Below the pieces are notes generated by a model. The model was not told the origin of the DNA, searched no databases, and worked only from the letters and a program-made list of their open reading frames with translations. The position numbers and the translations under genes are program-made. Below are positions 1 to 64,000 of a DNA stretch of 64,000 nt, piece by piece. The stretch's first letter is position 1. Every line of letters starts with the position of its first letter. The DNA is from Acidobacteriota bacterium (lineage in GTDB: Bacteria; Acidobacteriota; Terriglobia; Acidiferrales; UBA7541): contig JABCZR010000009.1 in NCBI GenBank assembly GCA_013289585.1, positions 1-64,000 of the forward strand. The letters are read 5' to 3'.

Positions 1-834
1 TTCCACTAACAGCATCCTCATAAACCGATTCCCCTGCTTGCTGATCGATCCGAACCGCTGATGCCCGCCTGAACTGTACTCCCGCGGAATCAGCCCGAGA
101 TAACTCGCTACCTGCTTCCCGCGCTGAAAACGATTCACGTCTCCCATGGTCAGCACGAACGCCATGGAAGTGATCGGTCCCACGCCTGGCTGGGTCATCA
201 GCAGCCGCGCCTTTTCATTCTTCTCGGCAACTTCCACCACGGCTTGGTCGAGCAGGCCAATCTGCGTACTCAGCATCTCTCTTACCTTGATCAGGTCTTC
301 TCTTCGTCGGCTTGCCCATGGCTTCAGCGGTAACTCGCGGAGCACCTTCTCGCCCGCTTTGCTCCACAACCTCCGCTTCTTGGTGATGCCCTGATTCATC
401 GCCAGGTGCTGCAGCTCGTTTTTCACCTGTGCGCGTATTCGCACCAGCTTGTAGCGATGAATCAAAAGCTGCCGCAAATCCTTTTCTTCACCTGACGGTG
501 TCCAGATCCGCGGAAACCGCCCTTCCAGCAGCAACTTCAAAATCAGCGCGGCGTCGCGCCGGTCATGCTTCTGCTGCCTCGAGTCACTCGCGCGAATCCT
601 CGCCGCGTCGCCGATCCAAACATCGTGTCCTGCCGTCGTGGACATCTCCACAAACCACTGGCAGTTCCCGGTCGACTCCATCCCGATCAAAGCAGGCGCA
701 GACAATCCGCGGTAAAACTTCTCCGCTTCCCCAGACGCATGCTCCAACTTCTTTTCTCCCGTCTCTCCAGTGACCGTGTCCATCCAACAAATCTGTTGCC
801 AACTGGGGTGATAATCACATCCAATAATCATCAT
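1..834 (-). CDS. IS110-family transposase, cut by the left window edge
   Basis: An uninterrupted minus-strand frame gives 278 residues from ATG 834 to base 1 with no stop, so the C-terminus lies outside the window. The N-terminal part has the RuvC-like DEDD pattern of IS110 enzymes: D7 in IGCDYH, E53 in GMESTGN, and D91 and D94 in KHDRRDA. The C-terminal part has the Transposase_20 signature, including MTQPGVGPITS and later FGSISKQGNRFMR. Family members are usually about 330-400 residues, so some 50-120 are missing. A second in-frame ATG lies at 831. Known for the family: a DEDD/serine recombinase guided by a structured bridge RNA from a non-coding end of the element. No inverted termini are expected, so element ends cannot be placed by eye. 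Confidence 0.9.
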   Translation of the reverse strand, partial: MMIIGCDYHPSWQQICWMDTVTGETGEKKLEHASGEAEKFYRGLSAPALIGMESTGNCQWFVEMSTTAGHDVWIGDAARIRASDSRQQKHDRRDAALILKLLLEGRFPRIWTPSGEEKDLRQLLIHRYKLVRIRAQVKNELQHLAMNQGITKKRRLWSKAGEKVLRELPLKPWASRRREDLIKVREMLSTQIGLLDQAVVEVAEKNEKARLLMTQPGVGPITSMAFVLTMGDVNRFQRGKQVASYLGLIPREYSSGGHQRFGSISKQGNRFMRMLLVE

Positions 835-960
835 CGAAGGCTCCTTCCTACCGAATGCTTCGGTCCTCCAAACAGAAGCATACTCGGCTACGAACGGAGC
901 CTTCGTTCTTATCCAATCAACCCTTCGGTTTTAAGGGTACGGTTTTTGACTTTTCCTACG
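835..960 (-). ncRNA. Candidate IS110 bridge-RNA / left-end structured region
   Basis: The non-coding stretch directly upstream of the transposase start is rich in inverted repeats. A perfect 10-bp pair joins 835-844 and 896-905. Nested inside is a 6-bp hairpin (850-855 with 859-864, loop TGC). A further 6-bp hairpin joins 920-925 and 933-938. In the IS110 subgroup the bridge RNA is encoded in the non-coding end upstream of the transposase, so position and structure fit. I cannot identify the target- and donor-binding loops, and the boundaries are guesses. The strand is inferred from the transposase. Confidence 0.35.
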
Positions 961-1019
961 CCGGCGCCCTTGTCCTGCCCCAGACTATCTCCCAGCAAAC
1001 ACACCATTTAAAGTAATAC

Positions 1020-1047
1020 TTGACTAACTGTACCAATATGCTATAAT
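1020..1047 (+). promoter_or_regulatory. Sigma-70-type promoter facing nadV
   Basis: TTGACT at 1020-1025 and a perfect TATAAT at 1042-1047 are separated by 16 bases. This is one of the best consensus matches in the window and points toward nadV, whose start is about 450 bases downstream. It lies close to the likely end of the IS110 element, so it may belong to the element end or be formed at the junction. Transcription from it is not proven. Confidence 0.5.
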
Positions 1048-1053
1048 GCGTCT

Positions 1054-1501
1054 GTTTCGTCGGGTAGCTCTTCTGTGCCCCCGCCCTTAATGTCCGCTTT
1101 CTCTGCGTTCTTCGCATCCCGGTTGGGTTTGCGGGACATCCCGGACGCATCTGTGGGACGCGCCCGCCAGGCAGTCCTTCTAACCCCTTCAACAGCTTCC
1201 CATCAAGAGCGACCCCGGCCCCCCCTGTTTTTCAGCTTTCAACCTTCCTATGTTCCAACGTTCATCGGTGTAACTCCTTTTCTGTCACATCCTTAGCAGC
1301 CCCCCACCTTGCAACCTCAATCGAATCACATCCTTACAAAAACCATCGGGAGGGGGGCCACCTGTATTTTCCCAACGTTCCGACGTTCAAACGTTCCGAC
1401 GTGCCACTCCTTGCCTCCTTACTTTCTTACGTTGTTCCGTCCTCTCATCGACTCAACCTTCAAACCTGCCATCGCGCAACCTGCTCTGCTATCCTGAACC
1501 C
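1054..1501 (+). other. Long non-coding leader before nadV with alternative hairpins and short repeats
   Basis: No convincing gene is seen here; reading frames lack codon structure and the strand is strongly pyrimidine-rich. CGGGA at 1132-1136 can pair either with TCCCG at 1117-1121 or with TCCCG at 1139-1143, giving mutually exclusive stems. A 12-base direct repeat (ACGTTCCGACGT) occurs at 1375-1386 and 1391-1402, and TCACATCCTTA occurs near both 1283 and 1327. The segment may be an untranslated leader with regulatory structure or simply degenerate repeat DNA. Confidence 0.3.
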
Positions 1502-2944
1502 ATGCAGTCCCTGCGCCTCAATCCCATCCTCAACACCGACTCCTACAAGCTCACCCACTGGTGGCAATATCCCCCGGACACGCGCCACATCTACTCCTAT
1601 GTCGAATCCCGCGGCGGCATGTTCGACGAAACCATGCTCGCCATGTTGCAGTACATCCTCAAGTCCAATTTCGCCGGACAGGTCTTCACCCTCGACGACG
1701 TCGAGGAAGCCCGCCGCGTCGCCCACGCGCATTTCAACGGCCACCCCAAATCCTTCAACTACGACGGATTCAAATCCCTCTACGCCAAGCATGGCGGACG
1801 CCTCCCCCTCCGCATCCGCGCCATCAAGGAAGGCACCGTCGTCAAAAGCCACAACGCGCTTATCACCATCGAGAACACCGATCCCGAATTCTATTGGCTC
1901 ACCAACTGGGCCGAAACCGTTCTTCTCCAGGTCTGGTATCCGATCACCGTGGCCACCCTTTCCCGCGCCATCAAGCAAGCCATCGGCAAAGCTCTGGTCC
2001 GCACCGGCGATCCTTCGCTCCTCCCCTTCAAACTCCACGACTTCGGCTTCCGCGGCGTTTCCTCGAAAGAATCCGCGGCCATCGGCGGCGCCGCTCATCT
2101 CCTCAATTTTCTCGGGACAGACACGCTGGCGGCGATCCAGCTTCTCAATCAATTCTATTCCGCCGATCTTTCCGCCACCGATCCCGCCAGCTGCGCCGGC
2201 TACAGCATCCCCGCCTCCGAGCATTCCACCATCACCGCGTGGGGCGAAGCCGACGAGCTCAAGGCCTATGCCAACATCCTGGAAAATTGTCCCGAAGGCC
2301 TCGTCGCCTGCGTCAGCGATTCCTACGACATCTACAACGCCGTCCGAAATCTCTGGGGCGGCGCGCTTCGCGAAAGGGTTTTGCAGCGCAACGGCACGCT
2401 CATCATTCGCCCGGACTCCGGCGATGCCGTCACCGTCCTCGAAGAACTTTTCAAAATTGTCAGCGAAGTCTTTGGCTACGAAGTGAATAGCAAGGGCTGG
2501 AAGACCACCGTTCCCTGCGTGCGCTTCATCCAGGGCGATGGCGTGAACTTCTACACCATCCAGAACATCACCGCGCAGCTTACGCGCAAAGGCTGGTCCC
2601 AGGACATCTGGAGCTATGGCATGGGCGGTGCGCTGCTGCAGCAAGTGAATCGCGACACGTTGCGATTTGCGCTGAAATGTTCGGCGATCGACCGCAACGG
2701 CACCTGGCACAACGTCTACAAAAATCCCAAGACCGATCCCTCCAAAGCCAGCAAAGGCGGCCGCTTCAATCTCATTCAGCACGGCAAGGAGTTCGCCACT
2801 GTCGAAGTCCTCGACGGCGATCCGGGCCGGAACAGCAACGCCCTCGAAACCGTTCTCGAAGACGGCAAAGTCCTCCGCGATCAAACCCTCGCTGAAGTCC
2901 GCGCTATCGCCACTTCCTACGACACCTACCTGGACCCCGCCTGA
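1502..2944 (+). CDS. nadV: Nicotinamide phosphoribosyltransferase
   Basis: The 480-residue product matches the length and motifs of NAMPT/NadV, which makes nicotinamide mononucleotide from nicotinamide and PRPP in one-step NAD salvage. Visible active-site elements are HDFGFRGVSS (D180, substrate-binding aspartate), SIPASEHSTI (H241, the catalytic histidine by alignment with human H247) and IIRPDSGD (R303, D305). The ATG start is followed at once by the conserved NPILNTDSYKLTHW. No nadD- or nudix-type partner is adjacent, so it appears monocistronic. Expression probably starts at the promoter near 1042. Nicotinate phosphoribosyltransferase is less likely, because the NAMPT-type EHSTI segment and overall spacing are preserved. 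Confidence 0.93.
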   Translation: MQSLRLNPILNTDSYKLTHWWQYPPDTRHIYSYVESRGGMFDETMLAMLQYILKSNFAGQVFTLDDVEEARRVAHAHFNGHPKSFNYDGFKSLYAKHGGRLPLRIRAIKEGTVVKSHNALITIENTDPEFYWLTNWAETVLLQVWYPITVATLSRAIKQAIGKALVRTGDPSLLPFKLHDFGFRGVSSKESAAIGGAAHLLNFLGTDTLAAIQLLNQFYSADLSATDPASCAGYSIPASEHSTITAWGEADELKAYANILENCPEGLVACVSDSYDIYNAVRNLWGGALRERVLQRNGTLIIRPDSGDAVTVLEELFKIVSEVFGYEVNSKGWKTTVPCVRFIQGDGVNFYTIQNITAQLTRKGWSQDIWSYGMGGALLQQVNRDTLRFALKCSAIDRNGTWHNVYKNPKTDPSKASKGGRFNLIQHGKEFATVEVLDGDPGRNSNALETVLEDGKVLRDQTLAEVRAIATSYDTYLDPA

Positions 2945-3059
2945 CGTGCCACACCCCCAATTTTCTATTTCTTGACGCGAAATTATCGAATTTGTAACCA
3001 ACGTTCCTTCTGAGAGCGTTAAAAACGCTGCGCGTCAGACTTTGCCCAGGAGGCGTGTC

Positions 3060-5267
3060 TTGAAAATGAATCAGACTTCTTCGATTATTCCAAAACGGTT
3101 TCGCAGCAAACTCCGGGATCTTTCGCCGGTATTTCGCCAGGTTCTGGCGGCCACCATCTCTTTGGCCTTTGCGTTGAGCTCCGTAATGCCCCTGCTCGTC
3201 CCTGCCACGGCACAAGCCGCCCCCATGCCCGCTCCGCCTCAGAATGCGCCCTCTTCCGCCGGCGGCTGCGCACTAAATTCTGCCCGCGGTGAAATCAAGC
3301 ACGTCATTTACATTCAATTTGATAATGTCCATTTCACCCGCGATAATCCCACCGTCCCTTCCGATCTCGAGCAAATGCCCCACCTGCTAAACTTCTTCGT
3401 GAATAACGGGACCCTCTCCACCAACCACCACACCCCACTGATTGCTCACACCGCCGATGACATCATCACTTCGCTCACCGGAGTATACGGCGAACGCCAC
3501 GGCCAGCCAGTGGCCAACAGCTACAACTACTTCAATCCCAAAGCTTCGGACGGTCTGGGATCGACCTTCACCAGTTCCTTCACTTATTGGACCGACCTCG
3601 TCGACCCGGTTGCGGATCCCACATTTAGCCTCCTTACTGCAGACGGCAAGAACGCCCCGGCACCCTGGGTACCCTTCACGCGAGCGGGCTGCAATTTTGG
3701 CGCGGTCTCCATCGCCAATATGGAAATGGAAAATACAAATAGTGATCTCAAAACGGTTTTCGCAAACGACCCAACTGAACTGGCTTTGGCGCTGGCAGAC
3801 AAAAACGCCGCGGCGGATTTCGAAGGCATCGCGATCCATTGCGCTTCGGGCAATGCGCTGTGCTCCAGCCAGCATCACGGAGAGCCAGACGTTCTTCCTC
3901 AAGAGCCGAATGGATATTCAGGATTCAACGCACTTTTCGGGCACAAATTTGTCGCACCGGTCATCAGTCCGAACGGGCCGTTCCTGGACTTGAACGGCAA
4001 GCCACTCAACGGCTTCCCCGGGTTCGGAGGTATTTCCGCTTATCAAGCGCTCGCTTACACTGCGGCGATGCAGGAAAACGGCGTGCCCGTCACATACTCG
4101 TATATTTCCGACGCGCATGACAGCCACTCGGCGCCGTTCCGTGCGTTTGGCCCTGGTGAGGCGGGATATGTCGCGCAACTTGCGGCCTATGATGATGCCT
4201 TCAACAAATTCTTCACGCGGCTGGAAAATGACGGCATCACTCCCGATAACACTCTCTGCATCCTCACCGCGGATGAAAATGACCATTTTGCCGGCGGCCC
4301 GCCAACGAATCCCGGCTGCGACGGTGTCAACATACCATGCACTTATACGCCGGGAACTGTCGGCCCGAACACCGTCGGCGAGTTGCTGAGTAACATCCAA
4401 TCGCTCCTCGGGAAAGAAGATCCCTCACTAAACTTCACCAACACTCCTTTCGACATTCACTTTGACATGGCGCCGGTGTTTTACATCAGCGGCCAGCCCG
4501 CGCGTGATTCAGCGATTGCCCGCCAATTCGAACGCGACACCTCAAAGCTGACTCTTGTGAACCCCAGAACCGGCAACACCGACACCCTTACGCGCTTTCT
4601 CGCCGACCCCGTGGAGCTGAAGCTGCTCCACATGATCACCGACGATCCATTGCGCACACCCACCTATGTGATGTTTGGCGATCCCGATTACTTCTTTCAA
4701 ACGTTCGGGCCGGATGTGGTGGTGAATCCCGGCTTCGCCTGGAACCATGGAGGAGTATCGCCGGACATCAACGTCACCTATCTCGCTCTCGCGGGGCCCG
4801 GCGTAAAGAATAAGGGCGTGGACGACGACGTGTGGTCCGATCACACGGATATTCGCCCCACGATGTTGGCGCTGGTTGGATTGAAAGATGACTACCAAAG
4901 CCAAGGGCGAGTCCTGGCCGAAGATCTGCACCATTGGGCGCTGCCGGATGGTGTTGAAGACAACCGCGGCGAGTTCGTCGAACTCGCCCGAGCGTACAAG
5001 CGAATCAATGCCCCGGTGGGAGAACTCGGGCTGGCAAGCCTTAAAATTTCTACGAAGGCTCTTGCCGGCGACGACGCCACCTACGCCAATTTAGAAAATC
5101 AGCTTTCGTTCATAACTTCTCTTCGCAATCATCTTGCCGATGAAATGTTGGAGAGGCTTACGGACGCGGAGTTCCATGGCAAGCGGATCAGTAAGGAAGA
5201 GGGACGCGAACTGGTTCGGGAATCCCAAGCGCTGGCCGACTATGTGAACTGGCTCGCTGCGCACTAA
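3060..5267 (+). CDS. Secreted alkaline-phosphatase-superfamily protein, substrate unknown
   Basis: A protein of about 735 residues with a basic N-terminus and a hydrophobic segment near residues 28-54, likely a long signal peptide or anchor. Superfamily-like motifs are HVIYIQFDN (first metal site), TYSYISDAHDSH, LTADENDHF, and near the C-terminus WSDHTDIRPTMLALVG, as in phosphodiesterases and sulfatases of this fold. An AGGAGG at 3048-3053 lies 6 bases before TTG 3060 and 12 before ATG 3066; I prefer the TTG for spacing. TTG 3042 lies upstream of the Shine-Dalgarno and is unlikely. The nucleophile position was not identified with certainty, so hydrolase activity is inferred. Confidence 0.75.
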   Translation: MKMNQTSSIIPKRFRSKLRDLSPVFRQVLAATISLAFALSSVMPLLVPATAQAAPMPAPPQNAPSSAGGCALNSARGEIKHVIYIQFDNVHFTRDNPTVPSDLEQMPHLLNFFVNNGTLSTNHHTPLIAHTADDIITSLTGVYGERHGQPVANSYNYFNPKASDGLGSTFTSSFTYWTDLVDPVADPTFSLLTADGKNAPAPWVPFTRAGCNFGAVSIANMEMENTNSDLKTVFANDPTELALALADKNAAADFEGIAIHCASGNALCSSQHHGEPDVLPQEPNGYSGFNALFGHKFVAPVISPNGPFLDLNGKPLNGFPGFGGISAYQALAYTAAMQENGVPVTYSYISDAHDSHSAPFRAFGPGEAGYVAQLAAYDDAFNKFFTRLENDGITPDNTLCILTADENDHFAGGPPTNPGCDGVNIPCTYTPGTVGPNTVGELLSNIQSLLGKEDPSLNFTNTPFDIHFDMAPVFYISGQPARDSAIARQFERDTSKLTLVNPRTGNTDTLTRFLADPVELKLLHMITDDPLRTPTYVMFGDPDYFFQTFGPDVVVNPGFAWNHGGVSPDINVTYLALAGPGVKNKGVDDDVWSDHTDIRPTMLALVGLKDDYQSQGRVLAEDLHHWALPDGVEDNRGEFVELARAYKRINAPVGELGLASLKISTKALAGDDATYANLENQLSFITSLRNHLADEMLERLTDAEFHGKRISKEEGRELVRESQALADYVNWLAAH

Positions 5268-5353
5268 TCGCCGCGCGGCGCACCAGCAGTTCAACCAAAT
5301 ACCCAAGACGCCGCCTGCATGGCCTGTTCCTCGCTGCGGAAATATTTCGGCGC

Positions 5354-6943
5354 TTACTTGCTGTTCGAACCGTCACGCAACCGGAATCGCTGAATTTTTC
5401 CCGTCACCGTTTTCGGCAACTCGCTGCAAAATCTGACTTCGCGCGGCACTTTGTATGGCACGAGCCTGGCCTTTACGTGCTCGCGAATTTCCGCCGCCAG
5501 TTGTTCCGATCCACTCTCCGTGCGCAACACTACGTGCGCCACCGAAGACATAAGCCCCCGCGCATCCATCTCTCCTACGACCGCGCATTCCGCCACCAGC
5601 GGGTGCCCAAGCAGCGCGTTTTCCACTTCCATCGGCGAGACCCACATCCCCGCGACTTTCAACATGTCGTCCGCGCGCCCGCAATACTGGTAATAGCCGT
5701 TCGAATCACAAACGAATTTGTCGCCGGTCACCACCCACTCGCCGCGTTTTGTACGCGCGGTCAATTCAGGAATTTTCCAATACCGTTCGAATGCGCTTTC
5801 CCCGCGCACCCACAGATTTCCGATCTCTTCTCCAGCCACCGGCTCGCCCGCGTCATCCACAATTTTGACTTCGTAGCCCGGCACCGGGAATCCGCAGCTT
5901 CCGGGTTTGCAATGCCCCGGCCGACTCGAAACAAACATGTGCAGCATTTCCGTCGAACCGATGCCGTCGAGGATTTCGATCCCGAATCGCCGCTTCCAGC
6001 GCTGGAAGATTTCCGCCGGCAGCATCTCCCCGGCCGACACGCACTGCCGTACCGATGAAAAATTCATGGGATACTTTTTTTCCTCGGCCGCGCGCAACAC
6101 AGCCGCGTAAAACGTCGGCACGGCAAAGAAAATCGTCGGCCGATACTTCTCGACAAGCTCGATGACGTGCTCCACTTTCGTTCGTTCGGGGTTCAATACG
6201 GTTTTTGCGCCGGCCGAAAGCGGAAAGTACATTCCATTTCCTAAACCATACGCAAAGAACAGCTTGGAAACAGAAAACGTGACGTCGTTTTCGCGCAAGC
6301 CGAGCACGCCATGTGCATAGTTCTGGCTCGTCACCAGCATGTCCACATGCCGGTGAACGGCCGCCTTTGGCTTTCCTCCACTTCCGGACGTATAAAGCAT
6401 GAAGGCAGAATCGTGCGCAGAAGTGGGCGCTGCTACGAGGCGGTCGCTTGCCCCGCCTGTCCATTCGCTCCATTTTGCGCAACTCACGCCGCCAGTCGCG
6501 AGGGCTTCCTCGCCCGCCAGGACGATCCGCATTTGTGGCCGCTCTCCCGACGCCGGGAGAAATTCCGGCAGCGCTTCGGAATGGATAATGGCCACGATTG
6601 GCTCGCTATTTTCGATGTAGTGGAGGTAGTCAGTCGCGCGCGCAAAGGGATTCACCGGCACTACGACCGCGCCGATCTTTGCAGCGCCAAAAAATGCCGC
6701 GATAAACTCCGCCGAATCCGGCAACAGGATAAGAACGCGATCGACGGGCGACACACCCTGCGCAAGCAGCGCATTTCCCACGCGATTCGAAAGCGCCGCA
6801 AGTTCGCCATAAGTGACCTCGCGAGGTTCGCCGGCGATCGCTATGCGCTCTGGATGCCTCCCGGCCGGCACATCCAGAAAATGCGTCGCGACATTAAAAT
6901 GTTCAGGCACTTCCAGCGGCCCAAACTTCTCTTCGGTCGTCAT
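5354..6943 (-). CDS. Benzoate-CoA-ligase-like AMP-forming acyl-CoA synthetase
   Basis: A 529-residue ANL-superfamily enzyme. It shows the P-loop YTSGSGGKPKAAVHRH, the adenylate-binding region EILDGIGSTEMLHMF, the hinge YQYCGRADDMLKVAGMWVSP and the C-terminal catalytic-lysine motif LPKTVTGKIQRF. The combination LFFAYGLGN and IGSTEMLH resembles benzoate/4-hydroxybenzoate-CoA ligases rather than acetyl-CoA synthetases, so an aromatic acid substrate is likely but not proven. Its ATG overlaps the stop of the upstream methyltransferase as ATGA, indicating translational coupling. No ring-reduction genes lie nearby, so it may serve detoxification or a small biosynthetic step. Confidence 0.88.
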   Translation of the reverse strand: MTTEEKFGPLEVPEHFNVATHFLDVPAGRHPERIAIAGEPREVTYGELAALSNRVGNALLAQGVSPVDRVLILLPDSAEFIAAFFGAAKIGAVVVPVNPFARATDYLHYIENSEPIVAIIHSEALPEFLPASGERPQMRIVLAGEEALATGGVSCAKWSEWTGGASDRLVAAPTSAHDSAFMLYTSGSGGKPKAAVHRHVDMLVTSQNYAHGVLGLRENDVTFSVSKLFFAYGLGNGMYFPLSAGAKTVLNPERTKVEHVIELVEKYRPTIFFAVPTFYAAVLRAAEEKKYPMNFSSVRQCVSAGEMLPAEIFQRWKRRFGIEILDGIGSTEMLHMFVSSRPGHCKPGSCGFPVPGYEVKIVDDAGEPVAGEEIGNLWVRGESAFERYWKIPELTARTKRGEWVVTGDKFVCDSNGYYQYCGRADDMLKVAGMWVSPMEVENALLGHPLVAECAVVGEMDARGLMSSVAHVVLRTESGSEQLAAEIREHVKARLVPYKVPREVRFCSELPKTVTGKIQRFRLRDGSNSK

Positions 6944-7557
6944 TTCCGCACGAACAACACACAGTAATCATCGCCCGGCCAGTCGTTCACAATCTTTTCG
7001 ACTTGCAGACCGGCCGCGGTGAGCTCCTCAATCACAATCTTCTGCGGTATCCCGTGGCCGCCGCGGTTGCTCGGAACCCCCTCCACCGGGTCGAGTCCGG
7101 GGCGCGGCGGAAAATCAATAATCGCCAGCCGCCCGCCGGGTTTCAAGGAACGGATCAAATTGGCATCAAACTCTTTCGGCTTCGTCAGGTGGTGGTAAAC
7201 GCGCCGCAGGAAAATCGCGTCGCAGCACGCAGCCGGCAAATTCGTATCCGCTTCCGCGCTTTCCACCACGGCCACATTCTGTAAATTCCGTTTTTTGACC
7301 TCTGCCCGTAACTCTTTCAGCTTTTTCTCATCAATTTCGGTCGCAAATACTTTTCCCGTAAGCCCGACGTGGTCCAACGCCGCAAACGCATAGCTCCCGT
7401 CTCCCGCGCCAATGTCGGCAACCACCGTTCCCGTCTTCCAGGACATCAACGTGGCCAGCCGTTCGATTTCCCCCGCTGCATCCGCACGCAGCTTGACCGC
7501 AACCAAGATCGCCAGCGCGCAGCCAATCCCAATGAGAAGTTGTCGTTTTCTGTTCAT
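6940..7557 (-). CDS. Membrane-anchored or exported class I SAM-dependent methyltransferase
   Basis: A 205-residue protein. Residues 6-25 form a single hydrophobic segment (LLIGIGCALAILVAVKL), likely a signal anchor. A Rossmann methyltransferase domain follows, with motif I VADIGAGDGSYAFA, an acidic post-I residue in VFATEIDEKKL and the hydrophobic LKPGGRLAIIDF strand. Methyltransferases with a leading signal sequence recur in Acidobacteriota and Proteobacteria, but their substrates are largely unknown. The 4-base ATGA overlap with the downstream aryl-CoA ligase suggests the two act together, possibly on an aromatic compound. Confidence 0.82.
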   Translation of the reverse strand: MNRKRQLLIGIGCALAILVAVKLRADAAGEIERLATLMSWKTGTVVADIGAGDGSYAFAALDHVGLTGKVFATEIDEKKLKELRAEVKKRNLQNVAVVESAEADTNLPAACCDAIFLRRVYHHLTKPKEFDANLIRSLKPGGRLAIIDFPPRPGLDPVEGVPSNRGGHGIPQKIVIEELTAAGLQVEKIVNDWPGDDYCVLFVRK

Positions 7558-7627
7558 CTTTGTTTCACCTGATTCGAATCGTCCGGCTGCAAAGTTTTCC
7601 CCGGACCGTGGAGCCGTTCCTTGCAGG

Positions 7628-8239
7628 TCATTTTGTCGCGCCCGCGAGCGGAAACATCCAGCTCAAAAAGAGATGCGTCGGCCAGTAGAGGAACGCCACC
7701 GCGAAAAAGAAAATCACCGCGAGATGGATGGGAGCAGGCCCCCAGGCGCGATGGAACAGAGGATCACGAAAAGCGTAATTTACATTCAGATCCGAAGGCA
7801 AGAATCGTGCGGCAACAAATAGCGCCGCCGCGATGGCCGCCTGCAATGCCAATGCGCGCCGGTCATATCCTACCTTGCGCATGGCCCAAAGCAGCGCTAG
7901 AGGAAGCCCGATGTGAAAGCCGGAGAGCAGCCGCACCCAGAGCGGGTATCGCCCATCCCACATGTAATCGGTTCCGCCCACCAAAAATCGCCCGGTCGTG
8001 AGCCGCCAGCCCACATCGAGAGCCCAAAGGATTCCCGCGGCCAAGGATCCCACCGCCTGGCTGGAGATCAGCAAGGAGCTGCCCCACCAGATTCCCACGC
8101 ATCCGAGGATCACTGCCATGTCGCAGAGATGCAGCAGATTCGCCCAACCCCACGCCCACACATAAGACGGCAGCCACACCAACAGCCACGACAGCGCAAC
8201 CCACCTCAGGATCGGAAACGCGTTTGCGCCAGCGCTCAT
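7628..8239 (-). CDS. Polytopic membrane protein of unknown function
   Basis: 203 residues dominated by hydrophobic helices. About six can be seen, starting at LRWVALSWLLVWLPSYVW and ending at VIFFFAVAFLYWPTHLFL. I chose ATG 8239 because GGAG lies 7 bases upstream and the following residues lead straight into the first helix; a frame extending to 8386 would add an arginine-rich, non-membrane stretch. No catalytic motif was recognised. It ends about 70 bases before the methyltransferase starts, so it could be the first gene of that unit. The M20 peptidase gene diverges from it. Confidence 0.72.
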   Translation of the reverse strand: MSAGANAFPILRWVALSWLLVWLPSYVWAWGWANLLHLCDMAVILGCVGIWWGSSLLISSQAVGSLAAGILWALDVGWRLTTGRFLVGGTDYMWDGRYPLWVRLLSGFHIGLPLALLWAMRKVGYDRRALALQAAIAAALFVAARFLPSDLNVNYAFRDPLFHRAWGPAPIHLAVIFFFAVAFLYWPTHLFLSWMFPLAGATK

Positions 8240-8413
8240 CCGTCTGCTCCGCTTAGATGCTCGATTCCGGCCCAGCCTACCACAGCCGCGGCCTGTGCAC
8301 GCCGGATGCACTGCCGTTTGGATACGACGTGGTCGTCGGAACGCGGGGGCAAGAGCTTCTGGCACCAATTTGGAGCTTGGCGTCACGAGCAGGAATTTCT
8401 AGGCTTGCAGCCT

Positions 8414-9649
8414 ATGAGCGGAGCGCCGAACAACAGACCAATACAAGCCGATTCGATACATGCCTGGCTGCAGCAGCGCGAAGACGAAATGGCCGCCCTG
8501 CTGACGGAGCTCGTGGCCATACCTACCGAGAATCCCCCGGGGAGGAATTACCGCGCATGTGCGGATCTTCTCGAACGTCGAATGCGTGAAGCTGGCCTTG
8601 CATGTGAGCGGTTCTCCTCCGCCGGCGCGAACAAAGAAGGTAGTGATGCTCCCATTTGTCTGCTGGGCAGTTCCGGGCCAGGAGACCGCGCGCTCTATTT
8701 TCACGGCCATTACGACGTCGTCCCCGCACAGTCCACGACACAATTTCAACCCATTCGCAAAGAGCATTTTCTCTTCGGCCGCGGTGCTTGCGACATGAAG
8801 GGCGGTATCGTGGCGATGCTCTATGCCATCCGGGCGCTCAAAGAAGCCGGACCGAAATTGAACGGCCGCATCGTCCTCACGCTGGTCCCGAACGAAGAAA
8901 CAGGCGGCGAAGGCGGCTCCGCATGGCTCGCGGAACAAGGTTTGCTGGGGTGCAACGGCATCGGGATGCTTCTGGCAGAGCCCACCAGCGGCGTGGTCTG
9001 GAATGCCAACCGCGGCGCAATTTCGCTGCGCGTTCAGGTCTTGGGAAAGTCCGCGCACGTGGGCCTGCAGCACCAGGGCGAAAATGCATTCGAACGCATG
9101 CACCGCGTCGTGGAACGCCTCCAGCAATTCAAGTGTGAAGTGGAGAAGCGCTCGACCGGCTTCCAGATCGGCGCGGAACAGGCGCGCAACTCCATCCTGA
9201 TGCTCGGCGGACAGAGCGGCGGAGGCGCCAATTTCAATGTGGTGCCGGAAAAGTGCTGGTTCACAGTGGACCGGAGAATCAATCCGGAAGAAGACCTCGC
9301 GACGGAGAAGGAAAAATTGCTCGGCATGCTGGAGGGCTGCAAACGTGACGGCATACCTCTGGAGTGGGAAATCCTGCAGGAAGGCAACTCGGCTTCCAGC
9401 GGCGAAGACAGCCCGATCGGCGAAACATTGTCTCGCAGCATCTCCGCGATCGCAGGAGAAGCTCCGCGCTTCGAGATGTGTCCGGGCCTGCTGGAGACAC
9501 GCTTCTATGCCGCGCAGGGCATCCCGGCCTACGCCTACGGCCCGGGGCTACTCTCGGTTGCGCATGGCCCGAACGAGTACGTTGACCTGAGAAAAGTGAT
9601 CGATTGCACAGCGGTCTACGCGTTGACTGCCAAAGAGGCGCTCACCTAA
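8414..9649 (+). CDS. M20-family metallopeptidase (ArgE/DapE/ACY1 type)
   Basis: A 411-residue di-zinc amidohydrolase/peptidase. The metal and catalytic motifs are clear: HGHYDVV (H99, D101), ACDMKGG (D127, bridging), PNEETGG (E161 general base, E162 ligand), and the late segment VAHGPNEYVDL carrying the last histidine ligand. The dimerisation domain lies between about 200 and 310. Substrate could be acetylornithine, succinyl-diaminopimelate or a dipeptide; no biosynthetic neighbours help decide. The start is uncertain: ATG 8414 sits in a small inverted repeat (TAGGC-TTGCA-GCCTA) and lacks a strong Shine-Dalgarno, and the open frame runs further upstream without conserved features. Confidence 0.85.
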   Translation: MSGAPNNRPIQADSIHAWLQQREDEMAALLTELVAIPTENPPGRNYRACADLLERRMREAGLACERFSSAGANKEGSDAPICLLGSSGPGDRALYFHGHYDVVPAQSTTQFQPIRKEHFLFGRGACDMKGGIVAMLYAIRALKEAGPKLNGRIVLTLVPNEETGGEGGSAWLAEQGLLGCNGIGMLLAEPTSGVVWNANRGAISLRVQVLGKSAHVGLQHQGENAFERMHRVVERLQQFKCEVEKRSTGFQIGAEQARNSILMLGGQSGGGANFNVVPEKCWFTVDRRINPEEDLATEKEKLLGMLEGCKRDGIPLEWEILQEGNSASSGEDSPIGETLSRSISAIAGEAPRFEMCPGLLETRFYAAQGIPAYAYGPGLLSVAHGPNEYVDLRKVIDCTAVYALTAKEALT

Positions 9650-9840
9650 GGCCTGAATCGCACGCTAAACCGATTTTCCCCTGCTGTATCTTCAGCACCG
9701 CTTGCTCGCTGCAAAAGCTGAGGGATCGCAATATTCCAAAGGAAATCACGTTCTGCTGTTGTGTCCCTGTGGACACTCGCGGGTCAGTTGTCCGAAAGTA
9801 CTATTTTAATTTTGCCGCTTTTTCCGCATCATTCACTCGT

Positions 9841-10119
9841 ATGCCCAACCTCTATTTTTGCCAACCGCACGCGAAAAATCAGGGCATGCTTCGCGCCGTT
9901 CTTTCCGTTCCTGAATGCGAACGCGTGGTGAAAGAACATCCCGCCACCTACGTCGGAGAACAGTTCCCGGCGGTGGTCAATGGCAATGGCGCGACAAGTG
10001 ACTTCGCTGTGATCAGCTTCCGGGCGGAAGAAACCACCAGCACATGGCGGTCCGGTTACTATCGTCTGGACTCCGATCTGACAAGACTCAACGAAGCCAT
10101 CCTGGCGCTCTCGCGCTAA
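9841..10119 (+). CDS. Small hypothetical protein
   Basis: 92 residues from ATG 9841, with no recognised domain. It contains mixed charged and hydrophobic segments (MLRAVLSVPECERVVKEHP, SFRAEETTSTWRSGYYRLD) that look more like folded protein than a shadow frame. No clear Shine-Dalgarno was found, and the frame continues upstream to 9604 without sensible composition. It lies alone between the M20 peptidase and the PilZ cluster. Confidence 0.4.
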   Translation: MPNLYFCQPHAKNQGMLRAVLSVPECERVVKEHPATYVGEQFPAVVNGNGATSDFAVISFRAEETTSTWRSGYYRLDSDLTRLNEAILALSR

Positions 10120-10193
10120 GGACAGAACTACCGAATTTGCCTGGCGTTCGTCATTCCCTTAGTTAATTCGCCCACGTCCACCTGCTCGCTTCG

Positions 10194-10484
10194 CTAGTGC
10201 CAGTTCCCCGCCGCAGCCAGCAATTGCAAACCGATGGCAAAGGAGTCCGTTCCTAGCGGTACGCAGTAAATCACCCGTGCCCGCGCCCGGAAATCGCCAG
10301 GAAGAGAGTGCACGTTCAGCCGCTCATCCGGCTTCCACGGCCTGGTGGATACGACGCGGGCGCCGTGCATACTCACGTTTTCTGTGAGGCCCTCCTGGGT
10401 TCGCTGGCGGACATCCAGGCTGCAGAGATCCACCCTTACGGTAAGGGGAATGCGGTCTTCCAAACGCTTTGCCAGAGCTTCCAT
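10194..10484 (-). CDS. Stand-alone PilZ-domain protein
   Basis: A 96-residue single-domain PilZ protein, a family that binds cyclic di-GMP. The second motif is present as ENVSMHGARV (N-x-S-x-x-G). The usual RxxxR arginine motif is only loosely matched by DRIPLTVRV, with arginines six apart, so binding may be weak or absent. It ends with GLQLLAAAGNWH. It lies downstream of another PilZ gene on the same strand, 128 bases apart; a GCCCC-GTC-GGGGC hairpin at 10593-10605 sits between them. Confidence 0.7.
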   Translation of the reverse strand: MEALAKRLEDRIPLTVRVDLCSLDVRQRTQEGLTENVSMHGARVVSTRPWKPDERLNVHSLPGDFRARARVIYCVPLGTDSFAIGLQLLAAAGNWH

Positions 10485-10612
10485 GGGACACCCTATTACA
10501 TACGGGAGTAGCGAGGGGCTGGATGTCAGGGTGGGAGCGAGAAGATACCATACTGCCGCAGGACTGTCGCTAGGAATTCTGAGTCGGGCTTAGCCCCGTC
10601 GGGGCGGGGCGC

Positions 10613-10924
10613 CTAGACCGTGGCTGGAAGCCAGTTCTGCAAGACATCCTGCGAGTTTGGCTGGACCTCGCGAAACCTCAGCCCCATGCCCAGGTGGGTA
10701 TGAGAAAAAACGACCGTGGCAGGGGCCTCGAAGATGTGGGCTTCGGTAAAGATTTTCACTTGCACAAGGGTGCCGTCGGGCAAGGGATTGATGGTGTCGA
10801 CGTAACAGCCGGAAGTGCTGAGGTCGCTGATGCGGGTGCTCATGCGCGAGCCGGTATCTTCCGCAAGGACCTCGGCCGAAGCGATGAGGGCAAATCGGGG
10901 TGCGCGACGCCGCTCTTCTTCCAT
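10613..10924 (-). CDS. Stand-alone PilZ-domain protein with both ligand motifs
   Basis: 103 residues, a single PilZ domain. Both cyclic-di-GMP motifs are intact: RRRAPRF near the N-terminus (RxxxR) and ISDLSTSGCYV (D-x-S-x-x-G). The beta-barrel continues with LVQVKIFTEAHIFEAPATVVFSH and the typical LGMGLRF strand. It probably works as a small cytoplasmic effector or adaptor. It diverges from the Cys4-PilZ gene at 11116, leaving about 190 bases for shared control. Confidence 0.85.
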   Translation of the reverse strand: MEEERRRAPRFALIASAEVLAEDTGSRMSTRISDLSTSGCYVDTINPLPDGTLVQVKIFTEAHIFEAPATVVFSHTHLGMGLRFREVQPNSQDVLQNWLPATV

Positions 10925-11115
10925 GGGGTGGCCTTCCCGGGAACGCAGGATATTCTATACCCAACCCGCCGCTGGATACCCTGCAAACTTGCCGCCGCCG
11001 GCCAGCCGTGCGCGGTTCGAACCACTCTTGCAAAATCCAGCACGCCGGTGAAGGATTCCGGGTAACATTTTGTCAGACTTTCCTCTCAGCGGGTGCGCAA
11101 GTGTCGTCATCCGGG

Positions 11116-11961
11116 ATGCGTCGGAGCAGCCGAATACCAAAGGAGATCCCCATCCTTCTGGTCGGAAGCGACATGGAAGGCAAGATGTTTTCGGAGAACG
11201 CGAAGACGGTCTTGCTCAGCCGGCATGGTGCGGGCATCGTCTCCGAATACAAACTATCCCCGGAGCAGGAGCTGATCCTTCGCTCGCTGGAAACCAATAA
11301 AGAGGCCGAGGTGCGGGTGGTTGGCCAGCTCGGATCGGAAGGCGATAGTTATACCTACGGCGTGGCCTTTCTGAATCAGAATATCGACTTTTGGGGCATC
11401 GAATTTCCTCCGGTATCGCTATCCGAGAAAATAGCGAACAGCGTTTTATTGCAATGTGCCAGTTGCAAGGCGCGCGAGCTGGTCGAGCAGAGCGACCTGG
11501 AGTCCGACGTCTATATCGTCAACGAAGGAATCGTCCGGCACTGCAAGAGTTGTGGTACCTCAACCCACTGGAAGAAGGCGGAGGACGAAGCCGGTTCGCC
11601 CATAGGCGCACAAGAGCTGGAGCCCGCTGCGCCCGCCCCAGCAGAAGAGGAACCAGAGCCTGACTTCAGACCGGCGCTGCGCGCGGAAAACAGACGCAAG
11701 CACGTTCGCACCAAGGTGAATTTCAAGGGCTGTGTGCGGAGTTTTGCCGCGGGCGATGACATCGTCACCTGTGAAGATATCTCGCGCGGCGGCCTTCGTT
11801 TCAGGAGCCGCAAGACTTACGCTGTGAAGGCCGATATTGAAGTTGCCGCTCCCTACTCGCCCGGTTCGCCCAATATTTTCGTTCGCGGGAAAATCGCTTA
11901 CGTCCAGGAAGTGCCGGGTGAAAAGTATTTTCGCTACGGGGTCGCCTACGCCAAAGCCTGA
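11116..11961 (+). CDS. Cys4-motif plus PilZ two-part protein
   Basis: 281 residues from ATG 11116. Residues 1-105 show an N-terminal domain starting RRSSRIPKEIPILLVG; its strands resemble a degenerate PilZ-like barrel (SRHGAGIVS, YTYGVAFL). Two Cys pairs follow, CASC and CKSC, about 35 residues apart, suggesting a zinc site. An acidic, proline/alanine-rich linker (APAPAEEEPEPDF) leads to a C-terminal PilZ domain with RRKHVR and CEDISRGGLRF. GTG 11101 is an alternative start. The gene is followed 30 bases later by the carbonic anhydrase gene and may be cotranscribed with it. Confidence 0.78.
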   Translation: MRRSSRIPKEIPILLVGSDMEGKMFSENAKTVLLSRHGAGIVSEYKLSPEQELILRSLETNKEAEVRVVGQLGSEGDSYTYGVAFLNQNIDFWGIEFPPVSLSEKIANSVLLQCASCKARELVEQSDLESDVYIVNEGIVRHCKSCGTSTHWKKAEDEAGSPIGAQELEPAAPAPAEEEPEPDFRPALRAENRRKHVRTKVNFKGCVRSFAAGDDIVTCEDISRGGLRFRSRKTYAVKADIEVAAPYSPGSPNIFVRGKIAYVQEVPGEKYFRYGVAYAKA

Positions 11962-11991
11962 CGGCTCGTGGTTTGTTAGACTAGGAAGACC

Positions 11992-12486
11992 ATGAGCGTT
12001 ATTGATGAAGTTCTGCAAGCGAACGAGCTCTACTCCCAGACCCATGAATTGCGGAAGCTCACGCCGCGCCCGGAGCGCAAGCTGGCGGTCCTGACCTGCA
12101 TGGATACGCGGCTGTCGATTCGAACGCTGGGGCTGAAGACGGGAGACGCGCACATCATTCGCAATGCCGGCGGCATTGTAACGGAAGACAGCCTGCGTTC
12201 CCTGGTGGTCTCGCACTACCTGCTAGGGACCGAGGAATTCATGGTTATTAATCACACCGATTGCGGACTGATGCACACCACAGAACAGGACTTGCGCACG
12301 AGAATCCAGAACCGAGCTGGAACGGCGGCGATTTCCCCAGCGTTCTTCTATGCCTTCCAGAACATTGACGAGAATGTGCGGCACCAGCTGGAGAAGCTAC
12401 GGACGCATCCCTGGGTTCCCAAAGAGGTCGCGGTGCGCGGATTTGTCTACGATGTGGCCAGCGGAAAGCTGCGGGAAATCAAATAG
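11992..12486 (+). CDS. Beta-class carbonic anhydrase
   Basis: A short 164-residue carbonic anhydrase, interconverting CO2 and bicarbonate in the cytoplasm. The zinc-binding set is clear: C36 with the D38/R40 dyad in CMDTR, then H88 and C91 in HTDCG. IRNAGGIVTEDSLRSL is the strongly conserved core. The length fits the short beta-CA group found in many soil bacteria. It follows the Cys4-PilZ gene by 30 bases on the same strand, so cotranscription is likely although a functional link is not evident. Confidence 0.9.
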   Translation: MSVIDEVLQANELYSQTHELRKLTPRPERKLAVLTCMDTRLSIRTLGLKTGDAHIIRNAGGIVTEDSLRSLVVSHYLLGTEEFMVINHTDCGLMHTTEQDLRTRIQNRAGTAAISPAFFYAFQNIDENVRHQLEKLRTHPWVPKEVAVRGFVYDVASGKLREIK

Positions 12487-12678
12487 GAGCAGATGAGCCG
12501 GAGCACCCATCGATAGTGCTGGCCTGAGGGTACTGTTTAGGTGGGCCTCAATTTAGTACCATCATCCTATTCCCCTCCAGGGGCTTGAAACCCAGAATCA
12601 CTCCAACGTGGAAATGAGCGCTCCCAGCGTCCCTGCTCAATTCCAGTGACACCCAAGCAAGGAAAGGCTTTCATCGCA

Positions 12679-13056
12679 ATGTCAACTCTTCATTTCCGCC
12701 GCGTCGAGCGTCGCCGGACCCCCCGAGTCGCAATTTTTGCGGATTTAACCATTCAAGGTTATGCAGAAAACAATGAAAAGTTCAAAGTGCAGACCCGCAC
12801 GCTTTCCGTGAGCGGCCATGGCGGGATGACCATAATGGATGCCGGAGTGTCCCTGGGGCAAACGCTGTTGGTGACCAACGAAAACAGTGGACAGAAAACC
12901 GAGTGCAAGGTTGTATCGCTGCGGCCGGCCGGCGACGGCAAGAGCATCGTGGCGTTCGAATTCATGGGGGCTTGCGCGAACTTCTGGAAGATGACATTTC
13001 CATCGCAGGGCGCAAAACCGCTTCGGCGAGTCACGCCGGCAACGGTTAATCCCTGA
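12679..13056 (+). CDS. PilZ-domain protein with altered second motif
   Basis: 125 residues from ATG 12679, preceded by AAGGAAAGG about 11 bases upstream. The arginine motif is intact in RRVERRRTPRVA. The second motif reads TLSVSG, with threonine where Asp or Asn is usual (T-x-S-x-x-G), so ligand affinity could differ. The barrel continues with GVSLGQTLLVTN and KSIVAFEFMG. A start at GTG 12646 would add 11 residues without visible purpose. It is the fourth PilZ gene within 3 kb. Confidence 0.75.
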   Translation: MSTLHFRRVERRRTPRVAIFADLTIQGYAENNEKFKVQTRTLSVSGHGGMTIMDAGVSLGQTLLVTNENSGQKTECKVVSLRPAGDGKSIVAFEFMGACANFWKMTFPSQGAKPLRRVTPATVNP

Positions 13057-13107
13057 ACCGTCAATCCGCTGCTGCCTCGAGGCGGGCCCTCAGGCTCTCG
13101 CGCCGGA

Positions 13108-14547
13108 TCACTTTAGGGAAGCTTCAATTTTGATTTTATATTCGCGGGCTTTGGCGATCGCTGCCGCCTCATCCACGGTGAGAACTTTTTTGTCGAGCAT
13201 GACCACGCGCCCGCCGATTATGACCGTCTGCACGTCGTTCCCCTTCAAGGCGTAGGCAATCTGGGCGTAGATGTCGTACATCGGCACGGCATTGGGTTCA
13301 TCCAGGCCGATCAAAATCAGGTCCGCCTTCTTCCCCGCTTCCAGCGAACCGATCTCTTTCTCCATATGCAGCGCGCGGGCGCCGTCGATCGTGGCCATCT
13401 CCACGACAGCTTTGGCATTCAGCGCCAGCGGATCCATCTTGGTTATTTTTGCGAGTTTTGCCGCCAGGTCGATCTCTTCCATCAAGTCCAGGTCGTTGTT
13501 GCTCCCCGCCGGGCCGTCCGTTCCCAAGCCAACCGCAACGCCTGCCGCCCGCAATTCAGGCACCGGTGAAACTCCGCTGGCCAGCATCATGTTGCTCGAA
13601 GGGTTGTGCACACATCCTACGTTGCGCTGCGCCAGGATTTTGCGGTCGGCGGCATCCACAAAAATGCAGTGCGCCGCCACTACGTCCGGGCCGAGAATGC
13701 CGATCTTGTCGAGATACTGCACCGGCGTTGTTCCGTTCTGCGCGCGGCTATCGTCCAGCTCTTTTTTCATTTCCGCCACGTGAATCAGGATCGGCGCATT
13801 GTATTTTCGCGCCAGGGCCGCGGCGCCCTGGAGCGTCTTCTGCGAGCAGGTATAGATCGAATGCGGCGCGGGCGCAGCATGAATCAGCGGATCGCCCTGC
13901 CAGCGCTTGAGGAATTTTTCCGTGTATTCAAGGGCTGCGGCGTTGGTCTTGTTGTCCGGCGCTGGAAAATCGATGAACGTTTCGCCGAGCACCCCGCGCA
14001 TCCCCGCGGCCTTGGTTTCCTCGGCGACGGCGTCCTCGAAGTAATACATGTCGGCGAAGGTGGTGACACCTCCTCGAATCTGCTCCGCTGCGGCGAGTCG
14101 CGTGCCCCAGCGCACGAACTCTTCCGTCACATTTTTGGCTTCGGCCGGAAAGATGTACTTGCGCAACCATTCATCCAGCGTCACGTCGTCGTGCAGCCCG
14201 CGAAAAAGGGTCATGGGCACGTGAGTGTGTCCGTTGATGAAGCCAGGCAAAACCAGTTTGCCCTTGGCGTTGATCGTTTGCGATGCTGCGAACTTACTCT
14301 CGATCTCCGCGCGTGGCCCCAAGGCCACAATCACATCACCTTTGATAGCGATAGCACCGTCTTCTAGGACGCGGCGTTCCCCGTCCATCGTGACGAGGGC
14401 GCCGCCGCTCACCAGCAAATCCACTTTTTCTTTCTTCGCCGTCTGTGCAGGGAGAACGCTGGAAAATAGAAAATGGAAAACGGAAAATAGAAGAACCCCG
14501 CTCCATGGAATAGTCCTGCGCGTCCAAACTTTATTTTTCATTTTCAT
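13108..14547 (-). CDS. Exported amidohydrolase (nucleoside/nucleobase deaminase type)
   Basis: 479 residues of the metal-dependent hydrolase superfamily. The barrel motif NGHTHVPM (H107, H109), the zinc histidine in PILIHVAEMKKE, AHCIFVD and the catalytic aspartate in LGTDGPAGSNND match chlorohydrolase, cytosine/guanine deaminase and methylthioadenosine/adenosylhomocysteine deaminase relatives. The N-terminus has arginines then a hydrophobic stretch (residues 15-33) ending LPAQTAKK, a likely signal peptide, which suggests periplasmic action. It lies 12 bases downstream of cdd in a nucleoside-salvage unit, supporting a purine or pyrimidine substrate. The signal-coding DNA is AT-rich and repetitive (14460-14490), unlike the rest of the gene. 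Confidence 0.82.
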   Translation of the reverse strand: MKMKNKVWTRRTIPWSGVLLFSVFHFLFSSVLPAQTAKKEKVDLLVSGGALVTMDGERRVLEDGAIAIKGDVIVALGPRAEIESKFAASQTINAKGKLVLPGFINGHTHVPMTLFRGLHDDVTLDEWLRKYIFPAEAKNVTEEFVRWGTRLAAAEQIRGGVTTFADMYYFEDAVAEETKAAGMRGVLGETFIDFPAPDNKTNAAALEYTEKFLKRWQGDPLIHAAPAPHSIYTCSQKTLQGAAALARKYNAPILIHVAEMKKELDDSRAQNGTTPVQYLDKIGILGPDVVAAHCIFVDAADRKILAQRNVGCVHNPSSNMMLASGVSPVPELRAAGVAVGLGTDGPAGSNNDLDLMEEIDLAAKLAKITKMDPLALNAKAVVEMATIDGARALHMEKEIGSLEAGKKADLILIGLDEPNAVPMYDIYAQIAYALKGNDVQTVIIGGRVVMLDKKVLTVDEAAAIAKAREYKIKIEASLK

Positions 14548-14559
14548 TTTTATACTTTC

Positions 14560-14952
14560 TCACAGGTTGGAAGAATCGAACGGTTTTGGGAAAAGTTCGC
14601 GCATTTGAATGATTTCGATTTTGCCTTTCAGATTCGCAAGGACGACCGGAACATCGCCGCAGAATTCCCAGATTAGCTGGCGGCACGCGCCGCAAGGCGG
14701 AGTAAGCGTCTCGGTGTCCGTCACAACCGAGATGGCGTCGAACCCGCGCTCCCCTTCGCTCATGGCTTTGAAGATGGCTACGCGCTCAGCGCAAACGGTG
14801 AGGCCGTACGTCGCGTTTTCCACGTTGCAGCCCCCGAAGATTCGTCCCGAGGCTGCCCGCAGCGCGGCGCCCACGCGAAAATTGGAAAAGGGCGCGTGTG
14901 CGTTCTCGCGCGCCTGCTTCGCCGCGGTAATCAGGATTTCGTACTCGCTCAC
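14560..14952 (-). CDS. cdd: Cytidine deaminase
   Basis: 130 residues, the usual size of the homotetrameric enzyme that converts cytidine and deoxycytidine to uridine and deoxyuridine. The zinc site is complete: C54 and E56 in TVCAERVA, and C87 and C90 in PPCGACRQ. FSNFRVGAAL and GCNVENATYG are typical substrate-pocket segments. It is third in the nupC-punA-cdd-amidohydrolase unit, 33 bases after punA, consistent with uptake followed by breakdown of nucleosides. Confidence 0.95.
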   Translation of the reverse strand: MSEYEILITAAKQARENAHAPFSNFRVGAALRAASGRIFGGCNVENATYGLTVCAERVAIFKAMSEGERGFDAISVVTDTETLTPPCGACRQLIWEFCGDVPVVLANLKGKIEIIQMRELFPKPFDSSNL

Positions 14953-14985
14953 GCGCTCGCTCCTCTCAGCGGATCACAAAATGGA

Positions 14986-15906
14986 TCAGGCAATCGCCTC
15001 CGCAATGCGCGGAATCAAGGCCTTCAACAATCCGATGAACTGCCCTTTCACGCGCTCACCTGTCTCGAGCACTTCCTTATGGTTCAGCGGCTGGTCCAGG
15101 ATCCCCGCGGCCGCGTTGGTCACGCAGGAAATACCCAGCACGCGAATCCCGCTGTGCCGCGCGGCAATCACTTCCGGCACCGTGGACATTCCCACAAGAT
15201 CGGCGCCGACGGCGCGAAGATAGCGTATCTCCGCTGGTGTTTCGTAGCTCGGCCCGGGAAGCGCGGCGTAAATGCCCTCATACATTCCGATCCCCATGCG
15301 GTTTCCTTCACCGACGGCCATCTCCCGAAAGCGGCGATCGTACGCCGCGGTCATGTCCGGGAATCGCACACCGAATCGTTCGTCGTTGGGGCCCGAAAGG
15401 GGGTTGGCGCCCTGCAGGTTAATGTGATCCTTGATCACCACCAGCTTTCCTTGCACGAATTCGCGCATGATGCCGCCCGCCGCGTTGGTCAGGATAACCG
15501 CTTTCACGCCCATGCGCGCAAACACACGAATCGGAAACGCCACATCCTTCACCGAATACCCTTCATAGAGATGCACGCGCCCCTGCATGCCCGCCACAGG
15601 AATCGCTTCTACGTTTCCGATGACGAGATTTCCGGCGTGCCCGATGGCCGTGGATCGCGGAAAGTGATTAATTTCAGCATACGGAATTCTGCTCGCGCCG
15701 GAAAATTCATCCGCGAAAGCACCTAGGCCGGATCCGAGGACCAGCGCAATCTTGGGCCGCAGGCGAGTTCGAGAAAGAATAAACTCCGCGGCGATTCCCG
15801 CGCGTTCGAATTCACTGGGTACACCAACTACCTGCCCACGTGGCGCCGCTTCCAGTGATTCAGCGGCCTGCTTTTCCGGTCGCTTTTTGGATTTTCTCTG
15901 GCTCAT
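14986..15906 (-). CDS. punA: Purine-nucleoside phosphorylase
   Basis: 306 residues from ATG 15906. The enzyme splits purine nucleosides to base plus (deoxy)ribose-1-phosphate. Trimeric-PNP motifs are visible: LVLGSGLGAFADEF, NHFPRSTAIGHAGN, ILTNAAGG, LPGPSYETPAEIR, GMSTVPEVIAARH and SCVTNAAAG. About 45 extra N-terminal residues are basic and low-complexity (SQRKSKKRPEKQ). The ATG overlaps the nupC stop as ATGA, which fixes the start and implies translational coupling with the transporter. Confidence 0.93.
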   Translation of the reverse strand: MSQRKSKKRPEKQAAESLEAAPRGQVVGVPSEFERAGIAAEFILSRTRLRPKIALVLGSGLGAFADEFSGASRIPYAEINHFPRSTAIGHAGNLVIGNVEAIPVAGMQGRVHLYEGYSVKDVAFPIRVFARMGVKAVILTNAAGGIMREFVQGKLVVIKDHINLQGANPLSGPNDERFGVRFPDMTAAYDRRFREMAVGEGNRMGIGMYEGIYAALPGPSYETPAEIRYLRAVGADLVGMSTVPEVIAARHSGIRVLGISCVTNAAAGILDQPLNHKEVLETGERVKGQFIGLLKALIPRIAEAIA

Positions 15907-17135
15907 GTCAAGATTCCGACGATCGCCGCCGACATCAAATTCGCCATGGTCCCAGCGAGCATGGCGCGAATTCCAAACTTGGCCAGCTGTCCGCGTTGTT
16001 CCGGTGCAAGCGCCCCAATTCCGCCAATCTGAATCCCGATCGAACTGAAATTCGCAAAGCCGCATAGAGCAAACGTCGCAATCGTGAACGATCGTGGATC
16101 CAGTGTTCCCTTCATTGGCCCCAGCTGCGAGAACGCGTAGAGTTCATTGACGACCATGCGCGATCCCAGAAGATTCCCGACCGTTGACGCATCATGCCAG
16201 GAAACGCCGATGAGCCACGCGACCGGCGCGAACACCCAGCCGAAGACTTGCTGCAGGCTCGAGGGAAACCACGTGATTCCGTGCGCGGCTAGCATATTGT
16301 GCGCTCCCGCAAAGAGATAGTTCACCAGGGCCACAAGCGCGACAAAGGAAATCAGCATCGCTCCCACATTGATGGCCAGTTGCAAACCGTCCGAAGTGCC
16401 GCGGGAAATCGCACCAAGAAAATTCGCTTCCTTTTCCATCTCCGGCATTTGCACGCGCCCGGCCGTCAGCGGTTGCTCAGTTTCTGGCACGAGCATTTTT
16501 GCCATCAACAAAGTCCCCGGGGCCGTCATGATGACGGCCGTAAGCAGATGCTTGGCTTCCACCCCGTAGGCGATATACGCAGCCATAATCCCGCCGGAAA
16601 CGTGCGCCATCCCACAAGTCATCACGCACATCAACTCCGACTTCGTCAGCCGGTTGAGAAATGGGCGGATCGTAAGCGGCGCTTCCGTCTGCCCCATAAA
16701 AATGCTGGCGGCGATGTCGAGCGACTCCGCGCCGCTCGCTCCCATCACTTTCGTCATGACCACCGCAAACAGGCGAATAATCACCTGCATGACGCCAATG
16801 TGATACAGAAAAGCAAAAACGGCGGCGATGAAAATGATCGTGGGAAGCACCTGAAACGCAAAAATAAATCCCAGGGAAGATTTCGCTTTGCCCAGCTCGC
16901 CAAAGACAAACTCCGAGCCAAAGAACGCAAAACTCAACAGCTTGTTCGCTCCCCGCCCCAAATACTCAAAAAGCGCGCGTCCAACCGCAAAACGCAGAAC
17001 AAAGAAAGCAAAGGCCAGCTGAAGTCCAAGGCCCCACAAGACAGTTTTCAGCCGGATCGCTCTTCGATTCGTCGAAAACAAGTACGCCAGCCCCAGCATG
17101 GTAGCCAGGCCCAGCAAACCGGTGAATCGTCCCAT
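15903..17135 (-). CDS. nupC: Concentrative nucleoside transporter (CNT family)
   Basis: 410 residues with many transmembrane helices. CNT signatures are present: FVFGELG near residue 78, FIFAFQVLPTIIFIAA, SIFMGQTEAPLTIRP, CGMAHVSGGIMAAYIAYG, and the C-terminal ALCGFANFSSIGIQIGGIGAL. The family imports nucleosides using a proton or sodium gradient across the inner membrane. It is the first gene of the nucleoside-salvage unit, and its stop overlaps punA. The upstream gap to the kinase gene is 119 bases and would hold the promoter if the unit is independent. Confidence 0.93.
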   Translation of the reverse strand: MGRFTGLLGLATMLGLAYLFSTNRRAIRLKTVLWGLGLQLAFAFFVLRFAVGRALFEYLGRGANKLLSFAFFGSEFVFGELGKAKSSLGFIFAFQVLPTIIFIAAVFAFLYHIGVMQVIIRLFAVVMTKVMGASGAESLDIAASIFMGQTEAPLTIRPFLNRLTKSELMCVMTCGMAHVSGGIMAAYIAYGVEAKHLLTAVIMTAPGTLLMAKMLVPETEQPLTAGRVQMPEMEKEANFLGAISRGTSDGLQLAINVGAMLISFVALVALVNYLFAGAHNMLAAHGITWFPSSLQQVFGWVFAPVAWLIGVSWHDASTVGNLLGSRMVVNELYAFSQLGPMKGTLDPRSFTIATFALCGFANFSSIGIQIGGIGALAPEQRGQLAKFGIRAMLAGTMANLMSAAIVGILT

Positions 17136-17254
17136 GCACTCTCCTTTTTCCCTGGAGCGACCGCGACTTCTTCACACTTTCAATACGAAACAATACTTCT
17201 CGCCCATATTCGGGGCCCGATCTTGGCGTAACCACGACTCAAACGAGATGGCCG

Positions 17255-19960
17255 TCATTTCTTCTTCAGCTCGGCGGGCCAGTTGACGACGGAAGTGAGC
17301 GTACTGGAGGAGGGCCGGTTTCCTTCGTATACAACCACGAAGCGCTGCCCATCCGCGCTGGCATCGTAACGGCCAAAAACGCCGTAAGAGTGGGAGTCAA
17401 AGAGCACGCGCGCTTCGCTGGCCGCAAAGCTGCCGCCCGAAGTTTCCACCTTTACAGCCATCAATTTATTGTCCGCGGAAAGATAGAAGATTTCTTTTCC
17501 GTCGCGGCGCCAGAGCGGACCGCGCCCGTCGCCAAGGGAAACCTGCCATTTTCCGCCCGGCCCAGGAAATGGGACAACGTAGACGCGATACTCCCCCGAC
17601 TCATTCGAGCAGTAGGCGAGCCACTTTCCGTCGGGAGAAAAGTTAGCTTCGCGGGCGCTGAAGGTGGATTGGATGAAGGGATAAGCTTTATGGTCACCAA
17701 AGAGAGGCAGGACCCATATCGACCAGCCGCCCGGAACCCCATTCGCGTATGTTCCTCCGGAAACACCTTCGTGATAGATGAAAAACTTTCCGTCAGGAGA
17801 CCAGGAGGTTGGAACGCGAAAGTGGTCGATCCCCCCTAGAAGAAGCGTTTCGCCGCCTGAGCCGTCGGCAGACTTTTGGTAAAGGCCGTACTTACCGTCG
17901 CGATAGGAAGTATAGACAACGTACTTTCCATCCGGAGACCACACCGGGTACAGATTTCCCTGTCCAGAAGAGGCGCCGAATGTCAGAGGGGTCTTTACGC
18001 CACGCGCGATATCGAAGGCCCAGACGTCAAAGCCAGTTCCATCGAGATAGTAGGCGAGCTTTTTCCCATCCCGAGAGAGGCTGATGCCTGCGTACGCGTC
18101 ATCGCCCGGCACGGCTTCGATTTGCTTTCCGCTGCGATCAAACCAGACCAACTGGCGATTCTTGGCCGCACCTTCGGCGTAGAGAAGAATGCCGTCTTCG
18201 GAAGGAGAGAACCAGGCGTGGGCAATGCTGGAATCCTGGAGCACTTGTTCGGCGACGGGAGCAGCTTCTCCCGTGAGCTCGAAACGTTTGGCGTCGAAGG
18301 GCTGGGCCATCAAGGAGGACTGGCGCAAAAAGAGCATTTGCCCGGACGCATACACAGCCTGGTAATGAGTATGAAAAAGGAGCCTGGTCTCCTTGGAATC
18401 GAGAGAACCCAGCATGATGGAGTTGGTGGCGCTTTCGCTGGGGGTGAACGTGCTCCCGGCCAAAAAGATAAAGTGACGCCCGTCAGGGAGGAACCAGGGC
18501 CAGCGATGAGTGGTTTCATTGTTAGAAGGATTCTGCGTGGTGAGTTGGGAGATGGGGCCACCAGAGGCGGATACCCGGTAGATGGGAGAGTTGACTGTCG
18601 GGGTGAAAACAATATCGCCCTGCTGGTTCCAGGAGCCACCGCGTCCGTCCGGAGCATCGCAAATAATGGCTGGCGGGCCGCCTTGCACATCAATTTTCTT
18701 CAGCTTGCCGCCGGCAAAAAACCCAATGTACCTGCCGTCCGACGACCAGAAAGGGAATCCGGCAGCTTCTGTTCCCGGCAGCAATCGGGCATGAAGCGAA
18801 TCCATCGGGCGAATCCATAGAGCGGATTTTGAATCGGGAGATGGGGTCGAGGCTACATAGGCGAGATTGCGGCCATCGGGAGAGATGGCGAAACCTTTCT
18901 GATCCCCGGAAAAGATGAAACCAGAACCTGCTTCTGCCTTAACGTAGGTGCGCGTGACACGAAGGTCGGGCGCGGGCTTTCTTGCATAAAGAATTCCTAG
19001 AGCAGCCGCAATCAGGGCGGTCAGGGCGAACGCGGCAACTGTCAAGGGGTTGGAACGCTTGCTCCGCTCGGCGCCGGGAGCGATTGCGCTTGATTGCAAG
19101 CCAGAATCGGCGATCCATTTCAATTCGATGGCAACGTCGCGGGCAGTCTGCCAGCGCTCTTCCGGATCTTTGGCGAGGCAGCGGCGGATGGCTCGATCAA
19201 GTGCGGGCGGAATGAGTGGTTTCGTGGTGCTGATCGGGGCCGGCTCTTTCTCCAGAATCGCTGAGGCTACGCTCAGTTGGCTCTTTCCTTCGAATGCTCG
19301 CTGGCCTGCGAGCATTTCGTACAACACGGCGCCGAGTGAAAAAATATCGCTTCGCCCGTCGAGATCCTTGCCCTCGATCTGCTCCGGCGACATATATTGG
19401 AACGTCCCGACGACCGTGCCCTCCTGCGTCATTGGCGTGGTCCGCATCGAAGTCGCAGTGAGCGTCGCCCCGCCTGTCAGCGGCACCGCTGGCTTGGCCA
19501 GGCCGAAGTCCAGCAACTTCGCGCCTGCCGGCGTCAGCATGATATTGCCGGGCTTCAAGTCGCGATGGACAACGCCGCTGCGGTTGGCTTTATCCAGCGC
19601 ATCCGCGATTTGCGCGCCGAACTTCAGCACTTGTTCGAGCGGCAGCGGGCCCTTTTCCAGCCGCGTGGCCAGCGTCTCGCCCTCCACACATTCCATCACC
19701 AGATAGTCGATGCCATCCTGGCTGCCGACGTCGTGCAGCACGCAGATGTGCGGATGATTCAGACTCGAAATCGTTTTCGCTTCTCGTTCGAATCGCTGCT
19801 TGCGAACAGGATCGGAGGATAAGTGAGCGGGAAGAATTTTGATCGCGACGGTGCGCTCCAGCCGCGTATCTCGTGCACGATACACCTCTCCCATGCCGCC
19901 CGCTCCGAGCGGCGAGAGAATCTCATACGGCCCCAGGTATGTACCTGCAGAAAGGGACAT
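17255..19960 (-). CDS. Membrane Ser/Thr protein kinase with C-terminal PD40/TolB-like propeller
   Basis: 901 residues. Kinase domain 8-280: glycine loop LGAGGMGEVY, K41 in VAIK, catalytic VHRDLKPGN (D134), DFG at 151-153, activation segment GTFQYMSPEQIEGKDLDGRSDIFSLG. A single transmembrane helix lies near 300-322 (FALTALIAAALGILY). The remaining ~570 residues carry repeated propeller units such as FAISPDGRNLAYV, WSSDGRYIGFF, LSRDGKKLAYY, WSPDGKYVVYT and FSPDGKWLAYC, probably extracytoplasmic. This architecture is common in Acidobacteriota. It could sense cell-wall or extracellular ligands, but the signal is unknown. The S9 peptidase upstream carries the same kind of propeller. Confidence 0.92.
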   Translation of the reverse strand: MSLSAGTYLGPYEILSPLGAGGMGEVYRARDTRLERTVAIKILPAHLSSDPVRKQRFEREAKTISSLNHPHICVLHDVGSQDGIDYLVMECVEGETLATRLEKGPLPLEQVLKFGAQIADALDKANRSGVVHRDLKPGNIMLTPAGAKLLDFGLAKPAVPLTGGATLTATSMRTTPMTQEGTVVGTFQYMSPEQIEGKDLDGRSDIFSLGAVLYEMLAGQRAFEGKSQLSVASAILEKEPAPISTTKPLIPPALDRAIRRCLAKDPEERWQTARDVAIELKWIADSGLQSSAIAPGAERSKRSNPLTVAAFALTALIAAALGILYARKPAPDLRVTRTYVKAEAGSGFIFSGDQKGFAISPDGRNLAYVASTPSPDSKSALWIRPMDSLHARLLPGTEAAGFPFWSSDGRYIGFFAGGKLKKIDVQGGPPAIICDAPDGRGGSWNQQGDIVFTPTVNSPIYRVSASGGPISQLTTQNPSNNETTHRWPWFLPDGRHFIFLAGSTFTPSESATNSIMLGSLDSKETRLLFHTHYQAVYASGQMLFLRQSSLMAQPFDAKRFELTGEAAPVAEQVLQDSSIAHAWFSPSEDGILLYAEGAAKNRQLVWFDRSGKQIEAVPGDDAYAGISLSRDGKKLAYYLDGTGFDVWAFDIARGVKTPLTFGASSGQGNLYPVWSPDGKYVVYTSYRDGKYGLYQKSADGSGGETLLLGGIDHFRVPTSWSPDGKFFIYHEGVSGGTYANGVPGGWSIWVLPLFGDHKAYPFIQSTFSAREANFSPDGKWLAYCSNESGEYRVYVVPFPGPGGKWQVSLGDGRGPLWRRDGKEIFYLSADNKLMAVKVETSGGSFAASEARVLFDSHSYGVFGRYDASADGQRFVVVYEGNRPSSSTLTSVVNWPAELKKK

Positions 19961-20084
19961 CGCGGAGCGAATTATAGGTTAGGAGGCTCTGTTGAAGCCA
20001 TCACCACGTCACGGTTTACCAATATCGCCAGCGGGCGCGTTCTGGCACGAGCCAATGTGAGTTTGTTTATGTCAGTGTCCGGTC

Positions 20085-22169
20085 TCACTTCAAGTTCTGG
20101 ACCAGCCATTCCGCCCAGCGGCGATACACATCCTGCTGGCGAACGGGATCCGCGGGGAAATGCCCGCCCACGGGGTAAGCAAAAAACCGCACCGGCACGC
20201 CGTTGTCCTTGAGCGCATGATACAGCTCGTAGGATTGTGTGACGGTCACGCGGAAATCTCCGGTATCGGAAAGAATCAGTGTTGGCGTTTTCATTTGACT
20301 CGCGTAGGTGATGGGTGACTGATCGCGGTAAGCCTTGATGTTGTCGCCCACGTAGGGCGAACCGTTGAAAATGTAGCGCTCCGTCACGTTGAAATCCGCA
20401 AGATTGTACTGGTCGTACATGTTCGTCACCGCCGCTCCGGCCATCGCGACCTTCCAGATCTGATAGTGCCCGATGAGCCAGGTCGTCATATAACCGCCAT
20501 ACGACCAGCCGGAAACAGCGATGCGCGCTTCATCCACAAATCCCAGTTTCTTCACCGCATCAATCCCTGCCATGACGTCACGCCCCGGGCCCGCGCCCGC
20601 GTCGTTCCAGATCGCACGCGTGTACGCATTCCCGAGGTTTTCGCTTCCACGGTAGTTTGGCTGAAAAACCACGCAGTCCTGCGCGGCCACAAATTGCGGC
20701 AGAAAACTAAACTGCGTCGTCGAAGCAGCGCGCGGACCGCCGTGAATAATTAATACCAGCGGGTATTTCTTGGCTTTTTGAAATCCCGGCGGATAGATCA
20801 GCACGCCGTCTTCGTGAAACTTGTCCGGACCTTGCCATTCGATCCTCTCGGTGCGGCCCAGTGACAACGCGGCGATCTCCTGATTGTAATTCGTCAATCG
20901 CTTTGGCGCATCGTTCGTGCTGGCCATGTAATACAGTTCGGAGGGCTGATTCGGCGTGCTTCCTGCGAAGGCAATCTCTCCGTTGCGCCCCACCGTCGCA
21001 TCGACCCAGAACGACCACGACGGACTGACATCGCCAAGAGCAAGCTGCTTTGCTGCGCCACTCAACGGCTGCAGCCATAACCCGACTTGCGCGCCGTCGT
21101 GCCCGCCGACCAGCAGCGACTTCCCGTCCGGCATCCAGATGGCGCGCAGAATATTTCGGTCAATCGATCTCGTCGCGTCTTGTCCGTCGCCTCCCGATGC
21201 AGGAGTCACGAAAATTTCGTTTTCGTTGGCGCGGTCCCCTTCCCGCGGAAACCAATATGCGAGTTGGGAACCATCCGGCGAGAACAACCCGAACCCCTCG
21301 AAGTTTTGGTGCTTGGTCAGCTTCCGGATATCGCCGGTGTCGACGCTGAGGATCTGCACCGTTCGAAGATCGCTATCGCCAGAGTGCGGATTTTCCTGTT
21401 TCGTGAACGCCAGCCACTTGCCGTCCGGTGACCAGGAAAGCGGCGAAGACGGCGAGCTCGGCGGCAAAACTTTCGGCAGACTCCACGATCCCGAAGTCAA
21501 TCGTCGCGGCTTTCCACCGTCGGCCGCAACCAGCCAGATGTGCGACGGCGTGGGAGCCTTGGTCTCCAGGTAACCGTTGTCGCCGATTTCGAAAGCGTCC
21601 AGATGTTTCTCAATATCTTTCTTGTTCTCTGCCTCGTCCGCGGTAACGTAAGCGATCTCCGTGCCGTTAGGCCGCCACGCAAATTGCTCCACGCCGTTCG
21701 GAGCATCGGTGATTTTCGCAGCGTCGCCCCCATGCATGGAGAGAACAAAAATCTGCGCTTTCTCCTCTTTCGCGGGGCCCACCGCGGCCAGAAACGCGAT
21801 GCGGTCTCCCGCAGGCGACCACCTCGGAGAACCCGCGTCCTTGCGATCGTGGGTCAAGACGCGTTGCGCTCCCGTCACGATCTCCAGAAGAACCAGTTCT
21901 CGATCGTGCCGGTCCTGCTCCATATTCATCCGCGAAACAGCATAGACAATGGACTTTCCGTCCGGCGAGATCTGCGGATCGGAAACCGACACGGCCTTGG
22001 CAAAATCGCCGATCTCGATCCGGCGCGCTTGCCCCATCGCTCCTTGTTGGAAGATCGCGCAGGCAACGAGCAGCACAAACGCGAATAAAACTCTGCCGCC
22101 CAGCGGCACTGCCAAGTAGTTCGATCGCGCCCTCTGTCCATGATTTTCATGCCAACGACGTGTCGCCAT
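20085..22169 (-). CDS. Secreted S9-family prolyl-oligopeptidase-like peptidase
   Basis: 694 residues from ATG 22169, chosen because AGGAG lies 9 bases upstream; an ATG at 22193 would precede that Shine-Dalgarno. A hydrophobic segment near residues 25-45 is a likely signal or anchor. An N-terminal beta-propeller has repeats such as ISPDGKSIVYAVSR, WSPAGDRIAFLA and WSPDGKWLAFTKQ. The C-terminal alpha/beta hydrolase carries the triad S556 (GWSYGGY), D635 (SDTGDFRV) and H670 (GGHFP). Relatives are acylaminoacyl-peptidases and dipeptidyl peptidases, acting on short peptides. The gene follows deoA by 45 bases. Confidence 0.92.
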   Translation of the reverse strand: MATRRWHENHGQRARSNYLAVPLGGRVLFAFVLLVACAIFQQGAMGQARRIEIGDFAKAVSVSDPQISPDGKSIVYAVSRMNMEQDRHDRELVLLEIVTGAQRVLTHDRKDAGSPRWSPAGDRIAFLAAVGPAKEEKAQIFVLSMHGGDAAKITDAPNGVEQFAWRPNGTEIAYVTADEAENKKDIEKHLDAFEIGDNGYLETKAPTPSHIWLVAADGGKPRRLTSGSWSLPKVLPPSSPSSPLSWSPDGKWLAFTKQENPHSGDSDLRTVQILSVDTGDIRKLTKHQNFEGFGLFSPDGSQLAYWFPREGDRANENEIFVTPASGGDGQDATRSIDRNILRAIWMPDGKSLLVGGHDGAQVGLWLQPLSGAAKQLALGDVSPSWSFWVDATVGRNGEIAFAGSTPNQPSELYYMASTNDAPKRLTNYNQEIAALSLGRTERIEWQGPDKFHEDGVLIYPPGFQKAKKYPLVLIIHGGPRAASTTQFSFLPQFVAAQDCVVFQPNYRGSENLGNAYTRAIWNDAGAGPGRDVMAGIDAVKKLGFVDEARIAVSGWSYGGYMTTWLIGHYQIWKVAMAGAAVTNMYDQYNLADFNVTERYIFNGSPYVGDNIKAYRDQSPITYASQMKTPTLILSDTGDFRVTVTQSYELYHALKDNGVPVRFFAYPVGGHFPADPVRQQDVYRRWAEWLVQNLK

Positions 22170-22214
22170 TATTCTGCTCTCCTTTGAATGCATCGATTCT
22201 TCAAGTAAGCCTGC

Positions 22215-23525
22215 TTAAGCTCCCAGAATCCTGCGAATCAGCGCCCGCTTTTCTCTGGGCGCGGTTTCTCCGAGGTGATAGCTGCCGACGATGAGCGACT
22301 TTGCTTCCGCCAGTTTGGCGTCGCTATTGTAATGAATTGTCGCCAGCGGTTCGTCTTTTTCCACGCGGTCGCCGATGCGTTTGTGGAATTCGAGTCCCAC
22401 AGCGTGATCGATCCTATCTTCCTTCTTCTCGCGGCCACCTCCGAGCATCGACAGCGCGACGCCGAACTGTTCGCAGTCGGTGCCGGTGATGAAACCTCCG
22501 GCCGCACTTACGACGTCAGCACGCGAGCGCGCGCGGGGCAAGCGCTGCGGTTCATCAATGACGCCTGGATCACCGCCCTGCAATCGAATGCCCTGCCTGA
22601 ATTTTTCCTTGGCCTTCCTGGTGGCAATCATGCTCTCCGCCAGCGCGCGCCCTTCGTCCACGCTCTTCGTTTCTTCGCCCAGATAAAACATCCACGCGGA
22701 GAGTTCGATGCTGAGCTCGCGAAGATCCGCCGGTCCGCCGCCGTTCAGAACGTCAATGCACTCGATAACCTCATTCGAATGGCCCGCCATGCGCCCCAGC
22801 GGCTGTTCCATATCCGTGATCAGCGCCACCACTTTCTTGCCCATCCGCTTCCCGGTTTCGACCATAACCTCAGCCAGCCGCACCGAATCTTCTTCCTTTT
22901 TCATGAACGCGCCGGATCCAGTTTTTACATCAAGGACCAGCGCGTCAATTCCTTCGGCAAGTTTTTTGCTCATGATCGAAGCGCAAATCAGCCCGATATT
23001 CTCGACCGTCGAAGTCGCATCGCGAAGCGCGTAAATTTTTTTATCCGCGGGGGCAATCTCCGCGGTCTGCCCGATCAGCCCCATCCCGCATTCGCGCAGC
23101 ACGCGCTGGAATTCTTCGAGCGACAGATTTACGTTGAAGCCTGGAATGGCCTCCAGTTTGTCGAGTGTCCCGCCCGTGTGGCCAAGGCCGCGGCCGCTGA
23201 TCATCGGCACGGTGAGCCCCCCGGCGGCAACGATGGGCGCGAGGATGAGCGAAGTCTTATCCCCAATGCCTCCCGTGGAGTGTTTGTCCACTTTCTTACC
23301 GGGAATCTCGGAGTGGTCGAGGACTTCGCCCGAATAAAGCATCACCTCGGTGAGGGCGGCCATCTCCGCTCGATTCAGACCGCGGATCCAGACCGCCATG
23401 AGCCACGCAGCCATCTGGTAATCCGGAATTTCGCCGCGCGTGTAGCCGGAAACGAGAAAGCTGATTTCTTCGCGGGAGAGTTCCCCGGAATCACGTTTTT
23501 TGCGAATCAGGTCGACGGCGCGCAT
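22215..23525 (-). CDS. deoA: Pyrimidine-nucleoside (thymidine) phosphorylase
   Basis: 436 residues from ATG 23525, matching the 430-440 residues usual for the family; the frame runs 14 codons further upstream without conserved sequence. It converts thymidine, uridine or deoxyuridine to base plus sugar-1-phosphate. Motifs are DKHSTGGIGDKTSLILAP (phosphate site), the signature SGRGLGHTGGTLDKLEAIPG, YALRDATSTVENIGLI and LDVKTGSGAFMK. It complements nupC-punA-cdd a few kilobases downstream on the same strand, completing pyrimidine salvage after deamination, although two unrelated genes intervene. Confidence 0.93.
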   Translation of the reverse strand: MRAVDLIRKKRDSGELSREEISFLVSGYTRGEIPDYQMAAWLMAVWIRGLNRAEMAALTEVMLYSGEVLDHSEIPGKKVDKHSTGGIGDKTSLILAPIVAAGGLTVPMISGRGLGHTGGTLDKLEAIPGFNVNLSLEEFQRVLRECGMGLIGQTAEIAPADKKIYALRDATSTVENIGLICASIMSKKLAEGIDALVLDVKTGSGAFMKKEEDSVRLAEVMVETGKRMGKKVVALITDMEQPLGRMAGHSNEVIECIDVLNGGGPADLRELSIELSAWMFYLGEETKSVDEGRALAESMIATRKAKEKFRQGIRLQGGDPGVIDEPQRLPRARSRADVVSAAGGFITGTDCEQFGVALSMLGGGREKKEDRIDHAVGLEFHKRIGDRVEKDEPLATIHYNSDAKLAEAKSLIVGSYHLGETAPREKRALIRRILGA

Positions 23526-23605
23526 TCGAATGGAAAGCGAACGGCGAGCGTAGCATTCGCTTCCCAATGCGTCAACGCAAAGCGAGCTCGCCGGCGAACG
23601 CGCAT

Positions 23606-24124
23606 CTACAGCGGCTGTTGCACATCCGGAGGCAGGTTAGTCGACTGGCTGGAAACCACGTGCCATCCGTTCGGCGTGTTCACGTACACGTGAATGGCGC
23701 GGATCTGGATACTCACTTGTTGCCCGCGCATGCTCACTCGCGCGGACCAAAGGCAAGTTGCGACCGCGGTGTCCTGAAAGATGTGTACTTTGATATCGGA
23801 GGCGTTGAACGAATCGTATTTTGCGGAAGGAGATTCGATCGTATTGATCCACTGGGTCTTGTTCACTTGCTGCCCGTGGGACAGCGTGCCGGAATAGTCA
23901 TCGGCGTAGACGCGATGGAAAAAAGTGCCGCTGTTCTGCTGAATGGCGCGCGTGGCTTCTTTTTCCAGGCTGATAATCTCCTGTCTCTGCAATTCGAAGT
24001 CCGGCGATTGCGTAACGCAGCGCTGAATGCACGCATCGCGGTAGGCCTCTTGTCCCTGCCCTTGCCAGGCAGAAGCAAACGCCATGGCGATCGTCAATGC
24101 TGCCGTACCCGCAATCTTGTACAT
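23606..24124 (-). CDS. Secreted NTF2-like (DUF4440/SnoaL-type) protein
   Basis: 172 residues. Residues 1-25 are a signal peptide ending near QGQGQEA. The rest resembles the DUF4440 cone-fold family: an acidic helix (EIISLEKEATRAI), FFHRVYADDYSGTLSHGQ, VHIFQDTAVATCLW and WHVVSSQSTNLPP. Two cysteines (CIQRC) follow the signal and may form a disulfide. AAGGAG lies about 10 bases before the ATG and a good promoter lies upstream, so the gene is probably monocistronic. Function is unknown; members of the fold include small-molecule binders and enzymes. Confidence 0.75.
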   Translation of the reverse strand: MYKIAGTAALTIAMAFASAWQGQGQEAYRDACIQRCVTQSPDFELQRQEIISLEKEATRAIQQNSGTFFHRVYADDYSGTLSHGQQVNKTQWINTIESPSAKYDSFNASDIKVHIFQDTAVATCLWSARVSMRGQQVSIQIRAIHVYVNTPNGWHVVSSQSTNLPPDVQQPL

Positions 24125-24164
24125 GTGGATTCGTCTCCTTCACCGAGTGGTTAAGGCTTACTGG

Positions 24165-24192
24165 ATTATATTGGAGAAAACGATGCCACCAA
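24165..24192 (-). promoter_or_regulatory. Sigma-70-type promoter for the NTF2-like gene
   Basis: Read on the minus strand, TTGGTG (24192-24187) and a perfect TATAAT (24170-24165) are spaced by 16 bases. The -10 ends about 40 bases before the ATG at 24124, leaving a short leader containing the Shine-Dalgarno. Confidence 0.5.
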
Positions 24193-24283
24193 AGAGCGCA
24201 GTCGGCGAAAAAATCCTCTGTTCATCAAACGCAAATACTATGTCCCAAAGTGGAACGGTTGAAGCCTCACGGAGAACGCTTGT

Positions 24284-25450
24284 TCAAGCCAGCGCGGGCT
24301 CGGAAGGTGTCTGCGATTGCGGCTGCCCCAACTGTTGTTTGCGCCGGGGATTGAGTTTGCGGCGTGCCGGTTCTTCAATAAAGCGATAAACAAAAGCGGA
24401 GAAGCCAACCGCAATTAAAACAAACACGAATATGCCGGCGAAGCTCTGAAAGCGAAGCTGTCCTGTTGTGTTATGAAAATACATACCCATGATCATCGAG
24501 TGGAGCAGGTAAAGGCTGTAGCTTGCGTCACCGCAGAGAACCAGCAGGCGGTTCTCCATCACTGCGCTCCAGCGCGGCTTCAGAGCGAAACCATAGACGA
24601 TTGCGGCGAATACCGGCGCCAGTAGCGCCGTGTGCAGGAGTGGATACGGAATCGCGGCTTCGAAATAGGCGGCCAGGCCGACTCCTGCAATGCCAAAAAG
24701 CACCAGCGGCAGCGCGAATTTGTTTTCGCGGCGTGAACGGAGAAAAAGAAAACCGCAGGCCATGCCCAGTAGGAATTCGGGGAGTCGAGCGAGGGGATGG
24801 AACTTGAGTGCGTTCAGCCAAAAAGCATTGAGAACGTCAGCGTTTACGACCGTGAGATGGTCGGGATTGAGGACCACATAGGTCGTAGAAAATGTCAGGC
24901 TGGCTAGCCACGCGGCAGCGGCGATCAGCAGCAACTGCGGTTGCGTCCGCCGCACCAGCAGCAGCAACAGAAATGGGAACAGGAGATAGAAAAACGCTTC
25001 AACGGAGAGGCTCCAGGCTACGGGATTCCAGGTGAGCGCCGCCGGGGGAACCCACGCCTGCATCAGGGCCACAACCAGCCCGGCCGCGAGTTTCAGGTGC
25101 GCCTTCGGCCATGCGAAAAAGGGAATGTCGAACTTTAGTACCGCGATGAAAAACCACGGTGCGGTGAACAGCAGCGAAAAGGCGTAGGCCGGATAGATTC
25201 GCGCAAAACGCGCTCGCCAGAAATCCTTGAGGCTCAGGGTGCGGCCGGCATAGGTGTAAACCAGAATAAAACCTGAGAGGACGAAAAAGAAGCTCACGCC
25301 AACGTAGCCGACGGCTGCCAGCTTCTCGTACCAAACCGGTCCTTGAACGATTTTCATGGCCTGAAGATGAAAAATGACCACGTGAAACGCGGCGAAAAAA
25401 CGCAATGAAGTCAGCGCGGGAAGGCGCGGGCGAGCAGCTTCGAGGTCCAT
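24284..25450 (-). CDS. Membrane acyltransferase, OafA/YrhL (acyltransferase 3) family
   Basis: 388 residues from ATG 25450, with about ten transmembrane helices. The family signature at the start is clear: LTSLRFFAAFHVVIFHLQ, with the catalytic histidine in the first helix; GVSFFFVLSGFILVYTY and FWRARFARIYPAY follow. Such proteins O-acylate sugars of lipopolysaccharide, exopolysaccharide, peptidoglycan or antibiotics at the inner membrane. The C-terminus is basic and glutamine-rich (RRKLNPRRKQQLGQ). No glycan cluster is adjacent, so the acceptor is unknown. Confidence 0.9.
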   Translation of the reverse strand: MDLEAARPRLPALTSLRFFAAFHVVIFHLQAMKIVQGPVWYEKLAAVGYVGVSFFFVLSGFILVYTYAGRTLSLKDFWRARFARIYPAYAFSLLFTAPWFFIAVLKFDIPFFAWPKAHLKLAAGLVVALMQAWVPPAALTWNPVAWSLSVEAFFYLLFPFLLLLLVRRTQPQLLLIAAAAWLASLTFSTTYVVLNPDHLTVVNADVLNAFWLNALKFHPLARLPEFLLGMACGFLFLRSRRENKFALPLVLFGIAGVGLAAYFEAAIPYPLLHTALLAPVFAAIVYGFALKPRWSAVMENRLLVLCGDASYSLYLLHSMIMGMYFHNTTGQLRFQSFAGIFVFVLIAVGFSAFVYRFIEEPARRKLNPRRKQQLGQPQSQTPSEPALA

Positions 25451-25595
25451 ATCCCATCTTACGCTAGCGGACCGCCGCAAGTTTCACAAGAAGGATTCGA
25501 ATGCAAGCGCTCGCCTTTGCAGGTTTGGCCTCTGCTAGAATAAACCCTCGTTGAATCCGGTTACCCAGGGGTGGTTGTAAAAATACGGAGGAAAC

Positions 25596-26708
25596 ATGAT
25601 AGATGTTTCGAAAGGATTCTCGCGCCGGCAGTTCCTCACTCACACCTCATGCTTTGGAGCGTTTTATGCCGCCGCCCAAATGATTCCCTTGCCGGCACTC
25701 GCGGCGGAGCTGGCGATCGATTCGCGCGTCTCGCAGACACCCATAGTGGATAAGGGCTTCGCGTCGGTGAGAAAGATTGGCAACGGATTATACGCGACCA
25801 TCTCTGACCCTTCGAAAGGCAACACCACACTCTGCAACGGCGGTTTCCTCGCGGGTAAGGACGCCGCGCTGCTGATAGAAGGTTACACGACTCCCGCGGG
25901 TGCCGCCTTTCAGATGGACGCGCTTCGAATGGTGAGCCAGGTGCCGGTTAAGGGCGCACTGGACACCCACTACCACTTCGATCATTCGATGGGAAACGCT
26001 TTTTATGGCGTCAATGGCATTGCGCTCTGGGCCCACGCCACGGCGTCCAAACGAATTGTCGACAGCTATTCTCCGCTTCAGGGGACGGATAAAGGAGCCG
26101 TTCTCGGACCGCTTGAAAAGAGAGTCAAAGATGCGAAGTCGGATGGGGAGAGGACCCACGCGCAAAGTGACTTGAACGCAGTGACCGGGCTCTTCCAGAT
26201 TGCTAACGCCAGTATTCTGTCCCTGCCGAATCATCCCATCGATCCGGCAAAGCTGCCGATGTCCATCGATCTCGGAGGACTGACGGCGGTGGTGGAGTCG
26301 CACCCCGGGCATTCGGGAACGGACATCGTGGTGAGAGTGCCCGAGCAAAATGTTGTTTACGCCGGAGATCTGCTGTTTAGCGGTTGGTATCCCGTGTGCT
26401 TTGACGAGAAGGCTACAATTTCAGGCTGGCGCGATACGCTGAAGAAATTTGCGGCTCTGGATAAAGACACGCTTTTCGTTCCCGGCCACGGCCAGATTTG
26501 CGGGCAGGAAGGAATTGCGACGCTCCGCGAAGTGTTCGACGACATCGCGGCGCAAGCGGAAAAAATGTACAAGGCCGGAGTTCCCGTGGAGGAAGCTCAG
26601 CAGCGGTATGCCGTCCCGGAAAAGTTCAAGAATTTTCCGGTGTACGCGTGGGGTTTCACCATCGGCCCTGCGATCGCCAAGCTCTACGGGGAGTGGCGCG
26701 CGAATTAG
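25596..26708 (+). CDS. Tat-exported metallo-beta-lactamase-fold hydrolase
   Basis: 370 residues. The N-terminus has a twin-arginine motif (FSRRQFLTHTSCFGAFY) and a cleavage region near PALAAELA. The di-metal motif THYHFDH gives H125, H127, D129 and H130. Later ligands are in ESHPGHSGTDIVV, VYAGDLLF and FVPGHG. The fold covers thiolesterases, lactonases and quercetinase-like enzymes; no subfamily signature decides the substrate. GGAGG lies 5 bases before the ATG. The stop codon overlaps that of the convergent barrel gene by 4 bases. Confidence 0.87.
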   Translation: MIDVSKGFSRRQFLTHTSCFGAFYAAAQMIPLPALAAELAIDSRVSQTPIVDKGFASVRKIGNGLYATISDPSKGNTTLCNGGFLAGKDAALLIEGYTTPAGAAFQMDALRMVSQVPVKGALDTHYHFDHSMGNAFYGVNGIALWAHATASKRIVDSYSPLQGTDKGAVLGPLEKRVKDAKSDGERTHAQSDLNAVTGLFQIANASILSLPNHPIDPAKLPMSIDLGGLTAVVESHPGHSGTDIVVRVPEQNVVYAGDLLFSGWYPVCFDEKATISGWRDTLKKFAALDKDTLFVPGHGQICGQEGIATLREVFDDIAAQAEKMYKAGVPVEEAQQRYAVPEKFKNFPVYAWGFTIGPAIAKLYGEWRAN

Positions 26709-28426
26709 AATTTTACGAGAATGGCGAAGGTCGCGCGATTCTCGCTTTTGCGCAGGTCGGGAAGCCAGGTGTTTGTCGGCGAACCGTTGCAGATGCTGAT
26801 TCCCGTCAGGCACACGAAGGAACCGGGCGCGCCGTTGTTGCCACCTGGGGGCGTCACGCCTCCCGGTCCGGTAAAATAAGGAACGTTGGCCGCGCGATGG
26901 TTATATTCCCAGCGGAACGTGATGTATTGGCTGGGCATCCAGTCGAACGTTCCGGAGACGTCCCAGGCCTTGTAGGGATCGCCGGGATTCTCGGTGAAAT
27001 AAGGTGTTCCGGTGATGGCCGTCGCGCCGTTAATCGGCGGCAGCAACACGAGGTAGCGCCCCGGATTGTTGATCTGTCCACCGCCGATTGTCAGGCCGTA
27101 GCGGTCATTGTCGAACCAGAGGCGGTTGTAAAACATGTAGCCAAGAAAACTCTGCTTGGGACCCTTCGCGGAACCGCCGGCGCAACTGACGCCGCCACCA
27201 TGCTCGCATCCCATGTCGCCAGTAAGTGAGAAGGCGGCTTTATCCATGAATTTTTCTGGGTTGTCATAGTATTTGATCTGAATGCTATCGTCCGTGTGAT
27301 AGCGCACGCGGCCTGGTGTGTTCAGCGTGTCTTCGCCCAAAGCATACTGATTGCCGAGAACCGAGAGCCAGCCGTTGGGCCGCCACAAAATCTGCGCACC
27401 GAAGCCAGGCCGATTGTTGAAGCGGCCGTAGGACTGCCAGCCGTTGACGAACCAGGGCTCGATTTTCAAGTGCTCGGTCGGAAAAATCTGCACGCGAACG
27501 CCGTTGAAGAACCAGGGCGTGTTCGATGAAACGTAGGAAGGCTGATACGCCCAATTGTCGAACTGGTAGTAACTGAAGAGCCCGACATAGGACATGAAGA
27601 TCCCGGCGTCGACATTGATTCCGTGCAGCGCGTTGAAGTGGTAGCCGCCGTAGGCTTCCGAGACGTAGCGGTAAGCGTCGGCCAGATTCCATTGGCCGCG
27701 GGCCGGGCTAGCGTCATTGCGCGGAGTCGTCTGCGAATACATACCAAATTGCGTCATCAGGCGGGCGCGAACGTTGTCGTAATGAAAGTCGCCGCCGACG
27801 CCAAGTTGCGTCACCTGGACTTCACTGGAACGGAAGATTTCACTCGATCCGCTGATGGTGTCGTCCTTCGGGTGGCGGAAGTCATAAACATAGTCGACGT
27901 CGGCGCGAATTTCGGGCGTGAAGAATTTAGTGTCAAACGCCAATTCTTTGGTGCGCGCGTTGCCGTTGAGCCAGGTGAAGTCGGCGAAAGCAAAAGGTTC
28001 TGCTTTCACGGGCGCGGCAGCGGCGGCCGCTTTTTCCTGCACTGCCGCGGTGGCGACCGCGGGCTGCGCGGGAATGACGGTTGCGCTGGGCGCCGCCGCG
28101 GTAATCGCAGAGGCGGCACTCACGGGCTCGCCGGCTGTAGCGGAAACGGGCTGCGCTGCGGCCGCCACAGTTGCGGGAGCTGCAGGCGCGTTGCTCCTGG
28201 ATTCGAGTTCGGCGACGCGTTTTTCAAGCTGCTCCATGCGGTCGAGCATCCAGCGCTCGCGCTCAGAGAGAGGAGCAGGCGAATTGGGCTTTGCCGATGC
28301 GGGTTTTGCGGGCGGAGCCGTGGAATCCTTGTCGTCTGCAAGTAAACGACTTGGGCGGACACACGCACAAAACAGTACGGCCAAAATAAGACAGAATATT
28401 TTCTGATTGCGATTGAACGCGCGCAT
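26705..28426 (-). CDS. Outer-membrane beta-barrel protein (OmpL-like BBP2 type) with coiled coil
   Basis: 573 residues: a signal region (residues 8-30), a short heptad segment (RERWMLDRMEQLEKRVAELESR, shown in part), an Ala/Pro-rich linker of about 80 residues, then a barrel of about 420 residues. The barrel has alternating aromatic strands, for example YYQFDNWAYQPSY and FNGVRVQIFPTEHLKIEPWF. The C-terminal residue is phenylalanine (ATFAILVKF), the usual signal for BAM assembly. The arrangement resembles Acidobacteriota/Bacteroidota porin-2-type proteins. Transport substrate is unknown; the coiled coil may trimerise or contact peptidoglycan. Confidence 0.8.
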   Translation of the reverse strand: MRAFNRNQKIFCLILAVLFCACVRPSRLLADDKDSTAPPAKPASAKPNSPAPLSERERWMLDRMEQLEKRVAELESRSNAPAAPATVAAAAQPVSATAGEPVSAASAITAAAPSATVIPAQPAVATAAVQEKAAAAAAPVKAEPFAFADFTWLNGNARTKELAFDTKFFTPEIRADVDYVYDFRHPKDDTISGSSEIFRSSEVQVTQLGVGGDFHYDNVRARLMTQFGMYSQTTPRNDASPARGQWNLADAYRYVSEAYGGYHFNALHGINVDAGIFMSYVGLFSYYQFDNWAYQPSYVSSNTPWFFNGVRVQIFPTEHLKIEPWFVNGWQSYGRFNNRPGFGAQILWRPNGWLSVLGNQYALGEDTLNTPGRVRYHTDDSIQIKYYDNPEKFMDKAAFSLTGDMGCEHGGGVSCAGGSAKGPKQSFLGYMFYNRLWFDNDRYGLTIGGGQINNPGRYLVLLPPINGATAITGTPYFTENPGDPYKAWDVSGTFDWMPSQYITFRWEYNHRAANVPYFTGPGGVTPPGGNNGAPGSFVCLTGISICNGSPTNTWLPDLRKSENRATFAILVKF

Positions 28427-28590
28427 TTCTCTCTCCTAAGAAAAGGCAGGCAACGGACTTTAGTTGGATGCGGTATGCGTCTTCGTGGACGCAGAGTGGT
28501 GCTTCGTTGCCTCGGAATGCTAGCGTTCGGCGCATAAGAAATTCGTAAGTGGGGCGTAAGGATGGGATTAGTGCGCTAAGACGAAACATA

Positions 28591-29418
28591 TCAGGCACTT
28601 TCGGACGGGCGGGGAGGAGCGGCGGGGACGCGTTGCGAGATTTCGAGAGCGATGGCGCGCATCTCTTCGTGGATGAGGCGGTTGGTGGCGAGGATGACGG
28701 GACCGCCGAGCTGATAGGGATTTCCGGCGAAATCGGTGACTTTACCTCCGGCTTCTTCGATGAGGAGGACTCCGGCGGCGGTGTCCCAGGGCTTGAGGCC
28801 AAATTCCCAGAAACCGTCGAAGCGACCGGCGGCGACGCTGGCGAGATCGATAGCGGCGGAGCCATCGCGGCGGACGCCGTGCGAGCGCTGGGTGAAGTCG
28901 CCGTAGTATTGGAGATTTGGGCTGGCTTTGCGGTTGCGCACGGGGAAGCCGGTACAGAGAAGGCTGGTGGAAACGGTGGAGTTTTTGGAGACGTGCATTT
29001 TCTTGCCGTTGAAAGTGGCGCCTTCGCCACGGGCGGCGCTGAAGAGTTCGTTATAGAAGGGATTGAAAACTACCGCAGCGAGAAGCGTGCTCCGCTGGGC
29101 GAGCGCAATGGAAACGCAGAAACAGGGATAACCGTGGGCGAAATTGGTGGTGCCGTCGAGCGGATCAACGTGCCAGCGGAATTCGGAAGCGGAAGAGCTT
29201 TCGTGACCAGTTCCCTCTTCGGCGGCGATGGCGTGGTCGGGAAAATATTTTGTGAGCCGCTCGACGATTCGTTTTTCGGAACGCTTGTCGGCTTGGGTGA
29301 CGAGATCGACTTCGTCGCCTTTGTAGTGGAGGTCGAGCGGGCGCGACAATTCTTCGACGAGGATTTTGCCGGCTTCCTGGGCGATTTCGGTGGCGGCTTC
29401 GAGATAGTTTTTGGGCAC
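28591..29418 (-). CDS. suhB: Inositol-1-monophosphatase family protein
   Basis: 275 residues with all metal-site motifs of the Mg-dependent, lithium-sensitive family: AAEEGTG (E67/E68), WHVDPLDGTTNF (D85, D88), GSAAIDLASVAAGRFDGF and WDTAAGVLLIEEAGG. It dephosphorylates myo-inositol-1-phosphate and related sugar phosphates in the cytoplasm; SuhB orthologues also have RNA-related roles in Gammaproteobacteria. The related 3'(2'),5'-bisphosphate nucleotidase cannot be excluded but is longer on average. The C-terminal SQRVPAAPPRPSESA is variable. Confidence 0.88.
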   Translation of the reverse strand: MPKNYLEAATEIAQEAGKILVEELSRPLDLHYKGDEVDLVTQADKRSEKRIVERLTKYFPDHAIAAEEGTGHESSSASEFRWHVDPLDGTTNFAHGYPCFCVSIALAQRSTLLAAVVFNPFYNELFSAARGEGATFNGKKMHVSKNSTVSTSLLCTGFPVRNRKASPNLQYYGDFTQRSHGVRRDGSAAIDLASVAAGRFDGFWEFGLKPWDTAAGVLLIEEAGGKVTDFAGNPYQLGGPVILATNRLIHEEMRAIALEISQRVPAAPPRPSESA

Positions 29419-29618
29419 TGAGCGATTCCTCTTGTCAAATAGTTTATTGAATGGTACTCCATTCGAATGAATTTGGCACCGTAAGTGGAAGAAAAGAAGG
29501 AGTTAGCGCCGGGGGGCAATCCGGAGAGACTCGGGCGTGCGGTAAGAAAAAGCTAAGTCAAAAATCCCACACGTAAAAGCCGGGATGAGGGTCACCTAGC
29601 TCGCACGAAGGGAAACTC

Positions 29619-30905
29619 TCAGTGATAGACAGCTTCGTCGAAGAGGGATTGGAGATTGCGGTGGCTGGACTTTTCCATAGCTTGTTGGAAATCGCGGGAG
29701 TCGACGAGGCGGCGGGCGTTGGCGGAAGTATACACGGCGATGCCGCGCCAGAAAGTTTCGTCGCCGAGCTTGGTTCTGAGGCGAGCGAGGAACAGCGCGC
29801 CTTTGACATAGGGAATTTGGCCTAAGGCTTCGTGGGCGTCTTTCCATTTTTCCCAATGGAGGGGGCGATCCTTCCCGGCTTCGCGCAGTTTGTCCATGCG
29901 GACTTGCAACTCGGCGATTTGTTTGTCGTAGGCCGCGCGGCCCTGGTGCTTTTCGATGTAGGCGTCGGACATGAACTCCGCGAAGCCTTCGTTGAGCCAG
30001 AAATCAGACCAGGACCGAATGCCAATGGTTACGCCCCACCATTGATGAGCCATTTCATGGGCCATCAGTTGCACGTCATCTTTGTCCACCAGAGAGACGA
30101 GGTCGTCTTGCGACATGAGAGCCATGCCGGCGGCTTCCTGTCCCATGCTGGGGCCTGGCAGAAACGCCTGCGTATAGTGTGAATTCATCGGGTCGATGGA
30201 CGCGACGGTTCGCAGAAACGCGTAGGCGTCTTCCGTTTTAGAAAATGCCACCTTGTTGGCATCCATCTTCTGGGCGTAAATGGAAAAGTTGTCTTTGACG
30301 CCAACGGCAACCCGGGCGACAGCGAAGCTGAACAAATATGTTTGGACTGGATCGCTCTGCTCAGAGACGAAGTGATCGCCGTCGGAGTCTCGCCATTCTT
30401 TCCCTCGGCTCCCGGGCCCGACGGCCCTGAACTCCTTCGCACGCTGCGGCTGCTGGCCGGGAGGAACTACAATTTCGAGTTTGAACGTGGCGCGCTGGCC
30501 CGGTGAGTTGTCGCAAACCATCCATGCCTCGCAGTAAAACGCCGTTACGAACCCCGCGTTATCTACGAACCACTTGATGCCCCGCCCTGCTGCCGCTGTG
30601 AATTTGAATTGTGCGGTGTGGTTGCCGCCTGAATCCAAGCGCACGCGGACCTTCTGCTCGTCGACGATTGCGGTTCCATTCGTGATATTGGCGCTCACAA
30701 TGCGTAAGCCTGATTGTTTCTTCCACTCGATTACACCGGCATCGGCTTTAAATTCGATGGTTTCTTCACCATTTAAGAGTTGGTGTTCGAAGTCGGGTGT
30801 TAGCTTCACGGCGTAGTGGGTGGATTGCACTGCAGCAGCCGTGGCGGAGAAGGCGCAAAGGAAACAGGACAAGGAGATTCGCTTGAGCCGATCGTGAAGA
30901 GGCAT
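29619..30905 (-). CDS. Secreted short M1-family metallopeptidase with atypical exopeptidase motif
   Basis: 428 residues, about half the length of typical M1 aminopeptidases. Residues 7-27 are a signal peptide. The zinc motif HEMAHQWWG (H283, E284, H287) is followed after 18 residues by E306 in WLNEGFAEF, the full gluzincin pattern. In place of GAMEN there is AAGMALMSQDD near residue 259, lacking the glutamate that usually binds the substrate amino terminus. The protein stops soon after the catalytic domain, with no C-terminal armadillo-like domain. It may act as a processing peptidase or scavenger with altered specificity. Confidence 0.83.
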   Translation of the reverse strand: MPLHDRLKRISLSCFLCAFSATAAAVQSTHYAVKLTPDFEHQLLNGEETIEFKADAGVIEWKKQSGLRIVSANITNGTAIVDEQKVRVRLDSGGNHTAQFKFTAAAGRGIKWFVDNAGFVTAFYCEAWMVCDNSPGQRATFKLEIVVPPGQQPQRAKEFRAVGPGSRGKEWRDSDGDHFVSEQSDPVQTYLFSFAVARVAVGVKDNFSIYAQKMDANKVAFSKTEDAYAFLRTVASIDPMNSHYTQAFLPGPSMGQEAAGMALMSQDDLVSLVDKDDVQLMAHEMAHQWWGVTIGIRSWSDFWLNEGFAEFMSDAYIEKHQGRAAYDKQIAELQVRMDKLREAGKDRPLHWEKWKDAHEALGQIPYVKGALFLARLRTKLGDETFWRGIAVYTSANARRLVDSRDFQQAMEKSSHRNLQSLFDEAVYH

Positions 30906-30971
30906 GCGCGGAGTATATCGCGTTGTACCAAGCCGGTGTTTTTTCGCATCGGATTATGGGGAGAAACGGAG

Positions 30972-31358
30972 ATGCCATTTGTACGAATATTTCTGCGGGC
31001 GGGCACGACGCCCGAGTATCGAAAAGCGCTGGGGGATGGCGTTCATCGCGCGCTTGTGGAAGCAATCGCAATTCCGCCGGACGACCGTTTCCAGGTGATC
31101 AGCGAGCATGCTGCGGCCGATTTGATCTACGACCTGCAATATCTTGGAGTACAGCGGTCGGATCGCATCGTTTTTGTGCAAATTACAATGAGCCAGGGGC
31201 GCAGGCCGCAACAAAAGAGAAGGCTCTTCAAGCGTATGGCGGAAATTCTTGAGGAGTCTCCCGGACTGGCAAGACAGGACCTGCTGGTCAGCGTGCTCGA
31301 AACGTCCTGGGAAAACTGGTCGTTTGGTAACGGCGAAGCGCAGTATATGGATACGTGA
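30972..31358 (+). CDS. Tautomerase-superfamily protein
   Basis: 128 residues from ATG 30972, preceded by a GGGGAGAAACGGAG purine run. The second residue is proline (MPFVRIFLRAG), which becomes the catalytic N-terminal Pro1 of 4-oxalocrotonate/CHMI-type tautomerases after Met removal. DDRFQVISEH and FVQITMSQGRRPQQKRRLF match the longer about 130-residue group (COG1942-like), which includes cis-CaaD- and malonate-semialdehyde-decarboxylase-like members. The substrate is unknown. The frame extends upstream to 30816 into the divergent peptidase gene and is rejected. Confidence 0.82.
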   Translation: MPFVRIFLRAGTTPEYRKALGDGVHRALVEAIAIPPDDRFQVISEHAAADLIYDLQYLGVQRSDRIVFVQITMSQGRRPQQKRRLFKRMAEILEESPGLARQDLLVSVLETSWENWSFGNGEAQYMDT

Positions 31359-31427
31359 TGAGTGCCGATCCTGTAGAAGTTCTCACAAATAGATAATTCA
31401 TTTTGAAAAGCAACATTTCAAGCACGA

Positions 31428-33770
31428 CTACTTGTGCGATGGATGCCGAGTGGACACGCGCGGCAAATGCTGTGACGGGCGGAATTCAATGGTGACGTCC
31501 TCTTGAGCTTGAACAGGCCTACTGTTCAAGAGAGTGGGTTTGTAACGCCACAGACGAACGGCGCTCACTGCAGCAGGAAGAAGAGAACTCGAGCCGCTCA
31601 CGTGCTTTACATCCAGCACTTGGCCGTGCTCTCCGATGGTGGTGCGGACCTTTACGGTTTCCGCTGATCCATGCCGATCCCCCGGCCCCGGATAACGAGG
31701 CCAAACGAAGGAGACAAGCTCACCGGCTTGCAATCGAGCGGGTTGATGAACTGGGGCAAACCCGGGCTCAGGAGAAACAAGAACAGAGAGTTGCGAGGTC
31801 ATCGCAAACGAAGAGGAAGCGGCGATTGGTTTTTCCGGAAGCGTGAGCCTGAACGGTTTGCTGCCGTCGCCTGGGCCGGAGACAAGGATTGTGGAAGGCG
31901 ATGACAGATGCGGCGCTGCGTGCATCGCAGGCGCTACCCTGCTTGGGGCAGGGTTTGCCGACGCGACACTTATCGGGCTAACAGTCCTGGGTGAAAGTGC
32001 GGGTTGAGAATTCGCGGGTGGCGGCGCGTTTCGGGCGATTAGCCCGGTCGAGCCCTTGCGCTGAGGACTGGCTCCGGGATTATCGGAATCAGCGAAGGAT
32101 CTGGTCGTTGTTGCTGAAGATGGTTTGATCGGCACAGCGCGGGGCGCTGAATCTTCCGGCCAAGCATTCAGGGATTGAGCGGATGGGCTTTCTGAGCGCG
32201 ATCCCGTCGTCACCGGCGCCGGCGGAGTTACTGCAGGCGCAACGAAGGTACTTGCGGGCGGCGAAGTGGAAGTTTGCGGAGTCGTTTCGGCTGGGCGATT
32301 CAGCAGTGCGGATGACGTGGCACCAACAGCCGATATTGATTTCTGGGTGTCCCGAGGGTGCGCTCCGAGCGGGCCTCGTTCCGCCGTGAGCGCAACGGCG
32401 AGACTGATCACCGCGAACACGAACACTCCTGCGGCGACGTGAAATCCGGATATTTCAATAGCAGATAAGCGTGAAGGTGAGTTCTCAATGCGATGCGGTG
32501 ACGACTCGACTTTGCCTGTTCGAACTCGCGATCCAAAACCGGCGACGGGAGTATGGCGGTGCGCTTTTTCCTGGAGAGCTTCCACAAACGATAGTGGGTT
32601 CGCATCCAAAATCTCCGATGCGACGATCGTGGATGATTGAGAGGCTGAATGCACAATGCGTTCGGGCGAGGAGAGTTGGTCCTGCTCACTGAAAACACTC
32701 CCAAGTTGCTCTTCTGGGAAGTCTTTATGGGCTGCCGGGACGAGGCTCTCAGCAGGCGCTGGCTTCCAGCCGTCCAATTCCGGGGCTGGCTTTTCGGACG
32801 CGATCCAATTTGAGATTTGATTGCGGGCTTCGGCGGTAAGATCAATGAATCGGATGCCTGTGCTTTTTTTCGACTCCGCCAGCCAGACAATCTGCGCGGA
32901 AATTTCGATGCTCTGCCCGGAACTGGGCAATTGAAGGCGAACGCGTGGGAAGAAGTCATCTACAACAAAGGGTTCGGCTGCGGCAACGGCCATGCCCGTC
33001 TCACTTATATTGAGGACAACGCCGCCATTGGTACCGCCGAGATCGACTTGTGCGCGTGAGGCAGGAGTGGTGCGCATCTGAAGGCGGCGGTCGCCGGCGG
33101 GGGGGATCACCTCAATCGACACATGGCATTCGGCATCAGGCGCTGCGGCCTCCGCTGTTGCCGGTATTTCCGCTCCCATCTGTGTCTTCTTTCGTTGAGC
33201 GATTTCTATGAGTGTGGCTAGCTTGCCGCCCGCCTTCAAGAGTGCGTCAAAAACGTACGCAACATTTTTTGGGGTGAACTGAAGCTGCCGGGCAGTAAGA
33301 GTCAGCCGGATGCTGTCGTTGATTTCATCCTGCTGGCTTTTGGAAAGATAGTTCTGCAGGCCAGAACAGAGTGCGCCGTTCTCGAAGTGCTCTCTCCACT
33401 CAAGAATGGCCTGGAAACGACGACTGGCGTCCTTCTCCAATTCCTGTTCTTGTTGTTCTGCCGCGGCACATTCGGCGAATGCCTCGGCTTGAGCGTGCGG
33501 TAATGCCGTGATTATTTCCGGCAATCCACCACGCAGTTCCTGAATCTTGTGGGATGGCAAAGATGTTTTGCGACAGACCCACTCACCGCGCGCCTTGTCG
33601 AAATCAATCGAAGCGCGATACTCCTCTGTTTCATACTTGAATACCGGCAACGGCTTGAGCGGCGGCCACCGCCCGGCCAGGAGTAATTTCAACTCGGCCT
33701 GTTGCACCGGAGACGCGAGTCCAACGGTGTTGGGCCGGGTGCTGTGCGACTTAGGGCTGGGCACGTCCAT
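31428..33770 (-). CDS. PilZ domain - transmembrane helix - TonB C-terminal fusion protein
   Basis: 780 residues. An N-terminal region (1-200) has no recognised domain. A PilZ domain follows at about 225-325 with RRLQMR (R229, R233) and VLNISETGMAVA (N-x-S-x-x-G). A Ser/Pro-rich stretch precedes a single transmembrane helix at about 442-462 (VAAGVFVFAVISLAVAL). A long Pro/Ser/Ala-rich periplasmic spacer leads to a TonB C-terminal domain at about 690-775 (VRTTIGEHGQVLDVKHVSG, VSAVRLWRYKPT). The topology places PilZ in the cytoplasm and TonB-C in the periplasm, so cyclic di-GMP could be linked to energised outer-membrane transport. No exbBD is adjacent. Confidence 0.85.
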   Translation of the reverse strand: MDVPSPKSHSTRPNTVGLASPVQQAELKLLLAGRWPPLKPLPVFKYETEEYRASIDFDKARGEWVCRKTSLPSHKIQELRGGLPEIITALPHAQAEAFAECAAAEQQEQELEKDASRRFQAILEWREHFENGALCSGLQNYLSKSQQDEINDSIRLTLTARQLQFTPKNVAYVFDALLKAGGKLATLIEIAQRKKTQMGAEIPATAEAAAPDAECHVSIEVIPPAGDRRLQMRTTPASRAQVDLGGTNGGVVLNISETGMAVAAAEPFVVDDFFPRVRLQLPSSGQSIEISAQIVWLAESKKSTGIRFIDLTAEARNQISNWIASEKPAPELDGWKPAPAESLVPAAHKDFPEEQLGSVFSEQDQLSSPERIVHSASQSSTIVASEILDANPLSFVEALQEKAHRHTPVAGFGSRVRTGKVESSPHRIENSPSRLSAIEISGFHVAAGVFVFAVISLAVALTAERGPLGAHPRDTQKSISAVGATSSALLNRPAETTPQTSTSPPASTFVAPAVTPPAPVTTGSRSESPSAQSLNAWPEDSAPRAVPIKPSSATTTRSFADSDNPGASPQRKGSTGLIARNAPPPANSQPALSPRTVSPISVASANPAPSRVAPAMHAAPHLSSPSTILVSGPGDGSKPFRLTLPEKPIAASSSFAMTSQLSVLVSPEPGFAPVHQPARLQAGELVSFVWPRYPGPGDRHGSAETVKVRTTIGEHGQVLDVKHVSGSSSLLPAAVSAVRLWRYKPTLLNSRPVQAQEDVTIEFRPSQHLPRVSTRHPSHK

Positions 33771-34059
33771 CTCGTCACCCCTTGCAGCCCCACTTCAATG
33801 TGGGAAGAATCCTTCTTGATCAACTTCCCTAGTCCTCTGTCGTGACTTTCCTGAGTGTAGGCAATTCTCAACCCCGTGCGGCGGGATTAGTTGCTTGCTT
33901 TCGTTCGATGAGAGCTCGTTTCAACAATTTTCTACGCCAGAGGCAAGCAGTGTCGTCCGCAGCGGACTTTCGGCTGGGAAGCTTCTCGCAGAGCCAAGGT
34001 TAGGCTACTGATTACAAAAGACATACACTTAGCCGTGTAGCCTATGCCTTGAGAGTTGC

Positions 34060-34602
34060 TCAAGGCAAGCCGTGGCCTGCGCAGTGAAGGACCCCGAGGT
34101 AGGAGCACCAGGGACCGACGGCCTGGCGGTATTGGTGGGCCATGACCCTGGAGATTTGGTGGAGATGGGTTAAGTCATGAGCGGCCCAGGTGGCCAGGAG
34201 CTGCGACAAAGTGACTACTCCAAGCTTGGGATGTTGGCCACGCCGATCGAGGTCCGCTGGCCGGAGATTCAAGGCACGCAGTCCGTCCAGATTTTCAGAG
34301 CGCACGCTAGCAAATTGATCCAATAAGTGCGGGAGCAACTTGCCTTGGGTCTCTCGAACGTGTCCCCAACGGTCGAAGGACGCGAAGGGTTGAGTCTCCC
34401 CAAATTGCAGGATCAGCTTTACGCGTGGGAGCCAATCGGTACGTTCGCCATGAATGAGATGGGCGACGATTTCGAAGGGGCTCCAGGTGTTTTCGCCTTC
34501 GTTGCGGAGGGTCAACGTTGCGGGTAGATCGCGAAGGAGTGCGTTGAGGGCGGCGGGAGTGCGGGTGAGAATGGCGATGGTTTGGGACAGGTCGTGTTGC
34601 AT
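34060..34602 (-). CDS. DinB-family putative metalloenzyme
   Basis: 180 residues from ATG 34602, with GAGGT a few bases upstream; ATG 34635 or 34695 would add a poorly conserved leader. The DinB/DUF664 four-helix fold is suggested by WSPFEIVAHLIHGERTDWLPR and the late HDLTHLHQISRVM, supplying the three metal-binding histidines. Family members are mycothiol- or bacillithiol-dependent transferases or uncharacterised stress proteins. It stands alone between the PilZ-TonB gene and the VWFA gene. Confidence 0.8.
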   Translation of the reverse strand: MQHDLSQTIAILTRTPAALNALLRDLPATLTLRNEGENTWSPFEIVAHLIHGERTDWLPRVKLILQFGETQPFASFDRWGHVRETQGKLLPHLLDQFASVRSENLDGLRALNLRPADLDRRGQHPKLGVVTLSQLLATWAAHDLTHLHQISRVMAHQYRQAVGPWCSYLGVLHCAGHGLP

Positions 34603-34723
34603 CGTGGACCTCGATTCGTTCTGAGGGAGTTTCATGAAAGCATGATTGTAGCGCTCCCTGGGGCGCGCGTTAGCGAGGAAGTCTGGCGATAACAACGTGA
34701 AGTCGCCGCGACGAACTGAACAA

Positions 34724-35794
34724 TCATTGGGGGCCGGTGAGGTAAGACTTGCGGTGGCGGACCTTGTAAGTGGAGGGGGTGACGGTGACGACGATGGAAC
34801 GGTAGGTGTTGGCGGGGCCGCGGGGATTGGGGTAGTAGGCGAGGCGATATTGGGTGCGAAGTTCGCGGTCGATGCGGTCGAAGATGGCGGGGAGCTCCTG
34901 GGCGGAATCGGGATAGAACATGGCGCCGCCGGTAGTGTCGGTCATGGTTTCGAGGGCATGTTCGCCGGCGGTGTTGCGGCCGCTTTCGTTTTTCACGGGG
35001 CGAACGACGATGGTGTAAATGAGGGCGTTGGCGCGGACAGCGGCTTTGCGGGCGGAATCGAAGTCGGTACGGCTGGTGGTTTCGCCGGCGTCAGTGACGA
35101 GAATGATGACGCGACGGCGGTCGTCACCGCGCTGTGCAAGGGCGCGCGAGCCGAGGAGCACGGCGTCGTAAATCGAGGTGCCGGCGCCATCGGGTATTTT
35201 TCGCACGGCCTCCTGCAGAGCGGGAACATTGTCGGAAAACGAAGCGCGCTGGCTGACGGATTCATCAAAGGAAAAAACGGACAAGCGGTCACTGGGACGC
35301 AGAACCTGGCGAATGAAATGGGCGGCGGCTTCCTGTTCGAAGCTGATCTCTTTGTGGGCGCTCAGGCTGGCGTCGATCATCAGGGCGATGTCGAGGGGTT
35401 GAGAGGTTTCGGGCTCGAAGATATTGATTTCCTGCTGAACGCCCTCTTCGAAAAGTTGAAACGCATCGCGGGGAAGATCCGGCGCGGGGCGATTGTGCTC
35501 GTCGAGAACGCTGACGAGGACGTTGACGAGATTGACGGTGACTTGGATGCGGCCGCGCTGCTTGGAAGGGTCCTGCGAATCGTCGGGAGTCGAGGGAGGC
35601 GTGGGCTGGACGATCTTGCCGGGCTCGCCCGTGGGGGCGGTGCTGGGAGCGGATCCATTATTGGCGCCGGATTTGGATTTTTGGGCCCAGGGGGGACGGT
35701 CGGGCTTGTCCTGGGTGAACGCCGTTGCGGTGAAGAGCAAGGCGAAAGCAGAGAGGATGAGGGCAAGACGAGGGCAGCGGGGTGTCATTCGCAT
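34724..35794 (-). CDS. Secreted VWFA-related protein of acidobacterial type
   Basis: 356 residues. A signal peptide (residues 8-27, ending FTQDKPD) precedes a Pro-rich linker and a beta-sandwich segment (VNLVNVLVSVLDEHNRPAPDLPRDAFQLFEEG). The von Willebrand A domain starts LDIALMIDASLS, with an intact MIDAS D-x-S-x-S. TSIYDAVLLGSRAL and RRVIILVTDAGETTSRTD follow, and the C-terminus has YRLAYYPNPRG. This layout matches the VWFA-related family greatly expanded in Acidobacteriota. It probably binds proteins at the periplasm or cell surface; the partner is unknown. Confidence 0.9.
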   Translation of the reverse strand: MRMTPRCPRLALILSAFALLFTATAFTQDKPDRPPWAQKSKSGANNGSAPSTAPTGEPGKIVQPTPPSTPDDSQDPSKQRGRIQVTVNLVNVLVSVLDEHNRPAPDLPRDAFQLFEEGVQQEINIFEPETSQPLDIALMIDASLSAHKEISFEQEAAAHFIRQVLRPSDRLSVFSFDESVSQRASFSDNVPALQEAVRKIPDGAGTSIYDAVLLGSRALAQRGDDRRRVIILVTDAGETTSRTDFDSARKAAVRANALIYTIVVRPVKNESGRNTAGEHALETMTDTTGGAMFYPDSAQELPAIFDRIDRELRTQYRLAYYPNPRGPANTYRSIVVTVTPSTYKVRHRKSYLTGPQ

Positions 35795-35800
35795 TGGATA

Positions 35801-36277
35801 TTAAGATGCTGGTTTCGCATGAGGCGTGGCCGCCGGTGCCGGAGGGAGTTCGCCGTCAGCCCAGACGGCGCCATCTTCGAAGTACTCCTTTTTCCAGATG
35901 GGGACAGTGCGCTTGAGGGTGTCAATGGCGAAGCGGCAGGCATCGAAGGCGGCGGCGCGGTGCGGAGCGCTGACGGCGATGAATACGCTGGTTTCGCCAA
36001 TCTGGAGGCGGCCGAGGCGATGGGCGATAGCGACGCGGTGAATTTTATATTTTTCGTGGAGCTGGGCGGCGATCTCGCGCATTTTGGCGAGGGCCATGGT
36101 TTCGTAGGCTTCGTAGTCGAGATAAAGAGTGGCGCGACTGTGCGATTGATTGCGGACGAAGCCGTCGAAGGTGAAGATGGCTCCGTCTTCGGGCGCGCGG
36201 ACGTGGTGGACGAGTGCGGCGACGTTGATGGGATCGCGCACCAGCTGGCAGATGTCGTCGTGGAGGGGCGTGGCCAT
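35801..36277 (-). CDS. moaE: Molybdopterin synthase catalytic subunit
   Basis: 158 residues. MoaE with MoaD inserts the dithiolene sulfurs into precursor Z during molybdenum-cofactor synthesis. Conserved segments are GAIFTFDGFVRN, LDYEAYETMALAKM, IAHRLGRLQIGETSVFIAVSAPHR and the catalytic-lysine region VPIWKKEYFEDG. The C-terminal tail (PPAPAATPHAKPAS) is variable. moaD lies 10 bases upstream on the same strand, so the two form an operon. Other moa/mog genes are not in the window. Confidence 0.95.
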   Translation of the reverse strand: MATPLHDDICQLVRDPINVAALVHHVRAPEDGAIFTFDGFVRNQSHSRATLYLDYEAYETMALAKMREIAAQLHEKYKIHRVAIAHRLGRLQIGETSVFIAVSAPHRAAAFDACRFAIDTLKRTVPIWKKEYFEDGAVWADGELPPAPAATPHAKPAS

Positions 36278-36287
36278 GGGGTGTGCG

Positions 36288-36554
36288 TCAGCCGCCGCTC
36301 ACGGGAGGGAGGAAAGCGACTTCGTCGCCGGTGTGGAGTGGAGTGTCCCAGGCGGCGAATTCCTGGTTGCGGGAGGCGACGAGCGAAGGACGAAATTTTG
36401 CGAGCTCGGGATGGCGCGCGGCGTAAAGAGCGAAGAGTTGTTCGATGGTGGCCGCGTCGGTGGAGGCAAGGGATTCCTCGGCATGGCCGACGATTTCTTT
36501 GAGACGGCCGAAGAAGAGGACTTTGAGGCTGATAGATTGGGAAACAGTGGCCAC
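36288..36554 (-). CDS. moaD: Molybdopterin synthase sulfur-carrier subunit
   Basis: 88 residues from GTG 36554. Ubiquitin-like sulfur carrier: LKVLFFGRLKEIVG at the start, LHTGDEVAFLPPVSGG at the end with the essential C-terminal Gly-Gly that is thiocarboxylated. I chose GTG because it gives the usual about 80-90-residue length and no ATG lies in frame nearby; the upstream frame to 36833 lacks family features. It is followed by moaE after 10 bases. Upstream is a gap of nearly 300 bases containing one palindromic repeat. Confidence 0.88.
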   Translation of the reverse strand: MATVSQSISLKVLFFGRLKEIVGHAEESLASTDAATIEQLFALYAARHPELAKFRPSLVASRNQEFAAWDTPLHTGDEVAFLPPVSGG

Positions 36555-36812
36555 GGAGAAATTGTAACCTGCATGGCAGGATGGGGCTAGTGCGCAGGCT
36601 TTGGTCTGTGCTACGCGCGCAATTAAAAGAACACAGACTGAAGACGTGCTGGTGCGGCTTATGCTTCCGATGACAAACGATGTCCGAGATTTCGGCGGTT
36701 TCTTTCTCCTAGATTCATTCGAAAGATTCGAAGGCTTGACCGTGGCGAATTCGATGCGTAGCGTGCAAGCAGGGCTGGGAGTTGGTGCCAAAGTGAAGAC
36801 GGCAAAGGCAAA

Positions 36813-36831
36813 GCGGGAGCTGAGCTCCCGC
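36813..36831. repeat. Palindromic intergenic repeat, copy 1
   Basis: A 9-bp inverted repeat with a one-base loop: GCGGGAGCT at 36813-36821 and AGCTCCCGC at 36823-36831. On the minus strand it is preceded by GGAGT, as is the related element at 61626-61644. It sits 16 bases upstream of the SDR gene at 36848. A REP-like family is inferred from two copies. Confidence 0.6.
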
Positions 36832-36847
36832 ACTCCATAGGAGAAAA

Positions 36848-37762
36848 ATGAAAATCTTGGTGACGGGATCGACCGGGCTGGTAGGCAACGCGCTGGTGAG
36901 CGCGCTGGTGAAGGATGGGCACACGGTGTGCCGGCTGATGCGGCCGGAGAGCTCGGTGGCGGGTGGGACGAAGGATGGGTTTAATGTGGCGTGGAACCCG
37001 GCGACGGGGGAGTTGGGCGGCGCGGGGGTGGGCCCGGATGCGGTCGTGAATCTGGCAGGGGCGTCAATCGCGGGGGGACGATGGTCGGCGGGGCGAAAGG
37101 AGATGCTTCGGTCGAGTCGGATCGATTCAACGCGGTCGCTGGTCGGCGCGTTGGCGAAGATGAATGCGCGGCCGAGCGTGCTGGTGTCGGCTTCGGCAAT
37201 TGGGATTTATGGGAATCGCGGGGATGAAGTGCTGACGGAAGAAAGCAAAACGGGTGGGGATTTTTTGGCGGGGTTGGCGGGGGAGTGGGAGGCGGAAGCG
37301 ATGAAGGCGGAGGCGCTGGGGATTCGTGTGGTGCTGGCGCGGTTCGGGATTATTTTGGCGCGCGAGGGCGGGGCGCTGGCGAAGATGTTGACGCCGTTCA
37401 AGCTGGGAGTTGGAGGGAGGCTGGGGTCGGGGCAGCAGTGGATGTCCTGGGTGACTCTCGAAGATGTCGTGGGGATTCTGCGATTCGCGATAGAAAACGC
37501 TTCGGTGAGAGGCGCGGTAAACGTTGTGGCGCCGCAGCCGGTGCGGAACGCGGAGTTCACAAAGACGCTGACGAAAGCGCTGCACCGGCCGGCGCTCTTC
37601 CCTGCTCCGGCGTTTGCGTTGCGGCTGGCACTGGGGGAAATGGCGGACGCGCTGTTGTTGAGCAGCCAGCGGGTTTCACCACGTAAACTGGAGCAGTCGG
37701 CGTATCGCTTCCTACACGCTGACCTGACCCGCGCACTAACCGCCATCCTCTCCGTACGATGA
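36848..37762 (+). CDS. TIGR01777-type SDR epimerase (YfcH-like)
   Basis: 304 residues of the extended short-chain dehydrogenase superfamily. The nucleotide-binding glycine motif is at the very start (ILVTGSTGLVGNAL). Family-typical segments are VVNLAGASIAGGRWSAGRKEML, SASAIGIYGNRGDE, LARFGIILAREGGALAKM, and SWVTLEDVVGILRFAI. A DUF1731-like C-terminus follows (VSPRKLEQSAYRFLHADL). E. coli YfcH and human SDR39U1 belong to this group, whose substrate is unknown. The gene has strong G/C third positions and is convergent with the secreted protein gene ending at 37778. Confidence 0.9.
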   Translation: MKILVTGSTGLVGNALVSALVKDGHTVCRLMRPESSVAGGTKDGFNVAWNPATGELGGAGVGPDAVVNLAGASIAGGRWSAGRKEMLRSSRIDSTRSLVGALAKMNARPSVLVSASAIGIYGNRGDEVLTEESKTGGDFLAGLAGEWEAEAMKAEALGIRVVLARFGIILAREGGALAKMLTPFKLGVGGRLGSGQQWMSWVTLEDVVGILRFAIENASVRGAVNVVAPQPVRNAEFTKTLTKALHRPALFPAPAFALRLALGEMADALLLSSQRVSPRKLEQSAYRFLHADLTRALTAILSVR

Positions 37763-37777
37763 GCACGCTATCGGACC

Positions 37778-38392
37778 TTATTTAACTACGTTCACCGTCA
37801 CTTCGACTTTTGTTACGCGTCCAGAGACGGGGTCGGTCGCCAAGGTCGATTGGATGGTCTGACCGTCGCGGATAAACAGATCCACTTCGGTTTTAAACTG
37901 TTGGATTACCGGTTGGCTGACGAGCACTTCATTTCCGCTAATTGCGCTGGCTTTCTGACCGCTGCCGGAGGAGTACGCCGATGATCTCTCAAGATTCAAA
38001 TGTAGGTTGAACCGCCCGTTTTCCTCCTTGCTCGCCCATCCGTCGAGATTGGACCCTAAGTCGATGTATGTGAATTGCTGATTCACAGTTGAAGATTCGG
38101 ATCCAGACTTAAATGATCCCGTCACGACGGGAACGCGCAATCCCATCCGAATCGATGACTTGCTCCCTAAATGCCCCTCAGGAGCACCAACCAAGAGCGT
38201 GTAGGGCAAGCTGCTCATCTTTTTCTCGCCGTCGTACTCAGTGAAGACCACCTGCACACGCAACTCTGCGGCTTCTTTCTTGCTCTCGGCTCTCTTTTCG
38301 CTCTCTTCGGGCTTCGCCTTTTCCTGCGCTTTCACTGGCGAATGGAGCCCGGCAAAGGTACAAAACAACAAGGCGAGAATCACCTGGTTCAT
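37778..38392 (-). CDS. Secreted protein of unknown function, third gene of an ECF-sigma unit
   Basis: 204 residues from ATG 38392, with AGGAG 6 bases upstream. A signal peptide (residues 1-23, ending SPVKAQ) precedes a charged segment and a beta-rich domain: LRVQVVFTEYDGEKK, SSIRMGLRVPVVTGS, TYIDLGSNLDGWAS, then VIQQFKTEVDLFIRDGQTIQSTLATDP. The last segment recalls the beta-strand/DGQT pattern of secretin-type proteins, but no pore domain follows. It lies 55 bases after the anti-sigma factor, so it may be regulated by, or report to, that pair. No family name was recognised. Confidence 0.72.
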   Translation of the reverse strand: MNQVILALLFCTFAGLHSPVKAQEKAKPEESEKRAESKKEAAELRVQVVFTEYDGEKKMSSLPYTLLVGAPEGHLGSKSSIRMGLRVPVVTGSFKSGSESSTVNQQFTYIDLGSNLDGWASKEENGRFNLHLNLERSSAYSSGSGQKASAISGNEVLVSQPVIQQFKTEVDLFIRDGQTIQSTLATDPVSGRVTKVEVTVNVVK

Positions 38393-38447
38393 ATTTTTCT
38401 CCTGAACAGCTCTCTCATTTGCAAGACGACTCAGCCGCCTCAATGGT

Positions 38448-39131
38448 TCAACGAACGCCAGGCTGCGCGCCATCGAGCGCCTTCACATCAATTGGGGCAA
38501 GCGTGAGCGGGACAATCTGCAAGTCCTGAGACTGGTGGCCGCTTCCATCCGCCAACAGCACTTCTCCCTTCACTTCACCGCGACGCAGGCCATCGAGAAG
38601 CCGGGCAATTACGTCCGGCTGCTCGGCCGGCACAAAAGCTCGTGGTTCCTCAGGATCGGGAGAGGGATTCGCTTGATTCGGCCGGTGTCGCCGCGCGGGG
38701 TCGTACAGCAGGTGTTCTGTGGGTGGATTTCCAGGCCGTGACGCGGGGCTCTCAACGGGAAGCACGCTACTGGCTACCTGATTCGAATCGATCGGCCGCT
38801 CATTCGTCTTAAATCGCACGCCGCGGAAAGAAAGGAATCCAATGAAAAGAGCTACTGAGGCCGCGACTGCCGCCCATGCGGGAATCCAGCGGCTCTGCGG
38901 CGCGGCTGCTTGGTCAAGGCGGGCGCGGACGCGCGGCAAGAGAGAAGGTGGCATCTCGACGTTGGCCGTGGCGTGAAGGCTCGCATCAATCGAAGAAAAG
39001 AGAGATTGTTCTTCAGCAAAGGCACCGCGGCACGCGGCACAGGCAGCGAGGTGCGCGCGCAGTTCCCCTTGCGGCTCGGCACCGGTGGCGGCGGCTTCGA
39101 CTAACGCGTTTTTGTAAGGCTCACATGGCAT
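38448..39131 (-). CDS. Anti-sigma factor with zinc-finger (zf-HC2) and one transmembrane helix
   Basis: 227 residues from ATG 39131 (MPCEPYKNAL), which overlaps the sigma-factor gene by 31 bases. The N-terminal zinc-binding pattern H-x3-C-x2-C appears as LRAHLAACAACRGAF. A transmembrane helix lies near residues 83-103 (WIPAWAAVAASVALFIGF). The periplasmic part is Pro-rich and ends in a small domain (VIARLLDGLRRGEVKGEVLLAD). It should hold the ECF sigma factor at the membrane and release it on an envelope signal. Confidence 0.85.
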   Translation of the reverse strand: MPCEPYKNALVEAAATGAEPQGELRAHLAACAACRGAFAEEQSLFSSIDASLHATANVEMPPSLLPRVRARLDQAAAPQSRWIPAWAAVAASVALFIGFLSFRGVRFKTNERPIDSNQVASSVLPVESPASRPGNPPTEHLLYDPARRHRPNQANPSPDPEEPRAFVPAEQPDVIARLLDGLRRGEVKGEVLLADGSGHQSQDLQIVPLTLAPIDVKALDGAQPGVR

Positions 39132-39694
39132 CGCAACTTCTCCGCTAATTTTTTCCGGGCAACAAAAATTCTGGACTTTACGGTACCGACAGGAATGGCG
39201 AGCAACGCCGCGATTTCGTCGATGGTGTGGCCCTCCATGGCGGCCAGTAAAAGCACGAGACGCAGTTTTTCCGGCAGCTCTTCGAGGGCGCGATCGAGAT
39301 GCGTTTGAAATTCGTTTGAAGCGGCGATGTCCTCGGCGTTGGCGGGGTGCGGCTGATAGGCCGGTTGCGACCATTCCAGATCGCGCAGGTCGCGGCGCTT
39401 GGCGGAGCGCAAGCGATCGAGCGCGATGCGGAAGGAGATTCGAACGAGCCAGCCACGGAAGCGGTTGCGGTCACGCAGGCGGTGGAAACTGCGGTAGGCG
39501 CGGAGCAGGGCTTCCTGGGCAACGTCCTCGGCGTCGGCGGTATTGCGCAAGACGCCGCGCGCGACACGGTACGCCAGCGGACCGCATTCGACGAGGCGCT
39601 CTTCGAACTCGTGCCGGGCGTCAGCTTGAGCTGCTTCGCGCGACGACTCACTCCGTATGGTGCCGCCTGGCTGGATCAGAACCAGCTCCTGCAT
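39101..39694 (-). CDS. ECF-type RNA polymerase sigma factor
   Basis: 197 residues with both helical regions of group-IV sigma factors. Region 2 is AYRVARGVLRNTADAEDVAQ followed by ALLRAYRSFHRLRDRNRFRG and ISFRIALDRLRSAKRR. Region 4 is ALEELPEKLRLVLLLAAMEG with the helix-turn-helix TIDEIAALLAIPVGTVKSR. The gene overlaps the anti-sigma gene, as expected for a translationally coupled pair. Target promoters are unknown; auto-activation is usual for the family. Confidence 0.93.
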   Translation of the reverse strand: MQELVLIQPGGTIRSESSREAAQADARHEFEERLVECGPLAYRVARGVLRNTADAEDVAQEALLRAYRSFHRLRDRNRFRGWLVRISFRIALDRLRSAKRRDLRDLEWSQPAYQPHPANAEDIAASNEFQTHLDRALEELPEKLRLVLLLAAMEGHTIDEIAALLAIPVGTVKSRIFVARKKLAEKLRCHVSLTKTR

Positions 39695-39827
39695 GAGTCT
39701 TCCTGTGTGAGCGCGAGGCGCTCTCCCTCTTTGGCGGGATTCGAAGGCCCGCCCTCCCCGTACAACTACCAGACGCCGCTACCTGGAATTTGGTTCGGCG
39801 AAATAAGGCCCCTTGTGGACCGCTTGG

Positions 39828-40205
39828 CTAAATGCCTAGTTGCCCGAGGAGGGCTTCCAGGTTGGATGCATCGACGGCCACTTCGCCAGCCTCGGCTCCC
39901 TCAAGGGGGACCTTTACAGAGTCTTCGTCGAAGGCTTGAAAGAGGCGCATCTTGGCCACCGCGTACTCTTCACTGCTGGTAAGGGGACGGCCATTTTGGG
40001 CGGCCCAGGCTTCGAGGGCCGATTGGTGGACGAAAATCTTGAAGCGAAAAGCGGACTGGCGATCGACAGAAATGGCGTAGGTAAATTCGCCGCCGGAACC
40101 GCCGTTGCGCTGCGCGCGATTCCCTTCATAGAAGTAATACTGGTAGACGTAGCCGTTGGCGGCGGAGTAGCTCTTGACGCGACGGACAGCATCGGGGCGA
40201 GGCAT
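39828..40205 (-). CDS. Hypothetical cytoplasmic protein
   Basis: 125 residues from ATG 40205. No known domain was recognised. The sequence is well formed: VKSYSAANGYVYQYYFYEGN, FTYAISVDRQSAFRFKIFVH, AVAKMRLFQAFDEDS and an acidic C-terminus ending LEALLGQLGI. The aromatic-rich N-terminal third suggests a small beta-sheet domain. No Shine-Dalgarno is evident; the frame extends to 40265 without sensible residues. It is 133 bases upstream of the sigma gene on the same strand. Confidence 0.6.
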   Translation of the reverse strand: MPRPDAVRRVKSYSAANGYVYQYYFYEGNRAQRNGGSGGEFTYAISVDRQSAFRFKIFVHQSALEAWAAQNGRPLTSSEEYAVAKMRLFQAFDEDSVKVPLEGAEAGEVAVDASNLEALLGQLGI

Positions 40206-40490
40206 AAGCGGATTATTTGTTGGCGGAGCGCGGAAGTCAACGCTCCGAGGGCAGGAGAGGGGCAATCCCGAATCGGCACCCGAGCTTGGGGAACGCGTTC
40301 CGGATTGGGACAGCCTGCAAGAGCCGCCTGCAATGTCCAGACCAGCGCAGCCTGAATCACAATTCCCGCGGAAATCGAATAACTTGCAAATTTACAGTTG
40401 ATTACAAGATTAGCGTCGCAATCCCCCGCACAACACCAACTCGATATGACATAAGTTTTTCGCTGGCCCTTCGCCTGCATTGCGGAGGGT

Positions 40491-41951
40491 GTGCGGCCTC
40501 TCACGCAAATCGGGAAAAAGAAATTCGGGAGTACGCGAACCGTTTTCGTCGCGCTTCTCACGACGGGGGCATGGACGCAGGGCTGCGGCGGAGGAGGCGC
40601 AAGCTCTGCAGTGCCCCCGCCGCCACCTCCTCCTTCCATCGCGGTTACGGTGACGCCAAAGAACGGGTCGGTGCTGCTCGGAAATACGGCGACATTTTCC
40701 GCCACGGTAACAAACACGACGGATACGAGTGTGAATTGGAGTGTGAATGGCATGGCAGGCGGGAGCCCAGTCGTCTGCACCATTACACACGACGGCGTGT
40801 ACACCTCACCCGCGGATCTGCCCTCGCCCGCGAACGTGCAAATTGCGGCAACAAGCCATGCAGACGTCACGAAGTCAGATTCGGCTGCAGTGACGGTCAC
40901 GAGTGACATTTCACTTTCCGTGACGCCCAACCCAGCAAGTGTAGAGCTCGGCGCAGTTCAAGGATTTCACACGACGGTAGCGAGCAGCGGGCACCCGGAT
41001 ACGGCTGTGCGGTGGAGCGTATCGGGCGCGGGGTGCGCAAGCGGCTGCGGAGCCGTGGATGCGAGCGGGAATTATCCGGCACCGCCGATTCTTCCATCGC
41101 CGCCGAGCGTAACGCTGACGGCGCAAAGTGTGGCCGATCCTTCAAAGCAGATTTCGTCGGCTGTGTCGGTTACCAGCACATTTTCGCTGCAAATCTCCGC
41201 GCCATCGAATGTGCCGGCGGGGGGTCGGCGACGATTGTTGCAACACTGACTCCGGTTCCAGGGTCGGCGCCGAGCGAAGTGCTGGTGTGGTCCTTGAGCG
41301 GCGCGGGCTGCAGCGGAGCAAGCTGCGGAACGTTGAGCGTGGTGACGACGCAAGCGACCGGCGGAAACAGCATGCAGGCTGTGGCAACGTACACCGCGCC
41401 GGTTTCGACTCCAAACCCAAACATCGTGACGGTAGCGGTAACTCCGCAGGCGGACCCTTCGAAAGAGACCCAAGCCACGGTAGCGATCCAGGCGGGAGTC
41501 AGCGTAAGCGTTTCGCCCTCGACGGAGACGCGCTTCGAGGTGGTTGAGCGGAGCAAAGGACGGCTGCCGGGTTTGGTGACGATCCGGAGCATGGGGGGAA
41601 GAGTAGGCAGCCTGCATTCTCGAATCGATGGAGTGCCGGCGTTTCACGCAGGAGAGGAAGCGTACTTGTTTCTGTGGGGACGCGAAGGCAAGCATTGGAG
41701 GGTGGAGTTGCGCAGCGCCGGGCCCGACGCAATTTGATGGCAGCTATGAGATTGACGGCCTCGCGGTCGGGCACAGTTACACGGTTTATGCGGAGCCGCT
41801 GAATGGGGCGGTTGATCCGTCCCAGATTGGTAACGCGCTCGTTCCGCTTTGCCGAAATGCGATGACGGACGCAGGATGGCCGCCGCTGCAAGGGTGTGTG
41901 GTGCCCGCGGTGGATACGAGTTTTACTACGCGGACTCGGCCTGGGCCTTGA
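40491..41951 (+). pseudogene. Frameshifted gene for an Ig-like (BIG-type) surface lipoprotein
   Basis: Three frame segments join into one protein. Segment one (40491 to about 41218) has a signal with lipobox-like Cys (AWTQGCGGGG), a proline run and Ig-like repeats (SIAVTVTPKNGSVLLGNTATFSATVT, abbreviated; SLSVTPNPASVELG). At 41219-41224 a run of six G shifts the frame; with seven G the reading continues as SATIVATLTPVPGSAPSE. A second shift near 41715-41735 leads to FDGSYEIDGLAVGHSYTVYAEP and a stop at 41951. The gene may be inactivated, phase-variable at the G run, or affected by sequencing error. No intact copy is in the window. Confidence 0.7.
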
Positions 41952-42064
41952 GGAGAGTTTTCGGGGAACAGAGAGGAGAGAACAGAGAGCGAGATCAAAG
42001 AACAGAGATCAGGGAGCAGAGATCAGTAGCGGATGGTCTCTCATGGGTGACTGATTCTTGCGCA

Positions 42065-43381
42065 CTACACCGATCGCAATGCAGAGGTGTGAGTCCAATC
42101 GCTGGGAGTGAGCCAGCCGCCTCCAAAGAGGAGGCCGGGACCGAGCGAGGCGAGGAAAATGGGCTGGCGTCGATTTGAATCGTCCTGTAAGGCGGCGTGG
42201 AGGGCGGCGCCGCACGTGGAGGAGCCGAGATTGCCGTAAGTTCGCGCGATGGGCGGAAACTTTTTCGGGGAGACGGCGCATTGTTTTGCGAGCAGAGCGA
42301 CTAGGCGAGGGTTTGGCTGGTGAGTGGCAAAGCTTCCTACGGAATCGCGCGGGATTCCGCTGCGGAGCTCCACGGCGGCGAGAACCTTTTCCAAGCGCGT
42401 GATGGCCGCGCGGGAGAGCGCTTCGCCGTCGAATTTCACGTCGAGACCTCCCTCCCTGGTGTCATTGACCTGAATGGCAGCGGCGTACTGGCCGGCGCAG
42501 CCGAAAAGGAAATCGCCGAGCTGATAGCCCTGGTCGGCGCTGTCCGCGCGGCGAAGAAGAAAAGCGCTGGCGCCGTCGCCAAAGAGGCCGCCGAATTCGC
42601 CGGCGACGCGCGCGGGAGTCAGCGTGCGACTGTGGACGTCGGCAGTAACCACGGCGGCCGTTTGCGCCTGCCCCGAGCGAATGAGCGATTCCGCGACGGC
42701 AAACGCATGGAGCAAACCGAGGCACGCGCCGCCGACGTCGAGTGCGCCGCAATCTTCACGGAGAAGCAACCGGGAATGAAGCTGGGCGGAGAGCGAAGGA
42801 TAGTCGTGATGCGTTTCGCTGGTGGCGATGATCCAGTCGAGTTGCTGCGCTCCGCAGGAGGCAGCGCGTAGAGCCTCCTGCGCGGCGCGCGCGCCGAGCG
42901 TGAGCTCATTCTCGCCTTCGGCGGCGTAGGCGAGGGATTCGATTCCAGCGCGGCCGCGCAGTTTGCCGGGGGGCATCCCGAACGCGCGATCGACCTCTTC
43001 AGAAGGAACGATGCGCGAACCGACGGCTGCGGAACTTCCTGGAATGATTGCAGGCACCCCGTTCTTGGAAATGGGGCGCGGTGAGACATCGCGGGTCGCC
43101 CCGGAAGCGCGGGATCCACCGGTCTGAAGCGCGGCCAAAATAGCCGCGAAACTTGCGGCGCGATCGTTGAGATCGGAACCAAGTTCGCCAACGCCGCTCG
43201 CCGATTCGATGGTGCGCAGAAAACTGACCCAGCCCATGGAATCGAGAATGCCGCTCTCGATCAAATCCACATCGTCGGCGGGGAGCGGAGCGGAAAGGCC
43301 GGCCTCGCGGTGGAAGCATTCTTCGACGAGCCGGCGGAGGGGATCTTTTCCGTCAGGCCGAGAGGTGGGGAGCGGGGTCAT
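42065..43381 (-). CDS. Acyl carrier protein - ketoacyl-ACP synthase III fusion
   Basis: 438 residues from ATG 43381. Residues 1-85 look like a carrier domain: helix PLRRLVEECF, then DLIESGILDSMGWVSFL with S48 as probable phosphopantetheine site. After a short linker, residues 108-438 match FabH-type condensing enzymes: C220 (DVGGACLGLLHAF), H354 (FATHQPNPRLV) and N384 (TYGNLGSSTCG). Spacings of 134 and 30 are close to the FabH triad. FabH proteins are normally free-standing, so the in-line carrier is unusual. The ATG overlaps the previous stop (TGATG), making it the last gene of the DUF488 operon. The product could be an acylated or condensed metabolite; its substrate is unknown. Confidence 0.85.
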   Translation of the reverse strand: MTPLPTSRPDGKDPLRRLVEECFHREAGLSAPLPADDVDLIESGILDSMGWVSFLRTIESASGVGELGSDLNDRAASFAAILAALQTGGSRASGATRDVSPRPISKNGVPAIIPGSSAAVGSRIVPSEEVDRAFGMPPGKLRGRAGIESLAYAAEGENELTLGARAAQEALRAASCGAQQLDWIIATSETHHDYPSLSAQLHSRLLLREDCGALDVGGACLGLLHAFAVAESLIRSGQAQTAAVVTADVHSRTLTPARVAGEFGGLFGDGASAFLLRRADSADQGYQLGDFLFGCAGQYAAAIQVNDTREGGLDVKFDGEALSRAAITRLEKVLAAVELRSGIPRDSVGSFATHQPNPRLVALLAKQCAVSPKKFPPIARTYGNLGSSTCGAALHAALQDDSNRRQPIFLASLGPGLLFGGGWLTPSDWTHTSALRSV

Positions 43382-44094
43382 CAGAACTCCTGGAGCCACT
43401 CGTGCTTGGGGAGTGGAAAAAGAGTGTCGAGCATTAGCCAGCAGAGATCGTGAAAAGGCCTGGTGAGGCCGAGCCGGATAAAGTGATGCGGGCAAGACAT
43501 GATTTTGTAGTGAAAGTCAGAGTTCAAGAAGCGCTCGAGGCGAGCAGTGCGATTGGCGCCGCGGCCCTCGGCTAACGCGGCATCGATGAAGTCGCGCCAG
43601 TCGCGGTCGACGACGGGAAGATCGCGCAGGACTTCTCCCGAAGAGAGAGCCAGAGTAGCGCGGAGCTCGTTGGCGCAAAGTTCCAGGCGCAGGTTCTGCG
43701 TTTCGCAGCCGCAAATGGAACGTTTGGCATCGCGCGGAATCGCAAAGAGGCCGCTTCCTTTTTTATTTTCGTGGATAGCGCATCCAAAGAGATCGGGCAA
43801 GGATTGCGCAAGCTCCGACTTGCGGAGATAGACGACGGTTTCGGCTTCGGGGACGGTTGTGACTCTTGTAAATCCGCGCGTGGAGACACGGTCTTCGACG
43901 TGAGGTTTCACTCCGGAAAAAGGTGTCAGGGCACATTCGAGGATGTCGCCTCGGCGATGAGGGAAGTGCGACCAGCCGTTCGCGAAGGATGGCAGCGGGC
44001 GGATCGATTGGATTTTCTCGTTCTCCCGCTGGAGGCCGATGACACAAAATGCCGGGCCCATGCGCGTGATTTCGGTGATGAGGAGTTTGGTCAT
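43381..44094 (-). CDS. Probable dual-OB-domain protein of the DUF488 operon
   Basis: 237 residues, no enzyme motif recognised. The start, LLITEITRMGPAFCVIGL and then IQSIRPLPSF, resembles the dual OB-containing (DOB) proteins often found near DUF488 genes; this is from memory and moderate in certainty. Two short barrels could fit 1-90 and 90-200. Cysteines cluster in LFGCAIHENKKG, SICGCETQNLRLELCA and the later SCPHHFIRLGL, so a metal site is possible. The gene overlaps the upstream DUF488 gene as ATGA and the downstream fusion gene as TGATG. OB folds often bind nucleic acids, which is only a hint here. Confidence 0.65.
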   Translation of the reverse strand: MTKLLITEITRMGPAFCVIGLQRENEKIQSIRPLPSFANGWSHFPHRRGDILECALTPFSGVKPHVEDRVSTRGFTRVTTVPEAETVVYLRKSELAQSLPDLFGCAIHENKKGSGLFAIPRDAKRSICGCETQNLRLELCANELRATLALSSGEVLRDLPVVDRDWRDFIDAALAEGRGANRTARLERFLNSDFHYKIMSCPHHFIRLGLTRPFHDLCWLMLDTLFPLPKHEWLQEF

Positions 44095-44600
44095 GGCGCT
44101 GCGCCGATTTTTCCTCGCCGCGTCTTCCCCGGCTTGGTGCGCGCCGAAATCAAATGACGAATTTCGACGTCGTGGCCCTCACTGCGCCAGCGCGTGGAGA
44201 GGAGATCCGCAACGAGGCGGCGGTGGCACTGCTCGGGCTCAGCCTCGGAGCAAAGAAGCGCGACCTTGGATGGCCAGCTTGCGGTGCTGAGCGATTGCGG
44301 AACGCCACGAGCATGCATCAACGTGAGGAAGGCGGTTTCGTAAGCAGGCCAGTCCTTGTTCTTGCGATAAGTCTTGAGGAGTTCGGGAGTGGGCGCGAGA
44401 AGCGGCTCATGAACGTACTCGATGCCGGCAATTTTCTGAAGGAAATAGGAGAGGTCGGGATGCTTGGCATAACCGGAAAGCTGACCACCGCGGTTCTGAC
44501 GAATATCAATGAGCCGCTCGACTCCGGCTTCCTCAAGAAGGGCAAAGAACTCTTGCGCTGTTTTTCCCGCGAAGCCGATGGTGCAGAAGAGGTATCGCAT
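44091..44600 (-). CDS. DUF488 protein, second of the pair
   Basis: 169 residues of the DUF488 family (function unknown). Conserved features are the opening YLFCTIGFAGKTAQEF, the VERLIDIRQNRGG strand-turn, and the family hallmark LLCSEAEPEQCHRRLVADLL (C-x7-C-H-R). The C-terminus is basic (ARTKPGKTRRGKIGAAP) and could contact nucleic acid. It starts 5 bases after the first DUF488 gene stops and overlaps the next gene by 4 bases, so coordinated, near-stoichiometric expression is likely. Confidence 0.85.
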   Translation of the reverse strand: MRYLFCTIGFAGKTAQEFFALLEEAGVERLIDIRQNRGGQLSGYAKHPDLSYFLQKIAGIEYVHEPLLAPTPELLKTYRKNKDWPAYETAFLTLMHARGVPQSLSTASWPSKVALLCSEAEPEQCHRRLVADLLSTRWRSEGHDVEIRHLISARTKPGKTRRGKIGAAP

Positions 44601-44605
44601 GGCGC

Positions 44606-45241
44606 TCAGAAATACTCGATGGCCTCGAGGGAAGTGCGAAAGGCAAATTCGTCGGCTTGCTGGCGGAGCGCTTCTTCCAGGGCGGCGCCGCGCTCGGAGA
44701 CGAAGAGCGCGCCGCTGGTGAAAGCAGAGCCGCCGTGCAATTCAAGCAAACGATCCTCGGCGTCGCGCTGCGATTCCGGAATGCCGCCGCGGCGGAGGTG
44801 TACGGGCACGACGCCACGCTCGATGAGCGCGGGGCAAATCATCAGGAAGCGGTGGCACTGTAGCGGATCTTCTTCGGCGCACATCAGCGCAATGCTAGCC
44901 AGCCGCGATAATTTCAGAAGGCGATCGACGCCAGCCGAGAAATCCGGAGACTTACGGCGCGCCACGTAATCCACTTGACCGTTCGAACGGTACACGCGCG
45001 GATCTTCGGGGCGCCCACCCAGAGTTTCCCCGAGAAATTGATATTGGATTTTTGCGCAAGCTGCCGCGGCCTCCAGCGGTTCGCGATTGAACTGCGGGAA
45101 GCGGAAGCTCCCAGGGCGGCTGCGAACATCACAGAGCGCCTCGACGCCGTGACGGACGAGGATGGCGAAAAAATCGCCAAGGTCATGATTCGAATGGCCA
45201 ATGGTGAACAGTACGTTGCCGGTGGCGTTCGATGGTGTCAT
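44606..45241 (-). CDS. DUF488 protein, first gene of the operon
   Basis: 211 residues from ATG 45241. It has the canonical family start LFTIGHSNHDLGDFF, then ALCDVRSRPGSFRFPQFN and the hallmark LMCAEEDPLQCHRFLMICP (C-x7-C-H-R). It is clearly a different paralogue from the second copy, which lacks the HSN and RSRP motifs. A 35-codon upstream extension to 45346 has no conserved sequence and was rejected. The 236-base gap to the divergent TonB-dependent receptor gene must hold the operon promoter. Confidence 0.87.
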   Translation of the reverse strand: MTPSNATGNVLFTIGHSNHDLGDFFAILVRHGVEALCDVRSRPGSFRFPQFNREPLEAAAACAKIQYQFLGETLGGRPEDPRVYRSNGQVDYVARRKSPDFSAGVDRLLKLSRLASIALMCAEEDPLQCHRFLMICPALIERGVVPVHLRRGGIPESQRDAEDRLLELHGGSAFTSGALFVSERGAALEEALRQQADEFAFRTSLEAIEYF

Positions 45242-45477
45242 GGAGGGGCGCTCGGAGGGCCAAACCGTATTTTGCCGAAAGGCGGCTGGGGCGGCAAGCG
45301 CGGGAATTCGGGAAGAGTGTTGCCATTTTGCCGGCCCGGCCCGCACCGATCTCGCGGGGCCAAACGGACTTCATGCTAACGTTTAGAGAGTCCGTTCAAC
45401 GCATTACGAAACGCCAGGTAACAGGGAGAACGGGGCGGGCCAATGACAAACGGCGCGGTCCCGATCGAACGTCAGAA

Positions 45478-47814
45478 ATGTTCTTGAAAAAAACAATTGG
45501 TCTCATGGGGGCCGTGGCGCTGCTCTTTCTCTGGCCACAGGGGGCGGAGGCACAGCGCGTAAAGGGTGAGCTGCACATCGAGGTCCACGACGCGCAGGGT
45601 ACGGTCGTGGCGCCTTCGGGGGAGCTCGTCAGCGAGGCCAACCAGTTTCGGAGGACATTTGTTACCGGGCTGGATGGGCGATACGTGGCTCAAGGTCTTC
45701 CTTTTGGTGTTTACCGGCTGAGTTTGCATGCGGACGGTTTTGCGCCCTGGAGCAACCTGATCGAGATCCATTCGGAAGTGCCGGTGCGCGCTTCCATCAC
45801 GTTGGGTGTTGCGCCGGTCACCACCCAAGTGCAAGTGACGGATTCGGCGACGCTTGTGGACCCGAGCCGAACGGGAGCGGTTTATTCCATCGGCCAGCAA
45901 GCCATCGACGAGCAACTCTCCGCACAGCCCGGGCGCGGCCTTTCGGATCTGGTGAACGATCAGCCGGGTTGGCTCTACGAAGCGAACGGCATTCTGCACC
46001 CGCGAGGCTCCGAATACGACGTGCAATATGTTTTCGACGGGCTTCCGCTCACTCAGAATCGCTCGCCGGCTTTTGCGCCGGCGTTTGACGTGGACGACGT
46101 GGAGTCCATGCGCGTTTTGACGGCGGGGTTCCCGGCGGAATACGGGCGGAAGCTTGGAGGAGTCATCGAAGTCACGACAGTGAAGGATGTGCCGAGCGGC
46201 GTGCACGGACAAATTGACGCAGGCGGCGGGAGTTTCTCGACGTTCGCCGGTTCCGCGGCGCTTTCCTACGCCGAAGGCAAAAACCGTTTTTCGGTAAGCG
46301 GCAATGGATTTCGTACGGACCGTTATCTGGACCCGCCGGTGCTCGAAAACTTCACCAACGTGGGCAATGCAGGCGGTTTTTCGGCTTCCTACGAAAGAGA
46401 CTTTTCGGATCGCGACCGCTTGCGCATTTCGGTAATTCACAACGAGGTGAGCTTCCTGGTCCCCAACGAACTTGTGCAGCAGGAGGCGGGACAGCGTCAG
46501 AACATTGCGAACAGCGAGACTGCGGGGCAAATATTTTTTCAGCACACGATTTCTCCGGACCTGTTCCTGAGTTTTTCCGGCAGCGTGCGGGATGCCAGCG
46601 CCACGCTGAATTCGAATGCGTCTTCAACGCCGATGATCGCGTTTCAGAATCGCGGCTATCGCGAAGGGTATGTCCGCGGGGACCTCGCCGGGCAGCACGG
46701 GAATCACAACTGGAAGGCCGGAGTGGATACGCTTTTTGGGCCGGTGAACGAGGCCTTGCATTATCTGATTACAGATCCATCGCAGTTTGATCCGGGGACG
46801 CAGACGCCGTTTCAGTTTGCGGACCGCCGCTGGGATGTCGAGCCATCGGCGTACCTACAGGACCAATGGCATCGAGGGAATTGGAGCGTCAGCGCGGGGC
46901 TGCGGTTTGATTACTACGCATTTGTGGTTCATCAGGCGGCGCTGAGCCCGCGGGTGGGAGTCTCGCGTTATGTTCCGTCCTGGAATTTACTCGTACATGC
47001 TTCCTATGACCGAATCTTCCAGACGCCTGCGGTGGAAAACCTCTTGCTCGCAAGCTCTCCGCAAGTGGTTTCCATCGATCCGGTGGTATTGCGGCTGCCC
47101 GTGTTGCCCGCGCGTGGCAATTATTATGAAGCGGGCATAACGAAGTCCTTCCTGGGAAAATTGCGGCTGGAGGCGAATGTTTTCCGGCGCGATTTTCATA
47201 ATTTCCCCGACGACGATGTGCTTTTGGATACCGGCATAAGTTTTCCGATCGCCTTTGAGAGGGCGCGTGTCTCCGGTGAAGAAGTGCAAGTCGCGGTGCC
47301 GCAGTGGGGCCGCTTCTCCGGCTTCGTGAGTTACGCGAACCAGTCCGGCATCGGCCAGGGGCCTATCACCGGCGGGCTGTTTCTCGGCGACGACGCAGCC
47401 AATGCATTGACGGACACCAGCAAGTTCGCGGTTTCTCAGGACCAGCGCAACACGGCCCGGGCGCGCGTTCGCTTCCAGGCGGAGCGGAGGATCTGGCTGG
47501 CGATGAGCGCGCAATATGGGAGCGGACTGCCGGCGGATACGGGCGGCACGGATACGGCGACTCTCGTGGAACAGTTTGGCCCGCAGATCGTGAATCAGGT
47601 GAATCTGGAAAGAGGGCGAGTGCGGCCGAATTTTTCGCTGGATGCCGCGGCGGGGGCGGACTTATTTCGCAAAGAACAGCGAAGCGTGGCGCTTCAAATC
47701 CAGGTGACGAATCTGACGGACAAAGTAAATGTGATTAATTTTGAGAGTTTGTTTTCGGGGACGGCGGTGGCGGTGCCGCGGAGTCTCTCGGCGCGCTTGA
47801 AATTTACCTTTTAA
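45478..47814 (+). CDS. TonB-dependent receptor with carboxypeptidase-regulatory-like domain
   Basis: 778 residues from ATG 45478. Signal peptide 1-26 (MFLKKTIGLMGAVALLFL, then GAEAQ). Residues 30-110 form the N-terminal beta-sandwich (TGLDGRYVAQGLPFGVYRLSL). The plug follows (GRGLSDLVNDQPGWLYEANG, VQYVFDGLPLTQNRSP, RVLTAGFPAEYGRKLGGVIEV) and then a barrel to the terminal aromatic LKFTF. It should import a nutrient across the outer membrane using TonB energy; the substrate is unknown. It diverges from the DUF488 operon. The region is GC-rich with short runs of purines before the ATG. Confidence 0.9.
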   Translation: MFLKKTIGLMGAVALLFLWPQGAEAQRVKGELHIEVHDAQGTVVAPSGELVSEANQFRRTFVTGLDGRYVAQGLPFGVYRLSLHADGFAPWSNLIEIHSEVPVRASITLGVAPVTTQVQVTDSATLVDPSRTGAVYSIGQQAIDEQLSAQPGRGLSDLVNDQPGWLYEANGILHPRGSEYDVQYVFDGLPLTQNRSPAFAPAFDVDDVESMRVLTAGFPAEYGRKLGGVIEVTTVKDVPSGVHGQIDAGGGSFSTFAGSAALSYAEGKNRFSVSGNGFRTDRYLDPPVLENFTNVGNAGGFSASYERDFSDRDRLRISVIHNEVSFLVPNELVQQEAGQRQNIANSETAGQIFFQHTISPDLFLSFSGSVRDASATLNSNASSTPMIAFQNRGYREGYVRGDLAGQHGNHNWKAGVDTLFGPVNEALHYLITDPSQFDPGTQTPFQFADRRWDVEPSAYLQDQWHRGNWSVSAGLRFDYYAFVVHQAALSPRVGVSRYVPSWNLLVHASYDRIFQTPAVENLLLASSPQVVSIDPVVLRLPVLPARGNYYEAGITKSFLGKLRLEANVFRRDFHNFPDDDVLLDTGISFPIAFERARVSGEEVQVAVPQWGRFSGFVSYANQSGIGQGPITGGLFLGDDAANALTDTSKFAVSQDQRNTARARVRFQAERRIWLAMSAQYGSGLPADTGGTDTATLVEQFGPQIVNQVNLERGRVRPNFSLDAAAGADLFRKEQRSVALQIQVTNLTDKVNVINFESLFSGTAVAVPRSLSARLKFTF

Positions 47815-47890
47815 GTCGCGAAGCGCGAGACAAACTACATCTTCATTCAGGTCTGCAAAATCAATCAGTGGCTCGCAACCTGCTTTATTT

Positions 47891-48634
47891 TTAGCGCCGG
47901 CGGACCTTGCCAAGAAGGCGAAGAATCTCGAGATACAGCCAGATGAGCGTGACCATCAGCGCGAAAGCGCCGTACCACTCCATGTATTTCGCGGCCCCAT
48001 TATTGATTCCGGTTTCGATCAGGTCGAAATCAAGCACCAGGTTCAGCGCGGCAATGACAACGACGAAAAGGCTGAAGGCGATGCCCCATGGGCCGCTCTC
48101 ATGGATAAATGTCACGGGACGATTGAAGAAACGCAGCAACATGTCCACGAGATACAGAACAGCGATGCCTCCCGTCGCCGCGATGACGCCGACTTTGAAT
48201 CCCTGCGTGGCGCGAACCATCCCGGTCTTGTAGGCGAGAAGCATCACGAAGAGCGTGCCGAAGGTCAGTCCCACGGCTTGGATTGCGATGCCCGGATAAC
48301 GCTGCTCGAACATGGCGGAGATGCCGCCGAGCGCCAAGCCTTCCAGAAGCGCGTAGATCGGAGCTGTAAGCGGAGACCATTCTTTTTTGAAAATGGTGAC
48401 TAGCGCGACGATGAAGCCGCCGAGAATTCCGCCGATCATCCAGGGAACGGCTGTTCCCGGAGTATCGGAATGCGACAAACCCCAAGTCCAAGCAGCGGTG
48501 GCCACGACGCAGAGCAGGAGCAAGCCCGTCTTGTTGACGGTGCCCTGCAGCGTCATCGCTTCGCCGAAAGCGACCTGGCCCTTGAAGGCTTTTTCGTTGA
48601 GCGCCGGATTGGAGGTGCGCATCAGATTTGCCAT
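47891..48634 (-). CDS. Bax-inhibitor-1/YccA-family membrane protein
   Basis: 247 residues with seven hydrophobic helices. The longer bacterial subgroup is recognised by the N-terminus LMRTSNPALNEKAF and segments APIYALLEGLALGGISAMFE and NLVLDFDLIETGINNGAAKYMEWYGA, the latter holding the acidic pair typical of TMBIM proteins. Relatives act as pH-gated calcium leaks or modulate membrane proteases such as FtsH. It stands alone, converging with the TonB-dependent receptor. Confidence 0.92.
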   Translation of the reverse strand: MANLMRTSNPALNEKAFKGQVAFGEAMTLQGTVNKTGLLLLCVVATAAWTWGLSHSDTPGTAVPWMIGGILGGFIVALVTIFKKEWSPLTAPIYALLEGLALGGISAMFEQRYPGIAIQAVGLTFGTLFVMLLAYKTGMVRATQGFKVGVIAATGGIAVLYLVDMLLRFFNRPVTFIHESGPWGIAFSLFVVVIAALNLVLDFDLIETGINNGAAKYMEWYGAFALMVTLIWLYLEILRLLGKVRRR

Positions 48635-48745
48635 GACCGGAGTTCTCCCAGCCGGGAAGTTTCGGTGCTCCCGACACTCTCTAAAACTAAATTCTACTCT
48701 GGGCCGGATGCAATTTCCATCGGGGCCGGAATGAGACGAAATTGC

Positions 48746-49255
48746 TTAGGAGGATTTTGGTTCGCCGGCGATCTGGCGCTGGACTTGCTCTCGGAAGGCG
48801 AGGGGATGAGCAATTTGGGGAAAAACTTCGGGTGTGCCGCCCGTGCCCCTGACGATGACGGTTCCATAGCCCAGGATGCGTCCCATGGCAGGCTCCTCAA
48901 CCGCGATGCTTTCGATTCTTGCCAGGAGAAGCTCGATGGTGCGGCGGCTTGCAAGGCCGGATTTTACGATCACTCTCTTATTGGTGACAGCCATCTCGGT
49001 CGCGTTTCGCCGCATGAGGCCAATTCCGAAAAAAATTGCCGCCACCACGAGACAAGCGGCGCCCGCCCAGCGCAGAGGGCCGGCGATTGAGGCTCCGCCG
49101 CCCTTTATGGAATTCCACGGCGTGAGGAGCAGGGTTGCGCCGACGAGCGCGAGAACCGCAGCGATTACGGTGTGCCCAAGCATCACGATCCAGTGGAGGC
49201 GGGTCTCATACTGAACGGTTTCTCCCGCGATGAGATGCTTTTCGGCGTAGCGCAA
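48746..49255 (-). CDS. Membrane protein with bacterial PH domain (bPH2, YdbT-like)
   Basis: 169 residues starting at TTG 49255. AAGGAG lies 4-5 bases upstream, and the residues that follow (RYAEKHLIAGETVQYETRLHW) are typical family N-termini. Two transmembrane helices (VMLGHTVIAAVLALVGATLLL in part, and LRWAGAACLVVAAIFFGIGL) precede the PH-like domain with TEMAVTNKRVIVKSGL and RILGYGTVIVRGTGG. The frame open to 49336 adds a Ser-rich leader and is unlikely. Function is unknown; related proteins are thought to act in membrane organisation. Confidence 0.82.
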   Translation of the reverse strand: MRYAEKHLIAGETVQYETRLHWIVMLGHTVIAAVLALVGATLLLTPWNSIKGGGASIAGPLRWAGAACLVVAAIFFGIGLMRRNATEMAVTNKRVIVKSGLASRRTIELLLARIESIAVEEPAMGRILGYGTVIVRGTGGTPEVFPQIAHPLAFREQVQRQIAGEPKSS

Positions 49256-49372
49256 GGAGCTCCTTGAAAAAACCGCAAAGAAATTTGCCGGAAGGGGAGG
49301 CTGGGCGGATGACAGCCGGAGGCTGCGGCTCGACAAATGCCATCGGGTACAAAATCAAAAAAAAGATTCAGT

Positions 49373-49447
49373 TGGTAGCGCTAACGGGAATCGAACCCGT
49401 ATTTTAGCCTTGAAAGGGCTACGTGCTAACCGTTGCACCATAGCGCC
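49373..49447 (-). tRNA. tRNA-Glu (anticodon UUC)
   Basis: Reads on the minus strand from 49447. The acceptor GGCGCTA pairs with TAGCGCT, beginning with a G-U pair. The D arm has GGTGCAACGGTTAGCAC, the anticodon stem TAGCC/GGCTA holds loop CTTTCAA with anticodon TTC, and the T loop has GGTTCGAATCC. CCA is encoded at 49375-49373. About 75 bases in all. Confidence 0.95.
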
Positions 49448-49536
49448 ACATGCGTTGCGGTCACGACCTTACTAGAATACGGGAAATAAGTTGCCCGAAC
49501 AAGCGCGGTGAAAGCGCCCGCGCGGGCAAGGCTGCT

Positions 49537-49995
49537 TTACGCGCCGAACTGGCGGAGGTGGTGATCGGCGTGAAGATAGGCCAGGCGATTCCATTCGCGC
49601 TCAGACATCTCGCCAAAGTGGGGATGGGGCTTCCAGTCAAAGTCGCGCGGCTTGCGTGTAAAGCGCTCGGTGAGAGCACGCAACTCCCGCATGTCAGCGG
49701 CAAACTCGACCGGTGGCGTGCCGCCTCCCTGCTGGTCCAGTTCCGGAGCAGTTTTGAATCCATGCGGCCACTGGAAGAGAGACCAGAGCGCGAACCATTT
49801 TATGAGCGCGCGCGGAGCCGGGACTGAAATGGGCTTGGCCGGGCGTTCCCCCATGTAGAGTCTAAAGCCATCATTCAAATGGCAGATCATGTTGTGAGCG
49901 GACATCGAACCCCAGCGGCGCTGGCTCGCCGGCTGAATGGTGTTCAAGCGGTGGAGGATTTCTTCCTTGTCGGCTGGATTGAGGAGCGTCTTCAT
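49537..49995 (-). CDS. DUF1569 protein (DinB-like fold)
   Basis: 152 residues. The DUF1569 family belongs to the DinB-like four-helix superfamily. Visible features are RRWGSMSAHNMICHLNDGFRLYMGE at the first metal-histidine helix (quoted in part: MSAHNMICHLND) and the terminal HADHHLRQFGA. HPHFGEMSEREWNRLAYLH is family-typical. Its enzymatic role is not established. It begins 49 bases after iscX ends on the same strand, so read-through from the isc operon is possible. Confidence 0.85.
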   Translation of the reverse strand: MKTLLNPADKEEILHRLNTIQPASQRRWGSMSAHNMICHLNDGFRLYMGERPAKPISVPAPRALIKWFALWSLFQWPHGFKTAPELDQQGGGTPPVEFAADMRELRALTERFTRKPRDFDWKPHPHFGEMSEREWNRLAYLHADHHLRQFGA

Positions 49996-50044
49996 GGCGG
50001 CGAGCCCTCACCACGTAGCATGACGTTCATCCGAAAATTGTAGT

Positions 50045-50263
50045 TCAATTCTGACGATCGAGGAATTCTTCGTGCCAGGCCATCTGAATGGCTTCGAGCT
50101 TGGCTTCGTTGGAGGCGACCGGGTCGCCGGAAAAACCGGGGAGCTCGATGATCCATTTGTGCATGTCCGTGAAGCGCACCGTGAGCGGATCGGTGTCCGG
50201 GAATTTGTCGGTCAAAGCGATGGCGATGTCTTCGAAACTGTCCCAGCCGAATGTTGGGGGCAT
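50045..50263 (-). CDS. iscX: Fe-S assembly accessory protein IscX
   Basis: 72 residues, the expected size. FGWDSFEDIAIAL and FPDTDPLTVRFTDMHKWI, then ASNEAKLEAIQMAWHEEFLD, match IscX/YfhJ, a small acidic protein that binds IscS and iron and modulates cluster assembly. It lies 9 bases after fdx and is the last gene of the isc operon, the same place as in E. coli. Confidence 0.93.
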   Translation of the reverse strand: MPPTFGWDSFEDIAIALTDKFPDTDPLTVRFTDMHKWIIELPGFSGDPVASNEAKLEAIQMAWHEEFLDRQN

Positions 50264-50272
50264 GCGATTTCC

Positions 50273-50683
50273 TCAGTGATCCGCTTCCTTGGCGTAATTC
50301 TTGTTCCACTCGGGAATTTCCACGACGACGTCAGTGGTGCCATCGGGCACGGCCTGGCAGCCCAGGCGCGACTTGGGCGTGATGCCCGGCGCCATGTCCA
50401 GTTCGTCGAGTTCGGCGTCAGTGGCTTCGTTGCAGGATTCGAGCCCTTCCCGGAAGATGACGTGGCAGGTGGAGCAAGCGCAGACGCCGCCGCAGGCGTG
50501 GTCGAGGCCGGCTTTGATGCCCTCGGAGAAGTCGAGAATGCTGCCGGGCAGGCCGTTGTGGCCGTACGGAACTTTCTCGGGATCGACTTCGATGGTCTTG
50601 CCGCTGGGAAGAAATGTCACCTTGAATTTCTTCGTGGCGGGCTTGTATTTGACTTCTTCGATGTACGGATTACTGCCGCCCAT
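50273..50683 (-). CDS. fdx: ISC-type [2Fe-2S] ferredoxin
   Basis: 136 residues. Cluster ligands are C64, C70 and C73 in HACGGVCACSTCHV (C-x5-C-x2-C) with an extra C68 between, and C109 in RLGCQAV. It resembles adrenodoxin/Fdx that passes electrons to IscS-IscU-bound sulfur. The N-terminal 20 residues (GGSNPYIEEVKYKPATKKF) are longer than in E. coli. Between it and hscA is a 75-base gap holding a perfect 28-base palindrome, while iscX follows closely. Confidence 0.93.
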   Translation of the reverse strand: MGGSNPYIEEVKYKPATKKFKVTFLPSGKTIEVDPEKVPYGHNGLPGSILDFSEGIKAGLDHACGGVCACSTCHVIFREGLESCNEATDAELDELDMAPGITPKSRLGCQAVPDGTTDVVVEIPEWNKNYAKEADH

Positions 50684-50721
50684 GTTTCCCCCTGATTCTT
50701 GCGGCGCTAACTTCGCGCCAA

Positions 50722-50749
50722 GTAGGGGCGCAGCATGCTGCGCCCCTAC
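50722..50749. repeat. Perfect 28-base palindrome between hscA and fdx
   Basis: GTAGGGGCGCAGCA (50722-50735) is followed directly by its exact reverse complement (50736-50749). The flank upstream, GCGCCAA, and downstream, ACAAA, are shared with the degenerate copy at 53756-53792, so this is a dispersed element rather than a chance hairpin. On mRNA it would form a very stable stem. Confidence 0.75.
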
Positions 50750-50758
50750 AAAGAAAAC

Positions 50759-52600
50759 TTAAACTTCGGCCAGCTTGCGGCCTTCGAGGGCCGTCGAGAC
50801 CGCGGAATTCATCAGCAATTCCGCCAGGTGCTCGGTGGCCTGATTCAATTCGTCGATGCGCTTGCGAATGAGCTTGTAGTCGGTGCCGGCTGCGGCATCC
50901 TTCAGCGCGGCGACGCTGGCTGCGATTCTCGTGGCTTCCTCCATGGACAACGCGGCGACTTGCGGATTGGCCAGCGCTTTGGCCGTGGCAGTCAGGATGG
51001 ATTCGGATTCGGTGCGCGCTTCGATGAGCTGGCGTTCGGCAAAATCCTGTTCGGCATATTCGATGGATTCTCCCAGCATGCGCTCGATCTCGGAATCGTT
51101 GATGCCATAGCTTGGCTGGACTTCGATGGAATGGCCTTCGCCGGTGCGCATATCTTTCGCGGCCACCTGCAGGATGCCGTTGGCGTCGATGAGGAATTTT
51201 ACCTCGATTCGCGGCAAGCTGGCAGGGGCAGGGGGAACACGCAGCGTAAAGCGTGCGAGGGAGCGGCAATCCTTGGCAAGTTCGCGTTCGCCTTGCAGGA
51301 CGTGAATGTCGATGCCCGTTTGGTTGTCGACGCCGGTAGTGTACAACTCTTGGGCGCTCGCGGGAATCGTGGAGTTGCGCGGAATGATTTTCGCGACAGC
51401 GCCGCCATAGGTTTCGATGCCCAGGGAGAGCGGGGTGACATCGAGGAGCAGCATGTTCTTCACGCCGCGATCGAGAATGTTGGCCTGCACTGCGGCTCCA
51501 AGAGCAACGACTTCGTCAGGATTCAATTCGGTGTGCGGCTTACGGTCGAAAAATTCCTGCACGGTGCGGCGAATCAGCGGCGTGCGCGTGGTGCCGCCAA
51601 CGAGAACAACTTCCTCGATGTCGGCGGGCTTGAGCTGCGCGTCGGCCAACGCCTGTTTCACCGGACCCATGGTGCGGTCGACGACCGGGCGGATGAGCGC
51701 TTCCAGCTCCTCGCGCGTGAATTCGCGCACGAAGACGGATCCGTTAGGCAACGCGAAACGCAGCATAGCGGTTTCGGTGCTGGAGAGCTGATGTTTCAGG
51801 TCGATCAGCGCCTTGCGCAGTTCTTGCGCAAGTTCGCCGTGCGGAGAGAAGTCGATCTCGTCATTCTGCAAGATGAGTTCGTGTACAAACGCCTGCAGTA
51901 AATTGTCAATGTCGTCGCCACCGAGATGCGTGTCGCCGTTGGTGGAGAGGACCTGGTAGATATCGCCTTCGTTCGTGGAAATGAGCTTGAGGACGGAAAC
52001 ATCAAGCGTTCCGCCACCGAGATCATACACGGCGACTTTGCCGCGCTGCTTTTCGTGTAGGCCGTAGGCGAGAGCCGCGGCGGTGGGCTCGTTGACGAGA
52101 CGGAGAACTTCGAGGCCAGCGATCTTGCCGGCGTCTTTGGTGGCCTGGCGCTGCGCGTCATTGAAATAAGCGGGCACGGTGATGACCGCGCGGTCGACTG
52201 GTTCACCGAAAAATGCTTCGGCCCAGTTTTTCAATTCGCGCAAGATAAACGCGGAGATTTCCGGCGGAGTGAAATACTTGTCGCCCAACATTACGCGAAT
52301 GACGTGCTTGCTCGCCGGATCGATTCGAAAGGGAAAAAGTTTCAGCTCGCTTTGGATGTCGACGGGGCCGCGGCCCATCAGGCGCTTCACGGAATAGATG
52401 GTGCGCTCCGGCTGCCTGAGAAGACGGCGGCGCCCCGCTTCACCAACAATGACGCTGCCATCGGGATCAAGGCTAACGACGGAGGGACAGAGCGTCGAGC
52501 CGTACGGGCCCAGGATACACTTCGGCTGGCCCGTCGTCGCATCGGTGTATGCAACGAGGCTGTTGGTGGTACCAAGATCGATTCCAACGGTTCTTCCCAT
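50759..52600 (-). CDS. hscA: Fe-S assembly Hsp70 chaperone HscA
   Basis: 613 residues. The ATPase domain begins [42 protein letters not shown] and [10 protein letters not shown] are canonical. The substrate-binding domain begins near residue 385 ([17 protein letters not shown]). The 613-residue length and its place between hscB and fdx point to HscA rather than DnaK (about 640). It takes IscU through its LPPVK motif and promotes cluster release, with HscB as co-chaperone. The start is 34 bases after hscB, with a short hairpin in the gap. Confidence 0.95.
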
Positions 52601-52614
52601 GTTCAGTGCAAAGC

Positions 52615-52634
52615 CTCGGGTCTGAAGGCCCGAG
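52615..52634. repeat. Hairpin in the hscB-hscA gap
   Basis: CTCGGG at 52615-52620 pairs with CCCGAG at 52629-52634 across an 8-base loop, inside the 34-base gap and just before the hscA start. It could affect the hscA translation-initiation region or mRNA processing. Confidence 0.4.
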
Positions 52635-53237
52635 CTACAGCAACTCCTTCTGGACGTTGGTTACCAGATTCCGGATGTAAGAGCGACGGTTCAGCAATTC
52701 GTTCAGGCGCGCCTTGATTTTGTTGCGTGTCGGGTCATCGCCATCCAGAGCCGCGTCCCATTCGCGTCCCGCGTCCTGCAACTGGACATCTACTTCACTG
52801 AGCTTTTCCTGGAAATTCTTCTCGGCGGATTGCAGGCGCGATTTCAGCGCCGCGAGATCACCGCCGGATTCCTTGGCATCGCGCAATTCATCGAGCGATT
52901 CATTCAGCTCAAAAACTTCTTCCAATAGCTCGGGCGGAGCCTGCTGCTTGTGCTCACCTTCTTTGCGCGCGCCTTCAATGCCCAGAAGATACTCGACGCG
53001 GGCGACGGGATCGCGCAGCGTGCGATAGGCGTCGTTCAATTCGGAGCTGCGCTTGAGGGAGAGCTCGCGCGCTTGTTCCGGCGCATTTACAAAATTATCG
53101 GGATGCAGCTTCCAGCTCAGTTGCAGAAATTTTTGTTCTAGAGCACCCATTTCAATCCAAAGCTTCCGTGGCAGCCCGAAAATGGCAAAGTAATCCGTGG
53201 CCTTTGTTGGAGTCATCGATGTCGGTGCCGTACTCAT
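52635..53237 (-). CDS. hscB: Fe-S assembly J-domain co-chaperone HscB
   Basis: 200 residues from ATG 53237. The J domain occupies about residues 15-85, with the essential HPD in [10 protein letters not shown] and the typical [13 protein letters not shown] start. A C-terminal helical domain ([17 protein letters not shown]) binds IscU. It stimulates HscA ATPase and delivers IscU. The frame is open 22 codons further upstream without J-domain relevance. The 121-base gap from iscA holds an 8-bp hairpin. Confidence 0.93.
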
Positions 53238-53336
53238 GAAATGTGCTTCAAGAAATCCCCGCAGGCACAAAAAAAGTGGCTGGCGGGTGCGGCTGCCAAC
53301 CACTTGTCAGGCTCGCCTGCGCCAAGGGGCCACGGC

Positions 53337-53355
53337 GCACAGGCCAAGCCTGTGC
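53337..53355. repeat. Hairpin just downstream of iscA
   Basis: GCACAGGC (53337-53344) and GCCTGTGC (53348-53355) form an 8-bp stem with a CAA loop, three bases after the iscA stop. There is no following T-run, so it is not a classic terminator; an RNA-processing or stability role is possible. Confidence 0.45.
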
Positions 53356-53358
53356 TAC

Positions 53359-53721
53359 TCAGGCGGTAAAAGAGCTGCCGCAGCCGCAGTTCCGCGCCGC
53401 GTTGGGATTCTGAAAGACGAATCCTTCGCGCATGAGCGTTTGTTCGTACTCGAGCGTTGTGCCGTTCAGATACAGAAAGCTTTTCGGGTCAACGAAGATT
53501 CGCGCGCCATGCTCTTCGAAAACCTTGTCGCGATCCCGCGCCTGGGTGTCCAGCCGCATGGCATAGGACAAACCGGAGCAGCCGCCGCCCTGAACGCCCA
53601 CGCGCAGGCCGCCCTGTTCGGGCGAAACGCCGTCCTTTTCGAGCAGCGCGCGGATTTTCTTCGCGGCGCCCTCGGTCAGGTGAATCTTCGCGATGTTCGG
53701 ACTTGCGACTTCTGTTGCCAT
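53359..53721 (-). CDS. iscA: Fe-S assembly A-type carrier protein
   Basis: 120 residues from ATG 53721; an ATG 5 codons upstream is possible but less well placed relative to GGAG. The three cluster cysteines are present: GGGCSGLSY, and CGCG near the C-terminus (NCGCGSSF). Other family signs are HLTEGAAKKIRALL and NGTTLEYEQTLMREGFVFQNPNA. A-type carriers move clusters from IscU to client proteins. By sequence alone it could be IscA or ErpA; position in the isc operon favours IscA. Confidence 0.92.
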   Translation of the reverse strand: MATEVASPNIAKIHLTEGAAKKIRALLEKDGVSPEQGGLRVGVQGGGCSGLSYAMRLDTQARDRDKVFEEHGARIFVDPKSFLYLNGTTLEYEQTLMREGFVFQNPNAARNCGCGSSFTA

Positions 53722-53755
53722 GATCAAATGCTCCAAACTTTGCTTGGTTCAGCCG

Positions 53756-53792
53756 CGCCAAGCACGGGCGCAGCATGCCGCGCCCCTACAAA
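53756..53792. repeat. Degenerate copy of the isc-operon palindrome
   Basis: This copy shares GCGCCAAG, GGGCGCAGCATG and GCGCCCCTACAAA with the element at 50716-50752, with about four substitutions in between that weaken the palindrome. It fills the iscU-iscA gap. Confidence 0.6.
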
Positions 53793-53824
53793 CCCAGGCG
53801 TCATTACTGACACCCGGGTAAGAA

Positions 53825-54241
53825 TTAGTGCGAAGCCTTCTCGGTAACCGGCACTTCGACGCCGTGCTTCTTCTTCCAGTCGCCGATGGCCGCCTTGATG
53901 GCGTCTTCCGCGAGCACGGAGCAGTGAATCTTCACCGGCGGGAGCGACAGCTCGCGCACGATGTCCGTGTTCTTGATGGAGAGCGCCTCTTCGACGGTCT
54001 TGCCCTTCACCCATTCGGTGGCAAGCGAGGAGCTGGCGATCGCCGAGCCGCAGCCAAAGGTCTTGAACTTGGCTTCTTCGATGATCTGCGTATCGGGATT
54101 GATCTTCATCTGCAGCTTCATGACGTCGCCGCACTCCGGCGCGCCGACGAGACCCGTGCCGACATTGGGGTCTTCCTTCGGGAGGCTGCCGACGTTGCGG
54201 GGATTGTTGTAGTGTTCAACCACTTTATCGCTGTATGCCAT
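53825..54241 (-). CDS. iscU: Fe-S cluster scaffold protein IscU
   Basis: 138 residues. The scaffold cysteines C37 (APECGDVM), C64 (TFGCGSAIASSS) and C107 (KIHCSVLAEDA) are all present, with D39 next to the first. The LPPVK chaperone-recognition motif at 100-104 identifies the ISC type, not NifU or SufU, and matches HscA/HscB in the same operon. The ATG overlaps the stop of the preceding 103-residue ORF (TAATG), so iscU translation is probably coupled to that ORF. Confidence 0.97.
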   Translation of the reverse strand: MAYSDKVVEHYNNPRNVGSLPKEDPNVGTGLVGAPECGDVMKLQMKINPDTQIIEEAKFKTFGCGSAIASSSLATEWVKGKTVEEALSIKNTDIVRELSLPPVKIHCSVLAEDAIKAAIGDWKKKHGVEVPVTEKASH

Positions 54242-54552
54242 TAGCCGTTGCTCCTTGCCAGATTGACGAGATTGCCGAAACCTGCGCTCTTGACAGCCTT
54301 GTCCGTAAGCGAAACGTTCGGCACGGAAGCCGAGCGGCCTGCGGTGAGTTGACGAAGAGCGTCCTTGATGAACTCCGCGCCAAGGCCAAGCATCTTCAAG
54401 AATGCGCGAACCTGTTGCAGCTCATGGAAAGAGCGCTCGCCGGCGACGGCGGCCTCTTCTCCTTCTCCGCCATAAGGCACAAACGTGACGCGAAAAGCCG
54501 CGCCGGTGCCTCCGATGGAGCGATGAATGCGAATTGTTCCTTCGTTTGCCAT
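54241..54552 (-). CDS. Uncharacterised protein inserted between iscS and iscU
   Basis: 103 residues; no domain recognised. The N-terminal half looks beta-rich (GTIRIHRSIGGTGAAFRVTFV), followed by an acidic loop (GGEGEEAAVAGERS) and helices FHELQQVRAFLKMLGLGAEF and IKDALRQL. It has no cysteine, so it is not itself a cluster ligand. It lies 18 bases after iscS and shares a TAATG with iscU. In known isc operons iscS is usually followed directly by iscU. The place suggests a modulator of the IscS-IscU complex, which is inference only. Confidence 0.7.
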   Translation of the reverse strand: MANEGTIRIHRSIGGTGAAFRVTFVPYGGEGEEAAVAGERSFHELQQVRAFLKMLGLGAEFIKDALRQLTAGRSASVPNVSLTDKAVKSAGFGNLVNLARSNG

Positions 54553-54570
54553 GTTGTCTCTTTCAGTTGA

Positions 54571-55791
54571 TTAGGCGGTCTGCCATTTCATTTTTGAAAT
54601 ATCGATTCCCTCTTTAGCCATTTCGTACAGCGGCGACAACTCGCGCAGCTTGGTGACGACCTGCACCATCTTGTCGATGACGTAGTCGACCTCCTCCTGC
54701 GTGTTGAAGCGCCCGAGGCCAAAACGAATCGAGGTGTGGGCGAGGTCTTCGCCTACCCCTAATGCTTTGAGTACGTAGCTGGGCTCGAGGGTTGCCGAGG
54801 TACAGGCGGAACCGCTCGAAACTGCAATATCGTTGATGCCCATGAGCAGCGATTCGCCCTCGACGTAGGCAAAGCTCATGTTCAGGTTGTTGGGCAGACG
54901 ATGCTCCATCGAACCGTTGATGAAGACCTCGTCCAGCTTGGCTTCCAGGCCGTTTTTCAGGCGCGTGCGCAGAGCGAGCATCCGGGCGCTTTCTTCCGGC
55001 ATTTCCTTCTGCGCCACTTCGCAGGCCTTGCCGAGCCCGACGATGCCGGGAACGTTCAGCGTGCCGGATCGCATGCCGCGTTCATGGCCGCCGCCGTCAA
55101 TGATGGCGGAGAGCTGCACGCGGGGATTGCGGCGGCGGACGTAGAGAGCGCCAACGCCCTTGGGGCCGTAAATCTTGTGGCCGCTGATCGCCAGCAGGTC
55201 GATATTGTCTTTCTGCACGTCAACAGGAATCTTGCCGACGGCCTGCACGCCGTCCACGGCGAAGAAAATCCCGTGTTCCTTGGCGAGCTTGCCGATTTCC
55301 GGGATCGGGTTGATCACGCCAATTTCGTTGTTGGCGTACATGATGGTGATCAAAATCGTTGTCGGCTTGATCGCCGCTTTCAAGGCTTCAAGGCTGACGC
55401 GGCCATCGCGTTGTACCGGCAGATAGGTGACTTCGAAGCCGTGCTTTTCGAGATTCTTGCAGGTATCCAGCACGGCTTTGTGCTCGATCGCCTGGGTAAT
55501 GATGTGATTGCCTTTTTCCCGAAACATTTCCGCGATGCCCTTGATCATCAAGTTGTCGGATTCGGTGGCACCGCTGGTGAATATGATTTCTTTCGGCGTG
55601 GCGTTGATAAGTGAAGCAATCTGCTGGCGCGCGGTTTCCACGGCTTCTTCGCCGGCCCAGCCGAACGAGTGGTTGCGGCTCGCGGCATTGCCAAATTTCT
55701 CCGTAAAATACGGCAGCATCGCTTCAACGACGCGCGGGTCCACCGGCGTGGTCGCGTGATTGTCCATGTAAATCGGCAGCTTGACAGCCAT
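54571..55791 (-). CDS. iscS: Cysteine desulfurase IscS
   Basis: 406 residues, the length of group-I desulfurases. PLP lysine K206 lies in [12 protein letters not shown], the cofactor-stacking histidine is H105 in AIEHKAVL, and the persulfide cysteine is C330 in [16 protein letters not shown] on the long mobile loop. The conserved C-terminus [14 protein letters not shown], used to dock IscU, is intact. It supplies sulfur from cysteine for clusters and for tRNA thiolation. It follows iscR by 19 bases. Confidence 0.97.
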
Positions 55792-55810
55792 GTTCCCTCT
55801 TCTCCCGAAG

Positions 55811-56248
55811 CTAAGCCCGTAGCGCGACGAGCGCAGGTTCCTGCGCCTCTTCGCTCATCTGAGCAATCGTAACCGTACCCAAAACCGTCAAAATACTTTC
55901 GTTGACCCTGCGAAGCGGTTCACGAACCGAACACTTTTCCGTGGCGTCGCAGTTTCCGTGACTCGTCACGCACGAAGTGATGAGCACGGGCCCGTCGATG
56001 GCGGTGATCACATCGAGCGCGCTGATCTGGCCTGGCTCCTTGGCCAACTGATACCCGCCGCTGGAACCGTGCTTCGCAACCACCAGGGATTGATGTGCCA
56101 GCTTTTGCAGCACCTTGGCCATCAACGTTCCCGAGATGCCGTACTCTTCCGCAATTTCGTTCGCGCTACAGGCGTGTTGCTGCCGATGCATTGCCAGGTG
56201 CTTCACGGCGATCAGACCGTAATCGGCTTTTTTGGAAAGCTTAAACAT
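55811..56248 (-). CDS. iscR: Rrf2-family Fe-S-sensing repressor IscR
   Basis: 145 residues. The winged helix begins [19 protein letters not shown] and includes [23 protein letters not shown] and the wing [10 protein letters not shown]. Three cysteines, C93, C100 and C106 ([14 protein letters not shown]), can hold a [2Fe-2S] cluster, with spacing C-x6-C-x5-C. It heads the isc operon, and a palindrome overlaps the expected transcription start, so autorepression when clusters are plentiful is likely. SufR-like or other Rrf2 identities are less likely in this operon. Confidence 0.92.
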
Positions 56249-56282
56249 CGAGCGGTGCTCTTTCTAAGTTCAAATCAATATA

Positions 56283-56297
56283 CGACTGATTCAGTCG
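56283..56297. promoter_or_regulatory. Probable IscR operator palindrome
   Basis: CGACTGA-T-TCAGTCG, 7-bp arms around one central base, lies immediately downstream of the -10 box of the isc promoter, where bound repressor would block initiation. Assignment to IscR is by position and symmetry. Confidence 0.6.
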
Positions 56298-56304
56298 CAG
56301 TTGG

Positions 56305-56333
56305 ATTCTACCCCCAAATCCCATCAAAGTCAA
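56305..56333 (-). promoter_or_regulatory. isc operon promoter
   Basis: On the minus strand TTGACT (56333-56328) and TAGAAT (56310-56305) are separated by exactly 17 bases, a strong sigma-70 match. TCTACCCCC on the plus strand occurs at 56307-56315 and again at 56335-56343, overlapping -10 and flanking -35, which could mark a further regulator. Confidence 0.65.
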
Positions 56334-56543
56334 CTCTACCCCCGAGAAGCGATGCAGGTCAAAGTCTTTATTTTGTGTAACTTATAGTAAGACTACCTTG
56401 GTCCAGTTTCCCACAACTATTTGGCCGACCGCGCTCCACTGTGTCACATTTAGGAATACAGTCTATCTAGCTGTAACGTAGCCAATCGGCACGGCCAACG
56501 TGATAGCCTAACGTTTTGATGGGGAAGCAGTGCGCTCGGATAC

Positions 56544-57554
56544 ATGCGGACACGTAAAGGGTCTAGATATTTCGGCATCGCGGCATCCGCCTTCCTGATT
56601 CTGTGCCTCTACGGCCACACTTGGGCTCAAGCTCCTACAGCGCGCACAAAGTCAACGCAACGCAAAGCTGCAAAAACGGAGCAGCCAGCGCAATCGTTTA
56701 CTCTAGTCGGCGCGGGAGACATCGTTAGTTGCAAAAATCCAGAGGGAGCACGCGCGACGGCCAAGTTGATTGAGCAGATTCCCGGGACCGTTTTCGCAGC
56801 GGGAGACCTGGCCTATGAGAGTGGGAGTGCGGCGGAATTCAGGGACTGCTATGGCCCCACGTGGGGACGCTTCAAAGAGCGAACGCGGCCAACGCTGGGG
56901 AATCATGAGTACGTCGACCCCGGAGCGCACGCTTATTTTGAGTATTGGGGCGAACAGGCCGGGCCCGTTGGCAAGGGCTATTACAGTTTTGACCTCGGCA
57001 ACTGGCACATCGTGGCGCTGAATACCAATTGTTACGCCAAGAACCTGGGCGGCTGCGGCCAAGGCTCTCCGCAAGAGACCTGGCTGAAAGAAGATCTTGC
57101 GCAGCATCCAGACGCATGCATCATTGCGTTCGGGCACCACGCGCTGTTCAGCAGCGGCGTCTTCGCGAAACACGCGGTGCATCCGGAGCTGCGACAATTG
57201 TGGCAAGACCTGTACGCGGCACACGCTGACCTGATGCTTGCCGGGCACGAGCACTCCTACGAGCGGTTCGCGGCACAAGGTCCCGATGGTCAGGCCGATC
57301 CCGAGCACGGGATTCGTGAAATTGTGGTTGGGACGGGCGGGAGGAGCCACGATCTGCTTGGCTTTGCTGCGCCAAACAGTGAAGTGCGGGACTGGCAGAC
57401 GTTTGGCGTGCTGAAGCTGACGCTCGCGCCCGGAAAATACACCTGGGAATTTATCCCGGAAGAAGGAAAAACGTTCCGCGATTCCGGCAGCGGCGTCTGC
57501 CACAACCAGCCGAAAACGTCTGAGTATCAGTCAGTCCGAAGATTCTGGAACTGA
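56544..57554 (+). CDS. Secreted metallophosphoesterase (purple-acid-phosphatase-like)
   Basis: 336 residues with a signal peptide (about 1-29, ending HTWAQA) and a basic linker. Di-metal motifs are in order: VGAGDIVSC, AAGDLAYESG, TLGNHEYVD, IIAFGHHALFS and LAGHEHSYERF. These are the five blocks of the calcineurin-like superfamily. Two cysteine pairs (DIVSCKN, GGCGQG) suggest disulfides outside the cytoplasm. The substrate is probably a phosphomonoester or diester for phosphate scavenging. It diverges from iscR and converges with the GH20 gene. Confidence 0.88.
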   Translation: MRTRKGSRYFGIAASAFLILCLYGHTWAQAPTARTKSTQRKAAKTEQPAQSFTLVGAGDIVSCKNPEGARATAKLIEQIPGTVFAAGDLAYESGSAAEFRDCYGPTWGRFKERTRPTLGNHEYVDPGAHAYFEYWGEQAGPVGKGYYSFDLGNWHIVALNTNCYAKNLGGCGQGSPQETWLKEDLAQHPDACIIAFGHHALFSSGVFAKHAVHPELRQLWQDLYAAHADLMLAGHEHSYERFAAQGPDGQADPEHGIREIVVGTGGRSHDLLGFAAPNSEVRDWQTFGVLKLTLAPGKYTWEFIPEEGKTFRDSGSGVCHNQPKTSEYQSVRRFWN

Positions 57555-57568
57555 GCTCGAGAACGATC

Positions 57569-59659
57569 CTATGGTTTAGCCGCGAAGCAAGCTCCGCCGG
57601 GGCTTGCCGCTTCCACCAGTTTTTGCACCCCGGCAGCAGGGGTCAACAGCAGCTGTGCTTTCGGTTTCTTCGCTTGCTCAATCACGGCGAGTTGTTGCGA
57701 TTTCCACGCATCGGAAGCGGTTTGTCCTTTGGCAATGGCGTCGAGAGCAGCAAGCCCGGCTGCGCCAAGAGCGGAGAGATCCTGCGAAGTGGCCGCCACA
57801 TCCTTGACCAGGTACGAGCGCTGTTCGAGAGCCTGTAGCTTTGCATCATTGTCGCGCCAAGCGGTGAGTTGCGTGCGCAAGCGAGCCTCTGCCGCGGCAT
57901 CGTGGCAAGAAGATGCGAGATATTGATCGACCAGCTCGCCAAAATGCCGGCCCGCATCGCTTTCCAGCGGCACGGCATCCACCACGCGGTTCAGCGGTGT
58001 AGCACTTGTCGGCTGAGCAGGAGCGGTTTGTTCGCGCGTGTAGTCCTTCACGGGTTCTACCTGGTCGGTGAGTGTGCGGAGCGCGGATAACTCTTGCGGC
58101 GATGCGGGACCAACAATCCGTTGGAGCATTTTGTGGTAGTAGCTCTTGTGAGTGAGGCCCAGCCATTCCAGACGCGCGCCGATGAAATCCAGCCGAGCGT
58201 ACATCGATGCGGGATCGCGCACATCCTCCGGTGACCAGAAACGCTCAGCGATAGCCGCGTTTCTCGGCCAGATTCGCGAATCGATGTTTTCGGCATTAAC
58301 GTACTCCGCCCACATGCACGATTCGCCGCCCAAAATGTGCTGTTTCTCTTCAGGCGTGAGATTTGCGGCATCGCCGCTCATGGGGTCAACCGCATAATGT
58401 CGCGCCGCGCTCCACCCCAAATCCAGGTAATAGCCATTGGACAAGATTCCGCGATAGCCTTGCTTCGCCGCCTGCGCCAGTGACGCTTGCCCGCGCCACG
58501 ACTGGATCACGATGTCCTTCGGGACTCCGGGCACCAACACTTCGTCCCAGCCAACTACGGTTTTTCCGTGCTTGGTTACCAATTTTTGAACGCGCTCGCT
58601 GAAATACGCCTGCAGCCCTTCGTTGTTTTTGATTCCGTGAGACTTCATGAACGCTTGAATCTTCGGATTCGCCTCCCATTCCTTGCCGTTTACCTCATCG
58701 CCGCCAATATGAAAGAAATGATCGGGAAAGACTTTGGCCATCTCTGCAATCAACTCGTCGAGAAGTTTGTAGACTCTCTCGTTCGTCGGGTCCATCGCCG
58801 GGTCGAAGATGCCCCACTTGCGTTCGATTTCGTACGGACCTTTTCCGCTGGCCAGCTCCGGATGTCCCACAAACCACGCCGTGGCGTGCCCCGGCATGTC
58901 GAATTCAGGCACCACGCGGATTCCACGATCACGCGCGTAGGCGATCAAGTCGCGGACTTCGTCTTGCGTATAAAAAAGTCCATCGGAGCCCATTTCGTGG
59001 AGTTTGGGGAATTTCTTGCTCTCCATTCGAAAGCCCTGGTTTTCCGACAGGTGCCAGTGGAAGACATTCATCTTCACGGCTTCCATTCCATCGAGGTTGC
59101 GTTTGATGACCTCGAGCGGAGTGAAGTGGCGCGCGGAGTCAATCATCATTCCCCGCCAGGGGAACCGCGGCTGGTCTTGAATGGTGACTGCCGGCGCGGC
59201 AAAGCCGTCGGTAGAAACATCCACCAGCTGCAGAAATGTTTGCAGCCCGTGCATCGTGCCAAGCGCCGTCGGCGCAGTGAGTTTGGCGCCGGTGCTGGTC
59301 ACTTCCAATACGTAGGATTCGTCCTCGCCCAATTCCTGAACTTCTTTGCTCGCGTGATCGGTGTGAATAACCAGCGTGGCTTTCGGCGTGTTCGCAGGCT
59401 TTGCGGCGAGAGGGAGAGCTGTTTGAAGCGCGAGCTGATGCAAGAAGCGCTCAACGGAACGGTCGAGGCGCGGCTCGCTATGCCCGGTAAGAGCTACGGA
59501 AAACGCCGCGTCCACGCGCAAGCTTCCCGTCCCCGTCTGGAGCTTCGCGGGGATGGGCAAGAGATTCGGGGCGAGCTGTTGTGCTGAGGTCATCGTCTGG
59601 CGCGTCAGAAGACAAAGAACAAGTAGGCCAACGCCTTGCAACCAGGGCTTGTGAGCCAT
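57569..59659 (-). CDS. Secreted GH20 beta-N-acetylhexosaminidase
   Basis: 696 residues from ATG 59659; the ATG at 59695 would put a charged leader before the signal peptide. Signal 6-26 (LQGVGLLVLCLLTRQTM). An N-terminal GH20b-like domain spans about 30-160. The catalytic barrel has RGMMIDSARHFTP, HWHLSENQGFRME, VVPEFDMPGHATAW and the acid pair D321/E322 in HIGGDEVNG. A C-terminal helical region follows. It removes N-acetylglucosamine from chitin- or peptidoglycan-derived glycans by substrate-assisted catalysis. Confidence 0.93.
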   Translation of the reverse strand: MAHKPWLQGVGLLVLCLLTRQTMTSAQQLAPNLLPIPAKLQTGTGSLRVDAAFSVALTGHSEPRLDRSVERFLHQLALQTALPLAAKPANTPKATLVIHTDHASKEVQELGEDESYVLEVTSTGAKLTAPTALGTMHGLQTFLQLVDVSTDGFAAPAVTIQDQPRFPWRGMMIDSARHFTPLEVIKRNLDGMEAVKMNVFHWHLSENQGFRMESKKFPKLHEMGSDGLFYTQDEVRDLIAYARDRGIRVVPEFDMPGHATAWFVGHPELASGKGPYEIERKWGIFDPAMDPTNERVYKLLDELIAEMAKVFPDHFFHIGGDEVNGKEWEANPKIQAFMKSHGIKNNEGLQAYFSERVQKLVTKHGKTVVGWDEVLVPGVPKDIVIQSWRGQASLAQAAKQGYRGILSNGYYLDLGWSAARHYAVDPMSGDAANLTPEEKQHILGGESCMWAEYVNAENIDSRIWPRNAAIAERFWSPEDVRDPASMYARLDFIGARLEWLGLTHKSYYHKMLQRIVGPASPQELSALRTLTDQVEPVKDYTREQTAPAQPTSATPLNRVVDAVPLESDAGRHFGELVDQYLASSCHDAAAEARLRTQLTAWRDNDAKLQALEQRSYLVKDVAATSQDLSALGAAGLAALDAIAKGQTASDAWKSQQLAVIEQAKKPKAQLLLTPAAGVQKLVEAASPGGACFAAKP

Positions 59660-59767
59660 TTTCCGACAACCCTCCCGCGCGCAGAGTAAAATCATTCAAA
59701 AGCTGCTATGTAGCACCGGCCTCCGCATACTGTCATATCTTGGGCGTCCTGCGAAGCGGATTCCGGT

Positions 59768-59791
59768 AGGACAGACATTCTTGTCTGTCCT
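59768..59791. repeat. Palindromic repeat upstream of coaD, first hairpin
   Basis: AGGACAGACA (59768-59777) and TGTCTGTCCT (59782-59791) form a perfect 10-bp stem with loop TTCT. A related hairpin follows 28 bases later. Confidence 0.65.
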
Positions 59792-59819
59792 GGGGCGTCC
59801 TGGCAGGACTCAGATAAGT

Positions 59820-59841
59820 GGACAGGCAGGAATGCCTGTCC
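59820..59841. repeat. Palindromic repeat upstream of coaD, second hairpin
   Basis: GGACAGGCA (59820-59828) and TGCCTGTCC (59833-59841) form a 9-bp stem with loop GGAA. The stem resembles the first hairpin (GGACAG in common), with paired changes at the inner end, as in REP-type elements. It is 56 bases before the coaD start. Confidence 0.65.
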
Positions 59842-59897
59842 CACAAGAGACGCCTGAGTTAGAATAGCGAAATCATTGCGGCACATTTGAAAACACC

Positions 59898-60380
59898 ATG
59901 AAAACGTCCATCGCCATTTATCCCGGCTCGTTCGACCCGGTCACCAACGGCCACCTCGACCTGATTGAGCGCGGCGAAAAGATGTTTGACCTGTTGATCG
60001 TGGCGGTGCTGCGCAACACGGAAAAGCAGCCGCTGTTCACCGTTCCGGAACGCGTGGAGATGCTGCGCGAAGTGACCAAGAAGTGGAGTTCGGTGGAAGT
60101 GGATGTATTCGACGGCCTGCTCGTTGACTATGCGCGCAAGAAGCACGCCGGCGTGATTCTGCGCGGCATTCGCGCCGTTTCCGACTATGAATACGAATTG
60201 CAGATGGCGCTGATGAACCGCAAACTTGAGCCTCGGCTTGAAACGGTATTCATGCTTCCCGGCGAGCCATACAGTTATTTGAGTTCCAAGCTGGTGCGGG
60301 AAATCGCGCAGCACGGCGCGCCTTTGACCGATCTGGTGCCGCCGATCGTCGAGCAAATGCTGCGCGCGAAAGTTTCTTAG
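59898..60380 (+). CDS. coaD: Phosphopantetheine adenylyltransferase
   Basis: 160 residues, the standard size for the fourth step of coenzyme A synthesis. YPGSFDPVTNGHLDLIERG holds the nucleotidyl-transferase (T/H-x-G-H) motif. GLLVDYARKKHAGVILRGIRAVSDYEYE and MLPGEPYSYLSSKLVREIAQ (given in parts) match the phosphopantetheine- and ATP-binding regions. The enzyme is essential in most bacteria. It is followed 39 bases later by an aminotransferase gene. Confidence 0.96.
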   Translation: MKTSIAIYPGSFDPVTNGHLDLIERGEKMFDLLIVAVLRNTEKQPLFTVPERVEMLREVTKKWSSVEVDVFDGLLVDYARKKHAGVILRGIRAVSDYEYELQMALMNRKLEPRLETVFMLPGEPYSYLSSKLVREIAQHGAPLTDLVPPIVEQMLRAKVS

Positions 60381-60419
60381 ATTTAACGGTAGGCTGATCA
60401 CATCCCACAAGGAGCAACG

Positions 60420-61616
60420 GTGCACTTAACGGATCGTATTAACCGCATACAAATCTCGCCGACCGCGGCGGTCATCGCCGCGGCGGACAAACTGAAATCC
60501 AGCGGCGTGGACGTCGCCGACTTTGGCCCAGGCGAGCCGGACTTCCCCACTCCGGAGCACATCAAGAAGGCCGCAATCAAAGCGATCGAGGAAAACAAAT
60601 CGAAATACACGCCGACGGGCGGCATTATGCCGCTTCGCGAAGCCATCTGCGCGTGGCACAAACGCGAACTTGGCTCGGGATACGAAGCGAAGGAATGCGT
60701 GGTCAGCGTCGGCGGAAAGCACTCCATCTTCAATGTGATGAGCGTGCTGGTGCAGCAAGGCGATGAGGTGATTGTCCCCGCGCCGTACTGGGTGAGCTTT
60801 CCGGACATCGTGAAGTATGCGCACGGAACTCCAGTGTTCGTGGAAACGAAGCCGGAAGATGGGTTCAGCGTGAAGGCCGCGGCGATTGAGAAAGCGATTA
60901 CTCCGAAAACGAAACTGCTGATTCTGAATTCGCCGAGCAATCCCACGGGCGGCGTCGTTCCGCCGGACGAGTTCGAACGCATCCTGGCGGTCTGCAAAAA
61001 GCACAACGTCTGGCTGATGGGCGATGAATGTTATTCGCACTTCACCTACGAGCCGCACAAGCCGTACTCCATCGCTAGCGCCGCGGGCTCGAAGGAAAAC
61101 GTCATCATCATCGGCTCGGTTTCGAAAACTTTTGCCATGACCGGCTGGCGCATCGGCTACACTCTCGGTCCCGAAGCGCTGATTCAGGCACTGATCAAAC
61201 TACAAAGCCAGTCCACTTCGAACGCCACGTCCATCGCGCAATACGCTGCGCTGGAAGCCATGCGGGGAAGCATGGATTCTGTGCCGCAGATGCTCGCGGA
61301 ATACGCCAAGCGGCGAAAGCGCATTGTGGAAGGCTTGCGCGCCATTCCGGGCGTCACCTGCGAGTGGCCCGGCGGCGCGTTTTACGCGTTCCCGAATATT
61401 TCGGCGCATCTCGGCGAAGGCAAGCATGCCCACGCCAAGACCTGCACCGATCTCTCCAAGTTGCTACTGGAAAAAGCGCGCGTCGCGCTCGTGCCCGGCG
61501 AAGCGTTCGGTGCCCCAGGTTACTTGCGGCTTTCCTACGCCACATCCATCGAACGAATCGACGAAGGGTTGCGCCGCCTCGAGCGTTTTTTCTCGCGCGC
61601 CGAAGCCGCGGTCTGA
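60420..61616 (+). CDS. aspC: Class I PLP aminotransferase, probably aspartate aminotransferase
   Basis: 398 residues from GTG 60420, with AAGGAG 5-6 bases upstream. The fold-type-I signature is complete: FGPGEPDFPTPEHIKKA, SPSNPTGGVVPPDEF, GDECYSHFTYE and the PLP lysine in GSVSKTFAMTGWRIGY, followed by LRLSYATSIERIDEGL. The Igamma-type aspartate/prephenate aminotransferases share this pattern, so prephenate is an alternative substrate. It follows coaD and probably shares its transcript. A palindromic hairpin with a T-run follows the stop. Confidence 0.88.
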   Translation: MHLTDRINRIQISPTAAVIAAADKLKSSGVDVADFGPGEPDFPTPEHIKKAAIKAIEENKSKYTPTGGIMPLREAICAWHKRELGSGYEAKECVVSVGGKHSIFNVMSVLVQQGDEVIVPAPYWVSFPDIVKYAHGTPVFVETKPEDGFSVKAAAIEKAITPKTKLLILNSPSNPTGGVVPPDEFERILAVCKKHNVWLMGDECYSHFTYEPHKPYSIASAAGSKENVIIIGSVSKTFAMTGWRIGYTLGPEALIQALIKLQSQSTSNATSIAQYAALEAMRGSMDSVPQMLAEYAKRRKRIVEGLRAIPGVTCEWPGGAFYAFPNISAHLGEGKHAHAKTCTDLSKLLLEKARVALVPGEAFGAPGYLRLSYATSIERIDEGLRRLERFFSRAEAAV

Positions 61617-61625
61617 TTTTGGAGT

Positions 61626-61650
61626 GCGGCAGCTCAGCTGCCGCTTTTCT
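61626..61650 (+). terminator. Hairpin after aspC, palindromic repeat copy 2
   Basis: GCGGCAGCT (61626-61634) and AGCTGCCGC (61636-61644) form a 9-bp stem with a one-base loop, followed by TTTTCT. It could stop transcription after aspC. The same family occurs at 36813-36831, where the third-innermost pair is G-C in the opposite sense, keeping the stem. GGAGT precedes both. Confidence 0.55.
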
Positions 61651-61685
61651 GCGCCACTCAAATAAATGCGAGCCCAAAACATCTC

Positions 61686-62786
61686 GTGAAGCCAACGCCC
61701 ACGCGCATCGAGCCTATCTTCAGCCCGCGAATTTGGGGCGCACGCTCACTAGCGCCGATTTATCCCGAAAAAACGAATTTGCCTGAGCCGCTCGGCGAGG
61801 CTTGGCTTACAGGGGTTGATTGTAAGATCGCCACCGGTCCCTATGCCGGAAAAACGCTCGGCGAGGCTTGGGCCGAAATGCCTGCGGAGTGGCGCGGCAA
61901 GGAACTCGCCGCCGTAACGGACTTCCCGCTGCTCGTGAAGTTTATTTTCCCCACAGACAAACTTTCCATTCAGGTTCATCCGGACGACGCCTACGCCGCG
62001 GCGCACGAACAGGCCGCCGGAGGCCGGGGCAAAACGGAGATGTGGCACGTAGTTTCTGCCGAACCTGGCGCAACGCTGCTGGCTGGTCTTAAGCCTGGGG
62101 TCACAAAAAAACGATTCATTGAAACTTTGGAGTCCCGCAAGAATCTCGAAGATTTATTCCAAGCCCACAACGTCACTGCCGGCGACACATTCTTTATTGC
62201 GGCCGGGACCCCGCACACTATCGGCCCGAATATGACGATTTGCGAGGTCCAGGAATATTCCGACCTTACGTACCGCATTTACGATTACGATCGAGTCGAT
62301 GCCCGTGGCAAACCGCGTGAACTCCACGTTCAAAAGGCCCTGGAAGTATTGAACTTCGGTTCGCAAGGTTGTGGCAAAAGACCCAGAGTTCCGCTGTCGA
62401 AGACACCTCTTGCGCAGAGCGATCTGCTTTCCGCGTGTCCATATTTTGCGTCCGAAATATGGGAAGCATCCGTTCTAGACTCGCGAACGGACAAATCTCA
62501 TTTCGACCTCTTGATTGTGGTTTCAGGAAATGGCGTCCTGGATGGCCCGGGCTTTGCATTCCCGTACAAACAAGGCGAATGTTGGTTCTTGCCGGCAGAC
62601 CTTGGGAGCTATTACATCGTGGCCGGCGCAATTTTCCCCGCTAGCGAAAAAGATTACAAACAGAGGCCGAATTCTGAACCCACCGTGCTGATACGTACTT
62701 ACGTCCCCGAGATTCAATTCTTGCGTGATGAACTCGCAAAGGCGGGGCACACAAGCAGCGAGATCTCTAAGACTGTATTTGACTAG
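61686..62786 (+). CDS. manA: Mannose-6-phosphate isomerase (type I)
   Basis: 366 residues from GTG 61686; no ATG lies nearby in frame. Zinc ligands are visible in SIQVHPDDAYA (Gln, His), GKTEMWHV (Glu) and AAGTPHTIG (His). ICEVQEYSDLTYRIYDYDR is typical of the Bacillus-like short type I enzyme, here with a longer C-terminus. It interconverts fructose-6-phosphate and mannose-6-phosphate. manC starts 12 bases later, so the pair supplies the mannose branch for glycan synthesis. Confidence 0.92.
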   Translation: MKPTPTRIEPIFSPRIWGARSLAPIYPEKTNLPEPLGEAWLTGVDCKIATGPYAGKTLGEAWAEMPAEWRGKELAAVTDFPLLVKFIFPTDKLSIQVHPDDAYAAAHEQAAGGRGKTEMWHVVSAEPGATLLAGLKPGVTKKRFIETLESRKNLEDLFQAHNVTAGDTFFIAAGTPHTIGPNMTICEVQEYSDLTYRIYDYDRVDARGKPRELHVQKALEVLNFGSQGCGKRPRVPLSKTPLAQSDLLSACPYFASEIWEASVLDSRTDKSHFDLLIVVSGNGVLDGPGFAFPYKQGECWFLPADLGSYYIVAGAIFPASEKDYKQRPNSEPTVLIRTYVPEIQFLRDELAKAGHTSSEISKTVFD

Positions 62787-62798
62787 GACAGCGTCTCT

Positions 62799-63917
62799 AT
62801 GTCATCAGAGAAATTCACCGTTCACGCTGTGATCCTCGCCGGAGGACGCGGCACGCGTTTCTGGCCACGCAGCCGCACACGCACGCCCAAACAACTCTTG
62901 AATATCGTCGGCAAGGACACGATGTTGCAGCAGACGGTCGCGCGCCTGCGTCCACTTGTTCATCCCAACTGCATCTGGACGGTCACGAACGCGGAACAAG
63001 CTGCGGCAGTGCGCAAGCAAGTTCCGCTCGCGGCACGTAAGCGTGTGCTGACGGAACCCGTCGGACGGAACACGGCGGCAGCAATCGCTCTAGCATCAAT
63101 TCACGTTCGCCATGTTGCGGGCGGCGATGCGTTGATGGCCGTGCTGCCCGCCGATCACTACATCGAGCTGGACAAGAAATATCGGGAGATCGTGAGCGCA
63201 GCTCTCGACGTCGCCAGCCATCCCGGGCGCATGGTCGTACTCGGCATTCCTCCGACGCGGCCGGAGACGGGATTCGGCCACATCGAGCGGATGAGTGAAC
63301 CGATCGGTACCGAAGGATTTCCCGTTTTCCCCGTGCTGCGCTTTACGGAAAAGCCCGAACTGAAGCTCGCGCAAGAATATGTCGCCAGTGGAAATTATCA
63401 CTGGAACGCCGGGATGTTCTTCTGGCGCGTTTCCACGTTCCTCGAAAACCTACGGGAGTTTTTGCCGAAGACACACGCGGCGCTGGAAAAACTCGCGGCC
63501 TCCATCGGAACTCGCAGCTATGCAAGCAAGCTGCGAGCGATTTACGCGAAGCTCGAGAATATCTCCGTGGACTACGCGGTCCTCGAGCCAGCTACCAGGG
63601 CAGTAGGCGAACCCCGCGTCTTCGTCATCCCCGCGGACGTCGGCTGGAGCGATATCGGCTCCTGGGGAGCGGTTCACGGACTGCTGCTGGACAAAAACTC
63701 CACGGACGGCAACGTCTTCCTCACTCCAGGCTACGCTCTCGACGCTCGCGGCAATCTCATTTCCTGCCCGGGAAAAATCGCCGCCTTGATCGGTATAAAC
63801 GACCTGATCGTCGTGGACACACCCGACGCGCTGCTCATCTGCCCGCGCGACCGCGCCCAGGACGTCGGCAAAATCGTGAAATGGCTTGAAGCGCAAAAAT
63901 TGAGAAGGCTCTTATAA
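62799..63917 (+). CDS. manC: Mannose-1-phosphate guanylyltransferase
   Basis: 372 residues. The nucleotidyltransferase signature VILAGGRGTRFWPRSR opens the protein; TPKQLLNIVGKDTMLQQTV, EPVGRNTAAAIALAS, VLPADHYI, FTEKPELKLA and GNYHWNAGMFFWR are all typical. It makes GDP-mannose from mannose-1-phosphate and GTP. There is no C-terminal isomerase domain, in line with a separate manA directly upstream. A phosphomannomutase is expected elsewhere. Confidence 0.95.
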   Translation: MSSEKFTVHAVILAGGRGTRFWPRSRTRTPKQLLNIVGKDTMLQQTVARLRPLVHPNCIWTVTNAEQAAAVRKQVPLAARKRVLTEPVGRNTAAAIALASIHVRHVAGGDALMAVLPADHYIELDKKYREIVSAALDVASHPGRMVVLGIPPTRPETGFGHIERMSEPIGTEGFPVFPVLRFTEKPELKLAQEYVASGNYHWNAGMFFWRVSTFLENLREFLPKTHAALEKLAASIGTRSYASKLRAIYAKLENISVDYAVLEPATRAVGEPRVFVIPADVGWSDIGSWGAVHGLLLDKNSTDGNVFLTPGYALDARGNLISCPGKIAALIGINDLIVVDTPDALLICPRDRAQDVGKIVKWLEAQKLRRLL

Positions 63918-63930
63918 GGGTCGTCTTTTA

Positions 63931-63943
63931 AGGCGGTCCGCCT
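63931..63943 (+). other. Short hairpin after manC
   Basis: AGGCGG and CCGCCT form a 6-bp stem with a one-base loop 14 bases after the manC stop. There is no T-run, so termination is uncertain. Nothing else is seen to the window end. Confidence 0.25.
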
Positions 63944-64000
63944 CTCTGCAGCCAGGCCAATCCGGCTCTTGGGGAATTGAACGCTTCGCGTATACTTTCC

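What the first reader, a model, noticed from the sequence alone, without database searches (positions are those of the whole stretch)
42065..45241. Four-gene operon: DUF488 - DUF488 - dual-OB protein - ACP/KAS III fusion
Seen: four minus-strand genes with spacings of 5 bases, ATGA overlap and TGATG overlap, so they must be made together. Two are different DUF488 paralogues, one is a probable dual-OB protein, and the last couples a carrier domain to a condensing enzyme. Known: DUF488 has no settled function, and OB folds often bind nucleic acids. Inference: a locus combining a possible nucleic-acid or small-molecule module with acyl transfer or condensation. I know of no described pathway with this set, and the divergent TonB receptor may import or sense its substrate.
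Basis: partly seen in the sequence, partly recalled or inferred. Interest (0 to 1): 0.8.

Follow-up and report, generated by a model that had tools for sequence, protein, structure and literature searches.

The report
DUF488–DuOB operon with ACP–ketosynthase fusion
Four neighbouring genes in a soil bacterium, kept in the same order in two bacterial families, join a predicted but untested phage-defence module to an enzyme that builds and carries fatty-acid-like chains, which suggests a chemistry to test for a family of unknown function.

Summary
In detail: four minus-strand genes, 45241-42065, with a 5-base gap, an ATGA and a TGATG overlap. Genes 1 and 2 match PADLOC's PDC-M45B and PDC-M45C (7.6e-53, 2.8e-48). 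Gene 3 is a divergent dual-OB (DuOB-like) protein, the kind that defines PDC-M45A, though Pfam and PADLOC models miss it. Gene 4 is an ACP domain fused to a KAS III domain; the ACP serine is kept in 20 of 21 ACP domains read. The order recurs in two families: of 379 class genomes 22 have gene 3, and in 21 of these an ACP domain is next to it. In the genus the KS domain often occurs alone, and the ACP is then missing too: of 34 KS-bearing genomes examined, ACP and OB are both present in 14 and both missing in 20. So the ACP goes with the DUF488/DuOB module; the TonB receptor does not clearly do so. I read a PDC-M45-like module coupled to its own acyl supply. Coupling is well supported; acyl chemistry and any defence role are inferred. 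New variant of a known, uncharacterised kind.

The parts
44606..45241 (-). D1: DUF488 protein, 211 aa, PDC-M45B-like
   Evidence: PF04343 1.6e-19; PADLOC PDC-M45B 7.6e-53; 36-39% identical to the M45B proteins of three plasmids
44091..44600 (-). D2: DUF488 protein, 169 aa, PDC-M45C-like, also over the DUF488-N3a ('active') cut-off
   Evidence: PF04343 2.6e-19, PF22751 3.4e-12; PDC-M45C 2.8e-48; 47% identical to three plasmid M45C proteins; AlphaFold2 mean pLDDT 85.3
43381..44094 (-). OB: divergent dual-OB (DuOB-like) protein, 237 aa
   Evidence: No library hit at E<=1; its family profile's best outside hits among 5444 ORFs are two Pfam-recognised DuOBs; two viral proteins in the DuOB position at 1.7e-7 and 1.9e-7
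43127..43381 (-). ACP domain (about residues 1-85) of the fusion; Ser48 codon 43238-43240
   Evidence: DSM motif kept in 20 of 21 ACP domains read (lost in G326); sub-threshold PP-binding and DltC hits
42098..43057 (-). KAS III domain (about residues 109-428); Cys220, His354, Asn384
   Evidence: PF08545 3.4e-13, PF08541 1.3e-10; Cys, His and Asn kept in 12 of 12 aligned fusions and in 33 of 33 KS sequences
45242..45477 (.). Intergenic region between the operon and the divergent TonB-dependent receptor (likely start of the latter 45478, read from the sequence); no sigma-70-like promoter found
   Evidence: 0 promoter-like sites in 41700-45600, 0.5 expected from shuffles

Best explanation
The operon is one functional unit: a PDC-M45-like module (two DUF488 proteins plus a DuOB-like protein) supplied by its own acyl-carrier/condensing enzyme. 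Most likely working: the DuOB-like protein holds a nucleic acid, nucleotide or similar ligand; the two DUF488 proteins act on it or on the acyl donor; the fused KAS III makes or loads an acyl or beta-ketoacyl chain that the ACP domain carries on a phosphopantetheine arm and hands to that module. Shown here: conserved gene order, conserved active-site residues, purifying selection on all five modules, joint presence and absence of ACP and OB, KS kept alone elsewhere. Inferred: phosphopantetheinylation, acyl chemistry, the ligand of OB, transfer to it, and any role against phages.
For: Of 379 class genomes 22 have the OB protein, all in two families (15 in f1, 7 in f86). The ACP domain is next to it in 21 of 22, the KS follows in 20 of 22 (G424's contig ends first; G307 is a deletion), and apparently intact D1-D2 lie upstream in 20 of 22. 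Of 34 KS-bearing genomes examined, ACP and OB are both present in 14 (G326, decayed, counted as present) and both missing in 20. No starred clade of the triad tree conflicts with the KS tree. G309 and G323 are 91% and 93% identical on the two sides, with no blastn match between, from the TonB side to the start of the KS domain. ACP serine kept in 20 of 21; KS Cys-His-Asn in 33 of 33. In G326 the triad is decayed and the ACP has lost its serine region, while the KS frame is intact.
Against: No biochemical or phage data. The KS persists without the module with its residues intact, so it has another role and could be a neighbour co-opted only for expression. DUF488 genes also survive alone beside the KS (D1 in G330 and G331, D2 in G298), so the unit is not all-or-none. 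No KAS or ACP match was found at seven triads of other lineages or at the viral loci, so acyl supply is not general to the module. The ACP assignment rests on a motif and position more than on a library match. OB and ACP adjoin, so single deletions can remove both; and presence of the block is hardly more clustered on the KS tree than in shuffles (102 of 500 as low), so exchange of alleles may blur the history.
Confidence: 0.5

Rival explanations
1. A small biosynthetic operon, not defence: the ACP-KAS III fusion starts a short acyl chain and the DUF488/DuOB-like proteins tailor or attach it to a metabolite, nucleotide or cofactor.
For: Flanking genes are conserved at the locus across much of the genus sample; six window neighbours scanned by Pfam include BaxI_1, bPH_2, an ECF sigma factor and a secretin-like protein and no mobile-element gene; triad and KS trees do not conflict. 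The genome has three further KAS III-type hits, the best a stronger PF08545 match than this one (98.5 against 53.3 bits), so this one is free for a special task.
Against: Those six neighbours include no adenylation, reductase or thioesterase gene (neighbours in other genomes were not annotated). Triads elsewhere lie beside csm6/cas1/csx16 and beside CBASS genes on two of three plasmids (not on the third) and on viral contigs.
Confidence: 0.25
2. Neighbourhood without shared work: the triad sits upstream of an old KS gene and the ACP extension is a passive by-product.
For: KS without any remnant of the block is a common state (16 of 33 tree rows); the TGATG overlap may only serve translation.
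Against: Same five-module order in two families; ACP dN/dS 0.10-0.26 in 5 of 6 pairs, the sixth not computable; serine kept in 20 of 21.
Confidence: 0.12
3. The ACP-KAS III fusion is a sensor or regulatory subunit: the module monitors acyl-ACP or malonyl-CoA supply (or its disturbance by phage) and the DUF488/DuOB-like proteins respond.
For: Carrier proteins can act as sensors of fatty-acid state (SpoT-ACP, recalled); fusion plus overlapping genes fits fixed stoichiometry.
Against: Intact catalytic residues suggest catalysis rather than sensing alone; no nucleotide-synthetase or toxin domain was recognised in D1, D2 or OB.
Confidence: 0.13

Closest known systems
PADLOC PDC-M45 (candidate phage-defence system: DuOB + DUF488 + DUF488)
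   Same: D1 and D2 match the B and C models strongly; a DuOB-like third partner; adjacent genes; both orders, A-B-C and B-C-A, occur elsewhere
   Different: OB too divergent for the A models; B-C-A order; plus an overlapping ACP-KAS III gene not found at seven triads of other lineages or at the viral loci
FabH / KAS III
   Same: Both KAS III Pfam domains and the Cys-His-Asn triad; best PDB hit by sequence a 3-oxoacyl-ACP synthase 3, 3il3
   Different: Below the curated FabH cut-off (127.2 of 292.1 bits, TIGR00747); N-terminal ACP fusion; not the genome's strongest KAS III hit
Pfam DuOB (PF22557)
   Same: Profile similarity to two recognised DuOBs, a shared PH[VIL]E[DN] segment, and a C-terminal RLGL-type segment shared with two bridging viral proteins
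   Different: No match to the Pfam model itself at E<=1
RapZ C-terminal domain (a fold lead only)
   Same: D2 model aligned at Z 8.0, 3.2 A over 107 residues, 17% identity
   Different: Z at the edge of the background range the tool gives; Foldseek had no hit at E<=0.001

Membership tests
PDC-M45 (PADLOC) | B component (DUF488) | tested here: met
   PDC-M45B 7.6e-53
PDC-M45 (PADLOC) | C component (DUF488) | tested here: met
   PDC-M45C 2.8e-48
PDC-M45 (PADLOC) | A component (DuOB) by PADLOC's models | tested here: not met
   No hit at E<=1 for the window protein or three congeners; one A model, PDLC04656, found nothing in the own genome (whose controls did not ring either). Hence 'PDC-M45-like', not a member
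PDC-M45 (PADLOC) | Anti-phage activity | not testable with these tools
   Candidate system; 0 library papers hold 'PDC-M45'
DuOB (PF22557) | Score over the Pfam cut-off | tested here: not met
   0 families for the window protein and three congeners
DuOB (PF22557) | Homology to recognised DuOBs | tested here: met
   OB profile against 5444 ORFs: after its own family come the DuOBs of G047 (8.5e-4) and G246 (9.8e-3), then 0.32; the reverse profile's next-best hits are OB proteins (0.0036, 0.0039). Direct comparison with plasmid DuOBs gave nothing
DuOB (PF22557) | Two OB folds | tested here: inconclusive
   AlphaFold2 model poor, mean pLDDT 44.5 on 5 sequences; beta-rich N-terminus
KAS III | Catalytic Cys-His-Asn | tested here: met
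   C220, H354, N384 invariant in 12 of 12 fusions; kept in 33 of 33 KS sequences
KAS III | Condensing activity | not testable with these tools
   Needs an enzyme assay
Acyl carrier protein | Phosphopantetheine serine in a DSx motif | tested here: met
   DSM in 20 of 21 ACP domains read; the serine region is deleted in G326
Acyl carrier protein | Pfam PP-binding over cut-off | tested here: not met
   E 0.15, 12.8 of 20.8 bits in the window protein; 1 of 12 fusions at E<=0.01 (0.0063)

The most novel reading that the evidence does not exclude
A DUF488/DuOB conflict module that works by acyl chemistry: a dedicated ACP-KAS III makes a chain that the module attaches to, or uses to inactivate, a nucleic acid, nucleotide or other phage- or self-derived ligand held by the DuOB-like protein.
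Probability: 0.15. Interest if true: 0.88.

Novelty: new variant of a known kind. Interest (0 to 1): 0.6.

Why it matters
DUF488 is widespread and I found no settled reaction for it: 25 library papers name it (listing and abstract openings seen), and the two I read passages of give a ParB-fold fusion that binds CTP and a plasmid neighbourhood, not a reaction. PDC-M45 is a prediction. A natural fusion of ACP and KAS III that is inherited and lost with DUF488/DuOB genes points to an acyl chain as a possible substrate or product, and gives single residues (Ser48, Cys220) with which to test it. The KS-only congeners are a ready-made natural control.

Tried and rejected
TonB receptor as part of the system: not supported. 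It is beside 5 of 11 congeneric full operons (window; G323, G312, G327; G308), 12 of 19 KS-only or single-DUF488 loci and not at the decayed G326. One search found none in 7 stretches outside the genus, but only G341 and G426 have 4 kb or more upstream of D1 there; the others end too near.

Pure chance adjacency: rejected; same order in two families.

Repeated independent gain of the block: less likely than loss or allele exchange, because triad and KS trees do not conflict and partial remnants exist (G326, G307, G298, G330, G331). The KS tree needs 10 changes for any remnant and 8 for the full or decayed block; the label is hardly more clustered than in shuffles (102 of 500 as low for the full block, 148 of 500 for its absence). 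The independent-pairs count (5 contrasts on starred branches, 8 on all) only counts contrasts, since ACP and OB coincide in every row; 5 cannot reach p 0.05.

Direct profile comparison of OB with plasmid DuOBs gave nothing; only intermediates link them. First AlphaFold2 job (OB, 5 rows) gave no usable model. Fold search of D2: no Foldseek hit at E<=0.001; VIA-align matches (CobF 8.7, RapZ 8.0, PTP-type phosphatases 6.4-7.6) are in or just above the background the tool describes. PDB by sequence: D1 alone and the D1 profile gave only chance-level hits, the D2 profile none. Viral scan with D2 alone found no relative; alignments did. Window OB against plasmids by tblastn: no match. An OB alignment mixed with viral DuOBs added no new genome in the phylum sample (3 of 297). 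Searches in print: DUF488 / dual OB (mostly unrelated), PDC-M45 0, DuOB / DUF488-N3 (listed papers unrelated), PRTase-CE / Calcineurin-CE (unrelated), KAS III with anti-phage 0, PADLOC/PDC terms (listings seen). Of PMC12988326 I saw passages: PDCs described, M45 and DUF488 not mentioned in its main text.

Rows dropped or special: G325 (its contig starts at the KS) was not fetched; G321 is out of the KS tree because my extraction cut it to 13 residues. Genomes carry handles only; that L056=G323, L058=G322, L057=G314, L059=G326, L066=G327, L064=G309, L069=G298 is inferred from equal contig lengths, so searches are not independent sets. The 12 fusions were chosen among the loci and leave out the decayed G326.
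Full report
WHAT IS THERE. D1 and D2 are both over the DUF488 cut-off and D2 also over that of DUF488-N3a, which Pfam calls the active subclade. OB has no library match at E<=1. Gene 4 has both KAS III Pfam domains, a weak carrier-protein signal and is far below the FabH cut-off. The genome has four KAS III-type hits; this one is the second, and a hit on contig C6 is much stronger (98.5 against 53.3 bits).

A KNOWN CANDIDATE SYSTEM UNDERNEATH. PADLOC names D1 PDC-M45B (7.6e-53) and D2 PDC-M45C (2.8e-48). On three plasmids the neighbour of such a pair is PDC-M45A, and this A protein is Pfam's DuOB. Near two of the three lie cas1, csx16 and csm6 (Allochromatium) or CBASS cyclase and HORMA genes (Agrobacterium); the third (Rhodovastum) shows no annotated defence gene nearby. 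In a sample of 297 genomes of the phylum DuOB is in 5, each time beside a DUF488 match. Of 18 distinct IMG/VR contigs behind 22 loci, 6 hold a complete triad (5 as DuOB-D1-D2, 1 as D1-D2-DuOB) and 4 more a DuOB-type protein with one DUF488; none of the 22 loci showed an ACP or KS match. Seven triads of other lineages (L037, L038, L043, L044, L070, L072, L073) gave no ACP or KS profile hit among 1038 ORFs.

IS OB A DuOB? By Pfam and PADLOC models, no. Two viral proteins in the DuOB position match the OB profile at 1.7e-7 and 1.9e-7 and align along most of its length at 21% and 27% identity; whether Pfam recognises these two was not tested. Direct comparison with the plasmid DuOBs gave nothing. 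The structure model was too poor to show the folds.

THE OPERON IS CONSERVED. A scan of genome contigs with gene 4 gave 14 loci, 13 titled Acidobacteria bacterium (10 of them labelled gp2) and one Acidobacteriaceae. Four (L056, L057, L058, L066) carry the whole set, L059 a decayed one, L069 only D2 and the KS, the rest only the KS. A scan of 379 genomes of the class with an OB alignment gave 22 hits, in two families only: 15 in the window's family and 7 in family f86. I looked at the surroundings of all 22: the ACP domain is next to OB in 21 (in G326 without its serine), the KS follows in 20 (G424's contig ends; G307 is a deletion), and apparently intact D1-D2 lie upstream in 20 (G326 is decayed; G438 meets its contig end, and its OB frame is interrupted). 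G308 and G332 are split over two contigs. The carrier's DSM motif is kept in 20 of 21 ACP domains read (lost in G326). In 12 chosen fusions D47-S48-M49, C220, H354 and N384 are invariant; Cys, His and Asn are kept in 33 of 33 KS sequences, with or without the block. dN/dS is 0.07-0.26 for the five modules in six pairs, 29 of 30 estimates; dS is near or at saturation in the wider pairs, so G303-G306 (0.11-0.19) is the safest.

ACP GOES WITH THE MODULE, KS DOES NOT NEED IT. Of 61 genomes (own and relatives), 35 have the KS at E<=1e-60. I examined 34 of these (not G325). In 14 both ACP and OB are present (G326, decayed, included); in 20 neither is. Of those 20, two keep D1 (G330, G331) and one D2 (G298). 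A 15th OB genome, G307, has a broken OB and no KS. The KS-only proteins have a short leader in place of the ACP. Between G323 (full) and G309 (KS only) DNA is 91% and 93% identical on the two sides, with no match between, from the TonB side to the start of the KS domain. In G326 D1 is frameshifted, D2 and OB are fused by a deletion and the ACP lost its serine region, while the KS frame is intact. On the KS tree 8-10 changes are needed, and the pattern is hardly more clustered than in shuffles. Five independent contrasts on well-supported branches, eight on all, carry the ACP/OB coincidence; five cannot reach significance. No starred clade of the triad tree conflicts with the KS tree. The simplest account is an old operon, lost or exchanged many times, whose KS has a second use. 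Because OB and ACP adjoin, single deletions can take both; that weakens the co-loss argument, not the conservation in f86.

THE TonB RECEPTOR IS PROBABLY A NEIGHBOUR, NOT A PART. It is beside 5 of 11 full congeneric operons (window included) and 12 of 19 KS-only or single-DUF488 loci, and not beside the two operons outside the genus with enough upstream sequence to tell (G341, G426).

FOLD OF D2. The model from 16 sequences has mean pLDDT 85.3. Foldseek finds nothing at E<=0.001. VIA-align ranks CobF (Z 8.7), the RapZ C-terminal domain (8.0) and PTP-type phosphatases (up to 7.6) first. The conserved C-x-E-x-x-P-x-x-CHR of DUF488 recalls phosphate-binding loops of such proteins; this is a recalled resemblance, not a test.

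HOW IT MAY WORK. Shown: shared order and inheritance, intact residues, selection. Inferred: the ACP is armed with phosphopantetheine, the KAS III loads or extends an acyl group, and OB plus the two DUF488 proteins use it on a bound ligand. I give 0.5 that module and fusion act together in this way, 0.25 to a biosynthetic operon unrelated to defence, 0.13 to a sensing role and 0.12 to mere neighbourhood.

NOVELTY. The triad is a known, untested candidate system. The ACP-KAS III addition was not found elsewhere in what I searched: 0 of 104 plasmid records with a KAS match cover 80% of the fusion, seven triads of other lineages and the viral loci lack it, and no paper was found in the searches named under Tried and rejected. 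Genomes of other phyla were not searched for the fusion except through the one genome-contig scan, which finds close relatives only. Hence a new variant of a known kind.

Noticed in passing
L044 6467-8159; L043 7509-9413: D1-D2-DuOB triads in the same order as the window but without an ACP or KS match, in other members of the phylum sample (G047, G246).
   Followed up: partly
L070, L073 (plasmids): DuOB-DUF488-DUF488 triads near csm6/cas1/csx16 and near CBASS genes, which fits a conflict role of the triad elsewhere.
   Followed up: partly
L134 5480-6749: G307: a deletion fuses OB after about residue 43 to sequence before the gene that is at window 39828-40265; ACP and KS gone.
   Followed up: partly
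L133 / L059: Decaying operon with intact KS frame: D1 frameshift, in-frame D2-OB deletion, ACP serine region lost. Could in part be assembly error of a 5.8-kb contig.
   Followed up: partly
L150 4832-6596, L151 4890-6653, L147 5721-7201: Single DUF488 genes kept next to the KS without OB or ACP (D1 in two genomes, D2 in one).
   Followed up: no
window 37778-39694: ECF sigma factor followed by a protein with a weak DUF3379 match (possible anti-sigma, inferred) and a secretin-like protein.
   Followed up: no
window 44091-44600 (D2): Predicted fold weakly like the RapZ C-terminal domain and PTP-type phosphatases; a possible lead to an anion-binding site at the CHR motif.
   Followed up: partly
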